Positions 1 to 64,000 of a stretch of 64,000 bases of DNA are shown here, one piece after another. This DNA comes from Streptococcus oralis (GTDB taxonomy: Bacteria > Bacillota > Bacilli > Lactobacillales > Streptococcaceae): the NCBI RefSeq assembly GCF_016028255.1, contig NZ_CP065707.1, positions 883,001 to 947,000 of the forward strand, given 5' to 3'. The notes below the pieces were generated by a model that saw nothing but the letters and a program-made list of their open reading frames with translations, made no database searches and was not told the DNA's origin. Both the position numbers and the translations under genes were made by a program. Every line of letters begins with the position of its first letter. Position 1 is the first letter of the stretch.

Positions 1-1
1 T

Positions 2-1651
2 GCTGATCAAAAAAATACAATTAGAAGCACAGAATTTGATAATCGTTTTTCAAAGAATTCTATAAATCGAATCGTTCATTTAAAAACTAAAGGTGTTATT
101 GAAAACGGTGAATTCCAAGTAACAAGTCAATATGTACCTATGATTGGAAATGAAGTATGTATTACTTCAAAAAAAGACTTAGAATTAATATATGGGATTA
201 ATAAGTCTGAGCCAACTATTTCCATTGGACAGTCAATCTTAGAAGGTCAAGTTGTTCCTTTATCGATTAATAAAATATTTGCTTCTCATATTGGTGTGTT
301 TGGGAATACTGGTAGTGGTAAGTCAAATACTTTGCATAAGTTATTCTTAGAACTCTTTCGGTCAGAATATCGAGAAAATATTTTAAAGTATTCAAAATTT
401 TATATTATTGATTTTAATGGTGAATATACGAAAGATGATAGTTTTGGTGTGGCCGGTACCCATAAAAAAGTATTTAATGTTAAAACTAGGAGTAAAACAT
501 CAAAGAAAATCCCTATTACTGAGAAATATCTTTTTGATCCAGATATCCTTTCAATTTTATTTGGCGCTTCTTCAGCAACTCAAGTTCCATTTCTTAGGAA
601 AGCAATGAAAGAGTGGAATGAAAAAGAACATACTGGAGAAGTTATTGCGAAATTTGTGGTTGGAACGTTGAAAAAAATTCTTACAACGGGAGATGCAGCA
701 TTATCTGATTCAAGGGATAATTGGATCAAAGTAGCAAAATCATACATAGCAAAAGAAAACTGGGGAATATTTATTCAAGTTTCCTCGTTAACTTATTATG
801 CAACAACAAAAGCTTATTACACTCAGGGAGAAGAACATATTTATTTAAATGATAAGTCTGATTTAACTGAACAGATAGAAAAAAAGTTACAGATAGATGA
901 AATTAGACAAGAACTTGCAGAAAGTTTTGATTCTTTGGACTTGATAGATAAATTAAAGTTCTTTTTAGATTTTCAGAAAGTTCACTATAGTACTTGGAAA
1001 TCAACTAATATTGAGCATATTAATCCTTTATTTCATAGGATTGATACAGCTCTGAATAGCTTGAAGAAAGTTGTTGAGGTTAAAGAGAGTATTGAGGGAG
1101 ATTTTTCTAGTCTAAATATTATTAATCTTGTACATGCTAATCAGGAAATCACTAGATTAATTCCTATGCTTATCTCTAAGATGATATATGATCAACAGAA
1201 AACGAAAATAGCTGGAAAAGATGTCACCTGTACTAGTCATTTGATTATTGATGAAGCACATAATATTTTAAATGCTCAGAATCATTCAGTAGGAGATACT
1301 TGGCAGGACTATAGATTAAATATTTTTGAGGAAATCATTAAGGAAGGACGAAAATTTGGTTTCTACTTAACTTTATCTAGTCAACGACCGGCCGATATTT
1401 CACCGACTATTCTTTCACAAGTTCATAATTATTTCATCCATAGATTGGTTAATGATAATGATTTACGAATGTTGCTGAATACTATGCCTACGCTGGACAA
1501 AACTTCCTTTAATAAAATTCCTAGTTTAGGTAAAGGAGAGGTTATAATTACTGGTAATGCTATTCAAGTTCCAGTATTTGTGAAAGTAGATAAAGAAGAA
1601 ATCATTAGACCGAATAGTGATGATGTTATTTTGACTGAATTGTGGAGTTGA
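2..1651 (+). CDS. HerA-family DNA-translocating ATPase, 5' end outside window
   Basis: The reading frame is already open at base 2 and runs to the TGA at 1649-1651, so the true start lies upstream and at least 549 residues are visible. The first ~50 visible residues look like the end of the small N-terminal beta-barrel (HAS-barrel) of HerA proteins. A Walker A motif GNTGSGKSNT is encoded near 301-330 and a Walker B LIIDEAHNI near 1242-1268. A later SSQRPADISPTILSQ stretch matches the conserved region after Walker B in HerA/FtsK ATPases. HerA proteins are hexameric DNA pumps used in end resection (with NurA) or as the motor of defence systems (Sir2-HerA, DUF4297-HerA). The nuclease gene starts 3 bases downstream, so the two are almost certainly co-translated. 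The coding sequence is AT-rich, unlike the core genes. The family call is secure; a defence role is inferred. Confidence 0.88.
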   Translation, partial: ADQKNTIRSTEFDNRFSKNSINRIVHLKTKGVIENGEFQVTSQYVPMIGNEVCITSKKDLELIYGINKSEPTISIGQSILEGQVVPLSINKIFASHIGVFGNTGSGKSNTLHKLFLELFRSEYRENILKYSKFYIIDFNGEYTKDDSFGVAGTHKKVFNVKTRSKTSKKIPITEKYLFDPDILSILFGASSATQVPFLRKAMKEWNEKEHTGEVIAKFVVGTLKKILTTGDAALSDSRDNWIKVAKSYIAKENWGIFIQVSSLTYYATTKAYYTQGEEHIYLNDKSDLTEQIEKKLQIDEIRQELAESFDSLDLIDKLKFFLDFQKVHYSTWKSTNIEHINPLFHRIDTALNSLKKVVEVKESIEGDFSSLNIINLVHANQEITRLIPMLISKMIYDQQKTKIAGKDVTCTSHLIIDEAHNILNAQNHSVGDTWQDYRLNIFEEIIKEGRKFGFYLTLSSQRPADISPTILSQVHNYFIHRLVNDNDLRMLLNTMPTLDKTSFNKIPSLGKGEVIITGNAIQVPVFVKVDKEEIIRPNSDDVILTELWS

Positions 1652-1654
1652 ACT

Positions 1655-2365
1655 ATGAGAAAAGAAGAAATATTTAGATTACTAGGAGTATCAGATGAAA
1701 CTGAATTGGAAAGCTTATTGGATTATAAATCAGTTGAATATGCCGATGTAATTACTGAAGAAAATTATTTTATAATTAATCGTGAAACATCTAAGTATGG
1801 AATTCCATCGATTGAACGTAGCGGATTTGATATTAAAAAACATAAGTTACTTGAATTATCAATGGATTTAAATAAGCAACCATATATTTGTGAAGCATAT
1901 CTAACTGGGGAAAGTTTGGATACTTTGGGAAGCAAGAAGAGAAAGAAATTAAAGGATCCAGTCAATTGGGAATGTGTTGCTTCAGATATATTTGCAAAAA
2001 AATATTTTCATAGAGGACATATTATTGGTCATTCATTAGCTAATGAACTTGTTAGAAATATTTATAATAAAAATAAGAAAATTTTGTTTGTTCAAACAGC
2101 ATGGAGTAATATAAACCTTCAACGTCTCAATTATTATAGTCAGTCTTATTTTGAGAATATGCTTGAAGAAATAATAAAAAATGGAAAAAATATTTTGTAT
2201 AAATCAAAATTAATTTATAAAACAAAAATTGATAAAATACCTATAGGTATTCAAATTCAAGCTATCTCTATTGATGAAGAACTGTCCATTAATGTTTTTA
2301 TTCCAAATGTTTCTCCAGGAATATCAATTGATTATACAGAAGGTAAGATAACGAGGTTAGAATGA
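1655..2365 (+). CDS. DRGH-type DNA/RNA non-specific endonuclease, cytoplasmic, partner of HerA
   Basis: This 236-residue protein carries HRGHIIGHSL at residues 119-128, followed by VQTAWSNINLQ at about 146-156. This is the His/Asn metal-dependent active site of the beta-beta-alpha-metal DNA/RNA non-specific nucleases. The C-terminal half (NYYSQSYFE, then a VFIPNVSPG-like stretch ending IDYTEGKI) follows the pattern of secreted streptococcal DNases (Spd/DNA-entry nuclease type). Here the first Asp of the DRGH signature is His, and there is no signal peptide or membrane segment, so the enzyme should act inside the cell. The first ~95 residues are not recognised and may dock on HerA. It starts 3 bases after the HerA stop, and its own stop overlaps the next start (ATGA). 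Nuclease family is well supported; role as a phage-defence effector is inferred from the HerA pairing. Confidence 0.8.
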   Translation: MRKEEIFRLLGVSDETELESLLDYKSVEYADVITEENYFIINRETSKYGIPSIERSGFDIKKHKLLELSMDLNKQPYICEAYLTGESLDTLGSKKRKKLKDPVNWECVASDIFAKKYFHRGHIIGHSLANELVRNIYNKNKKILFVQTAWSNINLQRLNYYSQSYFENMLEEIIKNGKNILYKSKLIYKTKIDKIPIGIQIQAISIDEELSINVFIPNVSPGISIDYTEGKITRLE

Positions 2366-2538
2366 TAATACAAGCAGATTTTCCAAGTATTATTTTTTCA
2401 AGATTCAATGAAGATTCGTCATGGAAATCAAAAAAATTTAAAGAATTATTAGACCCAACGGAGAGAATTAGACGAGATCCATTTGGTAGTGCTTTAAAAA
2501 AGAATATTTTGTTCAAGTGGCGAGTAAGTTGTTTATGA
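2362..2538 (+). CDS. Short ORF coupled to the nuclease gene, probably truncated
   Basis: The ATG at 2362 overlaps the nuclease stop in an ATGA arrangement, and the frame stays open for 58 residues before TGA at 2536-2538. The predicted product (starting MIIQADFPSIIFSRF) has no recognisable motif, signal peptide or membrane segment. The tight coupling suggests that a third gene of the HerA operon began here. Its length and the non-coding, degenerate-looking DNA that follows suggest that only the 5' part remains. It could equally be a genuine small protein. Confidence 0.45.
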   Translation: MIIQADFPSIIFSRFNEDSSWKSKKFKELLDPTERIRRDPFGSALKKNILFKWRVSCL

Positions 2539-2732
2539 AGAGTAAAGTGGGACTTACTGCCTCTTTATGCGTTTATGCGCTACTGCGGAAGACTATCTTG
2601 AAAAGAAATAGTGACTCAACTACTCAATGACCTCAATAGCATTCGAGATAGCAAGTACCGTCTCATTTCTAGTAAGCAAGAAAGAAAAAGGTCAAACCAG
2701 AAGAATCAGCCCAGTATAAGGATATGGACAAA
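2539..2732 (+). other. Degenerate DNA after the HerA operon
   Basis: There is no intact gene between 2539 and the next CDS at 2840. A short frame around 2605-2735 reads EIVTQLLNDLNSIRDSKYRL and continues with a basic tail, but has no start or ribosome binding site and is interrupted upstream. It looks like the 3' remnant of an unidentified gene, consistent with a recombination scar between the HerA operon and the type I modification genes. Confidence 0.4.
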
Positions 2733-2766
2733 CCCCTTAGAAAGGAATTGCTAAGGGGATTTTTGC
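2733..2766 (+). terminator. Rho-independent terminator closing the HerA operon
   Basis: CCCCTTAG (2733-2740) and CTAAGGGG (2751-2758) form a perfect 8-bp stem with a 10-base loop, followed by ATTTTTG. Confidence 0.8.
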
Positions 2767-2774
2767 TGGTTTCG

Positions 2775-2783
2775 TGGTATAAT
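2775..2783 (+). promoter_or_regulatory. Extended -10 promoter for the HNH-like/hsdS genes
   Basis: TGGTATAAT is a full extended -10 element 57 bases upstream of the ATG at 2840, directly after the HerA-operon terminator. No convincing -35 box is present; the region where it would fall overlaps the terminator stem. Confidence 0.6.
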
Positions 2784-2839
2784 TTTAGTATGTAGAATTA
2801 TTCTTAAAAAAAATAGAGTTTTAATTTAGAGAGGTTGAA

Positions 2840-3877
2840 ATGGGTTTATCTAATATTGAAATAAAAAAGGAGTTATCTAGGCGGTTCCAAGAAGCTAGAA
2901 AGAAGTCTAGACCTCAGACATGTTTACTATGCAAGAAGCCACTTACTAAACTTTGCAACTCACATTCAGTTCCTCAATTTGTCTTAAAACATTTGGCTGA
3001 GAATGGAAAAATTATGCAGTCAAGTTCACTAATGTCTTTTGAAGATATAGATTTATTTGAAATTGAAAAAGGAGTGAACAATTCTGGAATCTTTAAATTT
3101 ATATGTCATTCTTGTGATAATGAATTCTTTAATGACTATGAATCTGAAGAAGCATTGTTAGGGGAAATTTCAGATAAAATGTTAGCTGAAATTGCTCTGA
3201 AAAATGGATTGATGAATGTTTCAAAGCGAAGCCAAGAAGTAAAATTATATAGTTCTCTTCCAGAAAGAATAATTGGTATTGACGATATGATAGATTTGTA
3301 TAGTTTAGATTTAAGAGATTTTCTTCAAGAAGTGGAAGTTCATAAGCGAGAAATTTTAAATAATACAAAAGGTGCATATCAAATCGTGTTTAAAGAGATT
3401 CTCCCATTTGTGGTTCCTATTGCTACACAAGTAGCTATTACACTACAAGATGATATGTATGGGTATCCCGTAAATGATGTTTTTAATCCTGATCCAAAAG
3501 TCAGTATGCAAGATCTGCATCTGGTCATTTTCCCTTTTAAAAAATCATCTCTTGTTTTAGCTTTTTATCATAAAAAAGACAAAAATTATAGAACTCTAAG
3601 ACATCAGTTTAATAGCGAAAATTCTAAAAAAACCAAAGAATTTTTAAATTATCTTGTATTTGCCTACACAGAAAATTTTTTTATTTCAAAAACAATTTAT
3701 GAAAAAATTCAAAATAATAAAAAACTAATCCAGCTAAGTCGTGAATTGTATCAGAAACCTAATCTTGGAAATTTAAGTATGTATGATTTTTTTAATTTGA
3801 AATATGAACCGGTAAAGCCAGACGAAATTCCCAATTTCTTAACAAAAGACTGGGCACTAGGAGAAAATAATGAGTAA
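2840..3877 (+). CDS. HNH/treble-clef-like zinc-binding protein of unknown function
   Basis: This 345-residue protein has CLLC at residues 28-31, then NSHSVPQF around 40-47, and CHSCDNEFF around 89-97. The CxxC...SH.xP...CxxCD pattern is that of treble-clef HNH-type domains, with two Cys pairs to hold a zinc and an SH motif at the catalytic position. The rest (about 100-345) is not recognised and has no membrane segment. A GAGAGG ribosome binding site lies about 7 bases before the ATG. Its stop overlaps the hsdS start by 8 bases, so it belongs to the modification operon rather than to the HerA operon. It could be a restriction-type nuclease working with, or in place of, HsdR; that is inference only. 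The gene is AT-rich, like the HerA genes. Confidence 0.6.
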   Translation: MGLSNIEIKKELSRRFQEARKKSRPQTCLLCKKPLTKLCNSHSVPQFVLKHLAENGKIMQSSSLMSFEDIDLFEIEKGVNNSGIFKFICHSCDNEFFNDYESEEALLGEISDKMLAEIALKNGLMNVSKRSQEVKLYSSLPERIIGIDDMIDLYSLDLRDFLQEVEVHKREILNNTKGAYQIVFKEILPFVVPIATQVAITLQDDMYGYPVNDVFNPDPKVSMQDLHLVIFPFKKSSLVLAFYHKKDKNYRTLRHQFNSENSKKTKEFLNYLVFAYTENFFISKTIYEKIQNNKKLIQLSRELYQKPNLGNLSMYDFFNLKYEPVKPDEIPNFLTKDWALGENNE

Positions 3878-5021
3878 AAACAGTATTCCCAAAATTAGGT
3901 TTAACAATTTTAAAGCTTTTTGGGTAGAAAAAAAAATTGCAGATATAGTCAAAATATCTGCTGGTGGTGATGTAGATAAAGAAAGATTGAAGCAAAGTGG
4001 AAAATATCCTGTTATTGCAAATGCTTTGACAAACAAAGGAATCGTTGGCTTTTATGACGATTATAAAGTGAAAGCTCCTGCAGTGACTGTTACAGGTCGT
4101 GGGGATGTTGGATATGCTGTAGCAAGACATGAAAATTTTACACCAGTTGTTAGACTTCTAACTCTTCAATCAGATAGTATTGATATGGACTATCTTGAAA
4201 ATCAGATTAATTCTATGAAAATTTTAAATGAGTCTACGGGTGTTCCTCAATTGACAGCTCCTCAACTTGGGAACTATAAAGTGTATCGTCCTGAAATTGA
4301 CGAACAATCCGCCATAGGTTCTCTTTTCCGCACCCTCGACGACCTTCTAGCGAGTTACAAGGACAATCTCACCAACTACCAATCTCTCAAGGCAACCATG
4401 CTCTCCAAGATGTTTCCCAAAGCTGGGCAGACTATTCCTGAGATTCGTTTAGATGGATTTGAAAGAAAATGGGAGAAAAAAAAGTTAATAGACTTAGTAT
4501 CGCCAGTGTCCAGAAAAGTAAAAAAACCCTCCGATCCTTACTATAGGTTATCGATTCGCTCACATGCTAAAGGTACCTTTAAACAATTTGTTGATGATCC
4601 TAAGAAAATTGCAATGGATAATTTATTCGAAGTTAAAGAGAATGATTTGGTTGTAAATATTACATTTGCTTGGGAACATGCGATTGCTGTAGCTAGTAAA
4701 GAAGATGATGGTTTATTGGTTTCTCATAGGTTTCCGACATTTGTAATTGATAAATCTGATAAGAATTTCATTAATATTTATATTAAGAGAGAAGAGTTTA
4801 GACAAAAGTTGGATTTGCTATCACCGGGTGGAGCAGGACGAAACAGAGTTTTAAATGTAAAAGATTTTATTAAGATTCAAATGATAGTTCCAGAATTGGA
4901 AGAACAACAAGCCATCGGCTCCTATTTCTCAAACCTAGATAACCTCATCAACTCTTGCCAAGAAAAAATCACTCAGCTAGAAACTTTGAAAAAGAAACTC
5001 TTGCAGGATATGTTTATCTAG
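3870..5021 (+). CDS. hsdS: Type I restriction-modification specificity subunit HsdS
   Basis: This 383-residue protein has the HsdS layout: first target-recognition domain (about 1-150), central conserved helices (DEQSAIGSLFRTLDDLLASY, about 143-162), second recognition domain (about 190-345) and a second conserved helix (EEQQAIGSYFSNLDNL) near the C-terminus. The two conserved blocks are repeats of each other, as expected. The recognition domains are AT-rich while the conserved blocks use GC-richer codons, as in hsdS genes that exchange recognition domains. It overlaps the upstream HNH-like gene by 8 bases and lies 53 bases before hsdM. The S-before-M order with no R gene in the window is unusual. 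The recognition sequence cannot be read from this. Confidence 0.93.
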   Translation: MSKNSIPKIRFNNFKAFWVEKKIADIVKISAGGDVDKERLKQSGKYPVIANALTNKGIVGFYDDYKVKAPAVTVTGRGDVGYAVARHENFTPVVRLLTLQSDSIDMDYLENQINSMKILNESTGVPQLTAPQLGNYKVYRPEIDEQSAIGSLFRTLDDLLASYKDNLTNYQSLKATMLSKMFPKAGQTIPEIRLDGFERKWEKKKLIDLVSPVSRKVKKPSDPYYRLSIRSHAKGTFKQFVDDPKKIAMDNLFEVKENDLVVNITFAWEHAIAVASKEDDGLLVSHRFPTFVIDKSDKNFINIYIKREEFRQKLDLLSPGGAGRNRVLNVKDFIKIQMIVPELEEQQAIGSYFSNLDNLINSCQEKITQLETLKKKLLQDMFI

Positions 5022-5074
5022 ATGATTAGTGATAACTTTTAACAATTATATTTAAAAACTTAGAAAGAAACATT

Positions 5075-6676
5075 ATGGAAACAACACAAACTTCCCAGTC
5101 GCTCTATCAAGCCCTGTGGAACTCAGCGGATGTTCTCCGCTCTAAGATGGATGCTAATGACTATAAGTCCTATCTTTTGGGTATGGTCTTTTATAAGTAT
5201 CTGTCAGACAAGATGCTCTTTTTCGTGGCGGAGACTATGGAAGAGGGGAGTGAGAGCCTAGAGGCTGCCCTTGTGGTCTATCGCAACTACTATGAGGATG
5301 CGGACACCCACGAGGATCTTCTTGCAGTTATGAAGGACGAACTCAACTATAGTATCAAGCCTGACTTGACCTTTACGGCTCTTGTAGCACGTGTCAATGA
5401 GGGGACTTTCCAGCTGGAAGATTTGGCTCAGGGTTTTCGAGATATTGAGCAGAGTGACGAACTCTATGAAAATCTCTTTGAAGATATCGACCTCTACTCT
5501 AAAAAGCTAGGGGCAACTCCGCAAAAGCAAAACCAAACGGTGGCGGCGGTCATGAAAGAGTTGGCAGTGCTGGATGTGGCTGGTCATGCAGGCGATATGC
5601 TGGGGGATGCTTATGAGTATCTGATCGGTCAGTTTGCGACTGACTCGGGTAAGAAGGCTGGAGAGTTCTATACGCCGCAGCCTGTTGCCAAACTCATGAC
5701 TCAGATTGCCTTTTTGGGTCGTGAGGACCAGCAAGGCTTTACCATCTATGATGCGACCATGGGATCTGGCTCTCTCTTGCTCAATGCCAAGAAATACTCT
5801 CATAAACCGCAGACAGTGGTCTACTTCGGTCAGGAGCTCAATACCTCGACCTATAACCTAGCTCGGATGAACATGATTCTACACGGTGTTCCAGTTGAGA
5901 ATCAATTTCTACACAATGCCGATACACTGGATGAAGACTGGCCGACTCAAGAGCCGACCAACTTTGACGGTGTTCTCATGAACCCGCCGTATTCTGCTAA
6001 GTGGTCAGCAAGCTCTGGCTTTATGGCGGACCCTCGTTTCTCTCCTTTTGGGAAACTGGCGCCCCAGTCCAAGGCTGACTTTGCCTTTCTCTTGCATGGG
6101 TATTACCACCTCAAGCAGGATAATGGGGTTATGGCTATCGTCCTTCCTCACGGTGTTCTTTTCCGTGGAAATGCGGAGGGCACCATTCGTAAGGCCTTGC
6201 TAGAAGAAGGGGCCATTGATACGGTTATCGGTCTACCTGCCAATATCTTCTTTAATACCAGCATTCCGACCACGGTTATCATTCTCAAAAAGAATCGTAC
6301 CAATCGTGATGTCTACTTTATCGATGCTTCTAAGGAGTTTGATAAAGGGAAAAACCAGAATATCATGACGGATGTTCATATCGAGAAGATTCTGGAAGCC
6401 TACAAGTCTCGTGAGGAGATTGATAAGTTTGCCCACCTAGCAAGCTATGAAGATATCGTCGAAAATGACTATAACCTCAATATCCCTCGCTATGTAGATA
6501 CCTTTGAGGAAGAAGAAGTAGAGCCACTGACAGATATCGTCAGCAAGATTAACGAGACAAATAAAGCTATCGAAAGTCAAACAGCTTCTTTACTTGACAT
6601 GCTGAACCAACTCCACGGAACCACACCAGAAGCCGATGCTGAACTTAAACAGTTTTTGGAAAAATTTAAAGGGTGA
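5075..6676 (+). CDS. hsdM: Type I restriction-modification DNA methyltransferase HsdM
   Basis: The 533-residue protein has the N-terminal helical domain of HsdM, an S-adenosylmethionine-binding motif DATMGSGSLLL (from about residue 226) and the N6-adenine methyltransferase catalytic motif NPPY (about 303-306). Length is normal for the family. Codon use is clearly GC-richer than in the upstream HerA and HNH-like genes, so the methylase belongs to an older resident locus. With HsdS alone it can form a working methyltransferase; restriction would need an HsdR, which is not encoded in this window. The gene starts after an AGAAAG ribosome binding site and ends before a separate transcription unit. 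Confidence 0.95.
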   Translation: METTQTSQSLYQALWNSADVLRSKMDANDYKSYLLGMVFYKYLSDKMLFFVAETMEEGSESLEAALVVYRNYYEDADTHEDLLAVMKDELNYSIKPDLTFTALVARVNEGTFQLEDLAQGFRDIEQSDELYENLFEDIDLYSKKLGATPQKQNQTVAAVMKELAVLDVAGHAGDMLGDAYEYLIGQFATDSGKKAGEFYTPQPVAKLMTQIAFLGREDQQGFTIYDATMGSGSLLLNAKKYSHKPQTVVYFGQELNTSTYNLARMNMILHGVPVENQFLHNADTLDEDWPTQEPTNFDGVLMNPPYSAKWSASSGFMADPRFSPFGKLAPQSKADFAFLLHGYYHLKQDNGVMAIVLPHGVLFRGNAEGTIRKALLEEGAIDTVIGLPANIFFNTSIPTTVIILKKNRTNRDVYFIDASKEFDKGKNQNIMTDVHIEKILEAYKSREEIDKFAHLASYEDIVENDYNLNIPRYVDTFEEEEVEPLTDIVSKINETNKAIESQTASLLDMLNQLHGTTPEADAELKQFLEKFKG

Positions 6677-6714
6677 TGGCGTAATCGATTCGCTCATTTT
6701 TTAGATACAACTTT

Positions 6715-6735
6715 GTTTCCATATTCCCTGGAAAC
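6715..6735. repeat. Inverted repeat before the DUF1722 gene
   Basis: GTTTCCA (6715-6721) and TGGAAAC (6729-6735) form a 7-bp inverted repeat with a 7-base spacer, 21 bases before the next ATG. It could be an operator or a small mRNA hairpin; no T-tract follows, so it is not a terminator. Confidence 0.4.
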
Positions 6736-6756
6736 TGATAGAAAGCAAGGAGAAAC

Positions 6757-7161
6757 ATGGAACAAACTAATCAAAAATCCCAGTGCCAACAACTCTGGGC
6801 TAGAAACAAATACCTCGTTTTGAGTCATTCCAGCAATATTTACAATGAGATTCGCGAGTATCTAAAGCAAGAAGTGGTGGAGGTGAGTGAAGTTCAAGTG
6901 ATGATTGACCGTGCCTGCCAGATTCCAGAACACAGGGGTCAGGTTTGCAATGCCTTTCAGCATATTTGGGGCTATTTCAAAAAGAAAGCGACAGATACTG
7001 AGCGCAAAGACTACATGCTCTTGCTGGATCGCTACCGCTATGGTCAAGCTTCTAAGGAAGACTTGATCGCTAAAACTCGAGACTTGCTTGAACTCTATCC
7101 AAATAGCTACTTGCAACATTCGACTTTACTGAAAGGAGACTCCCATGAGACTTTGGCATGA
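6757..7161 (+). CDS. DUF1722 (YbgA-type) protein
   Basis: This 134-residue protein is essentially one DUF1722 domain. It shows the family landmarks LWARNKYLVLSHS near the N-terminus (about 13-25), a HIWGYFKKK segment in the middle, and a PNSYLQHSTLL ending. The molecular function is not established. In Escherichia coli YbgA, this domain is encoded beside the DNA photolyase gene phr. Here the gene overlaps the next one, a pyrimidine-dimer-glycosylase-like protein, by 17 bases, so the two are co-translated. A ribosome binding site AAGGAG lies 6 bases before the ATG. Family assignment is good; a link to UV-damage repair is inferred from the repeated neighbourhood. Confidence 0.75.
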   Translation: MEQTNQKSQCQQLWARNKYLVLSHSSNIYNEIREYLKQEVVEVSEVQVMIDRACQIPEHRGQVCNAFQHIWGYFKKKATDTERKDYMLLLDRYRYGQASKEDLIAKTRDLLELYPNSYLQHSTLLKGDSHETLA

Positions 7162-7510
7162 GGCTTTGATTTCACAACTTCCCCGTCCTCAACTTTTGGG
7201 GCAACATCGAGAGTGCTGCGCCCTGCGTGGCAATGGTTGGGGCAGAAAGCATGCGACGGTGAACTATGTCTTTACCCACTCGCCCTATCGTCTCTATGCC
7301 TATCATCGCTTGATCATGGGGGAGATGGCTAACCGTGGCTATAATGTCAGTCCAGAGTGGCTGGACAAGAACTACCGTGGCAAGATCTGTCATCCTTATC
7401 AAGACTTGCCTGAGGAGAACCTAGGTAATCCCGTCTATAGTGAGCATGATGCAGAATACTATGAGGAGTGTCTGGCTAATCTCCGAGAGAAAGGCATTGA
7501 GCTGGAGTAA
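7145..7510 (+). CDS. Pyrimidine-dimer DNA glycosylase-like protein (TIGR02328/PF03013 type)
   Basis: The 121-residue protein begins MRLWHEALISQLPRPQLLGQ and continues with HRECCALRGNGWG and a VNYVF..SPYRLYAYH segment. This is the pattern of the small TIGR02328 family, related to T4 endonuclease V (pyrimidine dimer glycosylase, PF03013). T4 endonuclease V cuts at UV-induced cyclobutane dimers using its N-terminal amine. Whether this bacterial branch has kept that activity is not known to me. The start lies inside the DUF1722 gene behind GAAAGGAGA. A terminator follows at 7570. Confidence 0.7.
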   Translation: MRLWHEALISQLPRPQLLGQHRECCALRGNGWGRKHATVNYVFTHSPYRLYAYHRLIMGEMANRGYNVSPEWLDKNYRGKICHPYQDLPEENLGNPVYSEHDAEYYEECLANLREKGIELE

Positions 7511-7569
7511 GAGTCAGGCTTAGCTCCACATTATAACTCTTCTCGTAATTTTTTCGAATAATAAAGATG

Positions 7570-7603
7570 AGACCTTTAGAGTTTTTCTAAGGTCTTCTTT
7601 TTA
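7570..7603 (+). terminator. Terminator after the DUF1722/glycosylase pair
   Basis: AGACCTTTAGA and TCTAAGGTCT pair around a short T-rich loop with one bulged T, followed by TCTTTTTA. Confidence 0.7.
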
Positions 7604-7615
7604 TGGGTATTAGAA

Positions 7616-7644
7616 TTTACTTTTAATAACTTTTGAGTTATAAT
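7616..7644 (+). promoter_or_regulatory. Promoter of the HigBA-type operon
   Basis: TTTACT (7616-7621), a 17-base spacer and TATAAT (7639-7644) make a plausible housekeeping promoter 22 bases before the toxin start. Confidence 0.6.
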
Positions 7645-7666
7645 TTAATTAGAAAGAGGCTACTTG

Positions 7667-8032
7667 GTGCATACGATTTACTTCTATAAGGACAAAAATG
7701 GAAATGAGCCAGTCTTAGATTATATGAGACAATTGGCTAGAAAGAAGAGTAAGGACAGTCGCATCAAACTCAATAAACTAAACGACTATATCGAGTTGCT
7801 TAGTCAGCATGGGACTAGAACTGGTGAACCCTATATCAAACATTTGGAAGATGAGATTTGGGAACTACGACCTCTTAAGGATAGGATTTTATTTGTAGCA
7901 TGGGTTGATGGGAGTTTTGTTCTTTTACATCATTTTGTTAAAAAGACTCAGAAAACTCCTAGGAGAGAGATTGATAAATCCAAGCGTGAACTGAAGGACA
8001 TAAAAGAAAGAGGGTTAAGTGATGAAGAATAG
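7667..8032 (+). CDS. higB: HigB-like (Gp49/RelE-superfamily) toxin
   Basis: The 121-residue protein has the phage-derived Gp49-like/HigB pattern: YKDKNGNEPVLDYM near the N-terminus, IKHLEDEIWELRPLKDRILF in the middle and LLHHFVKKTQKTPRREI towards the end. These proteins are ribosome-dependent mRNA interferases of the RelE fold. The start is taken as GTG at 7667, 7 bases after an AAGAGG ribosome binding site; a TTG at 7664 is an alternative. The toxin gene precedes and overlaps its antitoxin gene, the usual HigBA order. Confidence 0.85.
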   Translation: MHTIYFYKDKNGNEPVLDYMRQLARKKSKDSRIKLNKLNDYIELLSQHGTRTGEPYIKHLEDEIWELRPLKDRILFVAWVDGSFVLLHHFVKKTQKTPRREIDKSKRELKDIKERGLSDEE

Positions 8033-8315
8033 TGCCATTGGAAGTAATTGGAAGGATATCCGAACAGAACTCTTTACCAAGGAAGAAATTCTTGAAAGTG
8101 ATATGCGAGTGGCTATTATGAGTGAGTTGATTGAGGCTAGACATGAGCAAGGTATCAGTCAGAAAAAGCTAGAGGAACTCAGTGGAGTAAGCCAGCCTGT
8201 CATAGCTAGGATGGAAACAGGAAAGACTAGTCCTCAGTTGGATACAGTCTTGAAAGTTCTAGCCAGTTTAGGAAAGACACTAGCAGTCGTCCCACTAGAA
8301 CAGGAAAAAAATTGA
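8022..8315 (+). CDS. higA: HigA-like XRE-family antitoxin
   Basis: This 97-residue protein has a helix-turn-helix of the XRE/Cro type (ARHEQGISQKKLEELSGVSQ then a PVIARMETGKTSPQLDT segment) in its second half. Such antitoxins bind and block HigB and repress the operon. The ATG at 8022 sits 7 bases after AGAGGG; GTG at 8019 is an alternative. It overlaps the toxin gene by 11 bases. No transposase or integrase neighbours it. Confidence 0.85.
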   Translation: MKNSAIGSNWKDIRTELFTKEEILESDMRVAIMSELIEARHEQGISQKKLEELSGVSQPVIARMETGKTSPQLDTVLKVLASLGKTLAVVPLEQEKN

Positions 8316-8365
8316 TAGAGATGAGATTATTTTGTTTGCTAAAATCGTCCACAGGATAATTTCAC

Positions 8366-8400
8366 CTCCCGCCCGCACTTTTTAAGGGAAATATCAAAAT
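8366..8400. repeat. Copy 1 of a ~35-bp intergenic motif (CCCGCACTTTTTAAG type)
   Basis: This segment shares GCCCGCACTTTTTAAG with 11934-11949, and its wider sequence CTCCCGYCCGCACT...GAAATATCAAAA matches 12150-12184 at about 30 of 35 positions. The remainder of the 352-base gap between higA and metE holds the terminator, MET-box and promoter listed separately; I see no gene in it. Confidence 0.5.
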
Positions 8401-8523
8401 TACCAAAGGATAACTAACCTATAGTCTTTTCTAATAACAAGCCATAGTCACTTATAAGAATTACTAATAACACGTTTGAGCATTCCAACTAAAACACAGC
8501 CTAAAACAAGCAATACAAAGGAT

Positions 8524-8550
8524 TTGAGACGCTGGTCTCAAGTCTTTTTC
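8524..8550 (+). terminator. Terminator upstream of the metE control region
   Basis: TTGAGAC (8524-8530) and GTCTCAA (8535-8541) form a 7-bp stem with a GCTG loop, followed by GTCTTTTTC. It probably insulates metE from upstream transcription. Confidence 0.7.
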
Positions 8551-8566
8551 TGTTGTCTAAAAGAGT

Positions 8567-8587
8567 GATATAGTTTCAAACTATATC
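8567..8587. promoter_or_regulatory. MET-box operator for metE-metF (MtaR/MetR-type LysR regulator)
   Basis: The site is a perfect palindrome, GATATAGTTT-C-AAACTATATC. Its core TATAGTTTnAAACTATA is the streptococcal MET-box bound by LysR-type regulators of methionine genes (MtaR/CmhR type). It ends about 20 bases before the predicted -35 region, the usual place for an activator of this class. Confidence 0.85.
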
Positions 8588-8607
8588 AAAGCCTAATTAT
8601 TTACAAT

Positions 8608-8636
8608 TATACAGACAGTTTCTTTTCTGTTAAGAT
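8608..8636 (+). promoter_or_regulatory. Likely metE promoter
   Basis: TAAGAT at 8631-8636 with a weak TATACA -35 at 8608-8613 (17-base spacer) lies between the MET-box and the metE ribosome binding site. The poor -35 suits an activator-dependent promoter. Confidence 0.45.
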
Positions 8637-8667
8637 AGTTTCAACAACAAATTTTGGAGGACACATC

Positions 8668-10917
8668 ATGTCAACTACGATCATCGGTTTCCCTCGTTTG
8701 GGCGAATTCCGCGAATTAAAATTTACAACTGAAAAATACTTTAGAAAAGAAATCTCAGAAGAAGAACTCTTGGCAGCAGCAAAAGAATTGCGCGCGAAAC
8801 ACTGGAACATTGTCAAAGAAAAAGGCATCACTGAAATTCCATCAAACGACTTTTCTCACTATGATAACTTCCTAGATGCAGCTTTCCTTTTCAACGTGGT
8901 ACCTGCTTCAGTTCAAAACTTGGACTTGTCTGACCTTGAGCGCTACTTTGCTTTGGCGCGTGGGTACCAAGGAGAAAAAGGGGATGTTCGTGCCCTTCCG
9001 ATGAAGAAATGGTTCAACACCAACTACCACTACATCGTGCCTAAATTTGAAAAAGACACTCAAGTCAAACTTGCAGGTCACAAGATCTTTGATGAGTTCC
9101 AAGAAGCCAAAGAACTTGGATTGAACACTCGTCCAGTCCTTGTAGGTCCATTCACTTTCCTTCAATTATCAGACTTTGAAGACGGCGTGAAAGCAGAAGA
9201 CTTTGTAGACAGCTTAGTAGCTGCTTACCAAGAAGTTTTTGCAAAATTGGCTGAACTTGGTGCGACTCGCATCCAACTCGACGAAGCGGCTCTTGTCAAA
9301 GATTTGACAGCTGAAGAAAAGGCTCTTTTCTTGAACCTCTACAACAAACTCTTGGCTGACAAAAAAGGTCTTGAAGTCTTGCTTCAGACATACTTCGGTG
9401 ACGTTCGTGATGTCTACGCTGACCTTGTGAACTTGCCAGTTGATGCCATTGGTCTTGACTTCGTTGAAGGTAAGAAAACTCTTGAACTCGTTAAAGGTGG
9501 TTTCCCAGCTGACAAGACTCTCTATGCAGGTATCGTCAATGGTAAAAACATCTGGCGCAACAACTACGAAAAGAGTTTGGCTGTTCTTGAGCAAATCCCA
9601 GCTGAAAACATTGTTTTGACAAGCTCATGCTCACTTCTTCATGTGCCATTTACAACTGCTAACGAAGAATTTGAACCAGCTATCTTGAACCACTTTGCTT
9701 TTGCAGTAGAAAAATTGGAAGAACTTCGTGATTTGGATGCTATCCGCAATGGTCAAGGTGCAGAAGCTCTTGCAGCTAACAAAGAACTCTTTGCGACTGA
9801 ACGTGTTGGTGAAAATGCAGCACTTCGTGCGCGTATCGCTGGATTGACAGACGCTGACTACACTCGTTTGCCAGCCTTTGCTGAACGTGAAGCCATCCAA
9901 GAAGAAGCTTTTAAACTTCCAGCCCTTCCAACAACAACTATTGGTTCATTCCCTCAAACTAAGGAAGTTCGTGCCAAACGTTTGGCCTTCCGTAAGGGTG
10001 AATTGTCACAAGAAGAGTACGATGCCTTCCTTGCTGAAACTATCGACGAATGGATCAAATGGCAAGAAGAAGTTGGATTTGACGTGCTTGTACACGGTGA
10101 GTTCGAGCGTAACGACATGGTTGAGTACTTCGGTCAAAACTTGTCAGGTTACCTCTTCTCTAAGAATGGTTGGGTACAATCATACGGTATGCGTGGGGTG
10201 AAACCACCAATCATCTGGGGTGATGTCACTCGTCTCAACCCAATCACTGTTAAATGGTCTAGCTATGCACAAAGCCGTACTGACAAACCTGTTAAAGGTA
10301 TGTTGACTGGACCGGTTACCATCCTCAACTGGTCATTCCCACGTGAAGACATCTCTATCAAGGACTCAACTCTTCAAATCGCTCTTGCCATCAAGGATGA
10401 AGTGCTTGACCTTGAAGCTGCTGGCGTGAAGATCATCCAAATCGACGAGGCTGCTCTCCGTGAGAAATTGCCACTCCGTCGTAGCGACTGGTACGAAGAC
10501 TACCTTGACTGGGCAATTCCTGCCTTCCGCTTGGTACACTCAACAGTAGCGCCAGATACGCAAATCCACACACATATGTGTTACTCAGAATTTACAGATA
10601 TCATCCCAGCTATCGACAACATGGATGCGGACGTTATTTCCTTTGAAGCAAGCCGTTCAAACCTTGAAATCTTGGACGAACTCAAAGCGAAAAACTTCCA
10701 AACAGAAGTGGGACCTGGGGTTTACGATATCCACTCACCTCGTGTGCCAAATGAAGGCGAAATCGACCACACAATCGATGCTATTCTTGCCAAAGTTCCA
10801 AGCAAGAAAGTTTGGATCAACCCTGACTGTGGTTTGAAAACACGTGGTATTCCAGAAACAAAAGAAAGCTTGATCCGCCTTGTCGAAGCAGCAAAAGCTG
10901 CGCGTGAGAAATTGTAA
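8668..10917 (+). CDS. metE: Cobalamin-independent methionine synthase MetE
   Basis: MetE moves the methyl group of 5-methyltetrahydropteroyltri-glutamate to homocysteine, the last step of methionine synthesis. The 749-residue length is typical. The N-terminal barrel begins [17 protein letters not shown]. The C-terminal catalytic barrel starts near [14 protein letters not shown] and carries the zinc-ligand segment HTHMCYSEF and the downstream [16 protein letters not shown] ribosome binding site precedes the ATG at 8668. The gene lies under the MET-box and is followed 94 bases later by metF, which supplies its methyl donor. Confidence 0.97.
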
Positions 10918-11011
10918 GATAGGATTTCTCTCTTGACGCTGACTGATCAAGGGACTGCTTAGCCTTAGCTGGCTCAGCAATCATGAAATCAAAAAGAAAA
11001 GGATAAGGACT

Positions 11012-11878
11012 ATGTCACGCCAAACGCCGTCACTTTCATTTGAAGTGTTTCCTCCAAACCCAGCAGTGGGTAATGATAAAATTATTTCAGCCTTGCAGGA
11101 TATGCGGGAGCTGACACCGCACTTTATTAGTGTGACTGCCAGCAATAATAAATTTAATATCAAGGAAACGACGGTTCGATTGGCTGACTTTATCCAGAAT
11201 GACTTGGCGATTCCAACTATTGCCCACTTGCCAGCTATCTATCTAACCAAGGAAAAGGTTGCTGAAACCATTGCAGACTTGGACAAGGTAGGTGTACAGA
11301 AAATCTTGACCTTGCGTGGGGATATTATCCCTGATGTGGAGCCACAAAAGGATTTCCGCTACGCAACGGATTTGATCGAGTTCATCAAAGAACAAGCCCC
11401 TCACTTTGATATTGTTGGTGCTTGCTACCCAGAGGGGCATCCTGACTCGCCAAACCAGATATTGGATATTCAAAATCTAAAGAAAAAAGTGGATGCAGGT
11501 TGCTCAAGTCTCGTAACTCAACTTTTCTTTGATAATGAGCGTTTCTATGATTTCCAAGATAAGTGTACCTTGGCAGGGATTGATGTTCCCATTCATGCGG
11601 GAATCATGCCTATTCTTAACCGTAACCAAGCGCTTCGTCTCTTGAAGACTTGTGAGAATATCCACCTTCCACGTAAATTTAAGGCCATCTTAGACAAGTA
11701 TGAGCATGACCCTGAGTCGCTCAGAGCAGCAGGACTTGCCTATGCAGTGGATCAAATCGTGGACTTGGTAACCCAGGATGTTGCAGGTGTGCATCTCTAC
11801 ACCATGAACAATGCAGAAACAGCTAAATACATCCACCAAGCAACCCATGCCTTGTTTAATCATCAGTCTTTAGGATAA
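11012..11878 (+). CDS. metF: 5,10-methylenetetrahydrofolate reductase MetF
   Basis: MetF reduces 5,10-methylene- to 5-methyltetrahydrofolate with FAD and supplies the methyl donor for MetE. The 288-residue protein begins with the family signature PSLSFEVFPPNP. It contains LTLRGDIIPD, GACYPEGHPDSP and VTQLFFDNERFYDF, all landmarks of the MTHFR barrel. It is the second gene of the metE-metF operon, with no terminator between the two, so it should share the MET-box control. Confidence 0.97.
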   Translation: MSRQTPSLSFEVFPPNPAVGNDKIISALQDMRELTPHFISVTASNNKFNIKETTVRLADFIQNDLAIPTIAHLPAIYLTKEKVAETIADLDKVGVQKILTLRGDIIPDVEPQKDFRYATDLIEFIKEQAPHFDIVGACYPEGHPDSPNQILDIQNLKKKVDAGCSSLVTQLFFDNERFYDFQDKCTLAGIDVPIHAGIMPILNRNQALRLLKTCENIHLPRKFKAILDKYEHDPESLRAAGLAYAVDQIVDLVTQDVAGVHLYTMNNAETAKYIHQATHALFNHQSLG

Positions 11879-11887
11879 TAAAAAGCA

Positions 11888-11925
11888 AACCATTCTTCTC
11901 AGGTGAGGGGAATGGTTCCTTTTTA
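11888..11925 (+). terminator. Terminator of the metE-metF operon
   Basis: AACCATTC (11888-11895) pairs with GAATGGTT (11910-11917), followed by CCTTTTTA. Confidence 0.85.
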
Positions 11926-11933
11926 ATAGAAAA

Positions 11934-11966
11934 GCCCGCACTTTTTAAGAAAAATATGATAAAATA
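11934..11966. repeat. Copy 2 of the ~35-bp intergenic motif
   Basis: It shares the exact 16-mer GCCCGCACTTTTTAAG with copy 1 at 8371-8386 and runs into the extended -10 element TGATAAAAT. Confidence 0.5.
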
Positions 11967-12149
11967 GACTCTGTACGTACTTGATACAAAGATGAGGGTA
12001 TTTAAGTTATAGAAGTTTTTATTAAAACCTGATAATAGGTGTCTATAAAAAGATATTTCACGCTATAGTGGATAACAATGTTATTATCTAAGACGGGATT
12101 TTTGAGACATTTGGCTCAAAAATTAGGGATGAAATTCCGAAGGAAGTTG

Positions 12150-12184
12150 CTCCCGTCCGCACTATTCCAGTGAAATATCAAAAA
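12150..12184. repeat. Copy 3 of the ~35-bp intergenic motif
   Basis: CTCCCGTCCGCACT... GAAATATCAAAA matches copy 1 (8366-8400) at about 30 of 35 positions. It lies inside the pnp leader region. Confidence 0.45.
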
Positions 12185-12283
12185 AACTACTTAATTGAAT
12201 TTTGGTCTCATTTCTTAGGAAAAAAGATAAGCTTCCTAGCACTCATCGAGTGCGGCGTCACCTTCCTATTTTTCTACAGAAAT

Positions 12284-12299
12284 GTTCGGCAAGCCGAAC
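12284..12299. repeat. GTTCGGC hairpin in the pnp leader
   Basis: GTTCGGC and GCCGAAC are separated by only AA, giving a tight GC-rich hairpin 65 bases before the pnp start. No T-tract follows, so it is not a terminator. Confidence 0.5.
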
Positions 12300-12363
12300 C
12301 GTCCAAAATATCCTGATCTTTGTAGGCAAGGCGTATAATATAATTAATCCAAAGGGGATTTTA

Positions 12364-14577
12364 ATGACAAAACAAGTATTTCAAACGACTTTTGCAGGTC
12401 GTGAGTTAATTGTAGAGACTGGTCAGGTTGCTAAGCAAGCAAATGGCTCTGTTGTCGTGCGTTACGGTGAGTCAACTGTCTTGACTGCGGCCGTTATGTC
12501 TAAGAAAATGGCAACTGGGGATTTCTTCCCACTTCAAGTTAACTACGAAGAAAAAATGTATGCGGCTGGGAAGTTTCCTGGTGGCTTTATGAAACGTGAA
12601 GGACGTCCTTCTACTGATGCGACCTTGACAGCGCGTTTGATCGACCGTCCAATCCGTCCGATGTTTGCGGAAGGTTTCCGTAACGAAGTGCAAGTCATCA
12701 ACACAGTTCTTTCTTATGATGAAAATGCATCTGCACCAATGGCAGCCATGTTTGGTTCATCATTGGCCTTGTCTATTTCAGATATTCCATTTGACGGACC
12801 AATCGCTGGGGTACAAGTGGGTTATGTCGACGGCCAAATCATCATCAACCCTACTCAAGAACAGGCAGAGCGTTCGCTTCTTGAATTGACAGTAGCTGGT
12901 ACCAAGCACGCCATCAACATGGTTGAGTCTGGTGCCAAAGAATTGTCAGAAGAAATCATGTTGGAAGCCCTTCTCAAAGGGCACGAAGCAGTCAAAGAAT
13001 TGATTGCCTTCCAAGAAGAAATCGTTGCTGCGGTTGGTAAGGAAAAAGCAGAAGTGGAATTGCTTCATGTAGATGTTGACTTGCAAGCTGAAATCATCGC
13101 AGCCTATAACAGTGACCTTCAAAAAGCGGTTCAAGTAGAAGAAAAATTGGCTCGTGAAGCTGCTACTCAAGCAGTCAAAGACCAAGTGACTGCTGTGTAT
13201 GAAGAAAAATATGCAGACCACGAAGAATTTGACCGTATCATGCGTGATGTGGCTGAAATTTTGGAACAAATGGAACACGCTGAAGTGCGCCGTTTGATTA
13301 CAGAAGACAAGGTGCGTCCTGACGGTCGTAAGGTCGATGAAATCCGTCCTTTGGATGCGGTTGTTGACTTTCTTCCTCGTGTGCACGGTTCAGGTCTCTT
13401 TACTCGTGGGCAAACTCAAGCCCTTTCAGTCTTGACCTTGGCTCCGATGGGAGAAACTCAAATCATCGATGGTTTGGATCCAGAGTACAAGAAACGCTTT
13501 ATGCATCACTATAACTTCCCGCAATACTCAGTAGGGGAAACAGGTCGTTACGGTGCGCCTGGTCGTCGTGAAATTGGTCATGGGGCTCTTGGAGAACGTG
13601 CTCTTGCTCAAGTCTTGCCAAGCTTGGAAGAATTCCCATACGCTATCCGTCTGGTAGCAGAAGTCTTGGAATCAAATGGTTCTTCTTCTCAAGCTTCTAT
13701 CTGTGCGGGAACTCTTGCCCTTATGGCTGGTGGTGTGCCAATCAAGGCGCCAGTAGCTGGTATTGCCATGGGTCTCATCTCTGATGGAAATAACTACACT
13801 GTATTGACAGATATCCAAGGTTTGGAAGACCACTTTGGAGACATGGACTTTAAGGTGGCAGGTACTCGTGAGGGGATTACAGCCCTTCAAATGGATATCA
13901 AGATCCAAGGAATTACTGCAGAAATCTTGACTGAAGCCCTTGCTCAAGCCAAGAAAGCTCGTTTTGAAATCCTTGATGTGATTGAAGCAACCATTCCAGA
14001 AGTTCGTCCAGAATTGGCTCCAACTGCACCGAAAATTGACACCATCAAGATTGATGTGGACAAGATCAAGATTGTCATCGGTAAGGGTGGAGAAACCATT
14101 GATAAGATTATCGCTGAAACAGGCGTTAAGATTGATATCGACGAAGAAGGAAATGTATCTATCTACTCTAGCGACCAAGATGCCATTAACCGTACCAAAG
14201 AAATCATCGCTGGCTTGGTTCGTGAAGCGAAAGTGGATGAAGTTTACCATGCTAAGGTTGTTCGTATCGAGAAATTTGGTGCCTTTGTCAACCTCTTTGA
14301 TAAGACAGATGCACTTGTTCACATCTCAGAAATGGCTTGGACTCGTACCAACCGTGTCGAGGACTTGGTAGCTATCGGTGATGAAGTCGATGTTAAGGTT
14401 ATCAAGATTGATGAAAAAGGCCGTATCGATGCCTCTATGAAAGCCCTTCTTCCTCGTCCGCCAAAACCTGAGCATGATGAAAAGGGCGAAAAGTCTGAGA
14501 GACCTCACCGTCCACGTCATCACAAGGACCACAAACCTAAGAAAGAAGTTACAGAAACACCAAAAGATTCAGAATAA
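12364..14577 (+). CDS. pnp: Polynucleotide phosphorylase (PNPase)
   Basis: PNPase degrades RNA 3'-to-5' using phosphate, as a trimer in the degradosome. I take the ATG at 12364 ([20 protein letters not shown]) as the start, behind AAAGGGG, and not the longer frame open from 12202, whose extra residues do not belong to the family. The 737-residue protein has two RNase PH domains (about 1-230 and 300-530), with [25 protein letters not shown] and [13 protein letters not shown] signatures. A KH domain ([12 protein letters not shown]) and an S1 domain ([15 protein letters not shown]) follow, ending in a His/Lys-rich tail. It is followed 15 bases later by cysE. Confidence 0.97.
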
Positions 14578-14592
14578 GAAAAGGAGAAATGT

Positions 14593-15210
14593 ATGGGATG
14601 GTGGCGCGAAACCATTGATATTGTAAAAGAAAATGATCCAGCGGCACGCAACAGTTTGGAGGTTCTACTGACCTATCCAGGTGTCAAGGCCTTAGCTGCC
14701 CACCGTCTCTCGCATTTTCTCTGGAAGCACGGCTTCAAACTCCTGGCTCGGATGCACAGTCAGTTTTGGCGTTTTTGGACCCAAATCGAGATTCATCCGG
14801 GTGCCCAGATTGACTCAGGTGTTTTTATCGACCACGGTTCAGGATTGGTAATTGGAGAGACAGCGATTGTTGAAAAAGGCGTTCTTCTCTATCACGGAGT
14901 GACTCTTGGTGGAACAGGGAAGGATGTTGGCAAACGCCATCCGACTGTACGTAAAGGAGCTCTCATATCGGCCCATGCCCAAGTTATCGGGCCGGTAGAA
15001 ATCGGTGAAAATGCCAAAGTCGGTGCAGCAGCAGTTGTCGTGGCAGACGTACCTAGTGATGTGACGGTTGTCGGTATTCCGGCTAAGATCGTCCGAGTTC
15101 ATGGACAGAAGGATGAGCCTATCATTCACGAGGTAGAAGAGAAGCGGGAATATTATCTAGACAAGCTAGAGCATGCCCGCGAAGCCAGCCACCATTCGTC
15201 GGAGCTCTAA
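14593..15210 (+). CDS. cysE: Serine O-acetyltransferase CysE
   Basis: CysE acetylates serine to O-acetylserine, the first step of cysteine synthesis. The 205-residue protein has the short N-terminal helical region of Gram-positive CysE and a left-handed beta-helix of hexapeptide repeats, including DHGSGLVIGETAIVEKGV and HGVTLGGTGKDVGKRHPTV. It starts 15 bases after pnp behind AAGGAG, so it is likely co-transcribed with pnp. The pairing of pnp, cysE and nearby cysS fits the pneumococcal order as I recall it. Confidence 0.95.
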   Translation: MGWWRETIDIVKENDPAARNSLEVLLTYPGVKALAAHRLSHFLWKHGFKLLARMHSQFWRFWTQIEIHPGAQIDSGVFIDHGSGLVIGETAIVEKGVLLYHGVTLGGTGKDVGKRHPTVRKGALISAHAQVIGPVEIGENAKVGAAAVVVADVPSDVTVVGIPAKIVRVHGQKDEPIIHEVEEKREYYLDKLEHAREASHHSSEL

Positions 15211-15232
15211 GAAAGACTTGTTTTGAACAGTA

Positions 15233-15257
15233 ACAAGACATCTTACGGAGGTCTTGT
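15233..15257. repeat. Inverted repeat after cysE
   Basis: ACAAGAC (15233-15239) and GTCTTGT (15251-15257) form a hairpin followed by CAAGGAATG rather than a T-run. It is a weak structure; a regulatory or mRNA-stability role is possible. Confidence 0.3.
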
Positions 15258-15335
15258 CAAGGAATGCTTTAGCAAACTGTAACCCAATAGAAAAGATGAA
15301 AGAGGTTTTGCTGAAGTCCTAAAGAAAGAGAAGTT

Positions 15336-16100
15336 ATGTTATTAGAGGAATTCGAAGATGTAGCTGGGGTTGTTGAGCCAACAGATAGGCAGATTATGGA
15401 CAAGGGTGAGGTTTGTGAAACTATCATCCTGTCCTTTAATGGCGAAATTCTGAAACGTTTGATTGAGTCAGAAAAAGTCTATCAAGGAGGCTATTTAAAA
15501 AATCTTAACGGTCAATTCCCTTGGTATGTATATAATTATGATGGAAATCAAGTTGCGGTCATGACGGCGCTTATTGGAGCTCCATCAGTGATTGGCCAAC
15601 TGGAGGAGTTGGCGGCCAGAGGCTTCAAGAATTTCATCATTCTAGGTTCTTGTGGCGTTTTGGATCGCTCAATTGAGGCGGACAAGATTATCCTGCCGGC
15701 TGCTGCTTTGCGAGATGAAGGCACTAGCTACCACTATGCCCCACCGGGTGATGAAGTCGCTTATGACGAGTCTCTATTAGTTAAGCTTGAAGCTATCTTT
15801 GACAAGTACGATATTGAGCATATCCGCACCAAGTCTTGGACGACTGATGCCTTTTATCGAGAAACGCCTGATAAGGTCAAGCGTCGCTTGGCTGCTGGAG
15901 CCAAAGTGGTGGACATGGAAGCTTCAGCTATCATGGCTTGGAGTAAATTTCGCAAGAGTAAAGTCTATCACTTCTTCTACACAGCTGACTATGTGGATCA
16001 TCATAACCGAACCTGGGATGCCCGCCATGAAGAGCGGACAGCTGATGCCATGACTTTTTTCACTATCGCTTTGACAATAGCAAAGGAACTAGAAAGGTAA
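15336..16100 (+). CDS. Nucleoside phosphorylase-family protein
   Basis: This 254-residue protein belongs to the PNP/UDP nucleoside phosphorylase family. It has IGAPSVIGQLEELAARGFK, a glycine-bearing ILGSCGVLD turn, and the ribose/base-binding signature VVDMEASAIMAW near residues 192-203. Such enzymes split nucleosides with phosphate to a base and ribose-1-phosphate. Its substrate cannot be read from the sequence. It lies between cysE and cysS and starts behind AAAGAGAAG. The next gene follows 8 bases later. Confidence 0.85.
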   Translation: MLLEEFEDVAGVVEPTDRQIMDKGEVCETIILSFNGEILKRLIESEKVYQGGYLKNLNGQFPWYVYNYDGNQVAVMTALIGAPSVIGQLEELAARGFKNFIILGSCGVLDRSIEADKIILPAAALRDEGTSYHYAPPGDEVAYDESLLVKLEAIFDKYDIEHIRTKSWTTDAFYRETPDKVKRRLAAGAKVVDMEASAIMAWSKFRKSKVYHFFYTADYVDHHNRTWDARHEERTADAMTFFTIALTIAKELER

Positions 16101-16108
16101 CTACAAGA

Positions 16109-16630
16109 ATGGCAGTATATTTTTACGGCTGTATCACCATGGATGGCTACTTGGCAGACAGCCAGCACAGGATAGACTGGCTGCATCAGCTTGGTTCTGT
16201 AGAGGATACAGGCTATGATGACTTTTACAGGCAAATGGATATCACCATCATGGGCAAGCGGACCTTTGAGGAAATCCAAGATTTGCAAGATGTAGAAAGT
16301 TTTTATCAAGCTACGGAAAACTATGTCTTTACGCATGATAGGCACCTCCCTGTCAGCAATTACCAGCCAGTAGCTGGGGATGTGGTGGACTTTGTTCACC
16401 AGATTGACAAAGGCAAAAATGTCTTTGTGATTGGTGGTAATTCCTTGGTAGGACCGCTCTTGGATGCGGATCTTTTCGACCACCTCATTATTCAGATAGC
16501 GCCCCTTATCCTAGGAAAGGGGGTTCCCCTCTTTACCCAAGAGGAAGGGCAGCGCTTTTACCAACTGGATAGCCTCAGACAATTTGGCCCTTTTGCAGAG
16601 CTGGTTTTCAGCCGAAAAAGTCAGAAATAG
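16109..16630 (+). CDS. RibD C-terminal/dihydrofolate-reductase-like protein
   Basis: The 173-residue protein begins AVYFYGCITMDGYLADSQHR and has a central TIMGKRTFEEI motif and a VFVIGGNSLVGPLLDADLFD segment. This is the pattern of the RibD C-terminal/DHFR-like family (YwjB type), small NADPH-dependent reductases related to DHFR. True DHFR in streptococci is a different protein, so the substrate is unknown. The gene is packed between the phosphorylase gene and cysS. Confidence 0.82.
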   Translation: MAVYFYGCITMDGYLADSQHRIDWLHQLGSVEDTGYDDFYRQMDITIMGKRTFEEIQDLQDVESFYQATENYVFTHDRHLPVSNYQPVAGDVVDFVHQIDKGKNVFVIGGNSLVGPLLDADLFDHLIIQIAPLILGKGVPLFTQEEGQRFYQLDSLRQFGPFAELVFSRKSQK

Positions 16631-16647
16631 AGAAGGGAGTGGACCGC

Positions 16648-17991
16648 ATGATTAAAATTTACGACACCATGACCCGCAGCCTACGTGAATTTGTGCCCAT
16701 TGAAGAGGACAAGGTTCGCATGTATGTCTGCGGTCCGACGGTTTATAACTATATCCATGTCGGCAATGCCCGCTCAACAGTAGCTTTTGACACAGTTCGT
16801 CGCTATTTTGAGTATCGGGGATTTGAGGTCAATTATATTTCCAATTTTACAGATGTAGATGATAAGATTATTAACCGTGCCAAGGAAGAAGGCATCACGC
16901 CTCAGGAGGTTGCGGACAAGTACATCGCTGCCTTTCGTGAGGATGTGACGGCCTTGGGCGTGAAACCTGCGACTCACCATCCGCGTGTAGTGGAGTTTAT
17001 GGCTGATATCATTCGTTTTGTCGCTGACTTGATTGAAAAAGGTTATGCTTACGAGAGTCAAGGGGATGTTTACTTCCGTGTGGAAAAATCCCACAACTAT
17101 GCTAAATTGGCCAATAAAACCTTGGAAGATTTGGAACTAGGTGCATCAGGTCGTACAGATGAAGAAACGGCTCGTAAGGAAAATCCTGTAGACTTTGCTT
17201 TATGGAAAGCAGCCAAGCCAAGCGAGATTTCTTGGGATAGTCCTTGGGGAACTGGTCGTCCGGGTTGGCATATCGAGTGTTCGGTCATGTCAACAGAGAT
17301 TTTGGGAGATACCATTGACATTCACGGTGGTGGAGCTGATCTGGAGTTTCCTCATCACACCAACGAAATTGCCCAGTCAGAAGCCAAAACAGGCAAGACC
17401 TTTGCCAACTACTGGATGCACAATGGCTTTGTCAATATCGACAATGTCAAGATGTCCAAGTCTTTGGGGAATTTTATCACCGTACATGATGCCCTTAAAA
17501 CTCTTGATGGGCAAGTACTTCGTTTCTTCTTTGCGACACAACATTATCGTAAGCCTATCAACTTTACGGAAAAAGCAGTGCGTGATGCAGAGACAAATCT
17601 CAAGTATCTAAAGAACACCTACGAGCAACCATTTTCTGGGACTGTAGATGCTCAAGAGTTACAGGACTTTAAAGATAAGTTTGTAGCCGCTATGGATGAG
17701 GATTTCAACTCTGCCAATGGTATCACAGTAGTTTTTGAAATGGCCAAATGGATCAACTCAGGCAACTATGATGCAAGTGTTAAGGAAGCTCTTGCGGATA
17801 TGTTGGAGGTCTTTGGGATTGTTTTTCTTGAGGAAGTTTTGGATGCAGACATTGAAGCCTTAATCCAAAAACGCCAAGAAGCGCGTGCCAATCGTGACTT
17901 TGCGACAGCAGACCAAATCCGTGACCAATTGGCTGCTCAAGGAATTAAGCTACTTGACACCAAGGATGGAGTGAGGTGGACACGTGATTGA
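16648..17991 (+). CDS. cysS: Cysteinyl-tRNA synthetase CysS
   Basis: CysS charges tRNA-Cys with cysteine. I take the ATG at 16648 (MIKIYDTMTRSLREFVPIEE), 9 bases after a GAAGGGAG ribosome binding site, rather than the GTG three codons upstream. The 447-residue protein has the class I signatures HVGNARS (HIGH-type, about residues 37-43) and KMSKS (about 268-272). The zinc-site residues are in MYVCGPTVYNY and GWHIECSVMS. The gene overlaps mrnC by 8 bases. Confidence 0.97.
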   Translation: MIKIYDTMTRSLREFVPIEEDKVRMYVCGPTVYNYIHVGNARSTVAFDTVRRYFEYRGFEVNYISNFTDVDDKIINRAKEEGITPQEVADKYIAAFREDVTALGVKPATHHPRVVEFMADIIRFVADLIEKGYAYESQGDVYFRVEKSHNYAKLANKTLEDLELGASGRTDEETARKENPVDFALWKAAKPSEISWDSPWGTGRPGWHIECSVMSTEILGDTIDIHGGGADLEFPHHTNEIAQSEAKTGKTFANYWMHNGFVNIDNVKMSKSLGNFITVHDALKTLDGQVLRFFFATQHYRKPINFTEKAVRDAETNLKYLKNTYEQPFSGTVDAQELQDFKDKFVAAMDEDFNSANGITVVFEMAKWINSGNYDASVKEALADMLEVFGIVFLEEVLDADIEALIQKRQEARANRDFATADQIRDQLAAQGIKLLDTKDGVRWTRD

Positions 17992-18370
17992 TGTCAATCT
18001 CATTAACGGGATTGCGTTGGCTTTTGAGGGAGATGCAGTTTACTCCATGTATATTCGTCGCCATCTCATCCTTAAAGGCATAACCAAACCCAATAAACTC
18101 CACCAAGAGGCGACCAAGTATGTGTCAGCCAAGGCTCAGGCTCGCTTGATTGCCCTTATGTTAGAAGAGCAAGTCCTTACGGAAAAAGAAGAAGAAATCT
18201 ATAAACGTGGCCGCAATACCAATAGTCACACAAAGGCTAAAAATGCTGATGTGGTGACTTACCGTATGTCCACAGGTTTTGAAGCAGTCATGGGCTATCT
18301 CCATTTGACAGAAAATGTGGAGCGCTTAGAAACCTTAATCTCTTGGTGCATCCAAAAAGTGGAGGAGTAG
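17984..18370 (+). CDS. mrnC: Mini-ribonuclease III MrnC
   Basis: This 128-residue protein is the isolated catalytic domain of RNase III (Mini-III), which matures 23S rRNA in Firmicutes. It begins VIDVNLINGIALAFEGDAVY, carries RRGRNTNSHTKAKNA-like sequence in the middle, and has no double-stranded-RNA-binding domain. It starts with GTG inside the end of cysS and lies just 2 bases before the following HTH gene. The cysS-mrnC pairing is common in Firmicutes. Confidence 0.95.
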   Translation: MIDVNLINGIALAFEGDAVYSMYIRRHLILKGITKPNKLHQEATKYVSAKAQARLIALMLEEQVLTEKEEEIYKRGRNTNSHTKAKNADVVTYRMSTGFEAVMGYLHLTENVERLETLISWCIQKVEE

Positions 18371-18372
18371 AA

Positions 18373-19242
18373 ATGCTTGCAAAAGAATTACTAGACTGGT
18401 TTCCTGAGGCTCAGATTTCAGATCAGCCGATAGAGAAGCCAGGATATCTTACTCTTCCTCTGTCTTCGCAGCAGTGGATTTTACTGGAAGAGACCAATCT
18501 CACTGAGCGTGAAAAGCAGTTAATTTCCCTTTTGACCCAGCAGGAGCAGGCTCGTTCGCTCAATCCTTGGTATTCCTATCTGATTGAGGGGAAAGGGCAG
18601 GCACCTCAAACTTTTAAAAAGATTCAGCTGGTTTATTGTCATCTATCCTATTCTCAACAGGAGAATCTAGCTTCTTGGCTGGATATGATGCAGACCCTCT
18701 TTCCTAACTGCCAGACAGTGTTGCAGGTCGGAGTTCAGGACTATGTTTTTGTTCTCCAGCAAGATAAATACAGCCCAGTTCGCTCAATCTTATCCGATAC
18801 GATTGAAGCGGTTGAGTATGACTTTGGACTTCGTCTCTCTATCATGTTAGGCCAGGTTTGGTCTCAGACTGGGTATCAGGCCCTGTCAGATTTGATCCAA
18901 GCAGAGCGGGACTTGTTTAAGACTTGGTGGCGTCAAGGTCATCAAGGTGTTCATACTTTTTCACAACTCTATCTCTGGAGTCTTGGGGAAGGGCTGGTTG
19001 ACCATAGAATTATCAAAGAATACCTTCGTCAGTTGATTCTGGACCAAGATCAGATTCAGGAAATTATTCTTTCTCTCTGGGAAAACAGTGCTGTCTTAAC
19101 GAAAACAGCCCAACAACTCTACCTGCACCGTAATTCTCTCCAATACAAGATTGACAAATGGGAAGAATTGACAGGACTGCAGTTAAAAGAATTGACAGAT
19201 TTGACCTTATGTTATCAGTTGATTTTACCAGATATTCTCTAA
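18373..19242 (+). CDS. PucR-like helix-turn-helix protein beside msmK
   Basis: The start is taken at ATG 18373, 2 bases after the mrnC stop and behind GGAGGAG, giving 289 residues. The last ~60 residues (NSAVLTKTAQQLYLHRNSLQ, then YKIDKWEELTGLQLK) form the PucR C-terminal helix-turn-helix used by CdaR/PucR-type regulators. The first ~220 residues are not recognised and have no membrane segment. A terminator separates it from msmK. A role in sugar control is possible from its neighbour but unproven. Confidence 0.75.
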   Translation: MLAKELLDWFPEAQISDQPIEKPGYLTLPLSSQQWILLEETNLTEREKQLISLLTQQEQARSLNPWYSYLIEGKGQAPQTFKKIQLVYCHLSYSQQENLASWLDMMQTLFPNCQTVLQVGVQDYVFVLQQDKYSPVRSILSDTIEAVEYDFGLRLSIMLGQVWSQTGYQALSDLIQAERDLFKTWWRQGHQGVHTFSQLYLWSLGEGLVDHRIIKEYLRQLILDQDQIQEIILSLWENSAVLTKTAQQLYLHRNSLQYKIDKWEELTGLQLKELTDLTLCYQLILPDIL

Positions 19243-19278
19243 AGTTTTGTGCAAGTTGCACAGAACTTTTTTATTTTT
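19242..19278 (+). terminator. Terminator between the HTH gene and msmK
   Basis: AAGTTTTGTGCAA pairs with TTGCACAGAACTT across a single-base loop region, with one mismatch, and is followed by TTTTTATTTTTTT. Confidence 0.8.
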
Positions 19279-19299
19279 TTGTTCACCTTGCCATAGAAA

Positions 19300-19314
19300 T
19301 GTAAAGCGTTTTCA
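19300..19314. promoter_or_regulatory. cre-like catabolite repression site at msmK promoter
   Basis: TGTAAAGCGTTTTCA resembles the CcpA-binding cre consensus. The AAGCGTTTTCA half fits exactly, while the left part has one extra base. It lies just before a TATAAT box at 19317-19322, so CcpA binding would block or adjust msmK transcription. Confidence 0.6.
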
Positions 19315-19356
19315 TATATAATAAAACTATCAAAAAATAAAAGGAGTTCACCTTCC

Positions 19357-20487
19357 ATGGTAGAATTAAATCTTAAAAATATTTACAAAAAATATCCAAA
19401 CAGCGAACACTACTCAGTTGAAGACTTCAACTTGGACATCAAAGACAAGGAATTTATCGTTTTCGTAGGTCCTTCAGGATGTGGTAAATCAACAACTCTT
19501 CGTATGATTGCTGGTCTTGAAGATATCACAGAAGGTACTGCATCTATTGATGGCGTGGTTGTCAACGACGTGGCTCCAAAAGACCGTGACATCGCCATGG
19601 TATTCCAAAACTACGCTCTTTACCCACACATGACTGTATATGACAACATGGCTTTCGGTTTGAAATTGCGTAAATACAGCAAAGAAGACATCGACAAACG
19701 TGTACAAGAAGCGGCAGCAATTCTTGGTTTGAAGGAATTCTTGGATCGTAAACCTGCTGACCTCTCAGGTGGTCAACGTCAACGTGTTGCCATGGGTCGT
19801 GCCATCGTCCGTGATGCAAAAGTGTTCTTGATGGACGAACCTTTGTCAAACTTGGATGCCAAACTTCGTGTATCTATGCGTGCTGAAATTGCTAAGATTC
19901 ACCGTCGTATCGGAGCTACAACTATCTACGTAACCCACGACCAAACAGAAGCGATGACACTTGCAGACCGTATCGTTATCATGTCAGCAACTAAAAACCC
20001 AGCTGGTACAGGTACTATCGGACGTGTAGAACAAATCGGTACTCCTCAAGAAGTTTACAAAAACCCAGTTAACAAATTTGTAGCAGGATTCATCGGAAGC
20101 CCAGCTATGAACTTCATCAATGTGAAATTGGTTGGTAGCGAAATTGTTTCTGACGGTTTCCGCTTGAAAGTTCCAGAAGGTGCTTTGAAAGTTCTTCGTG
20201 ACAAAGGCTACGAAGGGAAAGAATTGATCTTCGGTATCCGTCCAGAAGATGTGAATGCAGAACCTGCTTTCCTTGAAACATTCCCAGAATCAGTGGTTAA
20301 AGCAACTATCTCAGTATCAGAATTGCTTGGTTCAGAATCTCACCTTTACTGCCAAGTTGGTAAAGATGAATTTGTTGCCAAAGTGGATGCTCGTGACTAC
20401 TTGCAAACAGGTGCGACAGTTGAACTCGGATTTGACTTGAACAAAGCACACTTCTTCGACGTAGAAACTGAAAAAACAGTTTACTAA
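19357..20487 (+). CDS. msmK: Multiple-sugar ABC transporter ATPase MsmK
   Basis: This 376-residue ATPase has Walker [10 protein letters not shown] (about residues 37-45), the signature [14 protein letters not shown], and Walker [15 protein letters not shown]-terminal regulatory OB-like domain (about 240-376) is typical of the MalK/UgpC/MsmK group. In streptococci MsmK is a shared ATPase that powers several carbohydrate importers encoded elsewhere, which fits its isolated position without permease genes. It has its own promoter with a cre-like site and ends at a terminator. Confidence 0.95.
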
Positions 20488-20506
20488 GATAAATAAAATA
20501 ACAAAG

Positions 20507-20538
20507 CACTGCAGAGTCTCTCTTGCAGTGTTTTTCTT
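20507..20538 (+). terminator. msmK terminator
   Basis: CACTGCA (20507-20513) and TGCAGTG (20524-20530) form the stem, followed by TTTTTCTTTT. Confidence 0.9.
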
Positions 20539-20630
20539 TTAATTGCTTAGGCTAGGCATGAAAACAGGCTTTTCTAGTTTTAATATTCTTAAAAAAGTGA
20601 TAAAATGGTAGGAAGAATTGGAGAGAATAG

Positions 20631-22847
20631 ATGCCGAAAGAAGTGAATTTGACGGGCGATGAGGTTGTCGCTTTAACGAGAGAATATTTAACAAAGGAAG
20701 ACGTTGCTTTTGTACAAAAAGCATTGATTTACGCAGTTGATTGTCATAGTGGGCAGTTTCGCAAATCAGGTGAGCCCTATATTATCCATCCCATTCAGGT
20801 AGCAGGAATTCTAGCTAAGCTCAAGCTGGATGCCGTAACAGTTGCCTGTGGTTTTTTGCATGACGTGGTTGAGGACACAGAGGCGACACTGGATGACTTG
20901 GAGCGGGAGTTTGGCCATGATGTTCGGATTATCGTTGATGGAGTGACTAAGCTTGGTAAGGTTGAGTACAAATCGATTGAAGAGCAATTAGCGGAAAATC
21001 ACCGCAAGATGCTCATGGCCATGTCTGAGGATATCCGTGTTATCTTGGTCAAACTTTCTGACCGCTTGCATAACATGAGAACGCTCAACCACCTACGAAA
21101 GGACAAGCAGGAACGCATTTCCAGAGAAACCATGGAAATCTATGCTCCACTTGCTCATCGTCTGGGGATTTCCAGTGTCAAGTGGGAGTTGGAAGACCTA
21201 TCCTTCCGTTACCTCAATCCGACCGAGTTTTACAAGATCACTCACATGATGAAGGAAAAACGCAGAGAGCGTGAGGCTTTGGTCGATGAAGTAGTAACCA
21301 AGTTAGAGGAATACACTTCTGAACGCAATCTAAAAGGGAAAATCTATGGCCGTCCCAAGCATATCTACTCTATCTATCGCAAGATGCAGGATAAGAAGAA
21401 ACGCTTTGAGGAGATTTATGACCTGATTGCCATTCGCTGTATCTTAGACACTCATAGTGATGTCTATGCCATGCTTGGCTATGTTCATGAGCTGTGGAAA
21501 CCCATGCCAGGGCGTTTTAAAGATTATATCGCCAACCGTAAGGCCAATGGTTACCAGTCTATCCATACGACTGTCTATGGGCCAAAAGGGCCGATTGAAT
21601 TCCAGATTCGTACCAAGGAAATGCACGAGGTTGCTGAGTACGGGGTTGCGGCTCACTGGGCTTATAAAAAAGGAATCAAGGGGCAGGTCAACAGCAAAGA
21701 ATCAGCTATCGGGATGAACTGGATCAAGGAAATGATTGAGTTGCAAGACCAGGCTGATGATGCCAAGGAATTTGTCGAGTCTGTTAAGGAAGAGTATCTG
21801 GCGGAGGAGATTTACGTCTTTACCCCAGATGGTGCAGTTCGTTCACTTCCGAAAGATTCAGGCCCGATCGACTTTGCCTATGAAATCCATACCAAAGTCG
21901 GTGAAAAAGCAACTGGTGCTAAGGTCAATGGTCGTATGGTTCCTCTGACAACCAAGCTCAAAACTGGAGATCAGGTCGAAATTGTAACCAACCCCAACTC
22001 TTTTGGACCGAGTCGTGACTGGCTCAACATGGTTAAGACCAGCAAGGCACGCAACAAGATTCGTCAATTCTTTAAAAACCAAGACAAGGAATTGTCTGTT
22101 AATAAGGGACGCGAACTGCTGATTAATCAACTCCAAGAGAATGGCTATGTGGCTAATAAGTATATGGACAAGCGGCACATGGACCAAGTCCTTCAAAAGA
22201 CCAGCTACAAGACAGAAGACTCCCTCTTTGCTGCTATCGGTTTTGGAGAAATCAGTGCTATTACTGTCTTTAACCGTCTGACTGAAAAGGAACGCCGTGA
22301 GGAGGAACGTGCCAAAGCTAGGGCAGAGGCTGATGAGTTAGTTAAGGGTGGCGAGGTTAAGGTTGAGAATAAGGAGAAGCTCAAGGTCAAGCATGAGGGC
22401 GGTGTGGTAATCGAAGGCGCCTCAGGTCTCCTAGTACGGATTGCTAAGTGTTGTAATCCAGTGCCAGGTGATGACATTGTTGGCTATATTACCAAGGGTC
22501 GTGGTGTGGCTATTCACCGTGTGGACTGTATGAATCTCCGTGCCCAAGAAAACTATGAGCAACGTCTCCTTGATGTGGAATGGGAAGATCAATTCTCAAG
22601 CAAGGAATATATTGCCCACATCGATATCTACGGCCTCAACCGTACAGGTCTCTTAAATGATGTTCTGCAAGTTCTTTCCAACACAGCTAAGAATATCTCA
22701 ACCGTTAACGCCCAACCAACCAAGGATATGAAATTTGCTAATATCCATGTGTCCTTTGGAATCTCAAATCTCTCAACTCTAACGACAGTAGTTGATAAGA
22801 TTAAAAGTGTGCCAGAAGTCTACTCTGTCAAACGGACCAACGGCTAA
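20631..22847 (+). CDS. rel: Bifunctional (p)ppGpp synthetase/hydrolase Rel
   Basis: Rel makes and degrades the stringent-response alarmone (p)ppGpp. The 738-residue protein has the HD hydrolase domain (GFLHDVVEDTEATLDD near residues 81-96), the RelA/SpoT synthetase domain (GRPKHIYSIYRKMQDK near 240-256, then IYDLIAIRCILDTHSD), a TGS domain (VFTPDGAVRSLPKDSGPIDF) and a C-terminal zinc-finger/ACT region with CCNPVPGDDIVGYI. All domains appear complete. dtd follows after 18 bases, a conserved pairing in Firmicutes. Confidence 0.97.
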   Translation: MPKEVNLTGDEVVALTREYLTKEDVAFVQKALIYAVDCHSGQFRKSGEPYIIHPIQVAGILAKLKLDAVTVACGFLHDVVEDTEATLDDLEREFGHDVRIIVDGVTKLGKVEYKSIEEQLAENHRKMLMAMSEDIRVILVKLSDRLHNMRTLNHLRKDKQERISRETMEIYAPLAHRLGISSVKWELEDLSFRYLNPTEFYKITHMMKEKRREREALVDEVVTKLEEYTSERNLKGKIYGRPKHIYSIYRKMQDKKKRFEEIYDLIAIRCILDTHSDVYAMLGYVHELWKPMPGRFKDYIANRKANGYQSIHTTVYGPKGPIEFQIRTKEMHEVAEYGVAAHWAYKKGIKGQVNSKESAIGMNWIKEMIELQDQADDAKEFVESVKEEYLAEEIYVFTPDGAVRSLPKDSGPIDFAYEIHTKVGEKATGAKVNGRMVPLTTKLKTGDQVEIVTNPNSFGPSRDWLNMVKTSKARNKIRQFFKNQDKELSVNKGRELLINQLQENGYVANKYMDKRHMDQVLQKTSYKTEDSLFAAIGFGEISAITVFNRLTEKERREEERAKARAEADELVKGGEVKVENKEKLKVKHEGGVVIEGASGLLVRIAKCCNPVPGDDIVGYITKGRGVAIHRVDCMNLRAQENYEQRLLDVEWEDQFSSKEYIAHIDIYGLNRTGLLNDVLQVLSNTAKNISTVNAQPTKDMKFANIHVSFGISNLSTLTTVVDKIKSVPEVYSVKRTNG

Positions 22848-22865
22848 GATCTAGAAAGGATTTTT

Positions 22866-23309
22866 ATGAAAATCGTCGTTCAACGAGTCAAGAAAGCTCA
22901 AGTGAGTATTGAAGGTCAGGTTCAGGGAAAAATCAATCAAGGGCTTTTATTGCTGGTCGGTGTAGGCCCAGGGGACCAAGAGGAGGATCTGGATTACGCA
23001 GTCCGAAAGCTTGTCAATATGCGGATTTTTTCAGATGTAGAAGGCAAGATGAACCTGTCTGTTAAGGATATTGAGGGCGCAATTCTTTCTATTTCTCAGT
23101 TTACCCTCTTTGCAGATACTAAGAAGGGGAATCGTCCAGCCTTTACAGGTGCAGCCAAGCCGGATATGGCAGCTGACTTCTATGACGCTTTCAATCAAAA
23201 ACTAGCGCAAGAAGTGCCCGTTCAGACAGGCATCTTTGGAGCAGATATGCAGGTTGAGCTGATCAATGACGGACCAGTCACCATTATACTTGATACTAAA
23301 AATAGATAA
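22866..23309 (+). CDS. dtd: D-aminoacyl-tRNA deacylase Dtd
   Basis: Dtd removes D-amino acids (and glycine from tRNA-Ala) mischarged to tRNA. The 147-residue protein begins [15 protein letters not shown], carries the family's [15 protein letters not shown] motif (catalytic SQxTL) and ends with the NDGPVTI motif (GxP type). It is the second gene of the rel-dtd pair, behind an AAAGGA ribosome binding site. Confidence 0.97.
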
Positions 23310-23312
23310 GAA

Positions 23313-23338
23313 AACCAAGCCAGTCGGCTTGGTTTTTG
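23313..23338. terminator. Terminator after rel-dtd
   Basis: AACCAAGCC-agtc-GGCTTGGTT is a perfect 9-bp stem followed by TTTG. It may also end minus-strand transcription of the small membrane-protein gene that starts downstream. Confidence 0.88.
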
Positions 23339-23339
23339 T

Positions 23340-23753
23340 TTATAGACACTCCCAGAAGGAGATATGTTTATCGTAAAAGTCTGGATAGTTTTCTCTTATG
23401 TGGCTAGCCATTATATAATAAAAAGTAGAATGACAAGAAGTAACGATTGGCATAAGAGAGGAAAATCGCTGATAACTGGTGAAGACTAAAAGGATCAATA
23501 ACAGAAGATCAACTGAGAGAATCCCTAAGTAGTAGAGGCGAATTTTTTTGTTCATCTGAGGATAAATCTCAGAGAAATGATGTTTGAGTCGGACAACCAA
23601 GCGAAATAGCAGTAGTGCCTGAGCAAGGATGAAAATAAAACCAGAGAGCAGGAGCCAGTCTACAGAGAGATCGGTTTTGGAGATAAAAAATGCTAATAGT
23701 AGTAAATCGGAGACTGCAATGGCTGCAAAATGGATTCTAAAGAGCTTTTTCAT
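23340..23753 (-). CDS. Hypothetical four-helix membrane protein
   Basis: This 137-residue protein has four hydrophobic stretches (about 8-24, 32-52, 72-91 and 96-115) joined by short charged loops and a polar C-terminus. It begins MKKLFRIHFAAIAVSDLLLL. No known motif was recognised. It is transcribed towards the rel-dtd terminator and has an AGGGAGG ribosome binding site just before the ATG. It has no operon partner. Confidence 0.7.
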   Translation of the reverse strand: MKKLFRIHFAAIAVSDLLLLAFFISKTDLSVDWLLLSGFIFILAQALLLFRLVVRLKHHFSEIYPQMNKKIRLYYLGILSVDLLLLILLVFTSYQRFSSLMPIVTSCHSTFYYIMASHIRENYPDFYDKHISFWECL

Positions 23754-23821
23754 AGGAAGACCTCCCTCTTTTATCTAGCTTCATTCTACACCAAACGAAT
23801 GGGAGTTACAAGCAAAATGAT

Positions 23822-23853
23822 AAAAAATCCCTGAAAGGAATTTCTTTCAGGAA
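23822..23853 (-). terminator. psaR terminator
   Basis: On the minus strand TCCTGAAAG pairs with CTTTCAGGGA and is followed by TTTTTT. Confidence 0.85.
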
Positions 23854-23860
23854 TAAGAGG

Positions 23861-24511
23861 TTAGTTGATTTTTTCGACATAGAGTTGTTTGGCGATATCG
23901 ATGCTAACTTGGAGGTCTTCACCTTTGTTGACCAGTGTAAAAGTATTGGAAAAATTATCAAACTGTTTGACTTGGAGTTGGTCACCGATATGAATTTCAT
24001 GCTTTTCTAGATATTTGAGTAGATCAAAGCTATCATGAACCCGAGTCAGGAGATAGGTTCCAGCCTCTTTGGTATCTGCTAGAGGTAGGTTGTTGATCTC
24101 AACCAAGAGTTCTCCTTTAACAGGAATAGTTCCACCGTGGGGACAGGTTTGAGGGAAGCCAAGCAGTTTATCCAATCTCTCCACAAAGAGGTCAGAGACA
24201 GTGTGCTCTAGGACCTCAGCTTCTTCGTGGATTTGATCGCTAGTATAGTCGAGATGGTGGACTAGAAAGACTTCAATCAAACGGTGTTTACGATAAAGCT
24301 CAGAGACCAGTTTGAGGCCAATATCTGTCAATAGATAGCCGTTCTCCTTGTCCTTGAGAATGAGATTTTCACTTTTCATGCGTTTGATCATCTCTGTTAC
24401 GGCAGGTGGAGAGACCTGCATACGGGCAGCAATTTCTTTATTGGTGATTTTTTGCATTTCCGTACCGATTTCATAAATACATTTTAGGTAGTCTTCTTTA
24501 TTTGGCGTCAT
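23861..24511 (-). CDS. psaR: Manganese-dependent DtxR-family repressor PsaR
   Basis: The 216-residue protein (starting MTPNKEDYLKCIYEIGTEMQ) has the DtxR/MntR winged helix (ITNKEIAARMQVSPPAVTEM), the metal-binding dimerisation domain (EAEVLEHTVSDLFVERLD and CPHGGTIP) and a C-terminal FeoA/SH3-like domain. I chose the ATG at 24511 because the nine residues before it do not fit the family. PsaR with Mn2+ represses the psaBCA uptake operon. It lies downstream of psaD and is set off by a terminator. Confidence 0.92.
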   Translation of the reverse strand: MTPNKEDYLKCIYEIGTEMQKITNKEIAARMQVSPPAVTEMIKRMKSENLILKDKENGYLLTDIGLKLVSELYRKHRLIEVFLVHHLDYTSDQIHEEAEVLEHTVSDLFVERLDKLLGFPQTCPHGGTIPVKGELLVEINNLPLADTKEAGTYLLTRVHDSFDLLKYLEKHEIHIGDQLQVKQFDNFSNTFTLVNKGEDLQVSIDIAKQLYVEKIN

Positions 24512-24548
24512 TCGTTCCCTCTTGTCTTTTCTCTCCATCTAGTATATC

Positions 24549-24571
24549 AAAAAAAGCTAGATTTCTCTAGC
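24549..24571 (-). terminator. Terminator after psaD/tpxD
   Basis: On the minus strand GCTAGA-gaaa-TCTAGC is followed by TTTTTTT. Confidence 0.85.
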
Positions 24572-24594
24572 CTTCTGCCCTAATGGCCTTGATT

Positions 24595-25089
24595 TTAGTC
24601 CAGTTCTTTCACTGCAGCAATAGCAGCTTCAAAGTCTGGTTCCGTGTTAATGTTGTCAACGTATTCCACATAACGGATGATATTGTCAGCATCGAGAACA
24701 AAGACGGCACGTGCAAGGAGATGCCATTCGTTGATCAAGAGGGCATAATCACGTCCAAAAGAATGATCAAAGTAGTCTGAAAGCATGATGGCATTGTCAA
24801 GACCCTCAGCCCCACACCAGCGTCCTTGGGCAAATGGTAGATCCATAGAAACGGTAAGAACGACGGTGTTGTCGAAGTTAGCTAGTTCCTGGTTGAATCG
24901 ACGTGTTTGTGTTGAGCAGATACCAGTATCGATAGAAGGGACAACACTCAAGACTTTTTTCTTTCCATCAAAGTCAGCTAGCGTTTTTTTAGAGAGATCG
25001 GTTGTCGTGAGAGAAAAGTCAAGTGCCTTGTCTCCGACTTGCAGTTGTTTACCTGTAAAGGTTACAGGATTTCCGAGAAAAGTGGTCAT
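24595..25089 (-). CDS. psaD: Thiol peroxidase PsaD (TpxD)
   Basis: This 164-residue peroxiredoxin of the Tpx family reduces hydrogen peroxide, important in peroxide-producing streptococci. It begins [20 protein letters not shown] and has the peroxidatic-cysteine motif [17 protein letters not shown]. It follows psaA across an attenuating terminator, so its transcription may come partly from psaBCA read-through. Confidence 0.95.
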
Positions 25090-25165
25090 GAAACTACTCC
25101 ATTCTTTTTTCTTTTATTTTACCGAGAATTGTCAGATTTTTCCAATGATTTGACTGAAAAGTGTA

Positions 25166-25201
25166 AAAAAACGCCTGTTCATGTGAGAACGACGTTTTTA
25201 A
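25166..25201 (-). terminator. Terminator between psaA and psaD
   Basis: On the minus strand AAAACG..GTTC and GAAC..CGTTTT pair around a short loop with an internal mismatch, followed by TTT. It probably causes lower expression of psaD than of psaA. Confidence 0.7.
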
Positions 25202-25206
25202 ATGGA

Positions 25207-26139
25207 CTATTTTGACAAGCCTTCAGCAATTTTGTCAAGGTTGTATTTCATCATGCTGTAGTAGCTGTCACCTTCTTTACCTTCTTCAGCAATTGAGTCA
25301 GTAAAGATTTGTGCGTAAATTGGAATATTTGTGTCTTGTGAAACAGTCTTCATTGGACGGTCATCGACACTTGATTCAACAAAGAGTGATGGAACTTTTG
25401 TTTGGCGAAGCTTTTCAACCAAGGTCTTGATTTGTTCAGGAGTACCTTCTTCTTCCGTGTTGATTTCCCAGATGTAGGCACTTGGGACACCGTAGGCTTT
25501 AGAGAAGTATTTGAAGCATCCTTCGCTGGTTACGATGAGTTTCTTCTCAGCAGGGATATTGTTAAATTTCTCTTTGGCTTCCTTGTCCAGTTTGTCTAGT
25601 TTTTCAGTATAGTCTTTGAGATTTTTTTCGTAGAATTCCTTGTTGCTAGGATCCTTAGCGATGAGCTGTTTAGCGATATTTTTGGCATAAATCATCCCAT
25701 TTTCAAGGTTGAGCCAAGCGTGTGGGTCTTCTTTGCCTTTTTCGTTTTGACCTTCAAGGTAGATGATGTCTACGCCGTCACTAACTGCATAGTAGTCTTT
25801 GTTTTCAGTTTTCTTGGCATTTTCGACCAATTTGGTAAACCAAGCATTGCCACCTGTTTCAAGGTTGATACCGTTATAGAAAATCAAATCAGCTTGAGAA
25901 GTTTTCTTTACGTCTTCAGGAAGTGGTTCGTACTCGTGTGGGTCTTGACCAACAGGAACGATACTATGAAGATCAATCTTGTCACCAGCGATATTCTTAG
26001 TAATATCAGCGATGATAGAGTTAGTGGCTACAACTTTTAGTTTTTGGTTTGTAGATGCTGTGTCTTTTTTCCCGCTAGCACAGGCAGCTAATCCAATGAT
26101 AGAAAGAAAAAGAACGAGCAATGTACCTAATTTTTTCAT
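25207..26139 (-). CDS. psaA: Manganese ABC transporter lipoprotein PsaA
   Basis: PsaA is the surface Mn2+-binding lipoprotein of the PsaBCA importer. The 310-residue precursor has a lipoprotein signal peptide with the lipobox LAAC (Cys at residue 20). The metal-site segments are [30 protein letters not shown] and FTDSIAEEG, which carry the two His, Glu and Asp ligands known for PsaA. Gene order psaB-psaC-psaA is the pneumococcal one. Confidence 0.97.
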
Positions 26140-26165
26140 TAGATTCCTCCAGAAGGGTTTCCCCG

Positions 26166-27014
26166 TTATTTAATGATTTTTTTGTTTTTCAGTTTCAAGT
26201 ATCGTTGCTTAGGAGAGATAAAGAAACTGATTAGAAAGAAGCTGGCGGATGTGAGCACGATGCTGGATCCCGCTGCGAGATTGAAACTATAGCCGATAAA
26301 GAGTCCCAAGACAGAAGCGGTTGCCCCTAGGGTTGATGAAAGAAAAATCATGCTCTTTAGGCTATTAGCATAAAGGTAAGCCGTCGCAGCTGGGGTGATC
26401 AACATGGCCACGATAAGAATAGTTCCAACACTTTGCATGGCAGTGACTGACACAAGGGTCAAGAGCACCATGAGCAGATAGTGGTAGAAATTGACGGGCA
26501 TTCCCATGGCTTTAGCCAAAAGCTCGTCAAAGGATGTAATCAATAGTTGTTTAAAGAAAATCCCGATAATCAAGAGAATCAATGCCCCCACACCGATGGT
26601 GATCCACATATCCGTATCTTGGACAGCGAGGATATTCCCAAAAAGGATATGAAAGAGGTCTGTCGAACTCTTGGCAACACTAATCAAGATGACACCTAAG
26701 GCTAAGAAAGATGAAAAGGTAATACCAATGGCAGTGTCACTCTTGATGATCGAGTTTCCCTTGATGTAGGTAATGATGATGGAAGCCATCAAGCCAAAGA
26801 TGATTGCTCCGATAAAGAAATCAATTCCCAAGATAAAGGAAAGGGCTACGCCGGGCAAAACTGCGTGAGAGATGGCATCTCCCATGAGAGACATTCCGCG
26901 TAGGATGATAAAACATCCCACGGCTCCAGCAACGACTCCGATGACTATAGCTGTTATCAAGGCGTTTTGTAGGAAATGGAAATTTTGCAATCCATTGATA
27001 AATTCTGCTATCAT
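26166..27014 (-). CDS. psaC: Manganese ABC transporter permease PsaC
   Basis: The 282-residue membrane protein belongs to the ABC-3 (zinc/manganese) permease family. About eight hydrophobic segments and the motif [16 protein letters not shown] (about 50-65) match the coupling region. It overlaps psaB by 4 bases (ATGA), so the two are translated together, and is followed by psaA. Confidence 0.95.
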
Positions 27015-27733
27015 AGGTCACCTCCATTGAAAAAGAGTTTGCTACCGTAGGCCTTTTTGAGATTGGCCTCGGTAAAGGTTTCTTCGGTCGGACCAAGGTC
27101 TATTAATTCTCGATTGAGAAGCAAAACTTGGTCGAAATAATGGGGGACTTTACTGAGGTCATGATGGACGATGAGAACTGTTTTACCAGCCTTTTTAAGG
27201 TCTCTCAGCGTATTCATGATAATCTCTTCGCTAACCGAGTCAATCCCGACAAATGGCTCATCTAGAAAAATGTAGTCAGCTTCCTGCACTAAACAGCGGG
27301 CAATCAACACACGTTGAAATTGTCCGCCTGAGAGCTGGCTGATTTGGCGATCAGCATAGTCTGATAGTCCAACGATTTCAAGTGCATCTGCCACTTTTTT
27401 CCAGTGGCTGGCCTTTAAGGTGTGAAAGAGTGGGATGGATGGATAGAGTCCCAGAGAGACGCATTCCTTGACCTTGATAGGGAAATTGTAGTCGATATGG
27501 ATTTTTTGCTCGACATAGGCAACTCGATGTAAAGATTTCTTGACTTCTTTGTCGTCGAGAAAGGCCTGACCTTCATGTGGGATAATTCCCAACATACCTT
27601 TTAATAAAGTTGATTTTCCAGCACCATTTGGACCAATAATTCCGGTAATCGTTGGTCCTTGGAGCACTAGTGAGATATCCTTTAGTGCCAACGTTTCTTT
27701 GTAGGAGACACTGAGGTGTTCAATACGTATCAT
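27011..27733 (-). CDS. psaB: Manganese ABC transporter ATPase PsaB
   Basis: The 240-residue ATPase has Walker [10 protein letters not shown], signature [14 protein letters not shown] and Walker [12 protein letters not shown]. It is the first gene of the psaBCA operon. The PsaR operator lies 40-63 bases upstream of its start. Confidence 0.96.
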
Positions 27734-27772
27734 ACAGTTGTTTTCCTCCTGCCTTTTAATATACCTTAAAAA

Positions 27773-27796
27773 AAAAATTAAGTCAAGTTAATTTTT
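27773..27796. promoter_or_regulatory. PsaR/SloR-type operator upstream of psaBCA
   Basis: AAAAATTAA and TTAATTTTT are 9-bp inverted arms around GTCAAG. Read on the minus strand, the AATTAACTTGACTTAATT core is the recognition element of PsaR/SloR-type Mn repressors. Confidence 0.85.
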
Positions 27797-27911
27797 GAAA
27801 AATTTAAAATAATAACTGAAAAATGAAGAGAAAAGAGAAACCATTTTTAATTGCATTCCCAAGTGTTTTTTGCTAAGCTAAGAATAAGTGAAAAATGAAA
27901 GCGAGAACAAG

Positions 27912-29804
27912 ATGACACGTTATCAAGATGATTTTTATGATGCAATCAATGGCGAATGGGAAAAAACAGCTGTCATTCCAGCTGACAAATCTCGAACAGG
28001 TGGTTTTATTGACCTTGATGAAGAGATTGAAGAGTTGATGCTGGCAACTACAGACAAGTGGTTGGCAGGTGAGGAAGTCCCAGAGGATGCTATCCTCGCC
28101 AACTTTGTTAAGTACCATCGCATGGTACGCGATTTTGATAAGAGAGAAGCAGATGGGATTAAGCCCGTCCTTCCTCTACTCAAGGAATACCAAGACTTAG
28201 AAAGTTTTGCAGATTTTACCAGCAAACTAGCAGAGTTTGAACTAGCTGGTAAACCAAACTTCCTTCCATTTGGTGTTTCACCAGACTTTATGGATGCCAG
28301 AACCAATGTTCTCTGGGCCAGTGCACCAGGAACGATTTTGCCAGATACGACCTACTATGCGGAAGACCATCCTCAACGTGAGGAGCTCTTAACGCTTTGG
28401 AAGGAAAGTACTACGAATCTTCTCAAAGCCTATGATTTTTCAGATGAGGAAATCGCAGATTTGCTAGAGAAGAGATTGGAATTGGATCGTCGTATCGCAG
28501 CAGTAGTCCTTTCAAACGAAGAAAGTTCAGAATATGCCAAACTCTATCATCCATACGCTTATGAAGATTTCAAGAAATTCGCCCCTGCTCTACCTCTAGA
28601 TGACTTTTTCCAAGCCGTTCTTGGGCAAGTGCCTGACAAGGTTATAGTAGATGAGGAACGTTTCTGGCAAGCAGCAGACCAATTTTACAGTGAAGAAGCT
28701 TGGCCTCTACTCAAAGCAACCTTGATTTTGGCTGTGGTCAATCTTTCAACAAGCTATCTTACAGATGAGATTCGCGTCTTGTCAGGTGCCTATGGACGTG
28801 CCCTTTCAGGTGTTCCAGAAGCTCAGGACAAGGTCAAGGCAGCCTATCACTTGGCCCAAGGTCCTTTCAAGCAAGCCCTTGGTCTCTGGTATGCGCATGA
28901 AAAATTCTCCCCAGAAGCAAAGGCGGATGTAGAGAAAAAAGTAGCGACTATGATTGACGTTTATAAGGAACGTTTGGCTAAGAACGACTGGCTCACTCCT
29001 GAAACGCGTGACAAGGCCATCGTCAAACTCAATGTCATCAAGCCTTATATCGGTTATCCAGAAGAATTGCCAGCACGCTACAAGGACAAGGTGGTCGATG
29101 AAACGGCTAGTCTTTTTGACAATGCCCTAGCCTTTGCGCGTGTGGAAATCAAGCACAGCTGGGGCAAGTGGAACCAACCTGTTGACTACAAGGAGTGGGG
29201 TATGCCTGCTCACATGGTTAATGCCTACTACAATCCTCAGAAGAACTTGATTGTCTTCCCAGCGGCCATTTTACAGGCTCCATTCTATGACTTGCATCAG
29301 TCGTCTTCTGCTAACTACGGTGGTATTGGTGCTGTTATTGCCCACGAGATTTCTCATGCCTTTGACACAAATGGCGCTTCCTTTGATGAAAATGGTAGTC
29401 TCAAGGATTGGTGGACAGAGAGTGACTATGCCGCCTTTAAAGAAAAAACGCAAAAAGTTATCGACCAATTTGATGGCCAAGAATCTTACGGCGCAAGGAT
29501 CAACGGAAAACTAACCGTATCAGAAAACGTTGCCGACTTGGGAGGAATTGCTGCAGCCCTTGAAGCTGCCAAGAGAGAACCAGACTTCTCTGCTGAAGAA
29601 TTCTTCCACAACTTTGCTCGTATCTGGCGCATGAAAGGTCGTCCGGAGTTGATGAAACTCATGGCTAGTGTCGATGTCCACGCGCCAGCTAAACTCCGTG
29701 TCAACATCCAAGTACCCAACTTCGATGACTTCTTTACAACTTATGATGTAAAAGAAGGCGACGGTATGTGGCGCGCACCAGAGGATCGTGTGATTATTTG
29801 GTAA
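27912..29804 (+). CDS. pepO: Endopeptidase O (PepO), M13-family metallopeptidase
   Basis: The start is taken at ATG 27912 (MTRYQDDFYDAINGEWEKTA), giving 630 residues, the usual length. The zinc-binding motif HEISH in AVIAHEISHAFDTNG and the second metal-ligand motif ENVADLGG are present. Members of this neprilysin-like family cleave peptides. No signal peptide is apparent, although in pneumococci PepO has been described outside the cell. It is divergent from psaB; in pneumococcus PsaR affects genes here too. Confidence 0.96.
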   Translation: MTRYQDDFYDAINGEWEKTAVIPADKSRTGGFIDLDEEIEELMLATTDKWLAGEEVPEDAILANFVKYHRMVRDFDKREADGIKPVLPLLKEYQDLESFADFTSKLAEFELAGKPNFLPFGVSPDFMDARTNVLWASAPGTILPDTTYYAEDHPQREELLTLWKESTTNLLKAYDFSDEEIADLLEKRLELDRRIAAVVLSNEESSEYAKLYHPYAYEDFKKFAPALPLDDFFQAVLGQVPDKVIVDEERFWQAADQFYSEEAWPLLKATLILAVVNLSTSYLTDEIRVLSGAYGRALSGVPEAQDKVKAAYHLAQGPFKQALGLWYAHEKFSPEAKADVEKKVATMIDVYKERLAKNDWLTPETRDKAIVKLNVIKPYIGYPEELPARYKDKVVDETASLFDNALAFARVEIKHSWGKWNQPVDYKEWGMPAHMVNAYYNPQKNLIVFPAAILQAPFYDLHQSSSANYGGIGAVIAHEISHAFDTNGASFDENGSLKDWWTESDYAAFKEKTQKVIDQFDGQESYGARINGKLTVSENVADLGGIAAALEAAKREPDFSAEEFFHNFARIWRMKGRPELMKLMASVDVHAPAKLRVNIQVPNFDDFFTTYDVKEGDGMWRAPEDRVIIW

Positions 29805-29810
29805 GACTAA

Positions 29811-29838
29811 AACCAAGGATAGCATCCTTGGTTTTTTT
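29811..29838. terminator. Bidirectional terminator between pepO and the MBL-fold gene
   Basis: AACCAAGGAT-agc-ATCCTTGGTT is a perfect 10-bp stem, with TTTTT on the plus-strand side. Confidence 0.9.
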
Positions 29839-29843
29839 GCTTG

Positions 29844-30473
29844 CTAGAAAAAGGGATTAAAAGTCTTTTCGTGAGCGATAGTCGTAGCTGGACCATGGCC
29901 GGGGTAGACGTCGTAGTTAGGAAGAGTGAAGAGTTGAGTCTGAATGCTATGGAGGAGTTGTTCCATGCTACCAGTAGGGAGGTCGGTCCGTCCGATGGTT
30001 TCGCGGAAAAGAGCATCTCCCGTCAAGACTAGATGGGCATCAGGAAAGACTAGGGAAACACCACCGATAGAGTGGCCTGGGGTTGGTAGGGCAGTAAAAC
30101 GGAATTCTTCAAGCTGGTATTCTTCATGAAAAACAAAGGTGTGCTCAGCAGGTTTTGAGACCACATCTTCCATGTCATCATGTCGAGGGAGACCAGAGAG
30201 ATTATCTACAGGTGTATAAAGCCAAGATGCTTCACTCTCTGCTACATAAACTGGGGGATTTCCAAAAGTATCTCTGACCAAGTCAAGACTCATAATATGG
30301 TCGTAGTGGGTGTGGGTCAGCAGAATCGCGCAGACTGGTTTGTTGATTTTCTCGATGGTCTTGCGAATGGCTTCCCAATGGCTACCTGGGTCAACCACAA
30401 TCAGGTGATGGTCTCCCTCTATGTAGTAGGTGTTTTCATAGGCAACAGGATTGACAGTTTTATGGATTTTCAT
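29844..30473 (-). CDS. Metallo-beta-lactamase-fold hydrolase (glyoxalase II-like)
   Basis: The 209-residue protein has the THTHYDH zinc motif (about residues 53-59), a later PTPGHSIGG with the metal-binding His, LTGDALF with the bridging Asp, and the terminal YPGHGPATTI. This is the layout of small single-domain hydrolases of the YcbL/glyoxalase II-like branch. Substrate unknown. It converges on pepO at a shared terminator. Confidence 0.88.
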   Translation of the reverse strand: MKIHKTVNPVAYENTYYIEGDHHLIVVDPGSHWEAIRKTIEKINKPVCAILLTHTHYDHIMSLDLVRDTFGNPPVYVAESEASWLYTPVDNLSGLPRHDDMEDVVSKPAEHTFVFHEEYQLEEFRFTALPTPGHSIGGVSLVFPDAHLVLTGDALFRETIGRTDLPTGSMEQLLHSIQTQLFTLPNYDVYPGHGPATTIAHEKTFNPFF

Positions 30474-30556
30474 AGGATTTCCTCTCTCAAAGAATGTACT
30501 GATATCAGTATAACACAGAAGAGAAGGCTTAGGGTATTAGAAAGTATTTTTATACC

Positions 30557-31630
30557 TTAACGATTTTTCCAAGCTTGGTAACGGGTATCAATCAAGAGTT
30601 GGGTTAAGCGTCCCATGGTTTCTCTTTCTTCGGGAGTGAGGGATTGAGCTTGGACAAAGAGATGGTGAACGTGTTCAATGACCTTGAAGGAAGAAAGATC
30701 GTTGATAGAGGAGATGCCTGCATCAAGAATAATTCCAAAAAAGAGGTCAAAGTAGAGCTGCAGTTCCGTATCAGGGACAGTTTCAACCCATTCCTTGAAG
30801 GTTGTATCGACTTGCTGGCTGTCACTATTGGTCTCGTCCAGTTGGACAAAGTGTTTGTCTTCAACCTGCCAACTAAAGGTGTCGTGCTGAGCAAGGCCAC
30901 CTAAGGCGGTGCTTCGAACGACGATTTTTTTATCTGGAATTTCCAGCATCATCCCGATGATAGACCCTTGTGGGATAAATACTTTCGTTCTTTCCATCAT
31001 GTTTTGATAGCCTGGTGTTTTGGTTAGTTCCTTGTGAAGTCCAGGTGCATCAAAAGTATAGACAGAGATAATATTTTTCTGCAAGTTTGGATCAAGTTGA
31101 CTGGCAGCATAGACAGCTAGATTGCCTCCTTTTGAGTGTCCTGCTAGGATAACCTTTTGCTTAGGATGTTGAGCAAAAAAATTCTCTAAATACTGGAGGG
31201 CATGTTTTTGAGCTGGAATTTCTTTCATATAGGTCATATGAAAATCTTCTTTCCAACCGATGATACTATCATCCGTTCCGCGAAAAACAAGCAAATAGGT
31301 ATCGAGACTGATACGATAAGTCATGGCTGCAAACTGTTTTTGCAATTCAGGATTGATATCATTGATAAAGTTTGAGAGTTTGCAATTTTTAAAGCGTTTG
31401 TGTTGAGAGAGTTGGTCCAACAACTGGAGGCGGTTCTTATTGGTCAGCATAGTCTTTTCTCTAGGGATTTGAGGTGCAAGATCTATGAGACGCTTTGGTT
31501 CTTGGGTGACTACATCATCGAAAGCAAGATAGGTTAATTCAGTCAAGGCAAGAACATCTAACTCATTCATGGGGAGATCATAAAAGGAATCGTATGCTAC
31601 ATCATTCAGGTAGTCAAAAATATTAGCCAT
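30557..31630 (-). CDS. DUF2974 alpha/beta-hydrolase (Mbeg1-like lipase fold)
   Basis: The 357-residue protein begins ANIFDYLNDVAYDSFYDLPM and has a FRGTDDSIIGWKED oxyanion-region motif and the nucleophile elbow GHSKGGNLA (about residues 163-171). These define the DUF2974/Mbeg1-like family of lipase-fold proteins. There is no signal peptide. Its substrate is unknown. It stands alone behind AGGAG. Confidence 0.85.
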   Translation of the reverse strand: MANIFDYLNDVAYDSFYDLPMNELDVLALTELTYLAFDDVVTQEPKRLIDLAPQIPREKTMLTNKNRLQLLDQLSQHKRFKNCKLSNFINDINPELQKQFAAMTYRISLDTYLLVFRGTDDSIIGWKEDFHMTYMKEIPAQKHALQYLENFFAQHPKQKVILAGHSKGGNLAVYAASQLDPNLQKNIISVYTFDAPGLHKELTKTPGYQNMMERTKVFIPQGSIIGMMLEIPDKKIVVRSTALGGLAQHDTFSWQVEDKHFVQLDETNSDSQQVDTTFKEWVETVPDTELQLYFDLFFGIILDAGISSINDLSSFKVIEHVHHLFVQAQSLTPEERETMGRLTQLLIDTRYQAWKNR

Positions 31631-31741
31631 AAAAGCTCCTTTCTCTATGTTTATCCTATCACATTTACCTAGAATTAGCTAGTAGACTTGTTCGAATGAC
31701 CTAGTAGGGTTTGATTGAAATATATAGAAGATAGATTGCTC

Positions 31742-32518
31742 CTATTTCAAACCTCTAAACGAGCTTACTTGTATGTTATTGCTATCAATCCCATTTTCCT
31801 TTAAAAAATTCGTCATTTCTTTAACATCATCAGGCTGACCTGTGATGAGATAGCTGGCTTGATTGCCGTATTCATCAATAGCACGTTTTACAAATTCTTG
31901 ACTTTGAGAAAAATCATCGCTAGTTTTATAAGTAAAATTCGGTGTTTTTTGAGCCAGTTCTTTCATCTCATTATCGAAAATAGTAACTCCTTTGTCAAAA
32001 TGGTTGAGAATAATCGGACATTTACCAGCCCATTCTTTGATAAGGGGGCGTAGAGTAGAAATACCAACATCAGATGCAAAGCAAACTAGTGGCTGATTCG
32101 TATCTTTAATGGTTAAAGAGGAATCCAACCAACTCATCTCAATCTTACTGCCAGACGGTAAATGTGTCAAGGTGTTCTTAAAGTGGCTACCACTATGATG
32201 AGTTAAAATGAGGATTTCATCTTCATCAGGTGTGGAGGCAATGGTTAGCCATCGACTGGTTTGCTCTCCCTTAGCTTCATATTTACTAGCAGTAGACGAG
32301 GTATCAGGGAGTGTAAACTTAGCATAAGCCCCAGCTTTCCAGATTTGATGACTCGGTTTTGTGATATGAATTAAATATAGATCTCCGCTGGGGTTTTCGA
32401 TGGATTTTATCGATAATGTCTGGCTTCGTCCAAGATAAGCGATGGCACCCCAAGTTATAATACATAGCGCTCCAAGTGTTGATAGAATGATAATAAACAT
32501 TTTTTTACCTCTTTTCAT
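31742..32518 (-). CDS. Membrane-anchored ferredoxin-reductase-like flavoprotein
   Basis: The 258-residue protein has one N-terminal transmembrane anchor (about 7-27, FIIILSTLGALCIITWGAIA). The body resembles ferredoxin-NADP reductase-type modules: a flavin-binding barrel containing SRWLTIASTPDEDEILILT, followed by a nucleotide-binding part with LVCFASDVGISTLRPLI and SYLITGQPDDVKEM. No iron-sulfur cluster domain is attached. It may pass electrons at the cytoplasmic membrane. A TetR-family operator lies upstream and the TetR gene is adjacent. Confidence 0.7.
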   Translation of the reverse strand: MKRGKKMFIIILSTLGALCIITWGAIAYLGRSQTLSIKSIENPSGDLYLIHITKPSHQIWKAGAYAKFTLPDTSSTASKYEAKGEQTSRWLTIASTPDEDEILILTHHSGSHFKNTLTHLPSGSKIEMSWLDSSLTIKDTNQPLVCFASDVGISTLRPLIKEWAGKCPIILNHFDKGVTIFDNEMKELAQKTPNFTYKTSDDFSQSQEFVKRAIDEYGNQASYLITGQPDDVKEMTNFLKENGIDSNNIQVSSFRGLK

Positions 32519-32543
32519 TTTTTATGACTCCTGTTCTTAAATT

Positions 32544-32574
32544 TATGAATGAACTTAAAAATAATTCATTCATA
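32544..32574. promoter_or_regulatory. TetR-family operator upstream of the flavoprotein gene
   Basis: TATGAATGAA (32544-32553) and TTCATTCATA (32565-32574) are perfect 10-bp inverted arms with an 11-base spacer. The same half-sites recur upstream of the regulator gene at 33190-33225. Confidence 0.75.
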
Positions 32575-32603
32575 TCTTTTCAAAAAATAAAGAAATCCAT
32601 TCT

Positions 32604-33167
32604 TTATTTTAGAACTCCTTTAATGAAGTTGGTTGCAAGTATTTCAACAGTTTTGCCAATATCTGGAAAATCTTTTTCCGTGATATGCATATCCATATAG
32701 TAAAAAAGATTATAAACCTGTAAAATATCTTGAATCTTTTCTGGCGAGTACCCTTCAGCCTGCATGCGATTTGTAAAAGTTTTAACTAGAAACTGATGAA
32801 AAGGATTTGCGACTTTGCCTTCTTCCGAGGAATAGTAGCTGTGCAACTCATCTGCGATGGCAGGATTGTACCATTCTGCAAGGATTTTATTGGAAGAAAC
32901 GAGAGTTCTGGACTGAGCAAATAGTTGACCAATGAGGTCGATCATGTCAATTTCCCAATCCAGTTCTTCGATCATAGCTTGGCGAACACGGTTGTTTTCA
33001 TCTATATAGATGTCTAGAAAAATGGCTTCTTTACTCTCGTAATAGTTATAAAAAGAACCAACTGCAACACCAGCTTGCCTAGCAATTTCTGAAATACCTG
33101 TTGCCTTGTAACCTTTTTTCGAAAAAACTTCATAGGCTGCTGTCTTTAAAGATTGTTTTTTGTCCAA
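32604..33167 (-). CDS. TetR-family repressor
   Basis: The 187-residue protein has the N-terminal TetR helix-turn-helix (YKATGISEIARQAGVAVGSF then YNYYESKEAIF, about residues 20-50) and a helical ligand-binding C-terminus. Operator-like palindromes lie both upstream of its own gene and upstream of the flavoprotein gene, so it should repress both. The ligand is unknown. Confidence 0.92.
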   Translation of the reverse strand: MDKKQSLKTAAYEVFSKKGYKATGISEIARQAGVAVGSFYNYYESKEAIFLDIYIDENNRVRQAMIEELDWEIDMIDLIGQLFAQSRTLVSSNKILAEWYNPAIADELHSYYSSEEGKVANPFHQFLVKTFTNRMQAEGYSPEKIQDILQVYNLFYYMDMHITEKDFPDIGKTVEILATNFIKGVLK

Positions 33168-33189
33168 TAGGATTTAACCTCCTTTATTT

Positions 33190-33225
33190 TATGAATGAAT
33201 GAATAGAATTTTTTGTTCATTCATA
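33190..33225. promoter_or_regulatory. TetR-family operator upstream of the regulator gene
   Basis: ATGAATGAATGAA at 33191-33203 and TTCATTCATA at 33216-33225 repeat the half-sites seen at 32544-32574, with a slightly longer spacer. The rest of the gap up to 33498 shows no gene or clear signal apart from a TATAAT at 33337-33342. Confidence 0.7.
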
Positions 33226-33498
33226 TTCTAACAAATCATGGCTAGCTTGTCAATAAGAAGGCTAGATCTATTAAATAAGTTAAAGAAACGCTAACTAAAT
33301 GAGCACAAAAAGGAAAATATAGGATAAGGCTGGAACTATAATTAAAAATAAGGTATGATATCAGTGGGAATGTTCTCTATTTAGCATCTGTTTTCTTATC
33401 TGGATTTGGGAAATAGGCTTCTAAACAGTATGAGATACTGATCCGTAAATCTGATATGAAGGGTTTTGATACTTTGAGAAATAACAAAGGAGGAGCGC

Positions 33499-34176
33499 AT
33501 GCACAAGATTTTACTAGTAGAAGATGACCAAGTTATTCGGCAACAAGTGGGGAAACTGCTCTCTGAGTGGGGCTTTGAGGTCGTTTTGGTAGAAGATTTT
33601 ATGGAAGTATTGAGCCTTTTTGTCCAGTCAGAACCTCATTTGGTCCTCATGGATATTGGCCTGCCACTCTTTAATGGTTACCACTGGTGCCAGGAAATTC
33701 GTAAGATTTCCAAGGTACCTATCATGTTTCTGTCTTCGAGAGATCAGGCTATGGATATCGTCATGGCAATCAATATGGGAGCGGATGACTTTGTAACTAA
33801 GCCTTTTGACCAGCAGGTCCTCCTTGCTAAGGTTCAGGGCTTGTTGCGCCGTTCCTATGAGTTTGGGCGGGATGAAAGTTTGCTAGAGTATGCAGGTGTA
33901 ATCCTCAATACCAAGTCTATGGACCTGCACTATCAGGGGGAGGTCCTGAGTTTGACCAAGAATGAATTTCAAATTTTGCGAGTGCTGTTTGAACATGCTG
34001 GCAATATCGTGGCGCGTGATGACTTGATGCGGGAACTCTGGAATAGCGACTTTTTCATCGATGACAATACCTTGTCTGTCAATGTTGCTCGCTTGCGTAA
34101 AAAGTTGGAGGAGCAAGGTTTAGTAGGCTTTATCGAAACCAAGAAAGGGATAGGATACGGACTGAAACATGCTTGA
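33499..34176 (+). CDS. OmpR-family response regulator (pneumococcal TCS01-like)
   Basis: The 225-residue protein has a receiver domain (KILLVEDDQVIRQQ at the N-terminus, the phospho-acceptor Asp in LVLMDIGLPLFNG, the conserved Lys in FVTKPFD) and a C-terminal OmpR winged helix (LTKNEFQILRVLFEHAG). It overlaps the sensor-kinase gene by 8 bases. The pair resembles pneumococcal TCS01 in sequence and in position near thrS. Targets are not evident from the sequence. Confidence 0.93.
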   Translation: MHKILLVEDDQVIRQQVGKLLSEWGFEVVLVEDFMEVLSLFVQSEPHLVLMDIGLPLFNGYHWCQEIRKISKVPIMFLSSRDQAMDIVMAINMGADDFVTKPFDQQVLLAKVQGLLRRSYEFGRDESLLEYAGVILNTKSMDLHYQGEVLSLTKNEFQILRVLFEHAGNIVARDDLMRELWNSDFFIDDNTLSVNVARLRKKLEEQGLVGFIETKKGIGYGLKHA

Positions 34177-35143
34177 TTGGAAATCATTTTGTCTAGCCTA
34201 TCTGCGTTCTCGCAGTCGCGTTTTTACCTATATTTTTTCATTAGGCTTTCTCGTCCTTCTCTTTCAGTTTTTATTTGCTAGTCTAGGAACTTATTTTCTT
34301 TATTTCTTTCTGCTCAGTAGTTTTTTGACCTTCTTATTTTTGGCTTGGGATATTTTTGCAGAAGCTCAGGTTTACCGGCAGGAAGTACTCTATGCTGAGC
34401 GAGACCCCAAGTCTCCTCTAGAATGTGCGCTAGCAGAAAAGCTCGAAGAGCGTGAATCTGAATTGTATCAAAAGAAGTCTGAGGCTCAGAGCAAGCTGAC
34501 GGATTTGCTGGATTACTACACCTTGTGGGTTCATCAGATCAAGACCCCCATTGCGGCTAGTCGACTTTTAGTGGCAGAAGTCTCTGATCGGGAGGTCAAG
34601 CAGCAACTGGAACAGGAAATCTTTAAGATTGACTCCTATACCAACCTGGTGTTGCAGTACCTGCGTTTAGAGAGCTTCCATGATGACTTGGTATTTGAAA
34701 AGGTTCAAGTGGAGGATTTGGTGAAGGAAGTGGTTCGCAAGTATGCCCTTTTCTTTATCCAAAAAGGACTGACGCTCAATCTCCATGACCTTGACAAAAT
34801 CATCGTGACTGATAAGAAATGGCTGTTGGTCGTCATTGAACAAATCCTTTCAAACAGTCTCAAATACACCAAGGAAGGTGGGCTAGAGATTTATATGGAA
34901 GGTCAGGAGCTCTGTATCAAGGATACGGGAATCGGGATTAAAAACAGCGATGTGCTCCGAGTCTTTGAACGTGGCTTTTCAGGCTACAATGGTCGTTTGA
35001 CTCAGCAGTCATCTGGCCTTGGTCTTTACTTATCTAAGAAAATTTCTGAAGAACTGGGCCACCAGATTCGCATCGAGTCTGAGGTTGGAAAAGGAACAAC
35101 AGTACGCATCAAGTTTTCCAATAGGAATCTGATGATTGAGTGA
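34169..35143 (+). CDS. Sensor histidine kinase with short intramembrane sensor
   Basis: The 324-residue kinase has two closely spaced transmembrane helices (about 17-37 and 41-62) and almost no extracellular loop, as in intramembrane-sensing (BceS-like) kinases. The phospho-acceptor His lies in WVHQIKTPI (about 126-134). The ATPase domain has the N box EQILSNSLKYT, then DTGIGI and SSGLGLYLSKKI. It is translationally coupled to the response regulator. No ABC transporter of the Bce type is adjacent. Confidence 0.92.
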   Translation: MLDWKSFCLAYLRSRSRVFTYIFSLGFLVLLFQFLFASLGTYFLYFFLLSSFLTFLFLAWDIFAEAQVYRQEVLYAERDPKSPLECALAEKLEERESELYQKKSEAQSKLTDLLDYYTLWVHQIKTPIAASRLLVAEVSDREVKQQLEQEIFKIDSYTNLVLQYLRLESFHDDLVFEKVQVEDLVKEVVRKYALFFIQKGLTLNLHDLDKIIVTDKKWLLVVIEQILSNSLKYTKEGGLEIYMEGQELCIKDTGIGIKNSDVLRVFERGFSGYNGRLTQQSSGLGLYLSKKISEELGHQIRIESEVGKGTTVRIKFSNRNLMIE

Positions 35144-35303
35144 GCATAGTTGATGATGACCTTATCCATCTGTGGAATTTTTGTTCTAGTCTATATCTCT
35201 ATTTTCATGATAATGTCTAGAAGTTACCGTAAGATTGTCCAGATGTAAAAAATGTTACACTAGGAAACGACTAGAATATAGTCAAAAAATAAAAGAGGCA
35301 AAA

Positions 35304-35605
35304 ATGAAAGAAAGTTATTTTGACGGAGGAATCCTAGATTATATTGGATACTCTATCTTAGTAGCCATAATTTTCAGGCTTACCTTGGGGATCGCAACAT
35401 CTTGGGCGGTTTGCATGATGCAAAATTGAAAACCAAACACACGGTAGTGGATGAGCAACGTCTATACTTTGACGGGACTGGAGCACAACTGTTCGGCAAC
35501 TGGATCAAGGGGTTTCTTCTAACCATCATCACGTTTGGGATCTATGGCTTCTGATTGAAAATAAAAATGAAGCAATGGATTGTCGAACACACCAATCTTG
35601 TTTAA
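35304..35605 (+). pseudogene. Broken DUF898-like membrane protein gene
   Basis: The frame starts at ATG 35304 (MKESYFDGGILDYIGYSI). It matches the small streptococcal DUF898-like membrane protein whose two halves each read YFDG...GYI/FGNWIK. A single missing G near 35427 turns an expected Trp codon in the QNWKTKHT region into a stop and shifts the frame. In the shifted frame it continues KTKHTVVDEQRLYFDG, then FGNWIKGFLLTIITFGIYGF, to a TGA at 35551-35553 where the family has Trp (TGG). After that it reads LKIKMKQWIVEHTNLV to TAA at 35603-35605. Two independent lesions mean it is dead. A frame also runs in from upstream (about 35153-35303) but has no family support. Confidence 0.75.
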
Positions 35606-35611
35606 AGATTA

Positions 35612-35652
35612 AAACGGCATCTTCTTTCAGAGGAGATACCATTTTTTTTCTT
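35612..35652 (+). terminator. Probable terminator after the DUF898 pseudogene
   Basis: GGCATCT and AGATACC pair imperfectly around a 12-base loop, followed by ATTTTTTTTC. The remaining gap to 35884 has no gene; a TACAAT box near 35738 may serve the DUF389 gene. Confidence 0.5.
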
Positions 35653-35884
35653 TTTCGTATAAGGAAACAAAAGTTTCTTCCTTCTCTATCTGTTCAATTG
35701 ATATATTTCTTCAGAGAAAGACTGTAAAATTTTTGATACAATGTTAAGGATAGACTGACGGATGCTTAAAAGATAATTTTCAAAAAAATAACAGGTGAGA
35801 ATTAAAAATATGTAAGATTGAAAAGAAGTCTCTCTGCCATCATCCAAGCAGAAACAAGATTATATGAAATAAAAGGAGTAACCA

Positions 35885-36934
35885 ATGACCGGAAATTATT
35901 CAACACGTGAATACCGTGAGAAATTATATGATGATCTTCATGTTCGATTAAGAGATATAGTGATTTTGATGTGTGCGATTTTTATTGCCTCTATAGGTTT
36001 AAATATGAATTCAACAGCTGTCATTATTGGAGCCATGCTGATTTCCCCTCTTATGACATCGATTGTTGGACTCGGATTTGGTTTAGCTATTTTTGATACG
36101 CGTTTAATCAAGCAATCTTTAGAGGTTTTATTTACTCAAGTATTGGTCAGCTTGCTTGTTTCGACTCTGTATTTCTGGATTTCCCCCTTATCTTATGCAA
36201 GTAGCGAGTTGATTGCACGAACCTCTCCAACCATTTGGGATGTTCTCATTGCTATTGCTGGTGGGATAGCAGGTGTAATTGGGTCAAGGAAAAAAGAAGC
36301 AAACAATATCGTGCCAGGAGTAGCCATTGCAACAGCTCTGATGCCACCTATCTGTACTGCAGGATATGGTTTAGCTAACGGAAATGTACGATTTTTATTT
36401 GGGGCTCTCTATCTTTTCTTGATCAACTGTGTCTTTATCATGCTAGCCAACATTATTGGAACAAGAATTTTGATGAGAAAATCTCCCTTAAGTTCATTTA
36501 ATGAGCTAAACATTAAAATGAAAATTGGCTTGATATCCTTGATTGTATTATTGGTTCTTCCAGCCAGCTATTCAGCAGTCACTCTGACGATGGATCAAGC
36601 ACGAAAAGAAGGGATCAAACAGTTTGTAGGAAAAGAATTCGCCAATCACACGGTCATTAATCAAGTCTATAAGTCAAGGGACAATGAATTAGTCTTGACG
36701 GTTGTTGGAGATCCGATTTCAGAAGAAGAATTAGAAAGGATCCACCAAAAACAAGCCTCTTACGGTATTCAATCTGTTCAATTAAAAGTCAATCAAGTCC
36801 ATAATTCGATAAAATTAGATAGTGAGATGACCAAGGAATTTTATGAAAACATTAACAAGTATATCGATCAAAAACTCTCTGAAAAGGATTCGCAAAAAGA
36901 TCTCGTAAAAGAAAATGAAGCAGACAAGGATTGA
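35885..36934 (+). CDS. DUF389-family membrane protein
   Basis: The 349-residue protein belongs to the DUF389/TIGR00341 family. Its signature runs LRDIVILMCAIFIASIGLNM, then NSTAVIIGAMLISPLMTSIV and later NNIVPGVAIATALMPPICTAG. There are about six transmembrane helices in residues 25-245 and a polar cytosolic C-terminal tail. The function is unknown. It stands alone, with AAAGGAG before the ATG. Confidence 0.9.
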   Translation: MTGNYSTREYREKLYDDLHVRLRDIVILMCAIFIASIGLNMNSTAVIIGAMLISPLMTSIVGLGFGLAIFDTRLIKQSLEVLFTQVLVSLLVSTLYFWISPLSYASSELIARTSPTIWDVLIAIAGGIAGVIGSRKKEANNIVPGVAIATALMPPICTAGYGLANGNVRFLFGALYLFLINCVFIMLANIIGTRILMRKSPLSSFNELNIKMKIGLISLIVLLVLPASYSAVTLTMDQARKEGIKQFVGKEFANHTVINQVYKSRDNELVLTVVGDPISEEELERIHQKQASYGIQSVQLKVNQVHNSIKLDSEMTKEFYENINKYIDQKLSEKDSQKDLVKENEADKD

Positions 36935-37018
36935 GGATAGTCAACTTATCTAACTCATGAAAGCAAATCTTGTGTGGTGGTTTGACCAATCACTACTAGC
37001 TCAGATTAAATAAAATAT

Positions 37019-37051
37019 AAAAAGCAACAGCTGAAATAGTTGTTGCTTTTT
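37019..37051. terminator. Bidirectional terminator between DUF389 gene and thrS
   Basis: AAAAGCAACA and TGTTGCTTTT form the stem around an 11-base loop. A/T tracts on both sides allow termination in both directions. Confidence 0.85.
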
Positions 37052-37087
37052 CTGGCTCTGAAAAATGTTTCTCAGACTGTGATTGTT

Positions 37088-39031
37088 TTATTTCTCAACG
37101 CGTGATTTGTTGGCGATATCAGCTAGGATAGCTTGAACAAAGTCATCAACTGAGACAGTTTGTGTTTCTTTTTGGCCATAGCGACGAACGTTGACTGTTC
37201 CGTCTTCCATTTCCTTGTCCCCAACGATCAATTGGTAAGGAATCTTGCTTGTTTGTGAAGCACGGATCTTGAACTGCATTTTTTCATTGCGTTCATCTAC
37301 ATCTGCACGGACACCACGGTCACGGAGTTTCTTGGCTACTTCCCAAGCGTAGTCCACATGTTTTTCGTTAGATACTGGGATAAGGGTCACTTGATGTGGT
37401 GCAAGCCATGTTGGGAAGGCACCCTTGTAGTTCTCAATCAAGATAGCTGTGAAGCGTTCCATGGTTGAGATAACCCCACGGTGAATCATGACTGGACGGT
37501 GCTCTTCGCCATCAGCTCCGATGTATTTGAGGTCGAAGCGTTCTGGCAACAAGAAATCGAGCTGGATCGTAGAAAGAGTTTCTTCTTTACCGAGGGCAGT
37601 TTTAACCTGGATATCCAATTTTGGTCCGTAGAAGGCTGCTTCACCTTCAGCTTCAAAGTAGTCCAGTTCCATATCATCCATAGCTGCTTTCAACATGCGT
37701 TGTGCATTTTCCCACATCTCATCGTTGTCAAAGTATTTGTGTTTATCTTCTGGGTCACGATAAGACAAGCGGAAACGGTAATCTGTCAAATTAAAGTCTT
37801 CATACACGTCGATGATCAATTGAAGAATTTTCTTGAATTCTTCCTCAATTTGTTCTGGAGCTACAAAAGTATGACCATCATTTAGGGACATTTCGCGTAC
37901 ACGTTGAAGACCTGTAAGGGCGCCAGATTTTTCATATCGGTGCATCATGCCAATTTCAGCGATACGGATTGGTAATTCACGGTATGAGTGTACATGATGT
38001 TTATAAACTTCGATATGGTGAGGACAGTTCATTGGGCGGAGGACAAACTCTTCACCATCCCCCATGTCCATAGTTGGGAACATATCTTCACGGTAGTGAT
38101 CCCAGTGACCAGAAGTTTTATAGAGTTCCACTGAGGCAATTGGTGGAGTGTAAACATGTTGGTAGCCTGCAGCGATTTCCTTGTCAACAATGTAGCGCTC
38201 CAATTCACGACGGATAGTGGCTCCGTTTGGTAACCAAAATGGTAAACCTTGTCCGACTTCTTGTGAAATCATGAAGAGATCAAGCTCTTTACCGAGTTTA
38301 CGGTGGTCACGTTCCTTGGCTTCTTCACGCATTTGAAGGTAGTTCTTCAAGTCTTTCTTGTCAAACCAAGCTGTACCGTAGATTCGTTGCATCATCGCGT
38401 TGTCGCTATTTCCACGCCAGTAGGCACCGGCTACGTTGAGCAGGTGGAAGATTTGGATACGACCTGTTGATGGGACGTGAGGACCACGGCAGAGGTCTAC
38501 ATATTCGCCCTGACGGTAGATAGTCAAACCGCCTTCGTCTTCTGAGTGTTCTTCAATCAATTCCAATTTGTAAGGGTCGTTCTTGAAGATTTCACGGGCC
38601 TCGTCTTTGGTAACTTCTTCACGGATTGATGGGAAGTTTTCTTTAACGATTTTCTTCATTTCTTCTTCGATACGAGGCAGGTCCTCATTAGAGATTTGAC
38701 CAGCTTGATTGTCCGTATCGTAGTAGAAACCGTCTTCGATAGCTGGACCGACACCCAAATGAATGTCTGGGAAGAGGCGACGAGCTGCTTGGGCAAACAA
38801 GTGAGCAGCTGAGTGGCGCAAGATTGGCAGAGCATCTTCGTGATCAGACGTCACGATTTCGATGCTTCCATCTTCAGTGATAGCACGAGTAGTGTCGATG
38901 AGTTTGCTGTTGAATTTACCAGCAAGAGCTTTTTTAGCTAGGGAATTGCTGATGGATTGAGCAATTTCAAAAGTAGTAACGCCGGATTCGAATTCACGAA
39001 CAGCGCCATCTGGGAAAGTAATCTTAATCAT
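37088..39031 (-). CDS. thrS: Threonyl-tRNA synthetase ThrS
   Basis: ThrS charges tRNA-Thr. The 647-residue protein has the N-terminal TGS domain ([20 protein letters not shown]), the editing domain with [13 protein letters not shown], and the class II catalytic core with [18 protein letters not shown] (zinc Cys and His). An anticodon-binding C-terminal domain ends the protein. It lies only 10 bases after the P-loop kinase-like gene. The shared T-box leader at 39687-39898 therefore controls both. Confidence 0.97.
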
Positions 39032-39041
39032 GGTTTTCTCC

Positions 39042-39665
39042 TTAAATATTTATTCTATTTTTATTGGACAATTTTAAGAGCCGAGCAACTTCTTCCGCAG
39101 TCTGATTTTCTGACTGACTACCATCTGTTACGAGACTAGGATAGCCTAATCTCACCGCTTCCTGCCGAACCATTTGGGCAAAAAGAATGTCTCGTTGCAT
39201 CCAGTTTTCAAAAGCTTGCTCAGAGTTGGTTGTACCCTCTAAGACATAAGGAACCCATTCTCTCTGTCTATAATGCTTTTTCTGAAAATCAGCTGTCGGA
39301 GTCAAGCATAGATAGGAAGATGCTGGGCATTCAAGCTCCTTTACCAAGTGAGGCAAAAGTCCTGCCCCCTCCACCAAGAGAGGTTTATCTTGATTTTTTA
39401 TCAAGTAAGATTTCACATAAGGAAAAATCTCTTCATAAAAGCGCCATTCTTCATCTGCCATCTCTTCTGGATTTCTCATCCAGATTTGTTCTGGATTTCT
39501 ATCCTGCCTAAGAAGGCAAATCGGCTGTGAGTCTGCACTTGCTTGACTCATCATCTCTTCTATCAAATCATCTAGTTTGATATGAAGTAGTTGATACTGT
39601 CTAGCAAGAAGTGAGGTAATTGTTGACTTTCCACTGCAAGGCGATCCGCCAATCATATAAAGCAT
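39042..39665 (-). CDS. P-loop kinase-like protein in the thrS operon
   Basis: I take the ATG at 39665 ([20 protein letters not shown]), behind GGAGG, as the start; the longer frame reads into the T-box terminator and is not protein. The 207-residue product has Walker [11 protein letters not shown] at residues 6-15 and a mixed alpha/beta body with [13 protein letters not shown] as a likely Walker B-like strand. It resembles small nucleoside/2-phosphoglycerate-kinase-type P-loop proteins, but I cannot name the substrate. It sits between the T-box and thrS. Confidence 0.75.
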
Positions 39666-39686
39666 CGTTCTTCCTCCTTCTGACAA

Positions 39687-39898
39687 AACAAAAAGCGACA
39701 TCCTCGAAAGGACGTCGCAACGTGGTTCCACCTTCATTTATGTTCCTCAAAAAAGAGGGACACCTCTGATTGGCTTTAACGTGGCCACCGTTTTATGTTT
39801 TCATAAAAGTCAGTAGAGTAGTATCAGTTTAGACTCTCTATGCGTTTCCAGCAACCACGCACTCTCTAGTAGAAAGGTACTAAGTGACTTGTCTCTAT
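39687..39898 (-). promoter_or_regulatory. T-box riboswitch (threonine) leader of the kinase-thrS operon
   Basis: On the minus strand the conserved T-box sequence GGTGGAACCACG is present (plus-strand 39720-39731). It is followed by the terminator hairpin GCGACGTCC/GGATGTCGC with TTTTT (39690-39717). A long stem I lies upstream, and several ACT (Thr) triplets occur in its 3' part where the specifier should be. Uncharged tRNA-Thr should pair with the T-box and prevent termination. Confidence 0.88.
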
Positions 39899-39903
39899 GC
39901 ATT

Positions 39904-39931
39904 ATTATAGCATGATTGCGAGATTTTTCAA
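39904..39931 (-). promoter_or_regulatory. Promoter of the T-box operon
   Basis: On the minus strand TTGAAA, a 16-base spacer and TATAAT with an extended -10 TG precede the T-box leader. It overlaps the end of the upstream gene at 39928. Confidence 0.8.
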
Positions 39932-40302
39932 GGATTTTGTGAAAGTTTTTTATTTTTTCCTTGCTGGAGCATATATTTAATACCTGAACCTGAAGCCATA
40001 CCAAGTAGGGCAAAGAGTTCATAAGCTAGGAAATAAACGAGAATGAATTCATTGAAAGTGATGATGGTAAAGCAATAGAGAAGAGCAATACCGAGCAACC
40101 ACCACAGTGAGAATTGGAAACGGTAGCTATAAAGAAGGGACACGATGAAGGTTGCCAAAGGTGAAAAGAGGATGATGTTGTAAATGTAAAGCCCTTTCAG
40201 CGTATAAGGGTCAGATATCAGCAGCAAAAGCAACTCATAGAGGGGCCAGTAAAAGAAGAAAATGACAAGGCAGTATGGAATATACTTAAGATATTTCCGC
40301 AT
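39928..40302 (-). CDS. Hypothetical membrane protein
   Basis: The 124-residue protein has about four hydrophobic segments (about 9-30, 38-58, 66-84, 88-106), starts MRKYLKYIPYCLVIFFFYW and ends with a basic tail. No known motif was recognised. Its stop overlaps the promoter of the T-box operon. Confidence 0.65.
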   Translation of the reverse strand: MRKYLKYIPYCLVIFFFYWPLYELLLLLISDPYTLKGLYIYNIILFSPLATFIVSLLYSYRFQFSLWWLLGIALLYCFTIITFNEFILVYFLAYELFALLGMASGSGIKYMLQQGKNKKLSQNP

Positions 40303-40454
40303 GGCAATAGTCCTCCAATCTACAAAAATTGAGAGATGTTGAAGACCACATGATCCTAAATGAAGGGGAACTCTCTACCTATATTATAGCACGTCTTGGA
40401 AGCCTTTACAAGTTAATCCAGTGAGTAGTGATAGTGCTCTTTTTGAGTGTTTTC

Positions 40455-40463
40455 TGCTATAAT
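40455..40463 (+). promoter_or_regulatory. Extended -10 promoter of the metallophosphoesterase gene
   Basis: TGCTATAAT is a full extended -10 element 37 bases before the ATG at 40500; no good -35 is visible. Confidence 0.6.
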
Positions 40464-40499
40464 ACTAACAAAAGAAGTAAGAGGAAATGAGGAGAAAGA

Positions 40500-41342
40500 A
40501 TGACTAAAATAGCAGTTCTTTCAGATATACATGGAAATATGACAGCTCTGGAAGCTGTACTGGCTGATGCAAGAGCGGCAGAGGTAGAAGAGTATTGGCT
40601 TTTGGGAGATATTCTCATGCCTGGAACAGGACGTAGAAGGATATTGGATCTCTTAGCTAGCTTGCCCATCACTGCAAGAGTGCTGGGAAATTGGGAGAAT
40701 AGTCTCTGGCGTGGTTTGCATCGCAAGCTAGATCCAACAAAAGCTAGTCATCGCTATCTCCTACGCCAATGCCAGTATATCTTAGAAGAGATTAGCCCTG
40801 AAGAAATCGAAGACCTCCACAATCAACCCATGCAAGTTCATCGTCAGTTTGGTGATTTGACGGTAGGAATCACCCACCATCTCCCTGATAAAAACTGGGG
40901 TAGAGAGTTGATTCATACGGGAAAACAAGAAGATTTTGATAGATTGGTGACGGAGCCGCATGCCTCTATCGCAGTGTATGGGCATATTCACCAACAGTTT
41001 CTTCGTTACGGAAGTGACGGACAGTTGATTCTTAATCCAGGTTCGATTGGGCAACCCTTCTTTTTAGATGCGCAGTTGCGTAAGGACCTGCGGGCTCAAT
41101 ATATGATTTTAGAGTTTGATGAGGCAGGTTTGTCTGATGTTGGTTTTCGTCGAGTGAATTATGATGTAGAAGCCGAATTGCAGCTGGCTAAGGATTTAAA
41201 ACTCCCTTATTTCCAGATTTACTATGAAAGTTTGATAAATGGGATTCACCATACTCATAATCAGGAACTTCTGTATGAAATTGCCCAAGAACAAGGGCAT
41301 GATGCCGAGTTGGATGCATGGCTGGATGGTGGTAATAATTGA
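40500..41342 (+). CDS. Metallophosphoesterase (YfcE/calcineurin-like), paralogue 1
   Basis: The 280-residue protein has the calcineurin-like metal motifs LSDIHGNMTALE (D/H), LLGDILMPG (GD), LGNWENSLW (GN), ITHHLPDKNWG and YGHIHQQFLRYG (GHxH). It is closely similar along its whole length to the 54658-55503 product. Phosphodiesterase activity on an unknown substrate is expected. Its stop codon is shared with the -35 box of the next promoter. Confidence 0.88.
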   Translation: MTKIAVLSDIHGNMTALEAVLADARAAEVEEYWLLGDILMPGTGRRRILDLLASLPITARVLGNWENSLWRGLHRKLDPTKASHRYLLRQCQYILEEISPEEIEDLHNQPMQVHRQFGDLTVGITHHLPDKNWGRELIHTGKQEDFDRLVTEPHASIAVYGHIHQQFLRYGSDGQLILNPGSIGQPFFLDAQLRKDLRAQYMILEFDEAGLSDVGFRRVNYDVEAELQLAKDLKLPYFQIYYESLINGIHHTHNQELLYEIAQEQGHDAELDAWLDGGNN

Positions 41343-41366
41343 CATTACAACGCAAAAGGGTATAAT
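41339..41366 (+). promoter_or_regulatory. Promoter of the Rrf2-family gene
   Basis: TTGACA, a 16-base spacer and TATAAT give a near-consensus promoter; its -35 overlaps the stop codon of the preceding gene. Confidence 0.85.
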
Positions 41367-41398
41367 GGGTATCATATAGGATGTGAAAGGATAAGAAG

Positions 41399-41836
41399 AT
41401 GCAAATTTCAAGTCGATTTACGATTGCGACTCATATGTTGATCATCATTGCCATCAAGAGTCAAGAGAGCAAGGTAACCAGCGATTTTCTCGCAGCCAGT
41501 GTTGGAGTCAATCCAGTCATTATTCGCAAAACCTTGTCTCAACTCAAAAAAGCTGAACTGATATCAGTTGCGCGTGGGACGGGCGGTACCGAGATTATCA
41601 AAGACCTCCAAGATATTAGCCTTTTTGATGTTTATCAGGCAGTCGAATGTTTAGGAAAATCTGGTAAACTCTTTAGTTTCCATGACAATCCCAACCCTAA
41701 CTGTCCAGTAGGGGCAAATATCCATGAAGTTTTGGATCAAAAATTGCTGGATATCCAAGAAGCGATGGAAAACCAACTTCGTCAGACGAGTCTGGCTCAG
41801 GTTGTAGCTGAAACTCAAGATAAAATGATTAAGTAA
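41399..41836 (+). CDS. Rrf2-family transcription regulator (YwnA-like)
   Basis: The 145-residue protein has the Rrf2 winged helix (SSRFTIATHMLIIIAI with ASVGVNPVIIRKTLSQLKKA) and a dimerisation helix. Only two cysteines lie in the region where iron-sulfur Rrf2 proteins have three, so it probably lacks a cluster, as in YwnA/CymR-like members. Its targets cannot be deduced. Confidence 0.88.
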   Translation: MQISSRFTIATHMLIIIAIKSQESKVTSDFLAASVGVNPVIIRKTLSQLKKAELISVARGTGGTEIIKDLQDISLFDVYQAVECLGKSGKLFSFHDNPNPNCPVGANIHEVLDQKLLDIQEAMENQLRQTSLAQVVAETQDKMIK

Positions 41837-41857
41837 GAGGGCTGGAGTCCTCTTTTT
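41836..41857 (+). terminator. Terminator after the Rrf2-family gene
   Basis: GAGG-gctggagt-CCTC followed by TTTTT directly after the stop codon. Confidence 0.7.
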
Positions 41858-41903
41858 CTATTGCTATAATTATGGTACAATGTAGTCATCAAAGGAGGAG
41901 ACT

Positions 41904-42926
41904 ATGTACTTTATCACAGGATTTTTTGTCCTACTTTTTCTCGTTTCGTTTTTAAGGGACAATCGCAGTCTCTGGAATCCAGCTCTCTTGCTTTTGTCTC
42001 TGCTCTTTTCTTATATATCCATTGCCAATCTTTTTTACGAAGCTGGGCAGAAAGAAGTGCACATGGTTTTCTTTGCAGGGATTTTTCTCCTGCTACCTCT
42101 TTTAGTTTTTCTAAGTGGTTTTTTCCTTATTTATAATGGATTTGTGTTATTGAAAAAAGAAGGAAAATCCAAGGCAAATTATTTGTCTCTAGGATTAGGC
42201 TGCGTGATTCTATTCTTTTTTGTGATCATGGCGATTCGAGTGAGCGATACCAATGGCTTGTTCTACACCAATCATCTAGTGAATATTATCTTTTTCTTTT
42301 TGATTTATTCGTATTTGATTTTTGGTTTTGCCTTTGCAGGATTTCTGCTTTATTCTATCCTGTATCTTTTTATTCCTAAGAAAAAATATTATGATTTTAT
42401 TATCATTCACGGAGCAGGTTTGTTGAATGGAGAAAAAGTGACTCCCTTACTGAAGAGTCGCATTGATAAGGCAGTAGAAGCTTATCACCAGTCTCTCAAT
42501 CCAAATGTTAAAATCATCGCAAGTGGTGGTCAAGGTGGGGATGAGAAGATTTCTGAAGCTCAAGCGATTTGTAATTATTTACTAGAAGAAACGGATGTTC
42601 CGAGAGAAGCAATTCTCCTAGAGGAAAGCTCGACCACGACCTATGAGAATCTTCTCTTCTCAAAAGAAATGGGAGAGAAACTGGTAGAAAGTCCACGCTT
42701 TCTCTTTGTAACCAATGATTACCATGTTTTTCGTACCAGTACCTATGCTCGCCGTATTGGGATGAAGGGAGATGGTCTTGGTTGCCGTACAGCCGCCTAC
42801 TATATTCCATCAGCCTTTATCAGAGAATATATTGCCCTATGTGTGAAGATAAAATGGATTTTTATCGCCTTTTATGTTTTGTTGATTTTAGCTCTGATTT
42901 TCTCTTATAGGGGTATTTTATGGTAA
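41904..42926 (+). CDS. YdcF/DUF218-family membrane protein
   Basis: The 340-residue protein has five or six N-terminal hydrophobic segments (about 1-160) and a cytosolic or surface DUF218 domain with IIIHGAGLLNGEKVTPLLKS, IIASGGQGGDE, LEESSTTTYENL and FVTNDYHVFRTS. A last transmembrane segment closes it. DUF218/YdcF proteins bind S-adenosylmethionine or act on envelope components in other bacteria; role here unknown. Confidence 0.88.
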   Translation: MYFITGFFVLLFLVSFLRDNRSLWNPALLLLSLLFSYISIANLFYEAGQKEVHMVFFAGIFLLLPLLVFLSGFFLIYNGFVLLKKEGKSKANYLSLGLGCVILFFFVIMAIRVSDTNGLFYTNHLVNIIFFFLIYSYLIFGFAFAGFLLYSILYLFIPKKKYYDFIIIHGAGLLNGEKVTPLLKSRIDKAVEAYHQSLNPNVKIIASGGQGGDEKISEAQAICNYLLEETDVPREAILLEESSTTTYENLLFSKEMGEKLVESPRFLFVTNDYHVFRTSTYARRIGMKGDGLGCRTAAYYIPSAFIREYIALCVKIKWIFIAFYVLLILALIFSYRGILW

Positions 42927-42932
42927 TATATG

Positions 42933-42959
42933 AAAAAAATCTCCGTTAGGAGATTTTTT
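42933..42959. terminator. Bidirectional terminator
   Basis: AAATCTCC-gtta-GGAGATTT with flanking A and T tracts; ends the YdcF-like gene and may end the opposing nucleotidyltransferase gene. Confidence 0.88.
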
Positions 42960-42994
42960 GTAAAATTCATGTAGTCATTATTATTCAATTTTGC

Positions 42995-43777
42995 TTATGG
43001 CAAAATGGCTTTTAGTTCCTTCAGGATAGTTTGCAAGGTTACGATCGCTTGTTCTCCTTGTTGCGGTTGGTAGAGTAGTTGGAAATAGTCGCGAATAGTT
43101 TCTTCAAATTGTTTAGGGAGGAGAGCGCAATTGCTCTTAGCATAGTCGAGCATTCGTTTTTCACCTGGATGAGTTTGCTCATTGAGGGCAAACAGCAAGT
43201 CAAAGTAGGAAGCAAAAAATTCACTTGTACGATGATTCATGCTGATAAGATCTTGACGTTTGATAGCTTTTTCAATTTGATGAGAGAAGGCAGGCATGGT
43301 TTGTTCTAGTAAAAGGAGTTGCCTTTCAATGATATGTTTTTTAAGTTCCTGAGGATAGGGAATCTGGTAAGTCTTTTGGAGAGAAGCATAGCGTCCATTT
43401 GGATCGTATAGGATTTTGCTATGGAGTAGATTGTGCCACATACAGGTTGTATAAGCGTTTTGGGGTTGATGCTGAAAAACAGTTGAGTTTAGTTCTTGCT
43501 CAAACGACTCCAGTGAACGATAAATCAACTCGATTTCGACACCGTTATTTAGCACGCAGTCGTCCTCTAGTTCCCAAAACTGGTTTCCAATTTCCATATA
43601 GGAGCAATAGTTGCTAAGAATGATTTGACGAGTTTTCTCGTCAATAGGTGAGTTAAGATAGACATAAACGTCATAGTCAGAATTTTGATCATAGTTTTGT
43701 CCTGCACGAGAACCACCAAGAGCGATAGCTTCTACTTGCTCCAGTTGAGAGAATTCTTTGCAAAGGTCGTGGATCAT
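42995..43777 (-). CDS. Nucleotidyltransferase-domain protein (DUF4037-like)
   Basis: The 260-residue protein has the minimal nucleotidyltransferase active site GGSRAGQNYDQNSDYDVYVY (about 21-40), with the GGS and the DxD pair, and a helical C-terminal part. It is akin to aminoglycoside nucleotidyltransferases and to DUF4037 proteins. Whether it modifies an antibiotic or a cell component is unknown. It stands alone. Confidence 0.8.
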   Translation of the reverse strand: MIHDLCKEFSQLEQVEAIALGGSRAGQNYDQNSDYDVYVYLNSPIDEKTRQIILSNYCSYMEIGNQFWELEDDCVLNNGVEIELIYRSLESFEQELNSTVFQHQPQNAYTTCMWHNLLHSKILYDPNGRYASLQKTYQIPYPQELKKHIIERQLLLLEQTMPAFSHQIEKAIKRQDLISMNHRTSEFFASYFDLLFALNEQTHPGEKRMLDYAKSNCALLPKQFEETIRDYFQLLYQPQQGEQAIVTLQTILKELKAILP

Positions 43778-43867
43778 GATTTTTCTCCTTGCTTTATGGT
43801 TTTAAAGTCATTTTACCAAAAAGTAAAACGTTTGCATAGCATTGAGTTGCTCTTTTTCATTTATAGC

Positions 43868-43907
43868 AAGAAATGTGAACCCTTGTTTTGAGTTCACATT
43901 TCTTTTT
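43868..43907. terminator. Terminator hairpin after the amino-acid ABC operon
   Basis: AAGAAATGTGAAC and GTTCACATTTCTT are perfect 13-bp inverted arms with an 11-base loop, directly after the last ABC gene. The T-run is stronger on the plus strand, so it may work in both directions. Confidence 0.75.
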
Positions 43908-44567
43908 TTATTCTGCGGCTTGCTTCCAACGTTTGGCAAGCATGCGGGATAGACTTGAAATTGCTAGGTTAAAGCTGAAATAGATCAGAGCAATCAAGAT
44001 ATAAAGACTGAAGACCTGCTCTGGTTCGAAATAGCGTCCCATGAGAATTTGGCTGGAGCCAAAGAGTTCTTGTAGAGCGATAACAGAGTAGAGAAGACTG
44101 GTATCCTTAATCACAGTTACAAACTGAGAAATGATAGCTGGCAGCATTTTACGGATCGCTTGTGGGAGAATGATATGGTAGAGGATTTGCGCAGAGGTAA
44201 ATCCTTGAGACATTCCTGCTTCGTATTGTCCCTTGTCTACGGCATTGAGGCCGCCTCGGATAATCTCAGCCAAGGCTGCTGATGTAAAGAGGGTGAAGGC
44301 CGTAATACCAGCTGGTGTTGACTTCATCTTGAAAACCAAAAAGATAGTGAAAATCCAAAGAAGGTTGGGAACATTACGCACAAATTCGATATAAATGCTG
44401 GAGATGATTCGCAAGATAGGATTCTTTCCATTTCTCATGACTGCAAGTACAGTCCCGATAAGGGTAGAGAGGACGATGGCAATCAGAGAAATGTAGAGGG
44501 TCAAGCCGAATCCTTTAAAGATAAAAGCTAGGTTATCTGGGGTCAAAACTTCTAAAATAGATTCCAT
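43908..44567 (-). CDS. Polar amino-acid ABC transporter permease 2
   Basis: The 219-residue HisM-type permease has five hydrophobic segments and the coupling motif EIIRGGLNAVDKGQYEAGMS with G at the conserved position. It is the last gene of a four-gene importer operon on the minus strand (ATPase, binding protein, two permeases), with 9 bases between the permease genes. Confidence 0.93.
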   Translation of the reverse strand: MESILEVLTPDNLAFIFKGFGLTLYISLIAIVLSTLIGTVLAVMRNGKNPILRIISSIYIEFVRNVPNLLWIFTIFLVFKMKSTPAGITAFTLFTSAALAEIIRGGLNAVDKGQYEAGMSQGFTSAQILYHIILPQAIRKMLPAIISQFVTVIKDTSLLYSVIALQELFGSSQILMGRYFEPEQVFSLYILIALIYFSFNLAISSLSRMLAKRWKQAAE

Positions 44568-44576
44568 AGTAACCTC

Positions 44577-45254
44577 CTAAAGTGAATAGGCTTTTTTGTT
44601 GGCTTGCTCCATCTTGCGACCAAACTGGGCGACAGGGAAGCAAAGGGCAAAGTAGAGTAGGGCAGCACCTAGAAAGGCTGGGATGTAGTTTCCGTTGAGA
44701 GCTGACCAAGACTTGGTCACAAACATCAAGTCCACTCCAGAGATGATGGCAACAGTTGAAGTATTCTTGATAAGGTTAACGATTTGGTTGGTCAAAGGAG
44801 GGAGGATGATACGGATGGCCTGAGGCAAAATAATCAAGTGCATGGCACTGATATAGGTGAAACCTTGCGACAAGGCAGCCTCCATCTGTCCACTTGGTAT
44901 AGACTGAATCCCTGAACGAATGACCTCAGCGATATAAGCACCGTGATAGAGTCCGACGCAGAGAACAGCTGTCCAATAAATCGGAATCATGATGGTATGG
45001 TCACTGATAAGAGGTAGACCATAAAAAACGATGACAAACTGCACCAAGAGGGGAGTATTTTGGTAAAATTCGACAAAGATACGAGCTAGGATTCGTAAGA
45101 ATGGACGTTTACTGGTTGACATAGCTCCGAAGAAGATGCCCAAAACCATAGCTAGGATAAAGGATCCAATTGCTAGGGCAAGAGTGAAGAGGAAACCATT
45201 GAAAAATTGTCCAAAATCCTGAAAATAGGCTGTCCAAGATGATAAATCTGTCAT
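44577..45254 (-). CDS. Polar amino-acid ABC transporter permease 1
   Basis: The 225-residue HisM-type permease has the EAA-like motif EVIRSGIQSIPSGQMEAALS and five membrane helices. It pairs with the next permease to form the membrane channel of the importer. Confidence 0.93.
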   Translation of the reverse strand: MTDLSSWTAYFQDFGQFFNGFLFTLALAIGSFILAMVLGIFFGAMSTSKRPFLRILARIFVEFYQNTPLLVQFVIVFYGLPLISDHTIMIPIYWTAVLCVGLYHGAYIAEVIRSGIQSIPSGQMEAALSQGFTYISAMHLIILPQAIRIILPPLTNQIVNLIKNTSTVAIISGVDLMFVTKSWSALNGNYIPAFLGAALLYFALCFPVAQFGRKMEQANKKAYSL

Positions 45255-45266
45255 GGGGTGTCCTCC

Positions 45267-46061
45267 TTAATCTGCAGTATGGCTAGATGGTTTGAGCTTG
45301 TAACGGTCATAAAGTTTCTGCAAACTACCGTCCTTGCTCCATTTGGTGACCAAGTTATCAAGATAATCGTTGAGTTCGGTATTTGATTTCTTGGTAACGA
45401 TACCGTAGTCAGATGGCTTGAAACTATCATCTAGCAGTTCTGTCCGTTTACTGGTGTAGCCAGACAGGATAGAGCGGTCCACGGAAAAGGCATCAATACG
45501 GTGAGCGTGAAGGGAAGTAATCAATTCTGGGTAGGAACCAAGTTCGACGAATTTAAAGGTCAAACCTTTCTTTTTACCTAGTTCGGTAATCAGGCGTTGA
45601 GTAATGGAACCTTGGGCAACTCCGATCGTTTTACCATTTAGGTCCTCGATGCTTTTGATGTTGGCAGATTTATTGACCAAAAAGCCAGAAGCGTCCGTGT
45701 AGTAGGGACTGGTGAAGTTGTAGAGTTTTTTACGTTCTTCTGTGATGGTGAAGGTCGCGATATCCATGTCGACCTGTTCATTGTCTAGAAGGGGGCCACG
45801 GGTTTGAGCGGTAACAGGCACATAGCGAACCTTGACCTTGAGCTCGTCCGCAATCATCTTGGCAAGGTCAGTTTCGATACCAGAATAAGTCCCTGTCTTG
45901 GGATCCTTGTAGCCGAAATTGGGAACATCTTGTTTCACACCGACAACTAGTTCGCCTCTTTTTTGAATGTCTGCGACGCTAGTATCGGCTTGGACTGGTT
46001 TGGCTAAAGCAAGGCTGAAAAGGCTGATCAATAATGCTGATAAAAAGAGTTTCTTTTTCAT
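45267..46061 (-). CDS. Amino-acid ABC transporter substrate-binding protein, non-lipoprotein signal
   Basis: The start at ATG 46061 (MKKKLFLSALLISLFSLALA, then KPVQA) follows GGAGG and gives 264 residues; the frame upstream overlaps the ATPase gene and is not used. The mature part follows the family 3 solute-binding pattern (ELVVGVKQDVPNFGYKDP, GIETDLAKMIADEL, RGPLLDNEQVDMDIATFTIT) typical of aspartate/glutamate- or arginine-type binding proteins. The signal peptide ends ALAKPVQA-DTS without a lipobox cysteine. That is unusual for a Gram-positive binding protein, so it may be released or held by the permeases. Confidence 0.9.
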   Translation of the reverse strand: MKKKLFLSALLISLFSLALAKPVQADTSVADIQKRGELVVGVKQDVPNFGYKDPKTGTYSGIETDLAKMIADELKVKVRYVPVTAQTRGPLLDNEQVDMDIATFTITEERKKLYNFTSPYYTDASGFLVNKSANIKSIEDLNGKTIGVAQGSITQRLITELGKKKGLTFKFVELGSYPELITSLHAHRIDAFSVDRSILSGYTSKRTELLDDSFKPSDYGIVTKKSNTELNDYLDNLVTKWSKDGSLQKLYDRYKLKPSSHTAD

Positions 46062-46071
46062 AGGCGCCTCC

Positions 46072-46830
46072 TTATTTGACTTTGTCACTTTCGTGGTTGA
46101 TAATTTTGCTGAGGAATTGTTGGGCACGGGGTTCGCTTGGATTGTCGAAAAAGTCATCGACATCTGTCGTATCCACTAAAACTTCTCCGTCGGCCATAAA
46201 GATGATACGGTCAGCAACTTCACGGGCAAAGCCCATTTCGTGGGTAACGATGATCATGTTCATCCCGTCATGTGCCAGTTTCTGCATAACTGCTAGAACA
46301 TCTCCGATAGTCTCAGGATCAAGAGCAGATGTTGGCTCATCAAAGAGGAGGAGCTCCGGATGCATAGCGAGTCCGCGTGCGATGGCAATCCGTTGTTTTT
46401 GTCCACCAGATAGCATGGCTGGATAAGAATCTTTTTTGTCCCACATATTTACAAATTCCAAATATTTTTGGGCTGTTTTTTCAGCTTCTTTTTTATCAAT
46501 TCCTAGAACTTTTATGGGCGCTAACGTTACATTTTCTAACACAGTTTTGTGTGGATAAAGGTTAAAATGTTGGAAAACCATGCCAACTTCCTTGCGAAGG
46601 GGAACCAAATCCTTCTGACTTGCACCTGCTACTTGGTGTCCATTGACTAGAAGACTTCCTTTGTCTACAGCCTCCAAACCATTGATGGTGCGGATAAGAG
46701 TGGATTTCCCAGAACCGGAAGGTCCAAGCAGGACAACAACTTGTCCTTTTTCAAAACGGAGATTGATGTCGCGGAGTGCATGATAATCTCCGTAATATTT
46801 TTCGACGTTTTTAAATTCTACTAAAGTCAT
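46072..46830 (-). CDS. Polar amino-acid ABC transporter ATPase
   Basis: The 252-residue ATPase has Walker A GPSGSGKST, signature LSGGQKQRIAIARGLAM and Walker B LLFDEPTSALDPE, of the GlnQ/HisP type. It is the first gene of the operon. recJ is divergent, separated by 165 bases. Confidence 0.95.
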   Translation of the reverse strand: MTLVEFKNVEKYYGDYHALRDINLRFEKGQVVVLLGPSGSGKSTLIRTINGLEAVDKGSLLVNGHQVAGASQKDLVPLRKEVGMVFQHFNLYPHKTVLENVTLAPIKVLGIDKKEAEKTAQKYLEFVNMWDKKDSYPAMLSGGQKQRIAIARGLAMHPELLLFDEPTSALDPETIGDVLAVMQKLAHDGMNMIIVTHEMGFAREVADRIIFMADGEVLVDTTDVDDFFDNPSEPRAQQFLSKIINHESDKVK

Positions 46831-47007
46831 GAGATATCTCCTTTATGTTAGGTTTTATGACATAATTTTACAACAAAAGAATGTTCTTGTCAAATCATAT
46901 CTGAAAAAAATTCACTAAAATGTTATAAAAAAGCAATCAGGATAGAGAAAAAGCCTAAATCGTGTTATAATAAAACGATAGAATTCTTAGAAAGAGTGGA
47001 TGTTTTT

Positions 47008-49230
47008 TTGATAACTCCTACTTATGAATGGCAGTTTGCCCCGCAGGTTGAAGATGCGGATTTTACAAAGATAGCCAAGAAGGCTGGGCTGGGTCCTGAG
47101 GTGGCTCGCTTATTATTTGAAAGAGGGATTCAGGATGAAGAAAGTCTAAAGAAGTTTTTAGAACCTTCTTTAGAGGAGTTACATGACCCCTATCTACTCC
47201 ATGATATGGATAAGGCAGTGGAGCGGATTCGTCAGGCCATTGAAGAAGGGGAAAATATTCTCATCTATGGAGACTACGATGCGGATGGTATGACTTCGGC
47301 CTCGATTGTGAAGGAAAGTTTGGAGCAGCTGGGGGCTGAGTGCCGTGTTTACCTGCCCAATCGCTTTACAGATGGCTATGGCCCCAATGCCAGTGTTTAT
47401 AAATACTTTATCGAGCAAGAGGGAATTTCCTTGATTGTGACAGTGGATAATGGGGTTGCGGGTCACGAAGCCATTGAACTAGCCCAGTCTATGGGAGTAG
47501 ATGTCATTGTGACTGACCACCATTCCATGCCTGAAATCTTACCAGATGCCTACGCCATTATCCATCCTGAGCATCCAGATGCGGACTATCCTTTCAAATA
47601 TTTGGCTGGTTGTGGAGTGGCTTTCAAGCTGGCTTGCGCCCTTTTAGAGGAAGTGCAAGTGGAACTGCTTGATTTGGTTGCTATCGGTACCATTGCAGAT
47701 ATGGTGAGCTTGACAGATGAAAACCGTATCTTGGTTCAATATGGTCTGGAAATGCTGGGGCATACTCAGCGTATTGGCTTGCAAGAAATGCTGGAAATGG
47801 CTGGGATTTCTGCTAATGAAGTGACAGAAGAAACGGTTGGTTTCCAGATTGCTCCTCGTTTAAATGCCTTAGGCCGCTTGGATGATCCCAACCCTGCCAT
47901 TGATTTGTTGACTGGCTTTGATGATGAGGAAGCGCATGAAATTGCCCTCATGATTCATCAGAAAAACGAAGAACGTAAGGAAATCGTTCAGTCAATCTAT
48001 GATGAAGCTAAGACCATGGTGAATCCTGAGAAGAAGGTCCAGGTTTTGGCCAAGGAAGGCTGGAATCCTGGCGTTCTGGGTATCGTGGCTGGGCGCTTGC
48101 TAGAGGAATTGGGGCAGACAGTTATCGTTCTTAATATAGAAGATGGTTGTGCCAAGGGTAGCGCTCGTAGTGTGGAAGCAGTTGATATTTTTGAAGCCTT
48201 GGATCCCCACCGAGATCTCTTCATAGCCTTTGGAGGCCATGCTGGTGCAGCAGGAATGACGCTGGAAGTGGAGAAACTCTCAGATTTATCTCAGGTCTTG
48301 GAAGAATATATCCGTGAAAAAGGTGCAGATGCTAGCGGTAAGAACAAGTTAAATCTAGATGAAGAGCTAGACTTGGAGACTCTTAGTTTAGAAACGGTCA
48401 AAAGCTTTGAACGCTTGGCGCCTTTTGGAATGGACAATCAGAAACCAGTTTTTTATATTAAGGATTTTCAGGTCGAAAGTGCCCGTACCATGGGGGCAGG
48501 TAATGCCCATCTCAAGCTGAAAATTTCTAAGGGTGAAGCTAGTTTTGAAGTGGTGGCTTTTGGTCAAGGAAGATGGGCGACAGAGTTTGCTCAAACAAAA
48601 AAACTTGAATTGGCAGTCACCTTGTCTGTCAATCAATGGAATGGTCAAACTGCCCTCCAGTTGATGATGGTGGATGCGCGTGTGGAGGGTGTTCAACTCT
48701 TTAATATTCGTGGGAAGAATGCAGTCTTGCCAGAAGGGGTTCCAGTCTTGGACTTTTCTGGAGACTTGCCAGATCTAGCGACCAGTGAAGCGGTTGTTGT
48801 GAAAACCATTCCTGAGGATATTACACTGCTTAAGACTATATTTAAGGAACAAAATTTCTCTGCGGTCTATTTCAAAAATGACATTGACAAGGCCTATTAT
48901 CTAACAGGTTATGGGACTAGGGAACAGTTTGCCAAATTGTACAAGACGATTTATCAGTTCCCAGAGTTTGATATTCGCTATAAACTCAAGGATTTGGCGG
49001 CTTATCTCAATATCCAACAAATCTTGCTGGTCAAGATGATTCAAGTATTTGAAGAACTAGGCTTTGTGACGATCAAAGATGGTGTCATGACAGTCGATAA
49101 AGAAGCGCCAAAAAGGGAAATCGCTGAAAGTCAGATTTACCAAAATCTCAAACAAACCGTCAAAGATCAAGAAATGATGGCACTGGGGACAGTGCAAGAA
49201 ATGTATGATTTTTTGATGGAAGAAAACTAA
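47008..49230 (+). CDS. recJ: Single-strand DNA exonuclease RecJ
   Basis: RecJ digests single-stranded DNA 5'-to-3' in recombination and repair. The DHH phosphoesterase motifs are YGDYDADGMTSASI (about residues 87-100) and VTDHHSMPEI, with GGHAGAAGMTLE of the DHHA1 domain and the C-terminal OB/extra domain of the streptococcal proteins. I take TTG at 47008 (MITPTYEWQFAPQ) as start, 740 residues. A GTG at 46996 would add four residues but has a worse spacing to AAAGAG. A terminator follows. Confidence 0.95.
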   Translation: MITPTYEWQFAPQVEDADFTKIAKKAGLGPEVARLLFERGIQDEESLKKFLEPSLEELHDPYLLHDMDKAVERIRQAIEEGENILIYGDYDADGMTSASIVKESLEQLGAECRVYLPNRFTDGYGPNASVYKYFIEQEGISLIVTVDNGVAGHEAIELAQSMGVDVIVTDHHSMPEILPDAYAIIHPEHPDADYPFKYLAGCGVAFKLACALLEEVQVELLDLVAIGTIADMVSLTDENRILVQYGLEMLGHTQRIGLQEMLEMAGISANEVTEETVGFQIAPRLNALGRLDDPNPAIDLLTGFDDEEAHEIALMIHQKNEERKEIVQSIYDEAKTMVNPEKKVQVLAKEGWNPGVLGIVAGRLLEELGQTVIVLNIEDGCAKGSARSVEAVDIFEALDPHRDLFIAFGGHAGAAGMTLEVEKLSDLSQVLEEYIREKGADASGKNKLNLDEELDLETLSLETVKSFERLAPFGMDNQKPVFYIKDFQVESARTMGAGNAHLKLKISKGEASFEVVAFGQGRWATEFAQTKKLELAVTLSVNQWNGQTALQLMMVDARVEGVQLFNIRGKNAVLPEGVPVLDFSGDLPDLATSEAVVVKTIPEDITLLKTIFKEQNFSAVYFKNDIDKAYYLTGYGTREQFAKLYKTIYQFPEFDIRYKLKDLAAYLNIQQILLVKMIQVFEELGFVTIKDGVMTVDKEAPKREIAESQIYQNLKQTVKDQEMMALGTVQEMYDFLMEEN

Positions 49231-49240
49231 AGAATAGGAA

Positions 49241-49266
49241 AGAGTTGGGCAACCAGCTCTTTTTTG
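49241..49266 (+). terminator. recJ terminator
   Basis: AGAGTTGG-gcaa-CCAGCTCT (one G-T pair) followed by TTTTT. Confidence 0.9.
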
Positions 49267-49282
49267 GAAGCAAATCTTCATT

Positions 49283-49310
49283 TTGAAAATCATCAAAAAA
49301 ATGGTATAAT
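49283..49310 (+). promoter_or_regulatory. rnjB promoter
   Basis: TTGAAA, a 16-base spacer and TATAAT preceded by the extended TG, 94 bases before the start codon. Confidence 0.8.
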
Positions 49311-49403
49311 GGTAGGAAAAGATTCGGCTGAAAGTTTTAGAACTTTTAGAATAAGAGGGTAAACCTATCCTATAATCAAGATAAATTAAGTTTCGGAGGG
49401 AAA

Positions 49404-51065
49404 ATGAGTAATATCAGTTTAACAACACTAGGTGGTGTACGAGAAAACGGGAAAAATATGTACATTGCTGAGATTGGCAATTCAATTTTTGTTTTGGATG
49501 CGGGGCTTAAATACCCTGAAAATGAACAACTTGGGGTCGACGTCGTCATTCCAAATATGGAATACCTTTTTGAAAATAGTGATCGTATCGCTGGGGTCTT
49601 CTTGACCCACGGACATGCGGATGCCATTGGAGCTCTGCCTTACCTTTTGGCAGAGGCTAAGGTGCCTGTCTTTGGCTCTGAGTTGACCATTGAGTTGGCA
49701 AAACTCTTTGTCAAAGGAAATGATACGGTTAAGAAATTTAATGACTTCCATGTGATTGATGAGGATACGGAGATTGACTTTGGAGGGACTGTGGTTTCCT
49801 TCTTCCGTACAACTCACTCCATCCCAGAAAGTTTGGGAGTCGTCTTGAAAACTCCAAAGGGCAGCATTGTTTATACAGGTGACTTCAAGTTTGACCAAAC
49901 GGCTAGTAAATCCTATGCGACTGATTTTGCTCGTTTGGCGGAGATTGGTCGTGAGGGAGTCCTAGCTCTTCTCAGTGATTCTGCGAATGCGGACAGCAAT
50001 ATCCAAGTGGCGAGTGAGAGCGAAGTTGGAGATGAAATTACCCAGACCATTGCAGACTGGGAAGGTCGTATCATTGTTGCAGCTGTTGCCAGCAACCTCT
50101 CTCGTATCCAGCAGGTTTTTGATGCAGCTGCAGATACAGGTCGTCGAGTTGTTTTGACGGGATTTGATGTTGAAAATATCGTCCGAACAGCGATTCGACT
50201 TAAAAAATTGTCTCTAGCCAACGAAAGTCTCTTGATTAAACCCAAAGAAATGTCTCGTTTTGAAGACCATGAGTTGATTATCCTTGAGACGGGCCGTATG
50301 GGTGAGCCTATTAATGGACTTCGCAAGATGTCCATTGGACGCCACCGTTATGTGGAAATCAAAGATGGGGACTTGGTCTATATCGTAACCACTCCATCTA
50401 TCGCCAAAGAAGCCGTCATGGCGCGTGTTGAAAACATGATCTACCAAGCTGGTGGTGTGGTAAAACTCATTACCCAAAGCTTGCGAGTATCCGGACACGG
50501 GAATGCGCGTGATTTGCAGTTGATGATCAATCTTTTGCAACCAAATTACCTTTTCCCTATCCAAGGGGAATATCGTGAGTTGGATGCGCATGCCAAGGCT
50601 GCCATGGCAGTTGGGATGTTGCCAGAGCGCATTTTCATCCCTAAAAAGGGAACGACCATGTCTTATGAACATGGAGACTTTGTTCCAGCTGGAGCAGTTT
50701 CTGCAGGTGATGTCTTGATTGATGGAAATGCCATCGGGGACGTTGGAAATGTGGTCCTTCGTGACCGTAAGGTCTTGTCAGAGGATGGAATCTTTATCGT
50801 GGCGATCACTGTCAACCGTCGTGAGAAGAAGATTGTGGCTAAGGCTCGCGTCCATACGCGTGGATTTGTTTACCTCAAGAAGAGCCGCGACATTCTCCGT
50901 GAAAGTTCAGATTTGATTAACAAAACGGTAGAAGAGTATCTTCAAGGTGATGATTTTGACTGGGCAGAGCTCAAAGGCAAGGTTCGTGATAATTTGACCA
51001 AATATCTCTTTGATCAAACTAAGCGTCGTCCAGCAATCTTGCCAGTCGTGATGGAAGCAAAATAA
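49404..51065 (+). CDS. rnjB: Ribonuclease J2
   Basis: The 553-residue protein is a metallo-beta-lactamase/beta-CASP RNase J. In the metal motif the usual HxHxDH reads THGHADAIGALPYL, with Ala in place of the last His. That loss, and the length, mark it as RNase J2, the weakly active partner of RNase J1 in Firmicutes. The downstream VTTPSIAKEAVMARVENMIY and the SGHGNARDLQLMINLLQP beta-CASP motif are conserved. It works in mRNA decay and rRNA maturation with J1, which is not in the window. Confidence 0.92.
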   Translation: MSNISLTTLGGVRENGKNMYIAEIGNSIFVLDAGLKYPENEQLGVDVVIPNMEYLFENSDRIAGVFLTHGHADAIGALPYLLAEAKVPVFGSELTIELAKLFVKGNDTVKKFNDFHVIDEDTEIDFGGTVVSFFRTTHSIPESLGVVLKTPKGSIVYTGDFKFDQTASKSYATDFARLAEIGREGVLALLSDSANADSNIQVASESEVGDEITQTIADWEGRIIVAAVASNLSRIQQVFDAAADTGRRVVLTGFDVENIVRTAIRLKKLSLANESLLIKPKEMSRFEDHELIILETGRMGEPINGLRKMSIGRHRYVEIKDGDLVYIVTTPSIAKEAVMARVENMIYQAGGVVKLITQSLRVSGHGNARDLQLMINLLQPNYLFPIQGEYRELDAHAKAAMAVGMLPERIFIPKKGTTMSYEHGDFVPAGAVSAGDVLIDGNAIGDVGNVVLRDRKVLSEDGIFIVAITVNRREKKIVAKARVHTRGFVYLKKSRDILRESSDLINKTVEEYLQGDDFDWAELKGKVRDNLTKYLFDQTKRRPAILPVVMEAK

Positions 51066-51082
51066 TAAGCAGAATACCTACA

Positions 51083-51107
51083 GAAAAAGTCGAAATTCGG
51101 CTTTTTC
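51083..51107 (+). terminator. rnjB terminator
   Basis: GAAAAAG-t-CGAA pairs with TTCG-g-CTTTTTC just after the gene. Confidence 0.8.
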
Positions 51108-51133
51108 TTATAGAATAGTAAAAGGAGAAAACC

Positions 51134-51913
51134 ATGGCAGTTATGAATATTGAGTATTACTCAGAAGTTTTGGATATGGAGTGGGGCGTTACCGTACTCT
51201 ATCCAGATGCTAGTCGGGTGACTGAACCAGATTGCACAGATATTCCTGTCCTTTATCTTTTGCACGGAATGTCAGGAAATCAAAATAGCTGGCTCAAACG
51301 TACCAATGTCGAACGCTTGTTGCGCGGGACCAATCTCATTGTCATCATGCCCAATACTAGCAATGGCTGGTACACAGATACTCAGTATGGCTATAACTAC
51401 TATACAGCTCTAGCAGAAGAGTTACCTCAGGTCATGAAACGATTCTTTCCCAATATGACCAGCAAGCGAGAAAAGACCTTCATAGCAGGTCTCTCCATGG
51501 GTGGCTACGGCTCCTTTAAACTCGCTCTATCGACGAATCGTTTTTCTCATGCGGCTAGTTTTTCTGGTGCGCTCAGTTTTCAAGAATTTTCTCCTGAAAG
51601 TCAGGATATGGGATCACTTGCCTACTGGCGAGGAGTTTTTGGAGAGATTAAAGACTGGACAGCTAGCCCTCATTCGCTTGAAAGCATGGCTGCGAAATCG
51701 GATAAAAAAACCAAACTTTGGGCTTGGTGTGGGGAGCAAGACTATCTCTACTCTGCCAATAATCTCGCAGTGAAAAACCTCAAAAAACTAGGTTTTGAGG
51801 TGACCTATAGTCATAGCCCAGGTAAGCACGAGTGGTACTACTGGGAAAAACAATTGGAGCGTTTTTTAGCTACATTACCAATTGACTTTGTTTTGGAAGA
51901 GCGCTTATCTTAG
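51134..51913 (+). CDS. estA: Tributyrin-type esterase EstA
   Basis: The 259-residue alpha/beta hydrolase of the esterase D/EstA family has the oxyanion segment [17 protein letters not shown], the nucleophile elbow [14 protein letters not shown] (Ser at about residue 121) and the catalytic His in [12 protein letters not shown]. It hydrolyses short acyl esters; the streptococcal homologue is a serine esterase. It has no signal peptide. Order rnjB-estA is conserved in pneumococcus. Confidence 0.93.
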
Positions 51914-51948
51914 TTTTAGATTTCTTTCAGCTTTCTTCAGTAAAATAG

Positions 51949-52000
51949 AGAATCTATCTTGAACAAGTAGAATGTGATTTCAAGATAGGTTCTTATTTTT
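51949..52000 (+). terminator. estA terminator, long stem
   Basis: AGAATCTATCTTGAA and TTCAAGATAGGTTCT pair over 15 positions with one G-T pair and a 15-base loop, followed by TATTTTT. Confidence 0.85.
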
Positions 52001-52053
52001 ATGAAAGGTGGAGCGTCATGTTCTAGATTATTCGATTATTCTTCCGATTTCTT

Positions 52054-52719
52054 TTGGGAATTTGGCGTTTCTTCTGGCGTCTGGTTTGGACTGTGGCTAT
52101 TCTACTGCTCATTGCTTTTGGAGTGGTTTGGTATCTGACAGGTGATTTTCATTCTGCGGTCAATCAGGTTGAAAAAATGAGCAAGATTGGTCAAGGTGGC
52201 TGGAATCAATGGAAGGAGACGGGAAGGCTGGAAGTCTTGCCTCAGACAGACAGTCACCAACATGCAGAAGGCAAGTGGGCTCAGGCCTCAGCTCGCATCT
52301 ATATTGAGCCTCAAATGGATGAGACCTTCCAAGGCGCCTATGCAGAAGCTATAAAAAACTGGAATCAAACGGGAGCCTTTACCTTTGAGGTGGTTGTAGA
52401 TCCTAGCCAGGCAGATATTGTGGCAAGTGAGATGAATGATGGATCGACCGCTGTAGCAGGTCAAGCTGAGAGTCAAACCAATCTGTTAACCAATCAATTT
52501 ATATCTGTAACGGTTCGCCTGAATCACTATTATCTATCCAATCCAAACTATGGTTATTCTTATGAACGGATCGTGCACACGGCGGAGCACGAGCTGGGGC
52601 ATGCCATCGGATTGGATCATACCAACGAGATTTCTGTCATGCAGCCAGCAGGCTCCTACTATGGAATTCAGCCTCGGGATGTGACAGCTGTTCAAGAACT
52701 CTATACCAGTAGCGACTAG
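52054..52719 (+). CDS. Matrixin-like zinc metalloprotease, original start interrupted by a stop codon
   Basis: The visible product is 221 residues from TTG at 52054, with one N-terminal transmembrane segment (about 5-27) and an extracytoplasmic matrixin-type protease domain. The zinc motif is [11 protein letters not shown] (HExxHxxGxxH, about 177-187), followed by the Met-turn VMQPAG. The natural start is probably ATG at 52018, behind AAAGGTGGAG. In that frame codon 3 is TAG (52024-52026), and the sense sequence continues [17 protein letters not shown] into the protease. Unless translation restarts at TTG 52054, the gene is inactive. Confidence 0.75.
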
Positions 52720-52748
52720 ATGAAGTCAGTGCAATCCGAAATGAAATC

Positions 52749-52785
52749 AAAGCTCCTCCATCAAGCGATTGGTGGGGCTTTTTGT
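52749..52785 (+). terminator. Terminator before uvrC
   Basis: AAAGCTCCTCCA pairs with TGGTGGGGCTTT through several G-T pairs, followed by TTG. The uvrC promoter lies directly behind it. Confidence 0.7.
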
Positions 52786-52806
52786 TCGTCCTGTTACAGG
52801 CTTTTT

Positions 52807-52814
52807 GCTATAAT
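52807..52814 (+). promoter_or_regulatory. uvrC extended -10 element, possible leaderless start
   Basis: TGCTATAAT (TG at 52806-52807, TATAAT at 52809-52814) lies only 6 bases before the ATG at 52821. A normal start site 7 bases after the -10 would begin the mRNA at or next to the start codon. Confidence 0.5.
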
Positions 52815-52820
52815 GGAACT

Positions 52821-54668
52821 ATGAATAACTTGATCAAATCAAAACTGGAGCTCTTGCCGACTAGTCCCGGTTGCTACATTCACAAGGATAAAAATGGCAC
52901 TATTATCTATGTAGGAAAGGCTAAAAATCTGCGTAACCGCGTGCGGTCTTATTTCCGTGGAAGTCATGATACCAAGACGGAGGCTCTGGTATCCGAAATT
53001 GTGGATTTTGAATTTATCGTCACCGAGTCTAATATTGAGGCCCTCCTGCTGGAAATTAACCTCATCAAGGAAAATCAGCCCAAGTACAATATCATGCTCA
53101 AGGATGATAAGTCCTATCCCTTCATCAAAATCACCAATGAGCGTTATCCTCGCTTGATTATCACCCGTCAGGTCAAAAAGGACGGTGGTCTCTACTTTGG
53201 TCCCTATCCAGATGTAGGGGCAGCCAATGAAATCAAGCGACTCTTGGATCGGATTTTTCCTTTTCGGAAATGTACCAACCCGCCCTCTAAGGTCTGTTTT
53301 TACTACCATATCGGCCAGTGTATGGCTCATACCATCTGTAAAAAAGATGAGGCTTATTTCAAGTCTATGGCTCAGGAGGTTTCTGACTTCTTAAAAGGGC
53401 AGGATGACAAAATCATCGATGACCTCAAGGGTAAGATGGCAAAGGCAGCTCAAAGTATGGAATTTGAACGTGCGGCGGAATACCGTGACCTGATTCAGGC
53501 CATTGGAACACTTAGGACCAAGCAACGGGTCATGGCGAAAGATTTGCAAAATCGAGACGTCTTTGGTTACTATGTGGATAAGGGCTGGATGTGTGTTCAG
53601 GTTTTCTTTGTTCGTCAGGGCAAGCTCATTGAGCGGGATGTCAATCTTTTTCCCTATTACAATGATCCGGACGAGGACTTTTTGACCTATGTGGGACAAT
53701 TCTATCAAGAAAAATCCCACCTGGTTCCCAATGAGGTATTGATCCCGCAGGATATTGATGAAGAAGCAGTCAAGGCCTTGGTGGATACCAAGATTATCAA
53801 ACCCCAACGTGGAGAGAAAAAGCAACTGATCAATCTGGCTATAAAGAACGCTCGAGTCAGTCTAGAGCAGAAGTTCAATCTGCTAGAGAAATCTGTTGAA
53901 AAGACCCAAGGAGCTATTGAAAATCTAGGACGCTTGCTCCAAATCCCGACTCCAGTCCGCATCGAGTCCTTCGATAACTCTAATATTATGGGAACCAGTC
54001 CAGTTTCAGCTATGGTGGTCTTTGTCAATGGTAAACCCAGTAAAAAAGACTACCGTAAGTACAAGATAAAAACGGTTGTCGGTCCAGATGATTATGCCAG
54101 TATGAGAGAAGTCATTCGCAGACGTTATGGCCGAGTTCAACGAGAAGGTTTAACCCCGCCAGATTTGATTGTGATTGATGGGGGGCAAGGTCAAGTCAAT
54201 ATTGCCAAGCAGGTCATTCAAGAAGAGCTAGGATTGGATATTCCAATTGCAGGTCTGCAAAAGAATGACAAGCACCAAACCCATGAACTGCTCTTTGGAG
54301 ATCCACTGGAAGTGGTAGAGTTATCTCGCAATTCTCAGGAATTTTTCCTGCTCCAACGCATCCAAGATGAGGTACACCGCTTTGCTATCACTTTCCACCG
54401 CCAACTGCGCTCCAAAAATTCTTTTTCATCTCAATTGGATGGGATTGACGGTCTGGGACCTAAACGCAAACAGAATCTCATGAAGCATTTCAAGTCTCTG
54501 ACCAAAATCAAGGAAGCCAGTGTGGATGAGATTGTCGAAGTTGGGGTGCCAAGAGCAGTCGCAAAAGCTGTTCAGAGGAAGTTGAACCCTCAGGAAGAAG
54601 TGGAATTGGCTCAAGTGGCAGAAGAGAGAGTAGATTACCAAACGGAAGGAAATCATCATGAACCATAA
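52821..54668 (+). CDS. uvrC: Excinuclease ABC subunit C (UvrC)
   Basis: UvrC makes the dual incisions of nucleotide excision repair. I take ATG 52821 ([20 protein letters not shown]), giving 615 residues, rather than the longer frame from 52782. The GIY-YIG domain includes [18 protein letters not shown]. The UVR motif region ([20 protein letters not shown]), the C-terminal RNase H-like domain ([17 protein letters not shown]) and the helix-hairpin-helix repeats near the end are all present. It overlaps the next gene by 11 bases. Confidence 0.96.
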
Positions 54669-55503
54669 AATCGCAATTTTATCAGACATTCATGGCAATG
54701 CAACGGCACTAGAAGCAGTGATTGCAGATGCTAAAACTCAAGGAGCCAGTGAATATTGGCTTATGGGAGACATTTTCCTCCCGGGTCCAGGTGCAAATGA
54801 CTTGGTCGCTCTGTTAAAGGAACTTCCTATCACAGCAAGTGTTCGAGGCAATTGGGATGATTGTGTCCTTGAGGCTTTAGATGGCCAATATGGCTTAGAA
54901 GACCCACAGGAAGTCCAGTTCTTACGTATGACCCAGTTTTTGATGGAGCGAATGGATCCTGAAACGATTGTCTGGCTACGAAGCTTGCCTTTGCTGGAAA
55001 AGAAAGAAGTTGACGGACTGCGCTTTTCTCTTTCTCATAATTTGCCTGACAAAAACTATGGGAGTGATCTACTGGTTGACAATGATACGGAGAAATTTGA
55101 CCGGCTACTTGATGAGGAGACAGATGTGGCAGTCTACGGTCATGTCCACAAGCAGTTGCTTCGTTATGGTAGTCAAGGGCAACAAATTATCAACCCTGGT
55201 TCGATTGGCATGCCCTATTTTGATTGGGAGGCGTTAAAAAATCACCGTGCTCAGTATGCCGTGATAGAAGTAGAAGATGGGGAATTGGTAAACATTCTAT
55301 TCCGAAAAGTTTCTTATGACTATGAAGTGGAGCTAGAATTAGCCAAGTCCAAGGGACTTCCCTTTATTGAAATGTATGAAGAGCTACGCAGAGAAGATAA
55401 CTATCAGGGGCACAATCTAGAACTCTTAGCTAGTTTAATTGAAAAGCACGGGTATGTAGAGGATGTAAAGACCTATTTTGATTTTTTGCAAAGTGAGAAA
55501 TAA
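54658..55503 (+). CDS. Metallophosphoesterase, paralogue 2
   Basis: The 281-residue calcineurin-like phosphoesterase has [41 protein letters not shown] and [12 protein letters not shown]. It parallels the 40500-41342 product motif by motif across its full length. It starts inside uvrC behind GGAAATC and should be co-translated with it. Confidence 0.88.
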
Positions 55504-55594
55504 AATGGACGCCCTTAATTTGAAGTAAGGTTTGTAGTCGAATCGCTTAGAAAAGAGTCAGACAATAAGGAAGAAAAGATGGCTTAGCTAAAGT

Positions 55595-55623
55595 TTGACA
55601 TTGAAATTATTTTGTTATACAAT
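55595..55623 (+). promoter_or_regulatory. Promoter of the lipoprotein gene
   Basis: TTGACA, a 17-base spacer and TACAAT form a near-consensus promoter, 31 bases before the lipoprotein ATG. Confidence 0.88.
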
Positions 55624-55654
55624 GAACTTAATTCTTAATAAAAAGGAGAACATT

Positions 55655-56176
55655 ATGAAGAAAATTATTACAGCCAGTATGGCTCTTTTATCTGTTGTTG
55701 TTTTAGCAGCATGTTCAGGGAAAACAACGTCTGACTCTTCGACTAAGACTTCAAGCTCTGTAGAGAAAACTTCTTCAGAGGCTTCATCAACAACGTCTAG
55801 TTCAAAGACAGAAAATAATGAGGTTGTTTTGATCACCGATGAAGAAATTGACAATGCTAAAACTGTTGGAGATGTGAAGAAAGTCTTTGGTAAACTAGTC
55901 GACAATTATAAAAAGCATGCAGTTGAAATTGGGGAGAAAATTCCAGAGAGTGGAAAAGAAGCATATAACGCCCAAGTTGAACCAGCGCTTAAGTCTATGG
56001 AGACTGTAAGAGAGTCATTTAACGAAAGCCTTTCAAGTATTGGTTCTGATGATACAGTAGTGCCAGAACAAACTCGTACTCTATTTGTTCAACAGTTGAA
56101 AACTGGACGTGATACAATGAAGAAAGCGCTGGAAGCGGCTTATAAAGCAATTGCTCCATACACATCTGGTCAATAA
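55655..56176 (+). CDS. Lipoprotein of unknown function with Ser/Thr-rich linker
   Basis: The ATG at 55655 follows AAAAGGAG and gives 173 residues; the longer frame from 55595 starts inside the promoter. A lipoprotein signal peptide (MKKIITASMALLSVVVLAAC) ends with the lipobox LAAC at residues 17-20. A low-complexity Ser/Thr linker (about 25-55) and a helical domain (about 60-173) follow. The domain is not recognised. It should be anchored on the outer face of the membrane. Confidence 0.88.
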   Translation: MKKIITASMALLSVVVLAACSGKTTSDSSTKTSSSVEKTSSEASSTTSSSKTENNEVVLITDEEIDNAKTVGDVKKVFGKLVDNYKKHAVEIGEKIPESGKEAYNAQVEPALKSMETVRESFNESLSSIGSDDTVVPEQTRTLFVQQLKTGRDTMKKALEAAYKAIAPYTSGQ

Positions 56177-56184
56177 TATAAGAA

Positions 56185-56210
56185 AGTAGGTGTTCGATCA
56201 CCTGCTTTTT
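56185..56210 (+). terminator. Lipoprotein-gene terminator
   Basis: AGTAGGTG-ttcgat-CACCTGCT (one G-T pair) followed by TTTTG. Confidence 0.85.
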
Positions 56211-56287
56211 GATTGCTTCAAATCTAAAGCGATACCTACTTAAATAGCTCCAAATTAATAGCAGAGAGTTTGAAAGAAGTACTAACT

Positions 56288-56358
56288 CTATGAAAAATCC
56301 CTGCAAGCTCTTTCAAAATATGGTAGAATGGATGCAGTAGAATTAGAAAAGGAAATCG
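56288..56358 (+). repeat. Left copy of the 71-bp direct repeat flanking the lipase island
   Basis: This segment matches 60579-60649 at 69 of 71 positions (differences: C/T at 56300 and T/A at 56333). It contains the extended -10 element TGGTAGAAT of the nitroreductase promoter. Here the sequence diverges after the repeat, so this copy can act as promoter for the island. A 22-codon open frame after it (TTG at about 56361) may be a truncated gene start but is not annotated. Confidence 0.9.
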
Positions 56359-56420
56359 CTATTGAACCATGCTAATCTTGAATTCAATGCACAAGATCAT
56401 AGTGGCTATTGGCCCTATAT

Positions 56421-56607
56421 TATAAGGTAATTGAGATCAAGTTGCTTTATAGAATGATATAAGGAGGTGTGTTAATGAATAAGCGTAAAAAATGGGGTAT
56501 TATTGCTTTAGTAATCTGCATTATAGGAGGGATTGTAATGTTTAGTTTGAATCACCAAAAAGAAAAGACATTGGAAGAGAAAATGAGAATCGAACAGGAT
56601 AGGATGG
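56421..56607 (+). repeat. Direct repeat A1: leader and 5' end of the small membrane-protein gene
   Basis: This ~187-bp segment recurs at 58205-58390 with one indel and few substitutions. It holds the AAGGAGG ribosome binding site and the N-terminal coding part of the 56475 gene. Confidence 0.85.
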
Positions 56608-56873
56608 CACTATTTGTGGTTAATAGAGTAAAATTAAAAACACAGAATTCGATTGAAACTATAGAATTCATAGAATTCAGAAAAAATGAAACAACAGGAA
56701 CCTGGCGAATAACACTTGTAATCAATGGAATGGCAACAATATCCCTAGCAGAGGATGCTTTTGGGGATGTTATACGAACATCTGGATATTATTTAGAAGA
56801 CATGGCTGTTGACAAGACGGATATTCCCTATACAAAGACAATTAATAATATAAAAATTAGTTATCTAATCTAA
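56475..56873 (+). CDS. Small membrane-anchored protein 1, candidate immunity protein
   Basis: The ATG at 56475, 7 bases after AAGGAGG, gives 132 residues. A basic start (MNKRKKWG) and one transmembrane helix (about 8-25) lead into a polar extracytoplasmic domain of about 100 residues. Its first ~46 residues are nearly identical to those of the 58258 product; the rest diverges. It has no motif I can name. Three related copies, two of them each directly before a lipase or lipase-fragment gene, suggest lipase-immunity proteins; this is inference. Confidence 0.7.
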   Translation: MNKRKKWGIIALVICIIGGIVMFSLNHQKEKTLEEKMRIEQDRMALFVVNRVKLKTQNSIETIEFIEFRKNETTGTWRITLVINGMATISLAEDAFGDVIRTSGYYLEDMAVDKTDIPYTKTINNIKISYLI

Positions 56874-56929
56874 TAGTAGTATAGAGATGAGATATGATAT
56901 AATAAACGGAAATGGATTGAGGGGAAATT

Positions 56930-57358
56930 ATGGTTAAAATAAGCAATAATATATTAGGAATAGTCTATATCATTTCTTACCTATGTCTTCTTTATTGTCT
57001 CTGGTTGTGGAATGGTCCAACGTTCCTTTTTTTGACATTTATTTTCTGGGGTCTTCCCTTGTTGATAATAATCCTTCCCTTATTAGGTATATGGATATTT
57101 ACAAGCTTGAAATCCCTGGTTTTGATTGGTTATGTGGCAAGTCTATTGAACAGTTATTATCTTTATTTGGTTCTTAGAAATTTTCATTTGGAGAGGATTA
57201 CTGATACAGCAGGACATAAAATTCCATTATCACCGTGGTTATCTGTTGCAATTATTGTGGTTGATTGTTTGTTTTTATCAGTAGCTACATTGGGATTTTA
57301 TAAAAACTTCATCTTACCTTTCTTTAAAAAGAATGACATAGACAAGGAGTTACCATGA
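56930..57358 (+). CDS. Four-helix membrane protein in the lipase island
   Basis: The 142-residue protein has about four transmembrane helices (about 9-27, 29-56, 58-80 and 104-126) and begins VKISNNILGIVYIISYLCLL. No motif was recognised. It overlaps the next small membrane-protein gene by 4 bases (ATGA), so it belongs to the same operon. Confidence 0.65.
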   Translation: MVKISNNILGIVYIISYLCLLYCLWLWNGPTFLFLTFIFWGLPLLIIILPLLGIWIFTSLKSLVLIGYVASLLNSYYLYLVLRNFHLERITDTAGHKIPLSPWLSVAIIVVDCLFLSVATLGFYKNFILPFFKKNDIDKELP

Positions 57359-57777
57359 AAAAACGAATCAAAATGAGTATCATCACTTTAGTAATCTGTA
57401 TTATAGGAGGAATCGTGATGTTTAGTTTAAATCATCCAAATAGTAAAAATTTTGAGAATAAATTAACTTTGACAAAAACGCAACAGGATACTGTAGTTAA
57501 AAGAATTATTAAAGGATATGATGTAGATTCAGTCAAATTTATAGAATTTACCAAGGATAAGAAAACTGGTACTTATTTATTAAATATTGAATTAAGAAAA
57601 AATGGACTAAATAAGGAAACGACGATTCCTTTTAGAGACTTGAAAAGACTTAATAATGATACGGATTCATTGGGTCTTAACCCTGTTTCTGATTTTAAAG
57701 ATTTCCAGAGAAGTCAACCTTTAGCGATACAAGATATTAGTATAAATGACATAACGATAAATTATTTAGGAGAATAA
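57355..57777 (+). CDS. Small membrane-anchored protein 2, candidate immunity protein
   Basis: The 140-residue protein begins MKKRIKMSIITLVICIIGGI and has the same one-helix-plus-polar-domain layout as the 56475 and 58258 products, but a more diverged sequence. It starts inside the preceding gene's stop (ATGA) and lies directly before the truncated lipase gene (stop then ATG without a gap). Confidence 0.7.
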   Translation: MKKRIKMSIITLVICIIGGIVMFSLNHPNSKNFENKLTLTKTQQDTVVKRIIKGYDVDSVKFIEFTKDKKTGTYLLNIELRKNGLNKETTIPFRDLKRLNNDTDSLGLNPVSDFKDFQRSQPLAIQDISINDITINYLGE

Positions 57778-58185
57778 ATGGGAATTACGGAAGAAAAAAT
57801 CAATTGGATAGCAGAACAATCATATTGGGTTGAGAAAAAGCGAAATGATGTGATGTATCATCCTACAGAAGGTGAAGAGTATTATTATAATCCAGATAAT
57901 GTAGAATTGGGTAAGTTTAAAGTAATCTTTAATCCTATAGACAACACCTCCAACGGTATGCAGGCGATGGCGGTTGCTCCTGTGGATAAAAATGGGAATG
58001 TGGATTATAGCCATGTAGCGATTGCTTATGCAGGGACGAATAAAGATGACATAAAAGACATTGAAACGGATCTACAGTCTTTAGGTCTTGGGAGGGATAA
58101 ACTACAGCTTCGTTCTAGCCTAAATTCTGCGAAAGTAGTAGTTCCTCAGTTTGTGACAGCCTTGAATTATGCCAATGTTAATTAA
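57778..58185 (+). pseudogene. Truncated lipase, N-terminal part only
   Basis: The 135-residue frame aligns with the first ~120 residues of the 58650-59861 lipase, including the identical stretch NPIDNTSNGMQAMAVAPVDK and the YAGTNKDD segment. It ends at FVTALNYANVN just before the catalytic serine would appear. The DNA of 57916-58047 is nearly identical to 58758-58889. It is best read as a lipase gene that has lost its 3' part; it could still encode a small non-catalytic protein. Confidence 0.7.
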
Positions 58186-58204
58186 ATAGCCATTTATGTT
58201 ATAC

Positions 58205-58390
58205 TATAAGGTAGTTGAGGCTAGTTACTTTATAGAATAATATAAGGAGGTGTGTTAATGAATAAGCGTAAAAAATGGGGTATTATTACTTTAGTAATCT
58301 GTATTATAGGAGGGATTGTAATGTTTAGTTTGAATCACCAAAAAGAAAAGACATTGGAAGAGAAAATGAGGATCGAACAGGATAGGATGG
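58205..58390 (+). repeat. Direct repeat A2: leader and 5' end of the second small membrane-protein gene
   Basis: Second copy of the segment at 56421-56607, carrying the same AAGGAGG and N-terminal coding sequence. Confidence 0.85.
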
Positions 58391-58653
58391 CGTTATACTT
58401 AGTCAATCATTACGAAGGAGTTCGCACGGTAGAATTCGAATCTTTCTCTAAAGATAATATAACAGGAACATGGAGTGGTGATGCGCTTGTTAATGATAAG
58501 TACTATGTTAGATTCACATTATGGAATCTAGGTGGTGAGATTAGCATGTCCCAACTAACATCTAGAAATTCAGGTGAGGTTTTAGAGAAGAGAAAACAGA
58601 TTGATAGTAAATCAGACTTGGACATAGATGTAAGATATGGTAAATTAAAATGA
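58258..58653 (+). CDS. Small membrane-anchored protein 3, candidate lipase immunity
   Basis: The 131-residue protein starts at ATG 58258, 7 bases after AAGGAGG. Its N-terminus (MNKRKKWGIITLVICIIGGI) is a membrane anchor shared with the 56475 product, followed by a different polar domain. It overlaps the full-length lipase gene by 4 bases (ATGA), which makes it the most likely cognate immunity protein. No function is proven. Confidence 0.72.
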   Translation: MNKRKKWGIITLVICIIGGIVMFSLNHQKEKTLEEKMRIEQDRMALYLVNHYEGVRTVEFESFSKDNITGTWSGDALVNDKYYVRFTLWNLGGEISMSQLTSRNSGEVLEKRKQIDSKSDLDIDVRYGKLK

Positions 58654-59861
58654 TAACTGAAAAAGATTATAGATATATTGCTGATGATGTTTATAAAGTG
58701 GATGCTCTAAAGGTGAATAGGCCTTATAGTAAGGGTGATTTAGTTGGGAACGATCGGTTTAAAGTAATCTCTAATCCTATAGACAACACCTCCAACGGTA
58801 TGCAGGCGATGGCAGTTGCTCCTGTGGATAAAAATGGGAATGTGGATTATAGCCATGTAGTGATTGCCTATGCAGGGACGAATAAAGACGATCGACTTGA
58901 CATCCAAACAGATATCCAATCAATAGGATTTGGTGATAGACAGGTGTTGTCGGATTTGAAAACAAAGACATTTAGAAAATCTCAATTTCAAACGGCTCTG
59001 AGTTTTGCGGAAGAAATCGAAAAAACTTTTCCCTCTGCTAAAATTACAACTGCGGGGCATTCGCTTGGAGAGTCTCTGGCTATGTATGTCGCTTTAAAGC
59101 GAGGTTATGCCAATGTTGGGTATAATGGGCCAGATATTCATAACTTGATTTCGAAAGAAGAAATCAAGTATATGCAAGAACATCCAGAACAATTTCGCAA
59201 TTTCCGTCATAAGTATGATGTTATTGGCAATATTACGGGAAATACGACTCAAACAGCTATATTTCCCTACATCTACCCTGCAAAAGATAACTGGGGTGAC
59301 AAGTTAGAATATCATAACTTGTCCCAGTGGCGATTTGATGAGAATGGCCAGCTAGTTGATTTGGACGGAAAACGAGTCACGAATCTCAAAGTAACGGCGC
59401 TAGCAGAAGCAACAGCAGGTATGTACCGCTACCAAAAAATCAAAAGCTACCTCTCGGCAGATGGTTTGTCAAGCAAGGAAGAAATATACTTGGATAGCTT
59501 GCAGGGGATGGCACTAGGGGAAGGAATGGCTAATGCGGCTCGAGCTGGTGCAGACGACGTCAAGCACCTTCAAGAAGAGGTGGTGTCAAAAGCACAAGAA
59601 CTATGGAATCAGCTTGACTTTAGTAGTTTCCGATACCTGAGTTATGATGAAGTTCTATCGACTTTTGTGTCTGCGGGTGTGACTCAGGATACGATTGTCG
59701 ATTCAGTTAAGCAAGATTTTGAGCAAATGAATCAAAAGGTTGAAAAACTAGCCACAGAGTTTGATACCCTTAACCAACAGATTATCCAAGTCATTGAGAG
59801 TAAACTAGCTACAGATAAGGAATTGGCAGGAGAATTTAGAAAATGGAACAGTCGGATTTAG
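58650..59861 (+). CDS. Lipase-domain protein with helical C-terminus (TslA-like layout)
   Basis: The 403-residue protein has an alpha/beta-hydrolase lipase domain at about 35-240: YAGTNKDD near 74-81 for the oxyanion region, the nucleophile elbow GHSLGES with Ser138, a candidate Asp190 (KYDVIGNITG) and His222 (EYHNLSQW). The C-terminal ~150 residues are predicted helical with a coiled-coil-like end. There is no signal peptide. An N-terminal toxin domain followed by a helical targeting domain, with two small helical proteins encoded next door, is the layout of the S. aureus type VII-secreted lipase TslA. That role here is inferred from layout; lipase fold is well supported. Confidence 0.78.
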   Translation: MITEKDYRYIADDVYKVDALKVNRPYSKGDLVGNDRFKVISNPIDNTSNGMQAMAVAPVDKNGNVDYSHVVIAYAGTNKDDRLDIQTDIQSIGFGDRQVLSDLKTKTFRKSQFQTALSFAEEIEKTFPSAKITTAGHSLGESLAMYVALKRGYANVGYNGPDIHNLISKEEIKYMQEHPEQFRNFRHKYDVIGNITGNTTQTAIFPYIYPAKDNWGDKLEYHNLSQWRFDENGQLVDLDGKRVTNLKVTALAEATAGMYRYQKIKSYLSADGLSSKEEIYLDSLQGMALGEGMANAARAGADDVKHLQEEVVSKAQELWNQLDFSSFRYLSYDEVLSTFVSAGVTQDTIVDSVKQDFEQMNQKVEKLATEFDTLNQQIIQVIESKLATDKELAGEFRKWNSRI

Positions 59862-60235
59862 TCTTCCAAAAGTTAAAAGCAAAAGAAAAAGAGTATTGTG
59901 ATTTGGAAGATGAGTATCTAAAGCGGAAAGCAACTTTTACGAATCAACGCAATGAACTCTATGAACGTCGAGACCGCCTTGCCCGAATCGTCGAAGACGA
60001 AGCTAGCAAAATGGATGCCTTTCTTCAAAAAGGACAACACAGTTACCAAGATGGAGAACAGTTTTATAGAAGTTTACAACAATTGATGGAGGATTCTCAA
60101 TTTATGTGTAGGCGCAGAGAAGATGAATTGCAGTATCGAGAGGATTTGTTAAACAGAGATTATCGTAAAAAGCAAGATGAGTTAGAACAGACAATCGGAG
60201 ATTTAAGGAGGTCATATGCTCGCACCATTAAATGA
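59843..60235 (+). CDS. Coiled-coil helical protein, candidate secretion partner 1
   Basis: The 130-residue protein is highly charged and almost entirely helical, with heptad-like spacing (LKAKEKEYCDLEDEYLKRKA, later RRREDELQYREDLLNRDY). It has no signal peptide or known motif. The gene overlaps the lipase gene by 19 bases. Small helical partners encoded after a toxin are typical of LXG-like type VII effectors (Lap/TlaA-like). Confidence 0.65.
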   Translation: MEQSDLVFQKLKAKEKEYCDLEDEYLKRKATFTNQRNELYERRDRLARIVEDEASKMDAFLQKGQHSYQDGEQFYRSLQQLMEDSQFMCRRREDELQYREDLLNRDYRKKQDELEQTIGDLRRSYARTIK

Positions 60236-60509
60236 ATATTATACAGATGAAGAATATGAATTTGCTTTACGTCAGATGTATCGCATGATGGAGAAGAATA
60301 GAATCTATACAATGGCGACAGTAATCCTAAAGGAAAAAAATTCTTTGCAAACCAACTATAAAGAAAAAGTGAGAGAAAGTGCGGAGGAGACAAAAGTCGC
60401 TATTAGGAAAATAAAATCTCAGATGGATACGGCCATAAAAGGTCAGGTAAAGAAAAAGTTGGAAGAAGTGACAACGGAGAAGCTATCTCAGTATGATTCC
60501 ATTTGCTAA
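60216..60509 (+). CDS. Small helical protein, candidate secretion partner 2
   Basis: The 97-residue protein begins MLAPLNEYYTDEEYEFALRQ and is helical and Lys/Glu-rich through its C-terminus. It starts inside the previous gene behind AAGGAGG, with 20 bases of overlap, and is followed by a terminator. Together with the 130-residue neighbour it could form the two-partner set seen with TslA-type lipases. Confidence 0.62.
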   Translation: MLAPLNEYYTDEEYEFALRQMYRMMEKNRIYTMATVILKEKNSLQTNYKEKVRESAEETKVAIRKIKSQMDTAIKGQVKKKLEEVTTEKLSQYDSIC

Positions 60510-60541
60510 TTTTATAGTGAGTGATATAGAATAATTATTAC

Positions 60542-60567
60542 AAACTGCACAGAGCAGTTTTTTTTGC
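60542..60567 (+). terminator. Terminator of the lipase island
   Basis: AAACTGC-acaga-GCAGTTT followed by TTTTT, just before the right direct repeat. Confidence 0.9.
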
Positions 60568-60578
60568 TCTTGCTTTTC

Positions 60579-60649
60579 CTATGAAAAATCTCTGCAAGCT
60601 CTTTCAAAATATGGTAGAATGGAAGCAGTAGAATTAGAAAAGGAAATCG
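60579..60649 (+). repeat. Right copy of the 71-bp direct repeat, with nitroreductase promoter
   Basis: This copy runs directly into the nitroreductase ribosome binding site. It contains the extended -10 TGGTAGAAT (60612-60620) with a weak -35. It is the resident copy; the left copy at 56288-56358 appears to be a duplicate made when the island was inserted. Confidence 0.9.
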
Positions 60650-60652
60650 ATT

Positions 60653-61258
60653 ATGAAATTTCTTGAATTAAACAAAAAACGTCATGCGACCAAGCATTTC
60701 ACTGATAAGCCGGTGGATCCCAAAGATGTACGCACGGCTATCGAAATCGCAACTTTGGCTCCAAGTGCCCACAATAGCCAGCCATGGAAGTTTGTGGTCG
60801 TTCGTGAGAAAAATGCTGAATTGGCAAAATTAGCTTATGGTTCGAACTTTGAGCAGGTATCGTCAGCGCCAGTGACCATTGCCTTGTTTACTGATGCAGA
60901 CCTGGCTAAACGTGCTCGCAAGATTGCCCGAGTTGGTGGTGCGAACAATTTCTCAGAGGAGCAGCTTCAATACTTTATGAAAAATTTGCCTGCAGAATTT
61001 GCGCGTTACAGTGACCAACAGGTCAGTGACTACCTGGCCCTCAATGCAGGTTTGGTTGCCATGAACTTGGTTCTCGCTCTTACAGACCAAGGAATTGGTT
61101 CTAACATTATCCTTGGATTTGACAAATCAAAAACCAACGAAGTTTTGGAAATTGAAGACCGTTTCCGCCCAGAACTTTTGATTACAGTGGGTTACACAGA
61201 CGAAAAATTAGAACCAAGCTACCGCTTGCCAGTAGATGAAATCATCGAGAAAAGATAG
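60653..61258 (+). CDS. Nitroreductase-family FMN oxidoreductase
   Basis: The 201-residue protein has the nitroreductase fold: KKRHATKHFTDKPVDPKDV at the N-terminus, ATLAPSAHNSQPWKFVVV for FMN binding, and ALTDQGIGSNIILGF near the C-terminus. It reduces nitro or quinone compounds with NAD(P)H; the natural substrate is unknown. It is followed 12 bases later by pepV. Confidence 0.92.
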   Translation: MKFLELNKKRHATKHFTDKPVDPKDVRTAIEIATLAPSAHNSQPWKFVVVREKNAELAKLAYGSNFEQVSSAPVTIALFTDADLAKRARKIARVGGANNFSEEQLQYFMKNLPAEFARYSDQQVSDYLALNAGLVAMNLVLALTDQGIGSNIILGFDKSKTNEVLEIEDRFRPELLITVGYTDEKLEPSYRLPVDEIIEKR

Positions 61259-61270
61259 AAAGAAGAAAAA

Positions 61271-62671
61271 ATGACAGCAATTGATTTTACAGCAGAAGTA
61301 GAAAAACGCAAAGAAGACCTCTTGGCTGACTTGTTTAGCCTTTTGGAAATCAACTCAGAACGTGACGACAGCAAGGCCGATGCTGAACATCCATTTGGTC
61401 CTGGTCCGGTAAAAGCCTTGGAGAAATTCCTTGAAATCGCAGACCGTGATGGTTATCCAACTAAAAATGTTGATAACTATGCAGGACATTTCGAGTTTGG
61501 TGATGGAGAAGAAGTTCTTGGAATTTTTGCCCACATGGACGTAGTGCCTGCTGGTAGCGGTTGGGACACAGATCCCTATACACCAACTATCAAAGATGGT
61601 CGCCTTTATGCGCGTGGAGCTTCTGATGACAAGGGTCCTACAACAGCTTGTTACTATGGTTTGAAAATCATCAAAGAATTGGGTCTTCCAACTTCTAAGA
61701 AAGTTCGTTTCATTGTCGGAACAGACGAAGAATCAGGTTGGGCAGACATGGACTACTACTTTGAGCACGTAGGACTTGCGAAACCAGACTTCGGTTTCTC
61801 TCCAGATGCTGAATTCCCTATCATCAATGGTGAAAAAGGAAACATCACAGAATACCTCCACTTTGCAGGTGAAAATGCTGGTGCTGCCCGTCTTCACAGC
61901 TTCACAGGTGGTTTGCGTGAAAACATGGTACCTGAATCAGCAACAGCACTTGTTTCAGGTGACTTGGCTGACTTGCAAGCTAAACTAGATTCCTTTGTTG
62001 CAGAGCACAAACTTAGAGGAGAACTCCAAGAAGAAAACGGTCAGTACAAGGTGACTGTGATTGGTAAATCTGCCCATGGTGCTATGCCTGCTTCAGGTGT
62101 CAATGGAGCTACTTACCTAGCATTCTTCCTCAGTCAGTTTGACTTTGCTGGGCCTGCAAAAGACTACCTTGACATCGCTGGTAAGATTCTCTTGAATGAC
62201 CATGAAGGTGAAAATCTCAAGGTTGCTCATGTTGATGAAAAGATGGGTGCCCTTTCTATGAATGCGGGTGTCTTCCGCTTCGATGAAACAAGTGCTGACA
62301 ATACCATTGCCCTCAACTTCCGTTATCCAAAAGGAACAAGTCCAGAACAAATCAAGTCAATCCTTGAAAACTTACCAGTTGCTTCTGTTAGCCTTTCTGA
62401 ACACGGTCATACCCCTCACTATGTACCAATGGAAGATCCACTCGTTCAAACCTTGTTGAATGTTTATGAAAAACAAACTGGTCTCCAAGGTCACGAGCAA
62501 GTCATCGGTGGTGGTACCTTTGGTCGCTTGCTGGAACGTGGAGTTGCCTACGGTGCCATGTTCCTAGACTCTATTGACACCATGCACCAAGCTAATGAAT
62601 TTATCGCCTTGGACGATCTCTTCCGAGCAGCAGCAATCTATGCAGAAGCTATCTATGAATTAATCAAATAA
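61271..62671 (+). CDS. pepV: Dipeptidase PepV
   Basis: PepV is a zinc-dependent dipeptidase of the M20 family. The 466-residue protein has GIFAHMDVVPAGSGWDTDPY (His/Asp ligands), the bridging Asp in YARGASDDKGPTTACYYGL, IVGTDEESGWADMDYYF (Glu base and Glu ligand) and HGAMPASGVNGATYLA. It is co-transcribed with the nitroreductase gene. Confidence 0.96.
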   Translation: MTAIDFTAEVEKRKEDLLADLFSLLEINSERDDSKADAEHPFGPGPVKALEKFLEIADRDGYPTKNVDNYAGHFEFGDGEEVLGIFAHMDVVPAGSGWDTDPYTPTIKDGRLYARGASDDKGPTTACYYGLKIIKELGLPTSKKVRFIVGTDEESGWADMDYYFEHVGLAKPDFGFSPDAEFPIINGEKGNITEYLHFAGENAGAARLHSFTGGLRENMVPESATALVSGDLADLQAKLDSFVAEHKLRGELQEENGQYKVTVIGKSAHGAMPASGVNGATYLAFFLSQFDFAGPAKDYLDIAGKILLNDHEGENLKVAHVDEKMGALSMNAGVFRFDETSADNTIALNFRYPKGTSPEQIKSILENLPVASVSLSEHGHTPHYVPMEDPLVQTLLNVYEKQTGLQGHEQVIGGGTFGRLLERGVAYGAMFLDSIDTMHQANEFIALDDLFRAAAIYAEAIYELIK

Positions 62672-62677
62672 AACGAT

Positions 62678-62712
62678 AGAAGTCTGAGATTGTATGCTTG
62701 GACTTCTTTTTG
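62678..62712 (+). terminator. pepV terminator
   Basis: AGAAGTC (62678-62684) and GACTTCT (62701-62707) form the stem, followed by TTTTG. Confidence 0.75.
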
Positions 62713-62724
62713 GAGGGAAAACAG

Positions 62725-63309
62725 ATGTCTCAAATCGAAAGAATCAAGCAAGCCATTATGGCGGATCCGCAAAATACCAGCTATACAGAACGTGGAATCG
62801 AACCTCTCTTTGCGGCGCCAAAAACTGCCCGCATCAATATTGTCGGTCAGGCTCCTGGGCTTAAAACGCAAGAAGCTGGGATTTATTGGAAGGATAAGAG
62901 TGGCGATCGCTTGCGTGAGTGGCTAGGTGTGGATGAAGACACCTTTTACAATTCGGGCTTGTTTGCAGTTATTCCCATAGACTTTTATTTCCCAGGACAT
63001 GGAAAATCGGGCGACCTTCCACCCCGTAAAGGCTTTGCCGAAAAATGGCACCCACAACTCCTCAAGGAATGTCCAAATATTGAATTGACCCTTTTGATTG
63101 GCCAGTATGCCCAAGCCTACTATTTACATGAGAAAATCAGTGGCAAGGTAACAGAGCGGGTAAAACACTACAAAGACTATTTGCCAGAATATTTTCCTCT
63201 AGTTCACCCTTCTCCTCGTAATCAAATCTGGATGGCTAAGAATCCTTGGTTTGAGTCAGAAGTGGTGCCAGAGTTGCAAGCATTGGTACAAAAGATTATT
63301 CATCAATAA
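62725..63309 (+). CDS. Uracil-DNA glycosylase-superfamily protein
   Basis: The ATG at 62725 (MSQIERIKQAIMADPQNTSY), behind GGAGGG, gives 194 residues; the longer frame starts in the terminator. It has VGQAPGLKTQEAGIYWKD near the N-terminus, a PIDFYFPGHGKSGDLPPRK segment and the terminal HPSPRNQIW motif of the superfamily. It is not the classical Ung, so its base preference is unknown. It precedes the YbaK-like gene by 12 bases. Confidence 0.85.
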   Translation: MSQIERIKQAIMADPQNTSYTERGIEPLFAAPKTARINIVGQAPGLKTQEAGIYWKDKSGDRLREWLGVDEDTFYNSGLFAVIPIDFYFPGHGKSGDLPPRKGFAEKWHPQLLKECPNIELTLLIGQYAQAYYLHEKISGKVTERVKHYKDYLPEYFPLVHPSPRNQIWMAKNPWFESEVVPELQALVQKIIHQ

Positions 63310-63321
63310 AGGAGAAAAACT

Positions 63322-63813
63322 ATGGACGCTTATCAACAAGTAGCTAATACCTTGCAAGAGTTGGGAATCACCTTTGATGTGGTGGAGCACCCACCTGTAT
63401 TTACGACAGAGCAGGCAGATAGCTATATTGAAGGAATGGAAGGAGTCCGGACTAAGTCCATGTTTTTGACCGATAGGAAGAAAACCCAGTACTATCTACT
63501 CATAATGGATGACAAGAAACGATTGGATATGGATGACTTTAAAGTTCAAGTGGGAGCTAATCGGATTCGCATGGCTTCAGCAGATTCTTTGGCTGAGAAA
63601 ATGAACCTGTCAGCAGGGACGGTGTCACCTTTTGGTTTGTTGAATAATGCAGAAAAAGATATTCAGGTATACTTTGACAAAGATATTTTGTCAGAAGAGA
63701 TCATGACTTTCCATCCCAATACCAATGAAAAGACTATTTTTATTAAAACCCAAGACTTGTTCCGATTTTTAGAGTCGATTGGATTTACCTATGGGGTTTT
63801 AATCTTGCCTTAA
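63322..63813 (+). CDS. YbaK/ProX-like prolyl-tRNA editing protein
   Basis: The 163-residue protein is one YbaK domain (TFDVVEHPPVFTTEQADSY, FLTDRKKTQYYLLIMDDKKR, and the C-terminal GTVSPFGLLN motif). Such free-standing editing proteins hydrolyse mischarged Ala- or Cys-tRNA-Pro. It lies in an operon-like run with its neighbours. Confidence 0.88.
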   Translation: MDAYQQVANTLQELGITFDVVEHPPVFTTEQADSYIEGMEGVRTKSMFLTDRKKTQYYLLIMDDKKRLDMDDFKVQVGANRIRMASADSLAEKMNLSAGTVSPFGLLNNAEKDIQVYFDKDILSEEIMTFHPNTNEKTIFIKTQDLFRFLESIGFTYGVLILP

Positions 63814-63831
63814 TGGCATCAAAAAGAAGAA

Positions 63832-64000
63832 ATGATGAAAGAAATAGCCTTCGACGCATTTTACCAGCTCTATCAGAAAGAGTCCCTTTCAGTCTTAGAT
63901 GTGAGAGAAGTAGAAGAGTTCGAGCCGCTTCATTTAGAAGGTGCTCAGAATCTACCACTTAGTCAATTAGCTGATATCTATGATCAATTGGACAAGGACC
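63832..64000 (+). CDS. Rhodanese-like domain protein, 3' end outside window
   Basis: From ATG 63832 (or 63835) the frame reads MKEIAFDAFYQLYQKESLSV, LDVREVEEFEPLHLEGAQNL and is open to the window end. DVRE..EF...H..GA.N is the N-terminal half of a rhodanese domain (sulfurtransferase fold). The catalytic Cys lies beyond the window, so activity cannot be judged. Confidence 0.85.
   Translation, partial: MMKEIAFDAFYQLYQKESLSVLDVREVEEFEPLHLEGAQNLPLSQLADIYDQLDKD

Follow-up and report, generated by a model that had tools for sequence, protein, structure and literature searches.

A SIR2-HerA locus within a streptococcal type I restriction operon, followed by an EndA-like nuclease gene best read as exchangeable cargo

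Is the nuclease encoded directly behind a HerA-type motor in Streptococcus oralis the dedicated partner of that motor, or an addition to another system? The window, the whole 64,000-nucleotide stretch that was analysed (bases 883001-947000 of a genome assembled as one contig of 2.02 Mb), has this locus at its edge, and a sequence-only reading of it had proposed HerA and the nuclease as an undescribed defence pair. The window starts within herA, so the operon is cut and the preceding gene is invisible from the window alone. The reading had called for extension 5' of the window, and bases fetched there (extended locus L002) completed the operon, giving the full herA and a preceding SIR2 gene. 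All genes lie on the + strand in the order hsdR, 34 nt, sir2, a 4-nt overlap, herA, 3 nt, the nuclease gene (nuc), a 4-nt overlap and an hsdS remnant, followed 3' by a 345-aa ORF, hsdS and hsdM. The 1004-aa hsdR product (L002:10694-13708; PADLOC REase_I, E = 7e-163) is encoded 5' of the window in the same operon, and sir2 (L002:13743-14807; 354 aa) is just outside the window. The 615-aa HerA is encoded by L002:14804-16651, with the first 197 nt 5' of the window and the 3' part at window 1..1651. The nuc gene occupies window 1655..2365 (L002:16655-17365). The sequence-only reading placed these genes beside a type I R-M locus; the R-M genes are present, but sir2, herA and nuc lie within the restriction operon, with hsdR upstream of sir2.

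The herA reading frame is open over window bases 2-1651 and encodes Walker A (GNTGSGKS) and Walker B (LIIDEAH) motifs. The product matches Pfam DUF87 (E = 6e-15) and PADLOC HerA PDLC04097 (E = 6e-262 with the cut piece and 5e-294 with the full protein), which bears out the HerA-type motor first described. The SIR2 protein matches PADLOC SIR2 (E = 3e-157) and aligns with the SIR2 chains 8yhx_G and 8w9l_A, its TTNYD motif starting at residue 130 and HGS at 195. We take the TTNYD asparagine to be NAD-binding and the HGS histidine to be catalytic. The best solved matches are 8yho_A/8yhx for HerA and 8yhx_G for SIR2, entry 8yhx being common to both. Neither protein reaches its NCBIfam equivalog cutoff (HerA_antiphage, 140 of 800 bits for the 549-aa window piece; SIR2_antiphage, 58 of 500 bits), and the pair is therefore a divergent branch by those models, which were not taken as defining SIR2-HerA. 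The same window piece of HerA scores 95-99 bits with the repair-HerA models (cutoffs 800-970) versus 140 bits with the antiphage model, so that the profile scores favour a defence HerA. Housekeeping HerA-NurA repair was set aside because SIR2 is coupled to herA and no NurA-like protein occurs among the neighbors run through Pfam.

HerA is encoded in 12 of the 295 family genomes at E ≤ 1e-30 and in 13 of 395 order genomes at E ≤ 1e-60, nine of which are outside those 12. SIR2 is located directly 5' of HerA in all 12 family loci and in seven of the nine further order loci, giving 19/21 Lactobacillales loci; the remaining two could not be assessed, herA being broken in G384 and the locus lying at a contig edge in G578. 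Split genes also occur, with sir2 in two ORFs in G358 and herA in two ORFs in G105. Since a known partner precedes herA in 12/12 family loci, the locus is, judged by sequence, the described anti-phage system SIR2-HerA (Gao_19/Nezha), lying in the hsdR-hsdS interval of a type I restriction operon. The apparent lack of a SIR2 partner was an artefact of the window edge, and HerA is not partnerless. The likeness to SIR2-HerA extends to the overlap of sir2 with herA, the intact SIR2 and Walker motifs and the PADLOC and 8yhx best matches. It also extends to genomic setting: the available text on S. thermophilus places SIR2-HerA between or downstream of R/M systems and describes phage protection (PMC11514479), and protection by S. 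thermophilus SIR2-HerA homologues also appears in the accessible part of a second report (PMC12322248). The difference is the EndA-like nuclease gene added after herA in three genomes, whereas the published streptococcal systems are gene pairs as far as the available texts describe them.

A nuclease gene follows herA in 3 of the 21 HerA loci, all three in the family set of 12 (the S. oralis genome, G160 and G054). The part of the original claim that holds is that a nuclease sits right behind HerA and recurs in two other genomes; the partner of HerA is SIR2. Conserved co-occurrence of HerA and nuclease as a pair of their own appears largely absent, with nuc at 3/21 loci compared to SIR2 at 19/21 and with nuclease relatives in genomes lacking HerA. 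A scan of genome contigs returned a single locus, in S. parasanguinis S32, with the layout of G054. G054 and G160 are close (nuclease dN 0.002), and the herA-nuc linkage therefore rests on about two lineages. Beyond the streptococci, an association of HerA with an EndA-like nuclease was not found in the regions from the nine further order genomes, in the three HerA plasmids opened of 30 (an E. faecium plasmid has an upstream gene annotated hypothetical) or around the five nuclease-relative plasmids opened of eight (in an L. fermentum plasmid an 'ATP-binding protein' is encoded some 1.4 kb downstream). At E ≤ 1e-32 the nuclease family is present in 6/284 genus genomes. Three copies are behind HerA and three (G091, G087 and G022) are without it, these genomes being absent from the family HerA set at E ≤ 1e-30. 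The HerA-free copies belong to another type I operon with hsdR, hsdM, genes for 355-aa and 462-aa proteins and an hsdS-like gene (judged by eye). They are about 34% identical to nuc, a distance that makes a HerA-specific branch possible, and the two groups may differ in functional type.

The 236-aa nuc product is predicted to be a cytoplasmic EndA/NucA-like nuclease. Its ATG (1655) is 3 nt after the herA stop (1651), the spacing originally noted. Comparison with solved structures by phmmer returned EndA 3owv (E = 2e-15) and NucA 4qgo (E = 5e-13), and a profile of five nuc relatives matches NucA at 1e-23. The AF2 model of the protein recovers EndA/NucA in Foldseek with E about 1e-11, a TM of about 0.6 and an rmsd of 5-7 Å. 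Mean pLDDT is 62.9 with 16 sequences and 61.6 with 7 sequences and drops below 50 at residues 46-73 and most of 92-144, the HRGH motif included. The predicted fold is identifiable as EndA/NucA, and the active-site geometry in the model is not reliable. The assignment to the DRGH family thus stands as homology to EndA/NucA, but the motif itself is HRGH (FHRGH at residues 118-122). An alignment of 16 proteins shows no variation at residues R120, G121, H122, N152 and E167. The first motif position is the variable one: the motif is HRGH in 6/6 intact signal-less proteins, and the ten longer EndA-like relatives have DRGH (nine) or NRGH (one). SPD1 reads NRGH, so this position varies among known nucleases. 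H122, named in the sequence-only reading, is the right catalytic candidate. The PF01223 profile suggested there as a check does not match nuc at E ≤ 1, and the G087 relative scores 17.8 bits versus a cutoff of 23.

The proposed lack of a signal peptide agrees with the absence of a hydrophobic N-terminal segment from nuc, whose 17-residue Kyte-Doolittle maximum over the first 60 residues is 0.55. Maxima are 0.52-1.16 in the signal-less group (five measured) versus 1.69-2.40 in the longer EndA-like relatives (five measured). The protein therefore resembles the EndA/NucA DNA-entry nucleases in sequence, predicted fold and the R-G-H triad of motif residues with a downstream Asn, and differs from them in having no signal peptide or membrane anchor, in the replacement of DRGH/NRGH by HRGH and in the location of its family in type I restriction operons (six genus genomes). 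These features set apart a small family of EndA-like nucleases that carry HRGH, have no signal peptide and are tied to type I operons, and they raise the question of how a cell silences a general nuclease in its own cytoplasm.

The gene following herA differs among the 12 family loci. It is nuc in three, a second ThsA-like SIR2 (SIR2b) in four (G289, G262, G156, G110), PDC-S50/AlbA_2 in one (G277) and an Abi_2 protein in one (G173), and there is none or an hsdS-like piece in three (G258, G060, G105; the piece in G060 was identified by visual inspection). The G054 and G156 sir2-herA genes are 94.3% identical at the DNA level between positions -1058 and +1857, counted from the herA ATG. This identity ends 13 nt past the G054 herA stop, where nuc follows in G054 and SIR2b in G156. 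The window and G277 are 91.1% identical until 27 nt past the herA stop, after which nuc faces AlbA_2, and the window and G054 are 87.5% identical across the herA 3' end, nuc and the hsdS start. SIR2 of the window type (88-91% identical) is found with nuc, AlbA_2 and SIR2b, and a 55% identical type with nuc and SIR2b; SIR2 alleles are thus mixed among third-gene types. SIR2b itself is present in 5/279 genus genomes; HerA accompanies it in four, and in the fifth (G096) it lies between hsdR and hsdS in the absence of HerA. The alignments indicate that the third gene has been exchanged no more than about 30 nt from the herA stop. We consider it likely that the locus is a type I operon carrying sir2-herA and one exchangeable third gene, with nuc an extra anti-phage or suicide nuclease and not the defining partner of HerA.

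The same loci bear on a three-part SIR2-HerA-nuclease machine, in which the HerA ring would recruit and activate nuc as a second effector beside SIR2, as with DUF4297. HerA-DUF4297 likewise joins a HerA ring and a nuclease in one operon; as described in the available text, it is a two-gene system whose PD-(D/E)xK nuclease is the HerA partner, whereas here the nuclease is HRGH EndA-like and the partner is SIR2 (PMC11291478). That text also gives DUF4297 alone as about 300-fold less active than the HerA complex (PMC11291478), and a free nuclease would presumably be dangerous in the cytoplasm and need such control. A protein gene occupies the third position in 9/12 family loci, and the spacing of 3 nt is the same in all three HerA-linked copies. 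These nucleases are mutually 77 to over 99% identical, and this identity together with the constant spacing is what a co-adapted subunit would show and counts against cargo. We nevertheless regard such a machine as unlikely: unrelated proteins follow near-identical HerA bodies, two of the third-gene types have relatives without HerA and the nuclease is missing from 9/12 family HerA loci. Rather improbable in our estimate, too, is a streptococcal SIR2-HerA with an open third-subunit position, in which HerA is a platform and the next gene a swappable effector (EndA-like nuclease, ThsA-like SIR2, AlbA_2 or Abi_2). If true, it would mean one sensor-motor with several interchangeable outputs.

The position of the cargo between hsdR and hsdS was examined in other type I operons. 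Both genes flank sir2-herA in 6/12 family loci (the S. oralis genome, G277, G289, G160, G054 and G156); a contig end truncates the G110 locus upstream, and G262, G258, G060, G173 and G105 do not have this layout. That not all SIR2-HerA copies occupy the interval also counts against the cargo reading. When 54 relatives were searched for hsdR, 17 genomes gave a match, the source included. Twelve other hsdR loci were opened, among them G096, which was fetched for SIR2b, and G295, G297, G303 and G308 were left out. An hsdS is located downstream of hsdR in nine of the twelve; G089 ends at a contig edge, and none follows in G296 and G299. Cargo ORFs of at least 80 aa fill eight of these nine intervals, G183 being the exception. 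Defence matches occur in five: AbiP2 with a 4TM effector in G141 (where hsdR is in two ORFs), a retron-type RT in G042, AbiH in G134 and G102 and SIR2b in G096 (scanned via the 75% identical homologue L047). G252 adds a weak SIR2 match (E = 5e-4), and PADLOC returned no match for the 747-aa protein of G090 or the DUF4062 protein of G628. With cargo in 8/9 gaps, mostly with defence matches, the hsdR-hsdS gap appears to behave as a defence cargo slot, although the sample of nine is small and the AbiH loci of G134 and G102 may be related to each other. The nuclease would be one of the less known tenants of this slot. The result is a compact arrangement, a type I restriction operon with a putative cargo slot in its hsdR-hsdS gap and third genes exchanged near the herA stop. 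A variable defence locus of S. suis is at another site, between rpiA and trmE, in the available text (PMC5398294).

Base composition is consistent with this picture. The operon was described as AT-rich, and G+C is indeed 30.7% in herA and 26.6% in nuc compared to 41.1% in the window. hsdR (43.9%) and hsdM (46.6%) contrast with sir2, herA, nuc, the hsdS remnant ORF and the 345-aa ORF (26.6-30.7%), as expected for cargo within a resident operon. The short third ORF coupled to the nuclease (2362-2538, 58 aa) does overlap nuc by 4 nt but is part of a truncated hsdS: the 195-nt remnant (window 2362..2556) is the 5' end of the gene and is 87% identical to the first 197 nt of the full-length hsdS overlapping nuc in G054 and G160. 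The 345-aa ORF (window 2840..3877) lies between the remnant and the intact hsdS and has no Pfam match at cutoff, no PADLOC match at E ≤ 1 and no NCBIfam match better than E = 0.17. The intact type I specificity gene hsdS (window 3870..5021) has BLASTP relatives beside hsdM in related loci, and its central and 3' segments share 85-88% DNA identity with the G054/G160 hsdS. The methylase gene hsdM (window 5075..6676) encodes a protein 72-97% identical in related streptococcal loci.

A narrower form of the cargo reading makes nuc a guard of the type I enzyme, freed when a phage anti-restriction protein inactivates that enzyme. The precedent is PrrC, which in the available text is a nuclease embedded in the type I locus EcoprrI (PMC12707154); the two are alike in having a nuclease gene within a type I R-M locus and differ in that PrrC is a tRNA-Lys anticodon nuclease and nuc is EndA-like. 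Such a guard would fit the presence of the nuclease in type I R-M operons of two different families and the 4-nt overlap of nuc with hsdS in G054 and G160 and with the hsdS remnant in the window. Set against these are the truncation of the coupled hsdS in the window, where the intact hsdS begins 1.5 kb further on, and an HRGH relative in G063 (E = 1e-27) with no hsd match within the surrounding 16 kb. We hold the guard function to be possible but doubtful. Truncation of the nuc-coupled hsdS and the G063 relative also weigh against the cargo reading at large.

Alternatively, nuc might be a neutral, decaying passenger derived from a competence-type nuclease by loss of the export signal. In G022 the nuclease gene is broken and spans two ORFs, the distribution is patchy (6/284 genus genomes) and selection is weaker on nuc than on herA, with dN/dS versus the G160 copy of 0.123/0.401 = 0.31 for nuc and 0.132/0.724 = 0.18 for herA. 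The nuc ratio is nonetheless well below 1, five of the six genus copies are full length, the catalytic residues are invariant and HRGH is common to all six intact signal-less proteins aligned. The nuclease is under purifying selection, and neutral carriage is very unlikely.

The nuclease is best read as exchangeable restriction-operon cargo and is probably an extra anti-phage or suicide nuclease. At the sequence level the cargo reading draws on the order and close spacing of the genes, the conservation of catalytic residues, purifying selection and third-gene exchange. The low-G+C cargo, sir2-herA plus a third gene, lies between hsdR and hsdS-hsdM. By homology with the known system, the HerA ring and SIR2 subunits would respond to a phage trigger by depleting NAD+, stopping the infection. 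The nuc gene would have been acquired independently and would borrow operon transcription and translation, assuming co-transcription; a promoter and terminator scan gave hits no more numerous than in shuffled sequence. Its product would be silent in the uninfected cell and, once released or activated in infection, would cut cytoplasmic nucleic acid. One possible release cue is a phage block of restriction, as for PrrC.

A literature search covering few subscription papers and no bioRxiv preprints found, in the texts available, no report that places an EndA-like nuclease with SIR2-HerA or in the hsdR-hsdS slot of a streptococcus. A phage origin of the nuclease was considered and rejected: eight pattern matches from a viral-contig scan were not confirmed, and 11 phage records had only partial matches of 25-31%. 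Bacterial relatives are abundant at a relaxed threshold. At E ≤ 1e-5 the nuc query matches 258/295 family genomes, the matches listed being mostly partial and to EndA-like frames of 270-320 aa, and the S. oralis genome itself holds an EndA-like paralogue of nuc, 38% identical in a 295-aa frame.

A second SIR2 protein of 456-457 amino acids (L047, 8456-9829; L123, 7427-8797), the N-terminal half of which is ThsA/PDC-S25-like, takes in some loci the position behind herA that is held by the nuclease in the window. This protein occurs without HerA as well. The hsdR-hsdS slot, a gap in the type I restriction operon, contains a 747-amino acid protein in L142 (8046-10286) that had no matches in Pfam, PADLOC, or NCBIfam and an 896-amino acid DUF4062 protein in L144 (6723-9410). 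Both genes are candidate new defence genes. A 345-amino acid ORF of unknown family (window 2840-3877, 29% G+C), possibly a further cargo gene, is flanked by the hsdS remnant on one side and by the intact hsdS on the other. CxxC and HSVP stretches were recognized by eye near its N-terminus.

Three type I loci encode a distant relative of the nuclease without HerA, and in each of them this relative is preceded by a pair of 355- and 462-amino acid proteins (L058, 4662-7114; L057, 8811-11263; L059, 8594-11046). Pfam and NCBIfam searches with the L058 copies of the pair returned no matches, and visual inspection of the 462-amino acid protein located hydrophobic stretches in its C-terminal part. L105 encodes a signal-less EndA-like HRGH protein (7033-7743) directly 5' of a probable valyl-tRNA synthetase gene; next come a probable DNA methyltransferase gene and an ORF of GHKL type (neighbors named by eye).

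Downstream of hsdM, a HigB/RelE-like toxin and HTH antitoxin pair was identified by eye (window 7664-8315). Several relatives (L049, L057, L123) have ORFs resembling this pair in the vicinity of hsdM or metE.
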